IMG/VR virus record: IMGVR_UViG_3300049846_000917 | Coordinates: 1-20,625 of that record | Source of the DNA: a virus | Reading direction: 5' to 3' (one strand) | DNA length: 20,625 nucleotides | Shown here: piece by piece, positions 1 to 20,625 of the stretch | Layout: the number at the start of each line of letters is the position of its first letter | Position numbering within the stretch: the first letter of the stretch is position 1 | Position numbers and translations under genes: made by a program | The notes under the pieces: generated by a model | Database searches by the model: none | Seen by the model: the letters and a program-made list of their open reading frames with translations, nothing else | What the model was told of the DNA's origin: nothing

Positions 1-2
1 CG

Positions 3-266
3 GTGACGACGATGAGTGCCGGATGGATCATGTCAGACCCATCCCACATTCGCGTTGATGTCCAAATCGGGGCTGTGATGGTCGGAATGCTGTGTGCTTC
101 ACTGAGTGCTTCCATCTGGGCTGTACTCTTCAAAGTGAAGACTGTGACACTGCACCGGCCGCCACCGTCAAACGGAAGTATCACGGTTAAGGATCGCTCA
201 AACTTTAAGGGCTTTGAGTTATCGGACGACAAATCCCTCACTCAGAATGATCTCCAGTCTGAGTAA
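3..266 (+). CDS. Single-span membrane protein, possibly 5'-partial
   Basis: I do not recognise a family. The frame is open to the window edge, and possible starts are GTG at 3, ATG at 12 and ATG at 30, so the N-terminus is uncertain. A hydrophobic stretch at about residues 21-43 (counted from the GTG) should form one membrane helix. It is followed by a polar tail of about 40 residues rich in Asp, Ser and Lys. One helix plus a short polar tail, next to exported proteins and a peptidase-like gene, would fit a holin, spanin or other lysis accessory. No diagnostic motif supports that, so it is only a positional guess. The next gene starts 32 bases after the stop. Confidence 0.55.
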   Translation: MTTMSAGWIMSDPSHIRVDVQIGAVMVGMLCASLSASIWAVLFKVKTVTLHRPPPSNGSITVKDRSNFKGFELSDDKSLTQNDLQSE

Positions 267-298
267 AATGTCCGATCACCTTTTTTGGAGTATGACGT

Positions 299-976
299 AT
301 GGTTCGTGTTCTCAGTTTGCTTGCAGTTGCGGTTGCAAGCTTGAGCGCTTTAGGCGCTCCCCCAGATGTTCCGGCAGAGGTCAAGACGAAACCCGGCAAG
401 CTAGTTCGGATCGTCGTGAAGACTGATGCTGAAATCGGGATTGCCCGGAATTTCAAAGATGAAGAAGCGTTCTTCGGGGAACTCGTTTCCCCCAAGGGAA
501 CCAGGGTTTTCATCTTTCAAGCTCCTGATGAGGCGACCAAGTCCGCTTACGTAATTTCATGGTGGACAAAGGGCGAAACCGAAGGGGTGATGACGACCAT
601 CGATACGGGGGCACCCCCAACGCCTTCCGACGATCCTTCGGTTGAAGCTGTCAAGATTCCGCCGGAATTGATGAAAGCCCTCCAGGACGCCTACACAGCA
701 GACGGCGGTAACGCCGCGACGAAATTGGCAGCGGCGTGCAAGTACGCTTCCGATATTGCAAAGAGCGCCCAACGCGGAACCGATTTAATCGCTGCTTATT
801 CCGCGGAACGCGAGAAGCAGATCGGCGAAGCTCTTCCGAAGTTGCGTCGGGCTGGTGGCGATTACTTGAATACCATTCTCCCGCGTGACCCATCGGCCGC
901 TTTTACTGATGCTGATCGAAAGAAAGCATCGGACGGATATGCCTTGCTCGCTGCGGCCATCGCAAAGCTGAAATAA
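299..976 (+). CDS. Secreted two-part protein of unknown function
   Basis: A 225-residue protein whose first 20 residues form a signal peptide: basic start, a Leu/Ala/Val core, and an Ala-Leu-Gly-Ala cleavage region. ATG 299 is chosen because GGAG at 287-290 lies 8 bases upstream; ATG 292 is too close and out of frame. Residues about 25-100 look like a small beta domain. A Pro/Asp linker (residues about 104-115) leads to a helical, Ala/Lys-rich C-terminal domain. I associate this layout, beta part then linker then helical part ending near Ala-Ala-Leu, with exported proteins of Gemmata-type Planctomycetes and their phages. That is recalled similarity and was not searched. It probably acts outside the cytoplasm, in lysis, superinfection control or the virion. 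Confidence 0.75.
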   Translation: MVRVLSLLAVAVASLSALGAPPDVPAEVKTKPGKLVRIVVKTDAEIGIARNFKDEEAFFGELVSPKGTRVFIFQAPDEATKSAYVISWWTKGETEGVMTTIDTGAPPTPSDDPSVEAVKIPPELMKALQDAYTADGGNAATKLAAACKYASDIAKSAQRGTDLIAAYSAEREKQIGEALPKLRRAGGDYLNTILPRDPSAAFTDADRKKASDGYALLAAAIAKLK

Positions 977-1016
977 AACCCTTCCCTTTACAACCGATTT
1001 AAGCGGAGTCCGAAAC

Positions 1017-1985
1017 ATGGCGAATCCCCTTCTCGGGCATATCGAAGAGGCGCAGCGAAACCAACTTCAGCGCGACCTCGCCGACCAAGCCCGAAAAACC
1101 GCAGTCAAGTACGCGCTCACTATCCCCAAGCTGGCCAAGGGTGACAAACTCCTCTTGACCAAAAACTGGGTTCACCCCGATGTGAAGGCCGATGTGGGCC
1201 GCGCCCTGATTCGAGAAAAGCAACTCACTGGTAGTTGCGTCAAAGTCGGGGGGACTAACGCCCTCCGCTGTACGATTGCATCGCAGCGGGTGGCCGGGGA
1301 AAACCCGACCAAGGCTTTCGAGCCTTACTGCTGGCACAACTACGCGATGAGTCGCCACGCATTCGGCGAAGACGGCCCCGGTGAAGGCTCCCTCGGTAGC
1401 ACTTTCGCCGCGTCCCTCAAGGATGACGGTGTCCGTGACTGGCCTCAGGACGTCAAAGACCAACTTCCCGACTACGTGTTTGAAGGGAAGCACATCCGTA
1501 TCACTGCTCAGCAGGAAATGGAATGGTCTTCCTATCGAAATCCGAAGTTGCAAGCTGTCCTCGATTCCTCCCGCGACAATAAACTCGGCGCGGCAGGTGA
1601 GTGCAAATCTTCCTCGGACGTTGCCGCGATGAACCTCAACGGGTACGGGGTGACGTTCGCTTGCGACCGTTACATCGGCAACGGTCGCCTCATCAGCGCT
1701 GGAGCTGATTCCTACGTCGAGGGCGAATGGGACGGTAACGGTGGGCACCAGCAGTGGGTGTACGGGGTGTGGGAACACCCAACCCGCGGTCGGTTGTTCG
1801 CCGTGGGAAACAATTGGGATGACGACACCTACCCGGAAGATCCGGCTGGGTTGCTCGAATGCAGTGTGTGGGTGCGTGAGTCCAAACTGGACTGGGCGCT
1901 TCGCAACCTGAACGCGGAAGTATTCGGTCTCTCCCACCTGAACTACTTCCCGGCCACTCCGAAACTGCTCGATTACTGCCTGTAA
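1017..1985 (+). CDS. Papain-like (C1-type) cysteine peptidase-fold protein
   Basis: A 322-residue protein started by ATG 1017, with GGAG 9 bases upstream. Three motifs occur in the order expected for clan CA peptidases. These are Gln69 and Cys74 in KQLTGSC (oxyanion Gln and nucleophile Cys), His244 in NGGHQQW, and Asn265/266 followed by Trp in VGNNWD, comparable to the Asn-Ser-Trp of papain. The stretch at about 250-286 gives a beta-rich end to the domain. There is no signal peptide or membrane helix. The Gln-Cys spacing is 5 rather than papain's 6 residues, so the fold is likelier than proven activity. Encoded between exported proteins and the capsid genes, it could cleave host envelope protein during lysis, or be packaged. 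Planctomycete envelopes are rich in protein, which would suit a peptidase. Confidence 0.7.
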   Translation: MANPLLGHIEEAQRNQLQRDLADQARKTAVKYALTIPKLAKGDKLLLTKNWVHPDVKADVGRALIREKQLTGSCVKVGGTNALRCTIASQRVAGENPTKAFEPYCWHNYAMSRHAFGEDGPGEGSLGSTFAASLKDDGVRDWPQDVKDQLPDYVFEGKHIRITAQQEMEWSSYRNPKLQAVLDSSRDNKLGAAGECKSSSDVAAMNLNGYGVTFACDRYIGNGRLISAGADSYVEGEWDGNGGHQQWVYGVWEHPTRGRLFAVGNNWDDDTYPEDPAGLLECSVWVRESKLDWALRNLNAEVFGLSHLNYFPATPKLLDYCL

Positions 1986-2042
1986 TCGGTAGATTGCTTA
2001 CGGCACGACGCTCTAAGCAAAACCTATTTACTGGAGAGAGCC

Positions 2043-2396
2043 ATGATCGAAGTCCTCTTCGCAGTCGCCGCGTTGGCGGCTCCCCCGCTCGACTACGCTG
2101 GAGCTAAAGGCTCCAGCTACGACAATTTCCTCGTGTCAATCGAGTCCGGTGTCGGACAAGGAAAACTGGCAGTGGGTGTTCCCGACCCTTGGGTGAACAC
2201 TTTTGAAAACCATTGCTGGGTGAAAAGTTTGACCGGCGTAAAGCCCGGACTGTACGACTGCTACCGAGATAAATCGGGGAAAGCGGTCATGATTCCTTGG
2301 TCTCCTCCCAAGGCGATGGAGCGCCCCGTGATTTCGGGCATTCAAGAAACGATCAAATACTGCACCAAAAATGGGTGCTACACGGTTCCCAAGTAG
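2043..2396 (+). CDS. Small exported protein of unknown function
   Basis: A 117-residue protein with a very short signal-like start (hydrophobic residues 3-13, then Ala-Pro-Pro). TGGAGAGAG at 2031-2039 is a strong ribosome binding site 3-8 bases before the ATG. The mature part has four cysteines (in the NHCWV, YDCYR, KYCTK and NGCYT segments), which suits disulfides in an oxidising compartment. No known domain is recognised. It shares the style of the exported protein at 299-976 and is followed by a strong inverted repeat, so this block may form its own transcription unit. Confidence 0.7.
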   Translation: MIEVLFAVAALAAPPLDYAGAKGSSYDNFLVSIESGVGQGKLAVGVPDPWVNTFENHCWVKSLTGVKPGLYDCYRDKSGKAVMIPWSPPKAMERPVISGIQETIKYCTKNGCYTVPK

Positions 2397-2410
2397 ACTC
2401 TAACGAGTTA

Positions 2411-2445
2411 TGCGATGGGGCAGTTCCCTCGGTTGCCCCATCGCA
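2411..2445 (+). terminator. Perfect 12-bp hairpin, terminator-like
   Basis: Bases 2411-2422 (tgcgatggggca) are perfectly complementary to 2434-2445, with an 11-base loop. It lies 14 bases after the stop of the preceding gene. The following bases are pyrimidine-rich but hold no clean T-run, so termination may be partial. The stem is symmetrical and could work on either strand. Confidence 0.5.
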
Positions 2446-2476
2446 TATTCCCTCATCCTCTATTCACGAGAAAACC

Positions 2477-2782
2477 ATGACCAATGAAGGCGCAAAACGT
2501 GCGATTGAATTGATCGCCGAAGGTTTCACTTTCGCCGGTGGCGTAGTCGAGAAGACTCCGGTGGCTAAAGGACTGGAACACCCCATTCACGCGATGGGGC
2601 TGATCGACTTTTTCACAGCCCGCCAAAAGTTCATCGATGTGACCAAAGCTCTCGCTGGCCAAGGGTGGGATTGGAACGCAATCCTGCAAGCGACCTTCGC
2701 CATCATCAGCTTCCTTTCGGAAGAAATCCCCGTCATCCTCGACCGATTGTCTAAAATCTTCGGCCCAAAAGGCAACGGGTAA
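2477..2782 (+). CDS. Small protein of unknown function, 101 residues
   Basis: The frame stays open upstream to 2297. ATG 2477 is preferred because the region before it contains the previous gene's end and the 2411-2445 hairpin. The ribosome binding site is weak (a GAG about 6 bases upstream). The protein is mostly helical, with a hydrophobic segment at about residues 69-86 (from AILQATF to EIPVIL). That segment is broken by acidic residues and so is probably amphipathic rather than a clear membrane span. I do not recognise the family. It is the last gene before the capsid genes and could be a lysis or cargo gene. Confidence 0.55.
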   Translation: MTNEGAKRAIELIAEGFTFAGGVVEKTPVAKGLEHPIHAMGLIDFFTARQKFIDVTKALAGQGWDWNAILQATFAIISFLSEEIPVILDRLSKIFGPKGNG

Positions 2783-2799
2783 ACGCGAATAAACGCGAA
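2780..2799 (+). repeat. Tandem 10-bp direct repeat
   Basis: The unit taaacgcgaa occurs twice back to back, and the first copy supplies the TAA stop of the preceding gene. It lies immediately before the hairpin at 2802-2855. It could be a protein binding site or a slippage product; nothing else supports either. Confidence 0.6.
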
Positions 2800-2801
2800 C
2801 A

Positions 2802-2855
2802 GGCGATATCCGGGGGTAAGTATGTACGAGGGGCAGAAAGCCCTCGGATATCGTC
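2802..2855 (+). terminator. 15-bp hairpin upstream of the head genes
   Basis: Bases 2802-2816 pair with 2841-2855 through 13 Watson-Crick and 2 G-T pairs, with a 24-base loop. It sits in the 128-base gap between the small gene ending at 2782 and the prohead protease at 2911. The descending arm is followed by cttatgcg, not a T-run. It may be a terminator or processing site that separates the upstream block from the head operon. No convincing -35/-10 promoter was seen between it and 2911. Confidence 0.45.
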
Positions 2856-2910
2856 TTATGCGTCAATGTCCAGCCCTACAACTCGTTTTAAGTGAAAGGG
2901 GTGAGCGGCA

Positions 2911-4386
2911 ATGAGCAAACGTGTCTCATTCCAAACGAAAGTCGTAAATTCCGGTGTTGCGTTTGAGAAGAAGATGCTGGAAGGGATTGAGTACCTAGCT
3001 TTGCCGGTCGTCCCCATCACGGAAGGCGTCCACGCAGGCAGTGAAGGGCCGATCCTTTATCTGGCAGAAGAACTCAAAGCACACATGATCGCCAACAATC
3101 ATCGCCCGGCGGTCGTGTATCACCCGGACGAAGGAACCGCGACGCTGCCGGTTGTTCTCAACACCCGCAAAGTCGGGTTGACGATGAACTGGCAATGGAA
3201 CGAGGAAGAAAAGAAAATCAACGGTCAAGTCTACGTCAACGAGGCATCGTTGAAAGCCGTGGACTCCAGGGTGCTGAGCAACATTAACAAAGGCGTCCCG
3301 ACCGAAGTCAGCACGGGCTATACGCTCGATGTTGAGAACACGGCAGGCGAGTGGAACGGTGAGAAGTACGTCGGCATTGCCCGAAATCTTCACCTTGACC
3401 ACCTTGCCATTCTTCCTGACCAAGAAGGAGCATGTTCGCTGAAAGACGGAGCAGGTCTTTTGGTGAACTCCGCGAAACCAATCTATCCCGAATCGATCCA
3501 AAAGATCATGCGGGCTACGATTGCGAATGCACTGGAGACTGTCGGGACGAAAACGGTGAACAACCAACTATCGTTCGATGAAGTCACCTGCCAGTTGATG
3601 TCCCTGCTCGCAGCAAAATTCGGCCAGCCCGGCCAGTATTGGGACGGGTGGATCCGAGAGTGCTTCCCCGACAAAGTTATCTTCCGACAAGGCTACGAAG
3701 ATCGGAAGATGTACGGAATCAGCTACTCAGTGACAAACGACACCGTTGCACTGGTTGGGGAAGCAGTCGAGGTAACTCCTGTTACCGAGTACGTCAGTGT
3801 CGATTCCGCAAAACGAACGGTGTTCGCCGGGAACACCGCTTCGGTTTCCAACTCCGGCGAAGGATCAAGTCTAATGGCTGCTTTCAACAAAGAGGCCCAC
3901 GTGGATGCGCTCATTGCCGCCGGAGTGATTCCGGTCGGCGAGAAGGCTGAGTACCTCGCGTACAACGAAAAGGTGCTCCAGAAGATCGCTGTCCCGGTGG
4001 TGGCGAACTCCGCCACGACTACCCCGCCGACGCCGGAACCGGTCAAACCGACCCCGCTCGATTGGGATAACTTCCTCAAGCAAACTCCGCCTCAGTTCCA
4101 GGCCGTCATCAACGCAGGGATGGACGCCCTTGCAACCGAAACCACGGGGTTGATCGCCCAGATCACCGGTTCGCCGGGCAACAAGTTCACGGAAGCGGAC
4201 TTGAAGGCGATGCCTCTGCCTGTCCTGCGAAATATGGCGGCGCTCGCATCCCCCGCGAACCCCGCCGCACCGGCCGACCCGAATGAACAACCGTTCTACG
4301 GTCTGTTCGGTTCCCGCCCCGTGGTCAACCGTGCTGCGGCCAACGAAAAGCTGCCCGAGCAAACCCTCGATGCCCCCACGCTCTAA
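2911..4386 (+). CDS. Prohead protease, DUF2213-type, with long C-terminal extension
   Basis: A 491-residue protein. Residues about 15-190 match the phage DUF2213 prohead protease pattern: a YHPDE segment with His71, the EVSTGY segment with Ser134 as probable nucleophile, then the LHLDHLAILPDQEGAC segment at 160-175. A second domain at about 210-300 (from SFDEVTCQ through the aromatic YGISYSVTND region to GEAVEV) is the one I know to follow DUF2213 in other phage proteins. The rest is a Thr/Pro-rich linker near residue 370 and a helical region to the C-terminus, probably acting as scaffold or delta domain. The role is to direct and then cleave the assembling capsid. It is followed by decoration-like and major capsid genes, as expected. 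The start is ATG 2911, with a GAAAGGGG tract upstream. Confidence 0.85.
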   Translation: MSKRVSFQTKVVNSGVAFEKKMLEGIEYLALPVVPITEGVHAGSEGPILYLAEELKAHMIANNHRPAVVYHPDEGTATLPVVLNTRKVGLTMNWQWNEEEKKINGQVYVNEASLKAVDSRVLSNINKGVPTEVSTGYTLDVENTAGEWNGEKYVGIARNLHLDHLAILPDQEGACSLKDGAGLLVNSAKPIYPESIQKIMRATIANALETVGTKTVNNQLSFDEVTCQLMSLLAAKFGQPGQYWDGWIRECFPDKVIFRQGYEDRKMYGISYSVTNDTVALVGEAVEVTPVTEYVSVDSAKRTVFAGNTASVSNSGEGSSLMAAFNKEAHVDALIAAGVIPVGEKAEYLAYNEKVLQKIAVPVVANSATTTPPTPEPVKPTPLDWDNFLKQTPPQFQAVINAGMDALATETTGLIAQITGSPGNKFTEADLKAMPLPVLRNMAALASPANPAAPADPNEQPFYGLFGSRPVVNRAAANEKLPEQTLDAPTL

Positions 4387-4438
4387 TTGAGTGTGTCGGT
4401 TTCGGCCGTTTTCACATTCTTTTCACTCGGAGTTTCAC

Positions 4439-4891
4439 ATGTCCGCGATTCCTGTCCTCACGACCTTGACCCGCAACCGAATCGTTGTTACGGGCGAGGA
4501 AGAAAACCAGATCGAGGGCGTTGTTGGCGCCACTGCGATCAAACCCGGTATGTGGGTGCGCAAAGGGACTGACGGTCTCTACGTTCCTCACCCGACTGCC
4601 GGTGGCGACGGCCCTGTGCTGATCGCAAAAGAAAACCCCTACAACGGGGGCACTGTCGATACCAGCTACGCCGCTGGCGACCGTCTGTTCATTCACGTGG
4701 CTGAACCCGGCGACGTACTTCTGCTCCGCGTCAAGACTGGCGAGAGCATCGCCATCGGCGCTTCCGGTATCAGTGACGGTGCCGGTTCGTTCAAAGCGGT
4801 CGCAGGTACTCCAATCAAGTACCCGGTGATCGCAGAAGAAACGATCACTTCGGCTTCGAGCAACCCGCTCAAGCTGTTCCGCGTCCAGTAA
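4439..4891 (+). CDS. Capsid decoration/stabilisation-like protein
   Basis: A 150-residue protein. ATG 4439 is chosen over the in-frame ATG 4391 because CGGAG lies 6 bases before it and the extra upstream residues are not protein-like. The sequence is Gly/Ala/Val-rich and predicted beta: a PGMWVRKGTDG segment, then AAGDRLFIHVAEPGDVLLLR, then a G-rich segment ending in FKAV. This pattern of Pro-Gly turns resembles DUF2190-like capsid cement proteins that clamp the outer face of HK97-type capsids. Its place between prohead protease and major capsid genes is the usual one for decoration proteins. The family assignment rests on pattern and position. Confidence 0.7.
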   Translation: MSAIPVLTTLTRNRIVVTGEEENQIEGVVGATAIKPGMWVRKGTDGLYVPHPTAGGDGPVLIAKENPYNGGTVDTSYAAGDRLFIHVAEPGDVLLLRVKTGESIAIGASGISDGAGSFKAVAGTPIKYPVIAEETITSASSNPLKLFRVQ

Positions 4892-4897
4892 CATCGT

Positions 4898-4910
4898 CGG
4901 GCTTCGCCCG
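4898..4910 (+). other. Small GC hairpin before the major capsid gene
   Basis: CGGGC at 4898-4902 pairs with GCCCG at 4906-4910 around a 3-base TTC loop. It lies between the decoration-like and capsid genes and is followed 21 bases later by a T-rich stretch. It might protect a processed capsid mRNA end, since capsid transcripts need high abundance. It is too short to be sure. Confidence 0.35.
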
Positions 4911-4945
4911 GTAATCACTAACCTTTTCTCTTTTGGAGTTCTCTC

Positions 4946-6058
4946 GTGGCAAAACCCGACGAAATGGGCATCTACACGAACGGGCTTTCGAGCGCGTTGG
5001 ATGACCCCAACACCCCGAGCGGTGTTAAGCAGATGCTTTTCAAGTTCGACGGTGACCCCGGTTGCCTTCGCCCTTGGGCGCACGACGGCAAGACCTACGT
5101 TTCGGTCTACAATCACCAACTCGGCAAGAAAGTCAACGTCAAGATCAGCAACAGTCCGTCGTCGATGACCTACGAGCAATGGAAGGAATTCGACAACAAG
5201 CTGGTCACCGCCGTGACGGCCAAACTGGTGATGTGGCAAGCCCTGACCGGTAAGGGACTCACCTACAAGCTGAACAGCGGCATGGCTCACACCATTCTGT
5301 TCAGTCAGAAGATGGGGAACCTCGGTCCTGCGTCGATCAGCATGGACGCTCTGGATGAAGATCAAAAGGAACGTCCGTCCTTCGACAACGAAAGCCTGCC
5401 CCTGCCCATCATGCACAAGTCGTTCAGCTACTCGCTTCGGCAGTTGCTGATGGCCAAAGCAGGCCCGCTGTCGGTCCCGCTCGATGAAACGTCGAAGAAC
5501 CAATCCGCCCGTGCAATCGCTGAGTACCTCGAAGCGCTCACGGCTGGCAAGGCTCCGACTTTCACGTTCGCCGGTCTGTCGATCTACGGTAGCACGACTC
5601 ACCCGAGTCGTATCACCAAGACCTTCACCGCACCGAACGCGACGGGGTGGACTCCGCAAACGCTGCTCGCGGAATTCATGGATGCCCGTCAAGCCCTGTA
5701 CGACATCGGCGAAACTGGCCCATACCTGGCGTTCTTCGCACCGGCCTGGGACCAATACCTCGATGACGACTGGTCTGCCCTCAAGGGCGACGGCACGATC
5801 CGCGAGCGCCTCCAGAAGCTGGCAGGGTTTACCGGCGATGCGTTCATCACGGCACCGGTTCTCACCGGTTTCGAGATCAACATCGTCGCGCAGAAAGATC
5901 CTCCGTTCCGCGGCGTGACCGGCCTCGAACTCCAAGCTGTGCAGTGGAGCGATCAAGGTGGTCTGGCTGAGAACTGGAAGATGCTCGCGATGAAGGTTCC
6001 TTCGTGGCGTGCAGACGCAAACGGCAACATGGGTGTCGTCCACGCTTCAACCAGCTGA
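4946..6058 (+). CDS. Major capsid protein, encapsulin-like HK97 fold
   Basis: A 370-residue protein started by GTG 4946, with TTTTGGAG 7 bases upstream. It fits the encapsulin-type major capsid family of phages (DUF6260-like). Features seen are the SYSLRQLLMA segment with a following PLDET, the ARAIAEYLEAL helix (spine-helix candidate), the GLSIYGSTTHPSR strand-loop, an acidic loop QYLDDDW, the RERLQKL segment, and a C-terminal VPSWRADANG motif before a short tail. The protein forms the capsid shell. Codon use is strongly biased to C-ending codons, as expected for a highly expressed gene. It has its own terminator directly downstream. The upstream prohead protease presumably trims either this protein or the scaffold domain. 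Confidence 0.9.
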   Translation: MAKPDEMGIYTNGLSSALDDPNTPSGVKQMLFKFDGDPGCLRPWAHDGKTYVSVYNHQLGKKVNVKISNSPSSMTYEQWKEFDNKLVTAVTAKLVMWQALTGKGLTYKLNSGMAHTILFSQKMGNLGPASISMDALDEDQKERPSFDNESLPLPIMHKSFSYSLRQLLMAKAGPLSVPLDETSKNQSARAIAEYLEALTAGKAPTFTFAGLSIYGSTTHPSRITKTFTAPNATGWTPQTLLAEFMDARQALYDIGETGPYLAFFAPAWDQYLDDDWSALKGDGTIRERLQKLAGFTGDAFITAPVLTGFEINIVAQKDPPFRGVTGLELQAVQWSDQGGLAENWKMLAMKVPSWRADANGNMGVVHASTS

Positions 6059-6082
6059 GTCTGATTGAAGTTGATTGAACTC

Positions 6083-6115
6083 AAGACCAGGGGGTTGGTA
6101 GACCCCTGGTCTTTT
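6083..6115 (+). terminator. Rho-independent terminator after the major capsid gene
   Basis: The 11-bp perfect stem aagaccagggg (6083-6093) pairs with 6103-6113 around a 9-base loop, and ends in CTTTT. It lies 24 bases after the capsid stop. A short direct repeat, gattgaa, flanks it upstream (6063-6069 and 6073-6079). Partial termination here would keep capsid mRNA above the neck and tail mRNA. Confidence 0.85.
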
Positions 6116-6142
6116 CCCTCGTTTCTACCGTAGAGAATTCCA

Positions 6143-6568
6143 ATGAGACTCAAGAGCAAATCACATTCTTCGGCCGAAAAGAAAATCCGGTACTTCCAGC
6201 TTCTCGTGCCTCCTCACTACGACGAAAAGCACACGATGTACGAGAAGGGCGACATTGTCCAAGACACTCGTGATCTGTGCGCGATGTTCGCCAACAAGTT
6301 CAAGGAAGTGTTCCCGGCGACCAACGAGACGGCGAAAGCACTGGCCGAAGGGAAGCAGTCCGCCAACCCCGAAATGGAAGGATCGGCCTCGGAGCACGGG
6401 GAGAACGTGACCAACACCTTCAAAGACAACCCCAAGAAATTGGTCGTCTTTAAGAAGGGCAGCACGTTCACCGTGGCGAGCAAGAGCGGTAAGGTGCTGC
6501 TCACAACGGATAAGCAGGATCGCGTCGAGTCCAAGCTTACCAAGAAGGCTAAATCGAAGTCGAAGTGA
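6143..6568 (+). CDS. Small basic phage protein following the capsid gene
   Basis: A 141-residue, Lys-rich protein with a weak ribosome binding site (TAGAGAA) before ATG 6143. Residues about 15-55 hold aromatic and acidic positions (YFQLLVPPHY, YEKGDIVQD, then a DLCAMFANKF segment) of a kind I have seen in small phage proteins that follow capsid genes. The ends are Ser/Lys-rich and probably disordered. It has no membrane segment. The likely role is a virion-assembly or neck accessory protein, but no function is established. Confidence 0.6.
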   Translation: MRLKSKSHSSAEKKIRYFQLLVPPHYDEKHTMYEKGDIVQDTRDLCAMFANKFKEVFPATNETAKALAEGKQSANPEMEGSASEHGENVTNTFKDNPKKLVVFKKGSTFTVASKSGKVLLTTDKQDRVESKLTKKAKSKSK

Positions 6569-6598
6569 TCCCCCACCCCGTAGTAGTGAGTGTTTCCT

Positions 6599-7078
6599 AT
6601 GGCCCTTCGCACAAACTTGGATTCGGTGAAAAAACTCATCGAGACCGACCCCGAAGAGTGGGAAGGAACAGACGGCGTAGACCTTGAAACGTGCATGACG
6701 ACGGCCAACGCGGTTGTGACCAACGTGTGCGCAGTCAAAGGGGTTTATACCGACGAACTGCTCGAACTCATCGAGCGGTGGTTATCCGCTCACTACTACG
6801 GGGTTATTAGTCCGTCAAACGGGCGAGTTACGGTTGAACAAGTCGCCTCGTTGAAAGAGCAGTACAGTTTCAAAGTCGGTCTGGGACTAGATCAAACGGT
6901 CTACGGGCAGATGGCGAAAACACTCGATTACAATCGGTATCTCAAATCGCTCGAACTTCCGCCAACTAGAGTCGGGAAAGTGATGTGGCTCGGTGGACGG
7001 TGGAGCGAAGCGGATCAACGAAACATTCCCGACATAGATTTCGATACCGGCCCATTCTCCTGCTCAGAAGGGGGTTGA
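6599..7078 (+). CDS. Head-tail adaptor (connector) protein candidate
   Basis: A 159-residue protein. ATG 6599 is preferred over GTG 6590 because GTGAG at 6586-6590 serves as ribosome binding site 8 bases before it. The N-terminal half is helical, with the pattern LIERWLSAHYYG at about residues 56-67, then a short beta hairpin and the helix VASLKEQY. That is the shape of HK97 gp6/SPP1 gp15-like adaptors, whose helical bundle docks on the portal. It stands first in the standard run adaptor, stopper, gp10-like, tail terminator, which supports the assignment. Its stop lies 2 bases before the next start. Confidence 0.65.
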   Translation: MALRTNLDSVKKLIETDPEEWEGTDGVDLETCMTTANAVVTNVCAVKGVYTDELLELIERWLSAHYYGVISPSNGRVTVEQVASLKEQYSFKVGLGLDQTVYGQMAKTLDYNRYLKSLELPPTRVGKVMWLGGRWSEADQRNIPDIDFDTGPFSCSEGG

Positions 7079-7080
7079 CC

Positions 7081-7479
7081 GTGGCACTCGTAAATCGCAT
7101 CCGAAAAGGGTATGCGGTTCTGTGGCGTGCGGCTGGGTACGACAAGCTCGGTGGTAAACGTCGTTGGACGGAGCCTGTCGAAATCAGGCTCCGTTGGGAA
7201 GGTTCAACTGAAATGAACCAAAAGATGTTTGCTATCAACGAAACCAATGCAGAAGTCGTGTACCTCAACCCCGCTGACGCTGTGAAGAAAGGCGACGTAC
7301 TCTGGCAGGGAAAGCTAATCGATTTGCCTGCGGAAATGCACTCCAATCCTTTCATCGATGCAGGTGCCGGAGTAGCTTGGGCGGTTGCCCGGCTTTCTGT
7401 GTTCCCGTCGATTAAATATCGTCCAAGGAAAAAGTTGATTGTGGGAGTCCTCGGCCCGCTATCTAAACTGGAGAACTAA
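7081..7479 (+). CDS. Head completion/stopper protein candidate
   Basis: The frame is open from 6985, but GTG 7081 is chosen because GAAGGGGG at 7067-7074 lies 6 bases before it and the preceding stop is at 7076-7078. TTG 7075 is an alternative. The product is 132 residues and mostly beta: YAVLWRAAGYDKLG, then EIRLRWEG, then VKKGDVLWQGKL. Small beta-barrel proteins of this length between the adaptor and gp10-like genes are usually SPP1 gp16-like stoppers that close the portal channel. The call rests on size, beta pattern and position, not on a diagnostic motif. Confidence 0.6.
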   Translation: MALVNRIRKGYAVLWRAAGYDKLGGKRRWTEPVEIRLRWEGSTEMNQKMFAINETNAEVVYLNPADAVKKGDVLWQGKLIDLPAEMHSNPFIDAGAGVAWAVARLSVFPSIKYRPRKKLIVGVLGPLSKLEN

Positions 7480-7480
7480 C

Positions 7481-7984
7481 GTGAACGTGATGACCAGAAT
7501 CACGGGCATCGAAGCGACCTTTCGGGCGATGGAGAGAACAGTCGAGGGGGACGTTGTAAATATCAAAGCCGGTCTTCTGCAAGCGGCGACGATTGTTCTC
7601 CAGAAGGCGAAGTTTTACGTTCCGAAGGAAACAGGGAACCTTGAAAAATCTGGTCGAATAGTTGGCAATGAAGTAGGTGGTGTCGGTTCTCGATACACTG
7701 TCGAGTTCGGTGGGCCGGGGGCTACCTACGCCGCTTTCGTCCATGAAATGCTCGAAATCCCCCATGAACCGCCCACGTGCGCGAAGTATCTACTCCGTGC
7801 AGTTCATGAAACTCGCGACCAACAAGTAGCTGCTGTTAAGCGTGCGATCCAAATCAGGAATATGCACACTAACGAAGTTATTCAAGGAACCGGAATTAAA
7901 TATCGGTGGACTGAATACCCCGAGTTCAAATACGTCGGTTCATCCGGCCCGACCCCGTTCACACCGTTTGAAGGAACCTTGTAA
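7481..7984 (+). CDS. HK97 gp10-like neck/tail-completion protein
   Basis: A 167-residue protein. GTG 7481 is the start because GGAG at 7470-7473 lies 7 bases before it; the in-frame ATG 7490 would be 16 bases away. The motif VPKETGNLEKSG at about residues 47-58, then YTVEFGGPGATYAAFVHEM, is the hallmark of HK97 gp10/tail-completion family proteins, which typically read V-P-x-x-T-G-x-L-x-x-S. A long helix follows (AKYLLRAVHETRDQQ), then a Tyr/Pro-rich tail. The protein joins head and tail during assembly. Its stop codon overlaps the next start. Confidence 0.8.
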   Translation: MNVMTRITGIEATFRAMERTVEGDVVNIKAGLLQAATIVLQKAKFYVPKETGNLEKSGRIVGNEVGGVGSRYTVEFGGPGATYAAFVHEMLEIPHEPPTCAKYLLRAVHETRDQQVAAVKRAIQIRNMHTNEVIQGTGIKYRWTEYPEFKYVGSSGPTPFTPFEGTL

Positions 7985-8424
7985 TGGATTCGTTTACAAC
8001 GCTTCCGTCGCTTGCGGTGTGTAACTACCTAATGTCCGACGGAGTCATCAATGATCCGGGGGCAGGTACTCCTCCACCTTGGAGCGGATTTATCGCCACG
8101 CTGCCTGACACATTGGACAACGTGGTGTCGATTCGTGACAGTGGAGCTTATGGCGACGGAAGAGTAATGAGAGGCCCGGTGGTCCAGCACGAGACTGTGA
8201 CAATCCGCATTCGAGGATTGGATTACGTCCAGTGCTACCAAAAAGGGATTGAGATCCAAAACGCGCTCGAAGGGATCAACAACGTAGTTGTTGCTACCGA
8301 ATTGGGGGATGTGAAGATCCGTGTTTTCAAACGCACCACGCCGCTCAGTTACATCGGTACTGAAGAAAAGAAAAACTGGCAGAACTTTGTAATTGTCGGC
8401 AACGTAACCCTGGAGGAAGTCTGA
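7984..8424 (+). CDS. Tail terminator/minor capsid-like protein
   Basis: A 146-residue protein whose ATG overlaps the previous TAA by one base, which suggests translational coupling, helped by AAGGA upstream. The sequence WSGFIATLPDTLDNVVSIRDSG, then a TVTIRIRGLDY strand, then a helix (YQKGIEIQNALEG) and a C-terminal strand pair with NFVIVGNVTLEEV, follows the alpha/beta layout of phage tail terminators and the related phage minor capsid family. Such proteins cap the tail tube after the length set by the tape measure. Position just before the tube genes agrees. Confidence 0.72.
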   Translation: MDSFTTLPSLAVCNYLMSDGVINDPGAGTPPPWSGFIATLPDTLDNVVSIRDSGAYGDGRVMRGPVVQHETVTIRIRGLDYVQCYQKGIEIQNALEGINNVVVATELGDVKIRVFKRTTPLSYIGTEEKKNWQNFVIVGNVTLEEV

Positions 8425-9044
8425 TGAATTTCGTCCACAACCGCACCGTTAACATCGGTGGACAGCAGTACACCGAAAACCGCACAATCGCGGTCGAACG
8501 GGCACTGAACTTCCAAAAGGAAGTGCCACTCGCAAAACAAGGCTCGCTCACCACGCGGACGGACAACAACACCGGTGTCATCACAATGGCAGCGAGCGGG
8601 CACGGAATCCCTTCGACCACCCGCGTCGATATTTACTGGTTCGAATCGGGGGTGTTGAAACACCGTCGTGGGATGACGACCGGCACGGTCAGCGGAACGA
8701 CAGTCCCCATCGATTTGGGCGCAGGGGATAACCTCCCTTCGACTTCGACGGTGATTTACGTTGCCGTGGCAGTCGAATGTGAAATCACGATCACCGCTTC
8801 GGAAATCATCGCGTTCGTGATGTCCTCGCAGAAGTCCGGCCTATTCGTCGTCACCCAGAGCGACGACACGGAGATCGCCTACATCCTCTTGACTGAGGAC
8901 GGTGGGGTGTGGTCTTGGTACGACGGAATCGGAACCGCCACTCCGCTCTCTGACACCGTCGGTAAGGTGTACGTCAGTCACCGGGCGATTCAGGGAAGCG
9001 GGTCAGTCAATACCTGGACGATGAAGGGGACGTTCACCGCTTAG
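8424..9044 (+). CDS. Tail structural protein, beta-rich, unassigned
   Basis: A 206-residue protein overlapping the previous gene by one base, with strong TGGAGGAAG 6-8 bases upstream. It is rich in Thr, Val, Ser and Gly, strongly beta, with no signal or membrane segment. The first half shows a pattern GIPSTTRVDIYWFESG, then TVSGTTVPIDLGAGD. The second half includes a Trp-Ser-Trp-Tyr segment (GGVWSWYDG). Placement between tail terminator and tube genes makes it a virion protein, perhaps a tube or tube-decoration protein. The 146-residue gene that follows looks more like the main tube protein. No family is recognised. Confidence 0.65.
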   Translation: MNFVHNRTVNIGGQQYTENRTIAVERALNFQKEVPLAKQGSLTTRTDNNTGVITMAASGHGIPSTTRVDIYWFESGVLKHRRGMTTGTVSGTTVPIDLGAGDNLPSTSTVIYVAVAVECEITITASEIIAFVMSSQKSGLFVVTQSDDTEIAYILLTEDGGVWSWYDGIGTATPLSDTVGKVYVSHRAIQGSGSVNTWTMKGTFTA

Positions 9045-9091
9045 TCGCGTCCAGATAACTTTCTGTTTCAATAACCCACGGAGAATGATCC

Positions 9092-9532
9092 ATGTCGGTT
9101 CAAGTAATGAAAGACGGGTACTCGACCCTCGTGCAACTGAACGGTGGCTTACTCACCTTCATTCACGAAAAAACGGTGACTCCCGTCGGCTTTTTGGATC
9201 GTGGGACAATCGATACGACCACGATGCGAAACTCGGACGTGCTGACCCACGCTCTCAAGCAGCTCTACGATCTGACCGATCTGACTTTCAAAGCTGCTTT
9301 CGGTGGTGGTTCCGGTCTCAACGAAGCGCTCACCCAGCTCCAGGTGAATCAGGAAATCGAAATCCTGTTCCCAGCAGGATTCGGTTCGATCACGTTCTGG
9401 GGCGGTTTGACCGGCTGTGTCCCCGACGAACATTCGGAAGGCAATCAGCCCATGGTCACCGTGACCATCAAACCCACCCTCGAAGACAACGACGGGGTCG
9501 AGCGCGAACCCGTGATTGTCGGCATTACGTAA
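9092..9532 (+). CDS. Major tail (tube) protein candidate
   Basis: A 146-residue protein with CGGAGAAT 8 bases before ATG 9092. Features are an early DRGTIDTTTMRNSDV turn, the helix LTHALKQLYDLTDLTF, a Gly-rich loop, the strand IEILFPAGFGSITFWGGL, and a C-terminal MVTVTIKPTL strand followed by PVIVG. This one-helix, beta-sandwich layout with a G-x-I-D-T-T start and a final P-V-I is typical of short siphovirus tube proteins. It is followed directly by the frameshifted chaperone pair and the tape measure, the usual order after the tube gene. Absence of a sheath gene argues for a siphovirus. Confidence 0.7.
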   Translation: MSVQVMKDGYSTLVQLNGGLLTFIHEKTVTPVGFLDRGTIDTTTMRNSDVLTHALKQLYDLTDLTFKAAFGGGSGLNEALTQLQVNQEIEILFPAGFGSITFWGGLTGCVPDEHSEGNQPMVTVTIKPTLEDNDGVEREPVIVGIT

Positions 9533-9571
9533 TGCCGTTTATTTTTCTCAACCCTCGTGAGGAAGTTTGCG

Positions 9572-9928
9572 ATGCGTATTTTTAAGTTCCTGGCCCCGAC
9601 CCAAGTTGAAGAAGTCCAGATCGAAAACGTCGTGTACGAAATTCGGGAAATTTCCGCCGGTGCCATCCAGCAACTGCGGGAAGATTCCATGAAGAACATG
9701 ACGTTCGACTCAAAGGGCAACCCCAACGTGGGCGCGGCCGTCGGGTTCCCCCAACGGGTTCTCGGTAACGCGATGTTCGGCAAGGCCAGCCAAACTCCGG
9801 TTGGCCTCGAATTCGTGAAAGGAATGAGCAGCGTGGTTGCCGCCTACTGCATCGGCGTGTGCTCCAAGCTGAATGGGCTGTCGCCGGACGAAAAGGATGC
9901 TGACGGCGGCGAAAAAAAAGAGGGCTAA
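9572..9928 (+). CDS. Tail assembly chaperone, short form (lambda G-type)
   Basis: A 118-residue zero-frame product. ATG 9572 is preferred over in-frame GTG 9557, because TGAGGA at 9558-9563 is the ribosome binding site. It begins IFKFLAP and has a beta start and a helical rest, ending in an acidic/Lys tail (DEKDADGGEKKEG) that runs into the A-run. This is the arrangement of lambda gpG and its analogues: an abundant chaperone that coats the tape measure protein before tube assembly. A minority of ribosomes shift at 9913-9919 to give the long form described separately. Confidence 0.75.
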   Translation: MRIFKFLAPTQVEEVQIENVVYEIREISAGAIQQLREDSMKNMTFDSKGNPNVGAAVGFPQRVLGNAMFGKASQTPVGLEFVKGMSSVVAAYCIGVCSKLNGLSPDEKDADGGEKKEG

Positions 9929-10449
9929 CGCCTGAAAAGCGTTTATGGCACAAGATTGCCGAACGCATAGGTTGCACGGTAGCGGAGGCGCGACAAAACG
10001 TCTCCGCTACCGAATATTACGATTGGGCTATTCACATCAATGAGGAAGTCAACGACTTCCACCGCGACGATTGGTTTTTTGCGACGATTTGCCAATTGCT
10101 GTACGAAATGCCTGCTCGCGTATGGGGCAAGTCGCTGAATACCAAGATTGAGCAATTCCTTATCAAATTCACTTCTGAGAAACCAAAAGATCAATCGACC
10201 GGTGAGAAGTATACTGCTGATAAAAATAAAGAGCAAATGCTCCAAGCAGCCAAAGAGTTCCGCGACTCTTTGATAAATGCTTTTGAAGCACTTAAAGCCA
10301 AGAAGAGGCACAAGAAAGAAAAAGAAGCCAGGTTTAAGGCTGCCAAAGAAAAAGCCGAACAACAAGCTGCGGCTCGACTATCCCAACAGCAGCAACGGAA
10401 AGCTCCGTTGTTCCCCCGCGCACGAACCCGACCAAAGAAGGGCGGATAA
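9572..10449 (+). CDS. Tail assembly chaperone, long frameshifted form (lambda GT-type)
   Basis: The reading is join(9572..9919, 9919..10449), predicted to give 292 residues. The -1 frame part is 176 residues and has no ATG or GTG start before 10096, so it can hardly be translated alone. It begins RGLTPEKRLWHKIAERIGCT, then VAEARQNVSATEYYDWAIHI. That is the classic pattern of the T domain of GT chaperones: a short helix, an A-E-R-I-G-C turn, then a helix with E-Y-Y-D-W. The C-terminal 80 residues are very rich in Lys, Glu, Ala and Gln and should form a charged helix. In the family, G recruits to the tape measure and the T part binds the tube protein. The stop is one base before the tape measure ATG. 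Confidence 0.8.
9913..9943 (+). promoter_or_regulatory. Programmed -1 frameshift site with downstream hairpin
   Basis: In the zero frame, bases 9913-9919 read A AAA AAA followed by G, a canonical -1 slippery heptamer within an 8-base A-run (9912-9919). A 7-base spacer (9920-9926) leads to a 5-bp stem, AACGC 9927-9931 with GCGTT 9939-9943, around a 7-base loop. The zero-frame TAA (9926-9928) lies at the stem. After the slip, reading continues from 9919 to 10449. The stem is weak; the heptamer and the missing start codon in the -1 frame are the main support. Confidence 0.82.
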
Positions 10450-10450
10450 G

Positions 10451-13348
10451 ATGGATATTGAACGCATTGTCTTTCACATTACCGCTCAAACGGCGCAGTA
10501 TTTCCGCCAGATGGATACCCTCGAAGCCCGCACCGTAGCCACGTTCGTGACTATCGGTGCGTCTGCGGCGAAGATGAGTATCCAGATGGCGTCTGAATTT
10601 CAGCGCACTTCGATGGCCCTTGAAATTATGACCAAGGATGCCGTTGAAGGTAAGCGGATCATGAAAGAGATAGTTGAAATGGCAGTGACGACGCCATTCA
10701 AAAGTCAAGAACTCGTTAGCTCTGCTAAGCAGTTGAAGTCTTTCGGTATCGAAAACGAAAACCTGATGGATACCCTAAAGGTTCTCGGTGAGGTATCTGC
10801 TGGTACTGGAACTAGCATCGAGCGTATTGGTCTCGCGTACGGGCAAGTTCGCGTTGCCGGTAAACTGCTAGGTACTGAACTTCGCCAATTCATCGATGCC
10901 GGTGTCCCGCTTATCGAGACCCTGGCAGACGTCATGGGCAAGCCCAAAGAAGCAATGCGGGCGCTCGTAGAGCAAGGCCACGTGGGTTTCCGAGAAGTGG
11001 TCATGGCGTTCAACGCGATGACTACCGGCGGCGGCATTTACGCTGGTATGATGAAGCGGGTGAACGAGGAAACCTTCGCTGGACGTTGGCAGTCATTTGC
11101 GGAAAACGTCGAAATTCTGGAACGGGATTTTGCCCTCGCCGCATTTGAAGGTCTGGGTATTTTGGAAATTCTCCGGGACATGGGCGATGTCGTTCAAGGG
11201 TGGCGGAATAGCGACAACAAAGAAATTGTCCAGTTCTTCCGCTCTGTCAAAGCTTGGCTCGTGGCGATCTACGAGACTAGCTGGATGATCGTAAAGCCGG
11301 TCTACGAATGGTATAAAGCCAATAAAGCACTGATATTGGATATCTGGCACATTGCAGCATCGATTGACGCGGTATACTGGTCTTTCGCTGGATTGGTATT
11401 CCTTGTCGGGCGCATCGTTCCTGCTCTCCAGTTCTTTGCTTGGTTGACAGGGCTGCGATCGGTATGGCTCGTAACTGTCAGTATTGTCGGTGCTCTACGA
11501 GCAGTTTGGGTATGGGTGAGTGCGATCCGTGTCTCCACGCTTTTGCTTCTTCCCCTGTTCGCCGCTTGGCGGTCGCTAACTCTTGGGTTCTCAGCTATCT
11601 CTGGACTAGTCAGCGGAATTGGGGCGCTCGCTTCTGCTATCGGTCCGCTGGGGATATTGTTAGCGATGATCGGTGGTATGGGGTACTTGATGTACCAAGA
11701 AGGCGTGTTCGACGGAGTAGCACAAGATTCCAAGAAAACTATTCAACTGATCGCTCAAGATTGGATTGGATTGTGGCAAGGCTTGAAGGACGCTTTCAAT
11801 GCAGGGGATATGAATTCCGTGTTCTCTATACTTGGGAGCGCCTTTGTTTTGACTTTCCATCGCGCCTTTACCGAAGTGTCGATTGCGTGGAAAAAGACCG
11901 TTTTTGGGTTTACTTCCAAAGAAAACCCTTTAGGGTTTGCATTGCTGAGTGGGCTTGACACTGCTGGAGCTGAGACGATCAAATTTGGCGCTAGATTGAT
12001 GAATAGTTTAGGACTTGCTTCCGATGAAGAATACTCCCAATTGGTAAAAAATGTAGAGGCTCAGCACCAAAATGATCTGCGATTGATTGAAGAAGGTCGT
12101 AAATTGGCTAAAAACGATCCCGCTGCTGTCGAGCAGCGACTACGGTTTGAGAAGGAAATTGCGGAGTTCCGCAAAGCTAAAGACATGGAAGCTATTGAAA
12201 TGGCGAAGCAGCTAAATGCCGAAGTAGCGAAGGGTAAGGAAGCCTTAGTGACCAAAAACCAAAAAGATTGGGTGGCTGCCCATTCTTCCGAAATTCGGGA
12301 AGCGTACAAAATCGCCGATAAGTGGTATAAGGATATGGGTGTCGGTGAGCTCCAGTTTGAGAACGTAGTTCGCGGACATAAGTTTAACGAGAAAGGACTT
12401 GAACTTCAAAATATCGGAGGGATGGACTTTGTCGAAGCTGACTTCGACAAAGCTTGGAAGGCAGCCAATACTCGGTCGCTTGAGCAGCTTAAAATGCTTG
12501 AAGAGGCCAAAAAGATCGACGCTGCTCTTCAAAACTTTGGTCAATATATGGGCAGGGCGTCTCTCTTTTACGGTCCATCGACAGGGGAAAAACTCTACAA
12601 CGCCGCCGTCGATGCGAAGTTTCCTGACCAAGGAAGAATCCCGTTTCACGGAGCGGAGCAGTGGGAACCGTTCTTAAAGTCCGTCAGAAGCGTAAGAATG
12701 CCCACGCAGTTGTCCGAGTTCGCAGCCAAGATGGGGGACGCCTTGGGGCTTCCCAAGGGGTTCATCCCCAGTCCAATGTCTGCGGGGTTTCTCGACGGTA
12801 AAAACGGAGTGACAGGAATCGGTATTCCTCAGACTATCTCGGCTTCCGCACGAGATTCGGCAAATAAATTGCTCCGGGACATTAACAACGGTTTTGGGCC
12901 TCTCGATACGTTTAAGTTGGAAGTGAAAAACCTTAGAGAAGCATGGAAAGGTATCGGGGGTATCGAGGCAGAGAATCCTGACTTTGTCGGACCTCTCCAG
13001 TACGACCCTCGTGATCCTCGGCGCTTCATGGGCGGGCTTTTGACCAAAGAAGAGTTGGTTGCTGGTGAAGGAAAAGCCTTTGAAGCTCTGATGAAGTCGA
13101 TGAAATCGGATAGTGAAAGACTAGCGCCTAACCTAGTTTACGGTTCTTCCGCTGCGCAAGATGCGATCAATGCGTACCGTTCTCAGAACGTGACTACGCA
13201 AGATACTATTGTTGCAGTTTTGACGGAAGCACTTACCGTGCAAAAGGAAAACCTCGATTTCTCCCGTCGAGTGACGGAAGGGATCGAAGAGATCCGTAAG
13301 AAGAACCCGATGCTAGTCGAAGGTGCTGGTTTTGGGCCTAAGAATTGA
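10451..13348 (+). CDS. Tape measure protein
   Basis: A 965-residue protein. The frame is open from 10277, but that stretch is the chaperone gene in another frame, so ATG 10451 is the start, one base after the preceding stop, with AAGAAGGGCGGA upstream. Residues about 70-210 match the tape measure N-terminal domain: the TTPFKSQEL motif, AYGQVRVAGKLLGTEL, FIDAGVPLIETLAD, then a GGGIYAGMM segment. Residues about 309-416 hold several hydrophobic stretches (from YWSFAGLVFLVG to GYLMYQEG) that could insert into the host membrane during DNA ejection. Long charged helices follow at about 540-620. At roughly 0.15 nm per residue, a tail near 145 nm is expected. Base composition is more AT-rich than the capsid gene. 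Confidence 0.92.
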   Translation: MDIERIVFHITAQTAQYFRQMDTLEARTVATFVTIGASAAKMSIQMASEFQRTSMALEIMTKDAVEGKRIMKEIVEMAVTTPFKSQELVSSAKQLKSFGIENENLMDTLKVLGEVSAGTGTSIERIGLAYGQVRVAGKLLGTELRQFIDAGVPLIETLADVMGKPKEAMRALVEQGHVGFREVVMAFNAMTTGGGIYAGMMKRVNEETFAGRWQSFAENVEILERDFALAAFEGLGILEILRDMGDVVQGWRNSDNKEIVQFFRSVKAWLVAIYETSWMIVKPVYEWYKANKALILDIWHIAASIDAVYWSFAGLVFLVGRIVPALQFFAWLTGLRSVWLVTVSIVGALRAVWVWVSAIRVSTLLLLPLFAAWRSLTLGFSAISGLVSGIGALASAIGPLGILLAMIGGMGYLMYQEGVFDGVAQDSKKTIQLIAQDWIGLWQGLKDAFNAGDMNSVFSILGSAFVLTFHRAFTEVSIAWKKTVFGFTSKENPLGFALLSGLDTAGAETIKFGARLMNSLGLASDEEYSQLVKNVEAQHQNDLRLIEEGRKLAKNDPAAVEQRLRFEKEIAEFRKAKDMEAIEMAKQLNAEVAKGKEALVTKNQKDWVAAHSSEIREAYKIADKWYKDMGVGELQFENVVRGHKFNEKGLELQNIGGMDFVEADFDKAWKAANTRSLEQLKMLEEAKKIDAALQNFGQYMGRASLFYGPSTGEKLYNAAVDAKFPDQGRIPFHGAEQWEPFLKSVRSVRMPTQLSEFAAKMGDALGLPKGFIPSPMSAGFLDGKNGVTGIGIPQTISASARDSANKLLRDINNGFGPLDTFKLEVKNLREAWKGIGGIEAENPDFVGPLQYDPRDPRRFMGGLLTKEELVAGEGKAFEALMKSMKSDSERLAPNLVYGSSAAQDAINAYRSQNVTTQDTIVAVLTEALTVQKENLDFSRRVTEGIEEIRKKNPMLVEGAGFGPKN
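12427..12452 (+). repeat. Perfect 11-bp inverted repeat inside the tape measure gene
   Basis: ctttgtcgaag (12427-12437) pairs perfectly with 12442-12452 around a 4-base ctga loop. It encodes the acidic/aromatic segment DFVEADFDKA near residue 660. No T-run follows, so it is not an ordinary terminator. Confidence 0.6.
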
Positions 13349-13352
13349 GATT

Positions 13353-13392
13353 AAACGCGCTGTGAGGGCTTGACGTTTTCACAGCGCGTTTT
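13353..13392 (+). terminator. Terminator after the tape measure gene
   Basis: aaacgcgctgtga (13353-13365) pairs perfectly over 13 bp with 13379-13391 around a 13-base loop, and the descending arm ends in GTTTT followed by CCCC. It begins 5 bases after the tape measure stop and should reduce read-through into the two large tail-tip genes. No convincing promoter is seen between it and 13446. Confidence 0.75.
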
Positions 13393-13445
13393 CCCCTTAT
13401 GAACTCCCGGAAATGCGCCATTTTCGCGTATAAAAGGAATGTCCA

Positions 13446-14588
13446 ATGCCTAACACATGGGACGAAACGACTGAACTTGCTCTCTACTACGAGAATGAAG
13501 CAGCCGTCGTTTACGATGATCGAAATATGGTTATGGTAGACACGGGGTTCATCATCGATCCCCGTATCCTATCGGTAGGTGAAATATACGCGGGGAGAAC
13601 TGGAACTCCGTTTGCCGCTGGTGGCCCACGTAATTACGTCCGCAAGTTCCGCGTTCGGGTGAACCCAGACGATATTGATAATCGTAAAATGACGGATGTC
13701 GATATTGTCGAAGACGGTCGGGTACCTAAGCCGTATGCGTACTATCGGAGCACGTACGACGGGTCGCAGGTGGATCGCCTCGCGCTTTGCATAAAGTTGG
13801 TAGCAGAACGGGAACACAGTGACGATTGGCAGACATGGATCGTCACTGCTGAGTACAGCACGGAGATGCCCGAGAACGGCCCAGACTTTGCGTGGCGTTT
13901 CGGGAACAATCGAGACGGCCCACAAAATCAACCAGAACTCGAGAAACCGGTTGTAGAGTGGAGTCGTGTTACTAAAATGGTAGCACGCCCCTACGACTTG
14001 ACCGGTCGCCCATACTTGAACACAGCGGGGCAGCCGTTAACTCCCGCCCCCCAGCGTCGTGTCACTAACCAAGTTCTGCTGATTACGCGGAATTTCCTTG
14101 AGTGGAATCCGATGATTGCAGATCAGTACACCGATGTGCTGAATAACCAGGAATGTTTGGGGTACCCTCCGGGGTTCGTCCTCTGCACTATCACTGGTGT
14201 AAAAGACAAGTGGCGCGGCCCGCTTCGATACGCACGGGTGACGTTTTCTCTGGAACTCGCCTACCCTGACCCGGACGCGGTTCCGCACGTTGACCCGGTG
14301 ACAGATAATACCTTCTACCTCGAAGGACACCAACCTTCGCATTTGAACGCAGGGTTCTATCAACTTGCACCGGCTAGTTCTCCACCAGATGGGCAGCCGG
14401 GACCAGTACTCCCATCACGCCCGGTTCCAATATATCGAGACGGTGTTAGAGTTTCTAGCTCACCGGCACTGCTCGATGCGTGGGGTGTAGCTCTCCCCCC
14501 AGACGGCGCGCCGGTGTGGCTGAACTTTGAAGATTTTCGGTACAACGATCTATCCCCGATTGTGGAAGGAGTAACCTTTCCATCATGA
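13446..14588 (+). CDS. Tail structural protein, distal-tail candidate
   Basis: A 380-residue protein with TAAAAGGAAT 6-8 bases before ATG 13446. It is beta-rich, with many Tyr, Trp, Pro and Asp residues and no membrane segment. One internal region at about residues 175-270 reads T-G-x-P-Y-L-N-T-A-G-Q-P, then a long strand VLLITRNFLEW, then LGYPPGFVLCTITGVKD. I associate that with tail proteins encoded after tape measure genes in several phages, but cannot name a family. The C-terminal 80 residues are Pro-rich, with repeated PVPIYRDGVRV-type beta segments. It overlaps the next gene by four bases (ATGA), so the two are probably made together and sit at the tail tip. Confidence 0.65.
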   Translation: MPNTWDETTELALYYENEAAVVYDDRNMVMVDTGFIIDPRILSVGEIYAGRTGTPFAAGGPRNYVRKFRVRVNPDDIDNRKMTDVDIVEDGRVPKPYAYYRSTYDGSQVDRLALCIKLVAEREHSDDWQTWIVTAEYSTEMPENGPDFAWRFGNNRDGPQNQPELEKPVVEWSRVTKMVARPYDLTGRPYLNTAGQPLTPAPQRRVTNQVLLITRNFLEWNPMIADQYTDVLNNQECLGYPPGFVLCTITGVKDKWRGPLRYARVTFSLELAYPDPDAVPHVDPVTDNTFYLEGHQPSHLNAGFYQLAPASSPPDGQPGPVLPSRPVPIYRDGVRVSSSPALLDAWGVALPPDGAPVWLNFEDFRYNDLSPIVEGVTFPS

Positions 14589-16654
14589 GTGACAAACTAA
14601 TCGGATTCGCATCGCAAGAAGATGCGAATCGCGTATTCCGCGGTATTCGCACTATCGAGCAGATGACTCAATCGGATGACGCCCCGTTCTACTTTGACGG
14701 TGTAAATACTGCTCCGAAAGTCATTGTTCGTGTTTTGCCGAAATACTCTGGGGCCGGTTCGACGGAATCGCCGATGTTCGGCCCAAACGAAAGAACGTGT
14801 TTGGTTGAATTGCTGTTCACGGTGTACAACTCTTCCGTTGGGCTACAGTACGTCGCAGCGATCACCAATGAAGTCCCGAATCAAATGCTCGGGGTAGTCG
14901 CCGGGACTAAAACAACGGCCGAACTTAAAGTCGGCGACGTTGTTGAGGGATACATGCAAGGGGCAGACGAACGGGAGATTCCGATTGTTCTTCTGTTCCC
15001 GCCTAAACGGTGGTTCCCGAAGCGCCCGACTACGGGGTGTACGTTGGTGTGGTACACTGCGTACCAACATCTTAATGACAGCGTACTGGTCACAAAGGGA
15101 CAGATTCTTTCTCCCGGTGATCAAATCGGCACTCTTTGCGTGTACGAAGAATCTGGAGCCCACTCGCACTTTTCGTTGGGTGACGGCTCAGACATGTCGT
15201 TCAATCTAGATACGATGAGCGTAGTCGGTCAGACAATCGACTTGAGTGGGATGCTCCCGGCGCTGCCGACTTCCGGGACTCGCGCCCCTGATACTGCCCC
15301 GCTGTACGATCCTCCGTACTTTGCTGACGAACTTGCGATCATAGCGTCTTATTTCGGGTTTTGGTTGCCCAGCACAGTTGGCGTTCAACAAGTGTTCGGA
15401 TCACCCGCTCACACTGGTGGAGAATACTACGCTGTCGATATAGCCCCAATCGATACTAGCGATCCGCAATCGTACGCCGGTACTCCAGTTTACGTCGCGG
15501 TCAACCCTGCGGCGTCAGATTTATCGCGTCTCGAAAGTCGCGTGATAGACATCCACAAGATCAATGACTCTGTGCATACGTGCGTGATCGTAAAGCACAC
15601 GTACTGCATTCCGTCTGAGACAGCGCCTTACTTGCCCCCGTATATCGGAAATACAGCGTACGAGCCTACAGGGGCTACGCCTGAGTTGGAAATCCTCACT
15701 GACGTTCAGGTGCATAACCCGTACTTGAAATACATCGATCCAGAACTCGGAGCACCGGAAGGCACGCTTCCGACTATAGTGTTTGAAGGGGTAAAGGTAG
15801 AAACGGGCATCGCAGAACTTTCTGGGACAATCCCGGATTTAGTTCGTCGGTTTATTTTTGTCAATATGAGCGTGAAAGGTCCGAGTGAAGGGGATGCTCT
15901 TGCAGGGGAACCGAAAACCGTAACAGTGAAACCGCTTCTACCTCCGGCTTACCCCATTGAGTTGACGGTTGTTACGGATGTGTGTGCTATACTGGAACGC
16001 GACGGGGATGGGGTAATCACCGGGGTGAAGTTGAAGCGAACCTTCCAGGATATAACCTTTATCTCCAACTCGCCCACCCTCAGCGAGCCGTATGAGGAGT
16101 GCATCGATGTATGTACTGACTGCACGGACTGCCTTGCTACTTGTCCGGATTGCTCTAGTGGTGTGGGGTTCCCGACGCTTTCTTTGGCGAATAGCGGGAC
16201 AACGCTGATCGAGACTTCGGCATCGCCGATCCCCGACAGCGGCAGATACAACTTCCGATCTGTGCGACGAATGTGCATGGCGCAAGGTGCAACGTACGAT
16301 ATTTCGTTGACCGATTTTACTTTCCTTGGTGCGGGCACTTCCACTCCGGGAGTTGGGCGCCTTGCTCAGATTCGATCCTACGTGATCTACTCCAACACTT
16401 GCTTGGATACGTTTGATTACTCGACTGCGTATGAGAGTGCTGTGTCAGAGAATTTCCAATCTGATATTAGAAACGGCAGCAATGAGCCTGTTCCTTCGGT
16501 TCCGATAAACCTATCTACTCCGGTTGTAGTAGAAGGCGTGACTCGCCCCGATTGCACGCTTGCTTTTTTGGTTGTTGATTGCACTTGGGATTCGGATGGG
16601 GATGGGTCTGATCCGGCGTTTATGAGTTTCAACGCTACTGTGACATTGGTGTGA
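14585..16654 (+). CDS. Tail-tip protein with M23-like peptidase halves in swapped order
   Basis: A 689-residue protein, start overlapping the previous stop. Residues 155-200 resemble the C-terminal half of M23/LytM peptidases: a TAYQHL strand (His162), TKGQILSPGDQIG, then GAHSHFSLGDG with His193 and His195. Residues 270-340 resemble the N-terminal half: AHTGGEYYAVDIAP (His276, Glu280, Asp285), then GTPVYVAV and a VIVKHTY strand with His337. In ordinary M23 enzymes the order is the reverse, so this looks circularly permuted or degenerate. Residues 506-523 hold six Cys in the pattern CX3CX2CX2CX3CX2C. The last 160 residues are Thr/Ser/Pro-rich and beta, perhaps a receptor-contact region. The likely role is a tail-tip protein that opens the cell wall at infection. 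Confidence 0.72.
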   Translation: MSDKLIGFASQEDANRVFRGIRTIEQMTQSDDAPFYFDGVNTAPKVIVRVLPKYSGAGSTESPMFGPNERTCLVELLFTVYNSSVGLQYVAAITNEVPNQMLGVVAGTKTTAELKVGDVVEGYMQGADEREIPIVLLFPPKRWFPKRPTTGCTLVWYTAYQHLNDSVLVTKGQILSPGDQIGTLCVYEESGAHSHFSLGDGSDMSFNLDTMSVVGQTIDLSGMLPALPTSGTRAPDTAPLYDPPYFADELAIIASYFGFWLPSTVGVQQVFGSPAHTGGEYYAVDIAPIDTSDPQSYAGTPVYVAVNPAASDLSRLESRVIDIHKINDSVHTCVIVKHTYCIPSETAPYLPPYIGNTAYEPTGATPELEILTDVQVHNPYLKYIDPELGAPEGTLPTIVFEGVKVETGIAELSGTIPDLVRRFIFVNMSVKGPSEGDALAGEPKTVTVKPLLPPAYPIELTVVTDVCAILERDGDGVITGVKLKRTFQDITFISNSPTLSEPYEECIDVCTDCTDCLATCPDCSSGVGFPTLSLANSGTTLIETSASPIPDSGRYNFRSVRRMCMAQGATYDISLTDFTFLGAGTSTPGVGRLAQIRSYVIYSNTCLDTFDYSTAYESAVSENFQSDIRNGSNEPVPSVPINLSTPVVVEGVTRPDCTLAFLVVDCTWDSDGDGSDPAFMSFNATVTLV
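14604..14630 (+). repeat. Perfect 10-bp hairpin at the 5' end of the tail-tip gene
   Basis: gattcgcatc (14604-14613) pairs perfectly with 14621-14630 around a 7-base gcaagaa loop, 19 bases inside the gene. No T-run follows. It could slow translation or protect the mRNA; no more can be said. Confidence 0.6.
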
Positions 16655-16655
16655 T

Positions 16656-16877
16656 ATGGCATATCGAGTAAGAATCCCTCAGCCTAAAAAGCTAGGGGAA
16701 TGCGCCGATTTGGGCGCTCGGGTAGAATATGCTTTCGGGTGCGCTTTGAAGTGTAAGCATCAGTGCCTATACTTCAAAGCCCCCATCGCAATACCAGCTT
16801 CTACGTGCCAAACGTGTGAGCAACATTCTGAAAGAAGAAAGACATGCGAAAATCTACCAAAAAGATCGCTACTGTAG
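16656..16877 (+). CDS. Small cysteine-rich protein
   Basis: A 73-residue protein starting one base after the tail-tip stop, with no clear ribosome binding site, so coupling to upstream translation would be needed. It has seven cysteines: C16, a CX3CX3C run at 29-37, CX2C at 51-54, and C64, which suits zinc binding. There is no signal peptide. It follows the tail-tip gene, which has its own Cys cluster, so a shared metal or chaperone role is possible. A strong hairpin (16743-16780) lies within it and its end overlaps the next gene by 34 bases, so a non-coding explanation remains open. Confidence 0.5.
   Translation: MAYRVRIPQPKKLGECADLGARVEYAFGCALKCKHQCLYFKAPIAIPASTCQTCEQHSERRKTCENLPKRSLL
16743..16780 (+). 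repeat. Stem-loop of 10-13 bp inside the Cys-rich gene
   Basis: gctttgaagt (16743-16752) pairs perfectly with 16771-16780. Three more inner pairs, one of them G-T, extend the stem to 13 bp around a 12-base loop. It lies 64 bases upstream of the next gene's start. The T-run usual for a terminator is absent. Confidence 0.6.
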
Positions 16878-17053
16878 TCCTGATGACGCTGAGCCTCGCC
16901 GCCGTTACTCTGATTGCAGGAGTAACGGTGAGCGAAGCGGCATTCGATCGGTATTATTCAACAAACACTGTTGTCGGTCGAAATGACACGATGCACAAAA
17001 TGATTTCAGCTTTGAGCAAGAAGACTTACCTGCTTTGGACGCTTACTGACTAA
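16844..17053 (+). CDS. Small exported or membrane-anchored protein
   Basis: A 69-residue protein with an AGAAGAAAG ribosome binding site before ATG 16844. Residues 1-7 are basic, about 9-30 are hydrophobic, and VSEAA at 29-33 is a good signal peptidase site. This would release a 37-residue mature peptide rich in Lys, Ser and Tyr. If uncleaved it would be a one-helix membrane protein, and a holin-like or spanin-like role would be possible. It is the last + strand gene. Its TAA overlaps the stop codon of the opposing gene, with no terminator between them. Confidence 0.6.
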   Translation: MRKSTKKIATVVLMTLSLAAVTLIAGVTVSEAAFDRYYSTNTVVGRNDTMHKMISALSKKTYLLWTLTD

Positions 17054-17496
17054 TCGATCACTTCGGTCACTATCTTTAATATCGGCATTTCAAAAATCAG
17101 TTTAAGGAACTCGTCTTTAAGGCCGAGTTCCTTAGCTGTCGCAAGTAGCGTTTCCGTTTTAGCAAAAGATATGTCAGATGCGACCGTGTGCTTATCCCTG
17201 TCTTTACGATGAGCTTTTTCGACGCTCCACCTTGGGGAGTAAATGTACCTAGCTAGGAACAGCCCCATGACCAAATCACGCTTATCATCTGGTAAGTCAG
17301 GAAGAATTTCCTTTACGACCAGTGCGATGTTCTCGGGGCTATACCGTTCCATTCGCTCTATTTTGGTAGAATTGAGATAGAGCGTCTGCGCCTCTTTCTT
17401 TTTTCTCCTGATCTTTTTGGTCTCGCGTATCCTCGCTTTTAGCTCGTTCCCGGCTTTGATTCTTTTATCGGTTATTGTTGGGTCGTTTTCTTCCAT
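17050..17496 (-). CDS. Unknown protein, last gene of the recombination operon
   Basis: A 148-residue protein. ATG 17496 is preferred over GTG 17499, as GGAGG at 17508-17504 then has a 7-base spacing. The N-terminal 45 residues are very basic (ETKKIRRKKKE), suitable for nucleic acid contact or disorder. The rest is helical, with DLPDDKRDLVMGLFLARYIY at about 86 onward and a hydrophobic C-terminal helix. No family is recognised. It lies 16 bases downstream of the Rad50-type ATPase lobe and is probably co-translated, so a role in the same recombination complex is possible. Confidence 0.6.
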   Translation of the reverse strand: MEENDPTITDKRIKAGNELKARIRETKKIRRKKKEAQTLYLNSTKIERMERYSPENIALVVKEILPDLPDDKRDLVMGLFLARYIYSPRWSVEKAHRKDRDKHTVASDISFAKTETLLATAKELGLKDEFLKLIFEMPILKIVTEVID

Positions 17497-17512
17497 CACT
17501 ATGCCTCCGTGC

Positions 17513-18115
17513 TTAGAATTGAATGATTTTACCGATTCTAAGTTTCTGATTGTGCGTCACGATGACGAACTGGATGTTTAGTAGCTCCGACATTTCTAAA
17601 ACCATTTCTTGCACTGAATCCATCAAGTCCTCACTGACGCACCGGAAAGGCTCATCGAGGATGAGCAAGCGCCTTCTAGCAGGCCGGGATAGGATCAGCG
17701 AAGTCGCCCGCAGTGCGAACGAAGTTACATCCAGCAACCCCCCGCCACTCGTTTCGCTTACATCCATTTTTACTCCGTTCTTGACGAAGTAGGGCGTCGC
17801 CACCGTCTTCCCCCGCATCTTCTTGAATTCAAGGATGAATTCGTAACCGTCGCCCCACACAGCTTGCAGGCACCTTGTAACAGATTCCGCAATCTGAGTG
17901 TGTGCCCTACGCTGTACTGCTTCGGAAACTGTCTGAATGATGCTCTGGGCGGTTTCAATTCGGTGTTTCTTCCGCTTCGCTTTCCTTAGCATCTTCCGCT
18001 CGCGCCTAAGGGAAAGTCTTACCGACTTGTACTGCGAGAGCAATTCATCAATCTTTTTTCGGAAGATCAAGAATTTTTCCCCACTTCTTTTCATACTTTG
18101 CTTTGAGTCGTCCAT
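17513..18115 (-). CDS. Rad50/SbcC-like ATPase, C-terminal lobe only
   Basis: A 200-residue protein. The frame extends upstream to 18139, but ATG 18115 is preferred for its GGGGAG 7 bases before. Residues about 15-75 are a basic coiled coil. Residues 85-118 form a beta region. Then come the ABC signature SGGG at 123-126 within ETSGGGLLDVTSFALR, Walker B LLILDEPF at 150-157 and the His switch VTHN at 186-189. There is no Walker A, so the protein cannot bind ATP alone and must pair with an N-terminal lobe. A candidate for that lobe is the partial gene at the right edge. The sequence FRCVSEDLMD replaces the usual D-loop region, similar to gp46-like phage ATPases. Function: the ATPase of a Mre11-Rad50-type complex in end resection and recombination. 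Confidence 0.85.
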   Translation of the reverse strand: MDDSKQSMKRSGEKFLIFRKKIDELLSQYKSVRLSLRRERKMLRKAKRKKHRIETAQSIIQTVSEAVQRRAHTQIAESVTRCLQAVWGDGYEFILEFKKMRGKTVATPYFVKNGVKMDVSETSGGGLLDVTSFALRATSLILSRPARRRLLILDEPFRCVSEDLMDSVQEMVLEMSELLNIQFVIVTHNQKLRIGKIIQF

Positions 18116-18308
18116 AAGTTCTCCCCGCACGAAGTTCACGTTTTTTCAACCGATTGAGAAGTTTCTTTGCGGCGGCAATATCGTCTGTGCCGTAGGCCGA
18201 CTTGAGTTGTTTTTTCAGTTGGAGCAGTTCGCCCTTCAACTGTTCGTACTCTGCCTTGGCTTTTTCCGTACGACGGAGCAGATCGGGGTAGTTATCCATA
18301 GCGATCAT
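18048..18308 (-). CDS. Small coiled-coil protein between nuclease and ATPase lobe
   Basis: An 86-residue protein, start ATG 18308, which shares one base with the upstream TGA (GGGAAGG lies 3-5 bases before); GTG 18311 and ATG 18299 are alternatives. Residues about 10-45 and 50-75 are heptad-like, rich in Lys, Glu, Leu and Ala, with a YGTDD turn between, so it probably folds as a helical hairpin. The family is not recognised, but its composition is like the coiled-coil arm of Rad50. It overlaps the next gene (the ATPase lobe) by 68 bases. It could be a detached part of the Rad50 coiled coil, or a clamp subunit. Confidence 0.6.
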   Translation of the reverse strand: MIAMDNYPDLLRRTEKAKAEYEQLKGELLQLKKQLKSAYGTDDIAAAKKLLNRLKKRELRAGRTYGRLKAKYEKKWGKILDLPKKD

Positions 18309-18631
18309 CACGCCTTCCCGTTGAGTTTGAGGATTTTGTGAACCATCTTTTCGGGGGCATAAGCCTTAACGAATAGTTGGTTGTCAAATCGAAGCGCCCG
18401 CCGCATTCGATAGTTATTGTGCATCTTCTCGGCGAGTTTTTTCAGCTTCGCCTTACCCCGCGATTCGGAGATAACTTTTTTCGTAAGGGTGTGGGTGAGC
18501 ATCCAGCACGGCCCAAGGCCCGTCCACTTCGCTATGTACAAGTTGGCTTTCTTGCACACGATTCCTTTAGCGTCGATTGTCGAGCCGTTATCGAGAAGAA
18601 TCACCAAATCCTTGCTTTTCTTCCATTTCAT
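18308..18631 (-). CDS. Unknown 107-residue protein in the recombination operon
   Basis: ATG 18631 overlaps the upstream TGA by an ATGA junction, with GGAGG shortly before it. The N-terminal part is beta-like (DLVILLDNGSTIDAKGIV). It is followed by a WTGLGPCWMLTHTLTKK segment and a basic helix (KAKLKKLAEKMHNN), then strands and a helical end. No catalytic motif is seen. The tight overlap with the SbcD-like gene and with the coiled-coil gene suggests co-expression with the Mre11-Rad50-like complex. I do not recognise it. Confidence 0.6.
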   Translation of the reverse strand: MKWKKSKDLVILLDNGSTIDAKGIVCKKANLYIAKWTGLGPCWMLTHTLTKKVISESRGKAKLKKLAEKMHNNYRMRRALRFDNQLFVKAYAPEKMVHKILKLNGKA

Positions 18632-19626
18632 TCCCGTCCCTCCAGAGCGGATTGAACTTCCTCACGCAAGTCGGGGTCGGCCCCGATGGACTCCAGTTGG
18701 GCGAGGCACATCGTTTTGAAGTCCTCACACTTTCCCACCATTTCCCCCAGCTTGGCGATAGTCTCGGACATACTCGACTTCGCCTTGTCTTTCTTGACCG
18801 ATTTTACCCACGTGTCTTCCGAAATGTCGAGGTATGCCCGTCGAACCGTCTTATTCGAGTAGACGATGCCGACGCTGGGGCGGTGCCTCTCTTCCTCGTC
18901 GCGGCGACGGGTGAACGCCCCGCAGTTGTAGACGAACACGCCGTCGTGCTTCCCCTCAAACGGACTGTGATTGTCGCCGAAGATCGCAATGTCGAAATTC
19001 CGGGTTGCGTACTTCTCCGCCTGTGCTTTCCAGTATTTGTCTTGCGGGGCGCCGGGGAATGTATGCCCGTCTTTCCAGCAGTAGTCGTGAACCACTGCAA
19101 TTCGGATCGTTTCTTCGTCCTTGTCGCCCCACGCCGTAGGCAATTCAGCACCCCAATCGAATCCGTAGATTTCGAGTCGATGATCCCGTGTGGCTTTGTC
19201 TATGGGGCTTACCGAACTTAACTGCACCAAATGGTCGAGAGTGTGGATAGTCGCATACGGCGACTGATCGATCAATCCAATGTTGTGGTAGGGCATTTCG
19301 TGCTGACCTGCCACCGTATAGAACTTCTCCGCATCGCGTCTGCGTAGCCACTCCATGAAAGCGTTCGTCAGGCGATGCGGCCCGCGCCAGGTGTCGAAAA
19401 TGTCACCGGCAATCAGAATCGGAATGCTCTCGCACGATACGTTGTCGTGCGACAGTTTCTTCCGAATGTGTATCACTTGGGCCAGGTAGCTCAGTTGCGC
19501 CTTGATCCAGTCAGTCTCCGTCTCGCGGCGGGGCGGGGGCTTGTCTGACAAGTGAACGTCCGATAGGCAGATGGCTACCGGGTATGTGTGTTTCGTCGGT
19601 GCTTTGGGGAGTTCGATTTGCCACAT
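18628..19626 (-). CDS. SbcD/Mre11-like metallophosphoesterase nuclease
   Basis: A 332-residue protein with AAAGGAGA 8 bases before ATG 19626. The calcineurin-type phosphoesterase motifs appear in order: SDVH at 22-25, GDIFD at 74-78, GQHE at 107-110, VVHDY at 178-182, and FGDNH at 216-220. The two metals of the family are held by Asp, His and Asn from these motifs. Two differ from the standard: GQHE replaces GNHD/E, with Gln for the metal-binding Asn, and GDNH replaces GHxH. The 100 C-terminal residues are charged and helical and probably hold the Rad50-binding region. Expected function: DNA end processing with the Rad50-like subunits encoded on either side. Confidence 0.88.
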   Translation of the reverse strand: MWQIELPKAPTKHTYPVAICLSDVHLSDKPPPRRETETDWIKAQLSYLAQVIHIRKKLSHDNVSCESIPILIAGDIFDTWRGPHRLTNAFMEWLRRRDAEKFYTVAGQHEMPYHNIGLIDQSPYATIHTLDHLVQLSSVSPIDKATRDHRLEIYGFDWGAELPTAWGDKDEETIRIAVVHDYCWKDGHTFPGAPQDKYWKAQAEKYATRNFDIAIFGDNHSPFEGKHDGVFVYNCGAFTRRRDEEERHRPSVGIVYSNKTVRRAYLDISEDTWVKSVKKDKAKSSMSETIAKLGEMVGKCEDFKTMCLAQLESIGADPDLREEVQSALEGRE

Positions 19627-20162
19627 GCTGAGTCTCCTTTAGATTGTAAATGTTTCCATGTTTTGCCGACTACAGCTAACCTAATAGTAACCGGCGAACA
19701 TTTGAATACGGCGCCGAGATAAACCCAAGTTTTGTTAAATCGAGTGCGGAGTCTTTTAGCGTACCGAACTATTTGATCCGTTAAAACTGCTTGTTTGTGT
19801 TTTTCTCCTATCGGTCGTGTTTCGTATTTCAGCTTATCTTTTTCATTTCGAACGTGCGTGCTCCATGAAAGGTTTTTCAATCTATTATCGGATCTTATGT
19901 TGTTCGCATGTCGTGCTTCTTTCCCCGGAGGTCTTGGTCCGACAAATGCTTCCAGCACAAGTTTGTGACCAGTGACTAGGCACTGTTTACCGTCATCCCG
20001 CTTCATACAGTAAATTGCATAACCGTCTTTGTTGACTGACCCCTTATTGATACGCCAAGAATTAGATAAATGGTTATTATTGTACCGGGAGTACAGCGTC
20101 CCGTTTATGTGAATCCTGTAGTTTCTAAAATTGCGAATTTTACGGATGTTTCTTTTTAGCAT
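19575..20162 (-). CDS. HNH homing endonuclease with C-terminal HTH
   Basis: A 195-residue protein with a strong TAGGAGG site before ATG 20162. The HNH domain spans about residues 46-110: a GHKLVLEAF segment with His66, then ARHANNIRSDNRLKNLSW with His85, Asn93 and Asn97. Residues about 119-172 (GEKHKQAVLTDQIV to GKTWKHL) look like the helix-turn-helix found at the C-terminus of I-HmuI-type free-standing endonucleases. It overlaps the zinc-hook gene by 23 bases and the nuclease gene by 52 bases, and is more AT-rich than both. No intron is apparent. It probably nicks or cuts a nearby intergenic target in related phages lacking it and is a selfish insertion. Confidence 0.88.
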   Translation of the reverse strand: MLKRNIRKIRNFRNYRIHINGTLYSRYNNNHLSNSWRINKGSVNKDGYAIYCMKRDDGKQCLVTGHKLVLEAFVGPRPPGKEARHANNIRSDNRLKNLSWSTHVRNEKDKLKYETRPIGEKHKQAVLTDQIVRYAKRLRTRFNKTWVYLGAVFKCSPVTIRLAVVGKTWKHLQSKGDSACGKSNSPKHRRNTHTR

Positions 20163-20625
20163 GTTTTCCTCCTAATCGGCCGCAAAGAGGGCACCTTTTC
20201 TTGGTTATAGTTTTAATCTTGGAGTCAATCTCTTCGATCAATTCGCGTTTTTGCTCCAGCCCTTCTTCCGCCTCTTCAATATCCCGAATTAGATATTCCA
20301 GGATACGTCGATCTTCAGCGCAGTCATCCCCTTTCTTCCGTGCCTTATCTAATCTCTCTGCATCGGGGACTATGTTGGTACGCTCTAGTTCCTTTTCGGT
20401 TTGTGAGATCGCTTTCAGGGCTTTCTCTAATCGCTTGCGCTTATTGTGGGCAGTGAGCGCCCTACGTGCGGCGCTCGATAGCTTTTTAATTGCATATACG
20501 CGATTTTGGCGCGTTTTAATTCGTTTTTCGAGTTTGATTGCCCTTCGCAGCAAAAACGCGCCATTTTGCGTTTTATGCGAAATGGCGCGGTATCGCTTAT
20601 AGGCGCTAGTTAGCTCGTCTAATTG
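20140..20625 (-). CDS. Rad50/SbcC-like N-terminal half, C-terminal part (5'-partial)
   Basis: The frame is open to the window edge, with 161 residues visible. The first in-frame start-like codon (TTG 20553) is not the real start. Nearly all of it is a charged coiled coil (Lys, Glu, Arg, Leu in heptads). It ends with CPLCGRLGG, a CxxC zinc-hook motif about 13 residues before the stop. Rad50 proteins have the hook in the middle of a long coiled coil, so this gene stops right after the hook. The Walker A lobe is expected beyond the edge. The descending arm and Walker B lobe are provided by another gene (17513-18115). The last few residues overlap the HNH gene and may have been changed by its insertion. 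Confidence 0.75.
   Translation of the reverse strand, partial: QLDELTSAYKRYRAISHKTQNGAFLLRRAIKLEKRIKTRQNRVYAIKKLSSAARRALTAHNKRKRLEKALKAISQTEKELERTNIVPDAERLDKARKKGDDCAEDRRILEYLIRDIEEAEEGLEQKRELIEEIDSKIKTITKKRCPLCGRLGGKHAKKKHP
20557..20589 (-). repeat. 10-bp inverted repeat inside the zinc-hook gene
   Basis: cgcgccattt (20557-20566) pairs perfectly with 20580-20589 around a 13-base loop. It lies within the coding frame of the Rad50-like half. The 10-mer gcgccatttt also occurs at 13415-13424, just before the tail-tip gene pair. Confidence 0.5.

Follow-up and report, generated by a model that had tools for sequence, protein, structure and literature searches.

The question raised by this locus is whether a viral Rad50, which in the known Rad50/SbcC systems is a single chain, can be encoded by separate genes that together supply one ATPase. 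The window, i.e., the whole stretch of DNA analysed, is an entire IMG/VR virus record (20,625 bases), probably a fragment of a genome. Read from the right edge along the minus strand, in transcription order, it contains a frame ending in a CPLCG motif, an HNH gene, a Mre11/SbcD-like gene, a gene for a 107 aa protein, a gene for a coil protein, a Rad50 C-lobe gene and a gene for a 149 aa protein. The first-pass annotation had placed an HNH gene, an SbcD-like nuclease and two small proteins between two Rad50 halves; all of these were present, and the observation of a split Rad50 in the window was confirmed. The Mre11/SbcD-like nuclease (332 aa; 18628..19626, minus strand) was recognized by PF00149 (Metallophos, 5e-6), and the 107 aa protein (18308..18631, minus strand) gave no Pfam or PHROGs match. 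The 149 aa protein encoded after the C-lobe gene on the same strand (17050-17499) was without convincing family matches in Pfam or PHROG.

The gene at 17513..18115 (minus strand, 200 aa) codes for a short coil and ATPase motifs. The signature (a signature-like SGGG), the Walker B (LLILDEP) and the His switch (VTHN) attributed to it earlier were all seen, together with a D-loop, and Walker A was absent, as had also been stated. A GTG start at 18139 is possible, and the start of the gene overlaps the coil gene by 68 nt. The protein matched PHROG 15167 (2e-19), and the profile of its family (44 members) gave Rad50 C-lobe chains as the best PDB matches (3e-15), the B chains of the P. furiosus Rad50 entries matching best. 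The predicted product is a stand-alone Rad50 C-lobe.

The minus-strand frame 20625..20140 is helical, open at the right edge, and has the C-terminus ...KKRCPLCGRLGGKHAKKKHP (stop), in which CPLCG begins 17 residues ahead of the stop codon. Its 161 aa were assigned to the C-terminal part of a Rad50 N-half, consisting of arm helices and a terminal putative zinc-hook motif, on the basis of the sequence and of a profile for which ten complete N-halves from related contigs were used. Against this profile the frame scored 52.7 bits (E 2.1e-14) over positions 189-331 of 334, which is the arm-plus-hook part, whereas 200 composition-shuffled bodies carrying the same tail scored at most 20 bits; the claim that the right-edge gene closes on a CPLCG hook after a coil is borne out by these results. 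The Pfam and PHROG libraries do not identify the frame because it is too short and too coiled. The window's own Walker A lobe is not visible because the record stops at 20625; it is expected, by inference, to begin about 480 nt to the right of the edge. An exact 24-mer search from the right end found no continuation beyond it, and scans of viral contigs with single proteins, the Mre11-like protein and the hook frame of the window, gave no relatives.

The first relative, a 68-kb contig (L001), encodes a 290-aa protein with a Walker A near its start and the C-terminus ...LECPLCGK, and its gene order is N-half, Mre11, small genes including one for a 77-aa helical protein, and C-lobe. A profile scan of viral contigs and one genome scan yielded at least 84 further loci. 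The split recurred in more than 60 viral loci, among them those of Bacillus phage vB_BboS-125, Microcystis phage Mvi-JY20 and jumbo phage LR745208, whose N-halves have the C-termini ICPLCEQTHKGGGC, CSQCNRLVLGGNPCQSSS and CPVCGSLPGTKCSKPSS, respectively, and those of four Bacillales genome contigs. A CxxC motif, mostly CPLCG, was located no more than 40 residues from the stop in 65 of the 67 complete non-redundant N-halves (about 290-520 aa), as compared with 35 of 600 background long ORFs and none of 11 full-length ATPases; the first hook cysteine lay a median of 13 residues ahead of the stop (range 6-39, 60 loci). When 39 N-halves were aligned, the Walker A glycines and lysine, Y83, P98, Q115 (probably the Q-loop) and the two terminal cysteines were invariant, and of these only the hook cysteines lie beyond the ATPase lobe; zinc binding by them is inferred. 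The N-half profile matched Rad50 best in the PDB (3e-15). A Walker A N-lobe had been looked for in the frame of the hook, and in the relatives it lies upstream of the hook in the same frame, that of the window being off the contig.

In all 56 non-redundant loci with an N-half and a C-lobe, the latter is a separate gene, and the genes are on the same strand. The order N-half, Mre11, coil, C-lobe was found in 46 of these loci and the order N-half, coil, C-lobe, Mre11 in eight; of the remaining two, one had no detected coil and the other (L079) contained a fusion. The Mre11-like nuclease gene lies either between the Rad50 halves or after both. The division of the predicted Rad50 into a hook-ending N-half and a separate C-lobe is supported as a conserved trait of a lineage, shared by many uncultured phages, and not an oddity of one contig, in line with what the first-pass annotation had suggested. 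Independent recurrence of the pattern, also in complete phage records, led to the rejection of an assembly error as the source of the split. A separate full-length SbcC elsewhere in the genome, which would have refuted the split, was not found in the relatives: none of the 22 virus records searched whole had a second AAA_23 protein above the cut-off, the sole one being the N-half or its fusion. Many of these records are fragments, but those of vB_BboS-125, Magritte and Mvi-JY20 carry the label complete. The four genomes that host the prophage-like copies encode long AAA_23 proteins of their own, which is normal for cells. The N-lobe tree was mostly weakly supported, and a single origin of the split forms was not rejected (p-AU 0.865) and not proven either.

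KS5 gp28, YMC P52, phage G gp375 and part of L080-L090 matched the N-lobe but proved to be ordinary single-chain ATPases and were used as controls. In vB_BboS-125 an unannotated Mre11-like ORF was observed between gp36 and gp37 (L002 8863-9843; NC_048735.1 22423-23403). In Microbacterium phage Magritte the N-half, a coil-like gene and the C-lobe are dispersed over the genome (L006 4001-5053, L005 4220-4480 and L003 284-934, respectively), and the N-half is without a CxxC hook, which counts against the reading as a divided complex. Magritte gp247 (L005 5006-6244), annotated as an ASCE ATPase, has no Walker A and, on a reading of the sequence alone, looks like a sliding clamp.

Two natural fusions tie the parts of the module together. 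In L079 one 771-aa frame comprises Mre11, the N-half, the hook and about 136 more residues with a coil-like stretch, this post-hook part matching the coil profile with E 1e-4, and a separate C-lobe gene is next; in L072 Mre11 is fused to the N-half and the chain ends at the hook. Examination of related phages for gene order and fusions, proposed earlier, gave these two fusions in addition to the two conserved orders. The AlphaFold2 model of the L079 N-half (mean pLDDT 77, pTM 0.42) showed an ATPase lobe, helices up to the hook and helices after it, and Foldseek with this model returned Rad50 first and A7KV18 as the best viral structure match. A7KV18 of Bacillus phage 0305phi8-36 was listed in 2011 as a Mre11/Rad50 fusion, one P-loop NTPase segment of which "was not observed" (PMC3175470). 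For such fusions no separate C-lobe gene was reported (PMC3175470), whereas the gene next to the L079 fusion is a C-lobe; by inference, a separate C-lobe gene likely accounts for the missing ATP-binding segment of 0305phi8-36.

The phage module shares with Rad50/SbcC (Mre11-Rad50, SbcCD and T4 gp46/gp47) an N-lobe with Walker A and Q-loop, an arm with a CxxC hook, a C-lobe with signature, Walker B and His switch, and a Mre11-like partner gene nearby. In contrast to those one-chain proteins, its N-lobe with the hook, its C-lobe and the two-helix protein are separate genes, and the N-half chain ends at the hook and does not turn back. A two-chain head is physically possible, as crystallised P. 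furiosus Rad50 shows. In the entries for the catalytic domain of the latter (PDB 1f2t, 1f2u, 1ii8 and 3qkr) the N- and C-lobes are likewise separate chains, A and B; these entries are truncated laboratory constructs without the hook, whereas the phage proteins are divided naturally and one of the chains retains the hook. Aeh1 NrdA, T4 topoisomerase gp60/39 and gp43A/B also combine two chains into a working enzyme and have endonuclease genes at the junction (PMC2988022), but they are single cases, whereas the Rad50 split, located at the arm apex, is common to a large lineage.

The open-access papers searched contained no account of a Rad50 that is split at its hook, subscription papers and preprints being outside the scope of the search. 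PHROG families 15167 ("ATPase"), 16465 ("exonuclease") and 18563 (unknown) exist and are not linked to one another in PHROGs; the split explains why phage C-lobes are annotated as a lone "ATPase" and N-halves as "exonuclease". Models of Mre11-Rad50 assume a single continuous antiparallel arm along which signals pass from head to hook and back, with the hook on a closed loop. Here nature appears to have cut Rad50 at the joint by which its two arms are normally held together, and a lineage with a natural cut at the hook is a direct test of the continuous-arm models. The split puts head assembly, arm pairing and hook dimerisation in different proteins, each of which can be mixed, omitted or mutated singly.

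We regard it as very probable that these genes encode a naturally divided phage Mre11-Rad50 (SbcCD-like) complex, composed of a hook-ending N-half, a separate C-lobe and the two-helix protein encoded upstream of the C-lobe. What can be read from the predicted genes is the split, the terminal hook, the separate C-lobe, the colinear one-strand order of N-half, coil and C-lobe, and the Mre11-like partner gene; assembly of the complex is only inferred because no complex could be modelled. Since the two ABC lobes sit on different chains, the ATPase head must assemble from two proteins. The N-half chain would contribute the ATPase N-lobe, the ascending arm and, at its very C-terminus, the zinc hook; association of N-lobe and C-lobe by way of the ABC fold and the coil root would give one head, and two heads would sandwich two ATP. 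Mre11 is inferred to bind the roots, an ATP-dependent dimer with Mre11 being supposed by analogy with Rad50/SbcC, and the terminal hooks of two N-halves may be joined through one zinc ion. Like T4 gp46/gp47, such a complex would probably process DNA ends in recombination and replication.

The place of the coil protein in this complex is less firmly settled. In the window it is encoded at 18048..18302 or 18048..18311 (minus strand), has 84-87 aa and matches the coil profile with E 2e-17, the window member being among the profile seeds. Its AlphaFold2 model (pLDDT 94.7, pTM 0.60) consists of helices 2-37 and 42-78 separated by a four-residue turn; neither covariation in the coil family nor Foldseek discriminated between a hairpin and a kinked strut. 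Genes of this family (75-95 aa, two helices) lie directly upstream of the C-lobe in nearly all loci, often with overlapping start and stop. Of the two small proteins noted earlier between the halves, the coil protein belongs to the module on this ground, whereas membership of the 107 aa protein was not shown. The coil protein might form a stretch of the descending arm or act as a small clamp at the root of the arm. The ascending arm has about 139-355 aa, and the coil protein together with the coil of the C-lobe has in most loci about 116-150 aa; the two lengths are not correlated (rho 0.03; boundaries are approximate). A coil protein that simply rebuilds the whole descending arm fits a short subclade (139-145 vs. 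116-139 aa) and was rejected over all loci because the arm and coil lengths are uncorrelated. Since the arm varies in length and the coil plus C-lobe coil is nearly constant, the hook-proximal arm of long members is probably not fully paired, or is folded on itself.

The lack of correlation between coil and arm lengths also leaves some room for an independent gene, e.g., for a scaffold or helper, that merely adjoins the C-lobe, the complex then having two Rad50 pieces only. In the PDB the coil profile matched generic coiled coils only, and coil-like genes occur near a sliding-clamp-like gene in jumbo phage LR745208 and in Magritte. We consider this unlikely, though not to be dismissed: the adjacency of coil and C-lobe with its overlapping starts and stops is kept in both gene orders, and the L079 fusion carries a coil-like stretch after the hook.

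A narrower version of the divided complex, a three-piece, open-armed Rad50, is held only tentatively and with somewhat less than even confidence. It supposes that covalent continuity at the hook was lost throughout the lineage, that the two-helix subunit completes or regulates the arm, and that the metal site of Mre11 was altered alongside. In the Mre11-like protein of the window, which is 31% identical to that of L001, DxH, GD and the catalytic His are kept, and GQHE and GDNH replace GNH(D/E) and GHxH, respectively. Of the five metal motifs, DxH, GD and His were present in 64 of 64 family members; 33 of the 64 had Q for N in GNH(D/E) and 46 had D for the first H of GHxH, the window being included in both groups, and every Gln variant also carried the Asp. 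Nuclease activity is not certain, since much of the family has non-canonical residues at the metal site.

It is very improbable that the N-half and the C-lobe serve different machines, with the N-half pairing with itself or another protein and the C-lobe being a leftover or a regulator. The mismatched arm lengths and the dispersed genes of Magritte would be compatible with this, but each chain lacks half of the ABC ATP site and both retain their ATP motifs. Furthermore, the genes keep the same strand and a fixed order in 56 loci, and the 22 records offered no other AAA_23 partner above the cut-off.

The HNH gene (HNH_3, 195 aa; 19575..20162, minus strand; PF13392 5e-9, PHROG 59 1e-22) overlaps the stop of the N-half with its start by 23 nt. 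It is present between the halves in the window, as the first-pass annotation had reported, but is not part of the conserved arrangement: no relative of it was found between N-half and C-lobe in the other loci. A local accident in which a homing endonuclease interrupted a normal sbcC of the window phage and left two fragments can be given hardly any credence and is refuted for the window, since, for all that the HNH gene stands immediately behind the hook and that some phage genes, e.g., Aeh1 nrdA and T4 gene 60, have been split by homing endonucleases (PMC2988022), the same split is common to more than 60 loci without this gene, the break is at the same place of the molecule everywhere, and the halves retain their invariant motifs.

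The gene is free-standing, encodes an HNH domain and occupies a junction that is without such a gene in relatives; its product is probably a free-standing homing endonuclease, inserted between the N-half and Mre11 genes, whose homing activity is inferred. Free-standing endonucleases of T4 overlap their neighbours likewise, and endonuclease insertions elsewhere have split genes whose products still assemble (PMC2988022). The HNH gene seems to have arrived later, at a junction already in place; it is specific to the window and did not cause the split, the first cause of which may still have been an ancient endonuclease insertion. Genes observed between the Rad50 pieces elsewhere code for an AP2-domain protein (L002 7023-7595) and, as judged from its sequence, an HNH-like protein (L007 2979-3710), which suggests that the junction of the Rad50 pieces attracts mobile-type genes.
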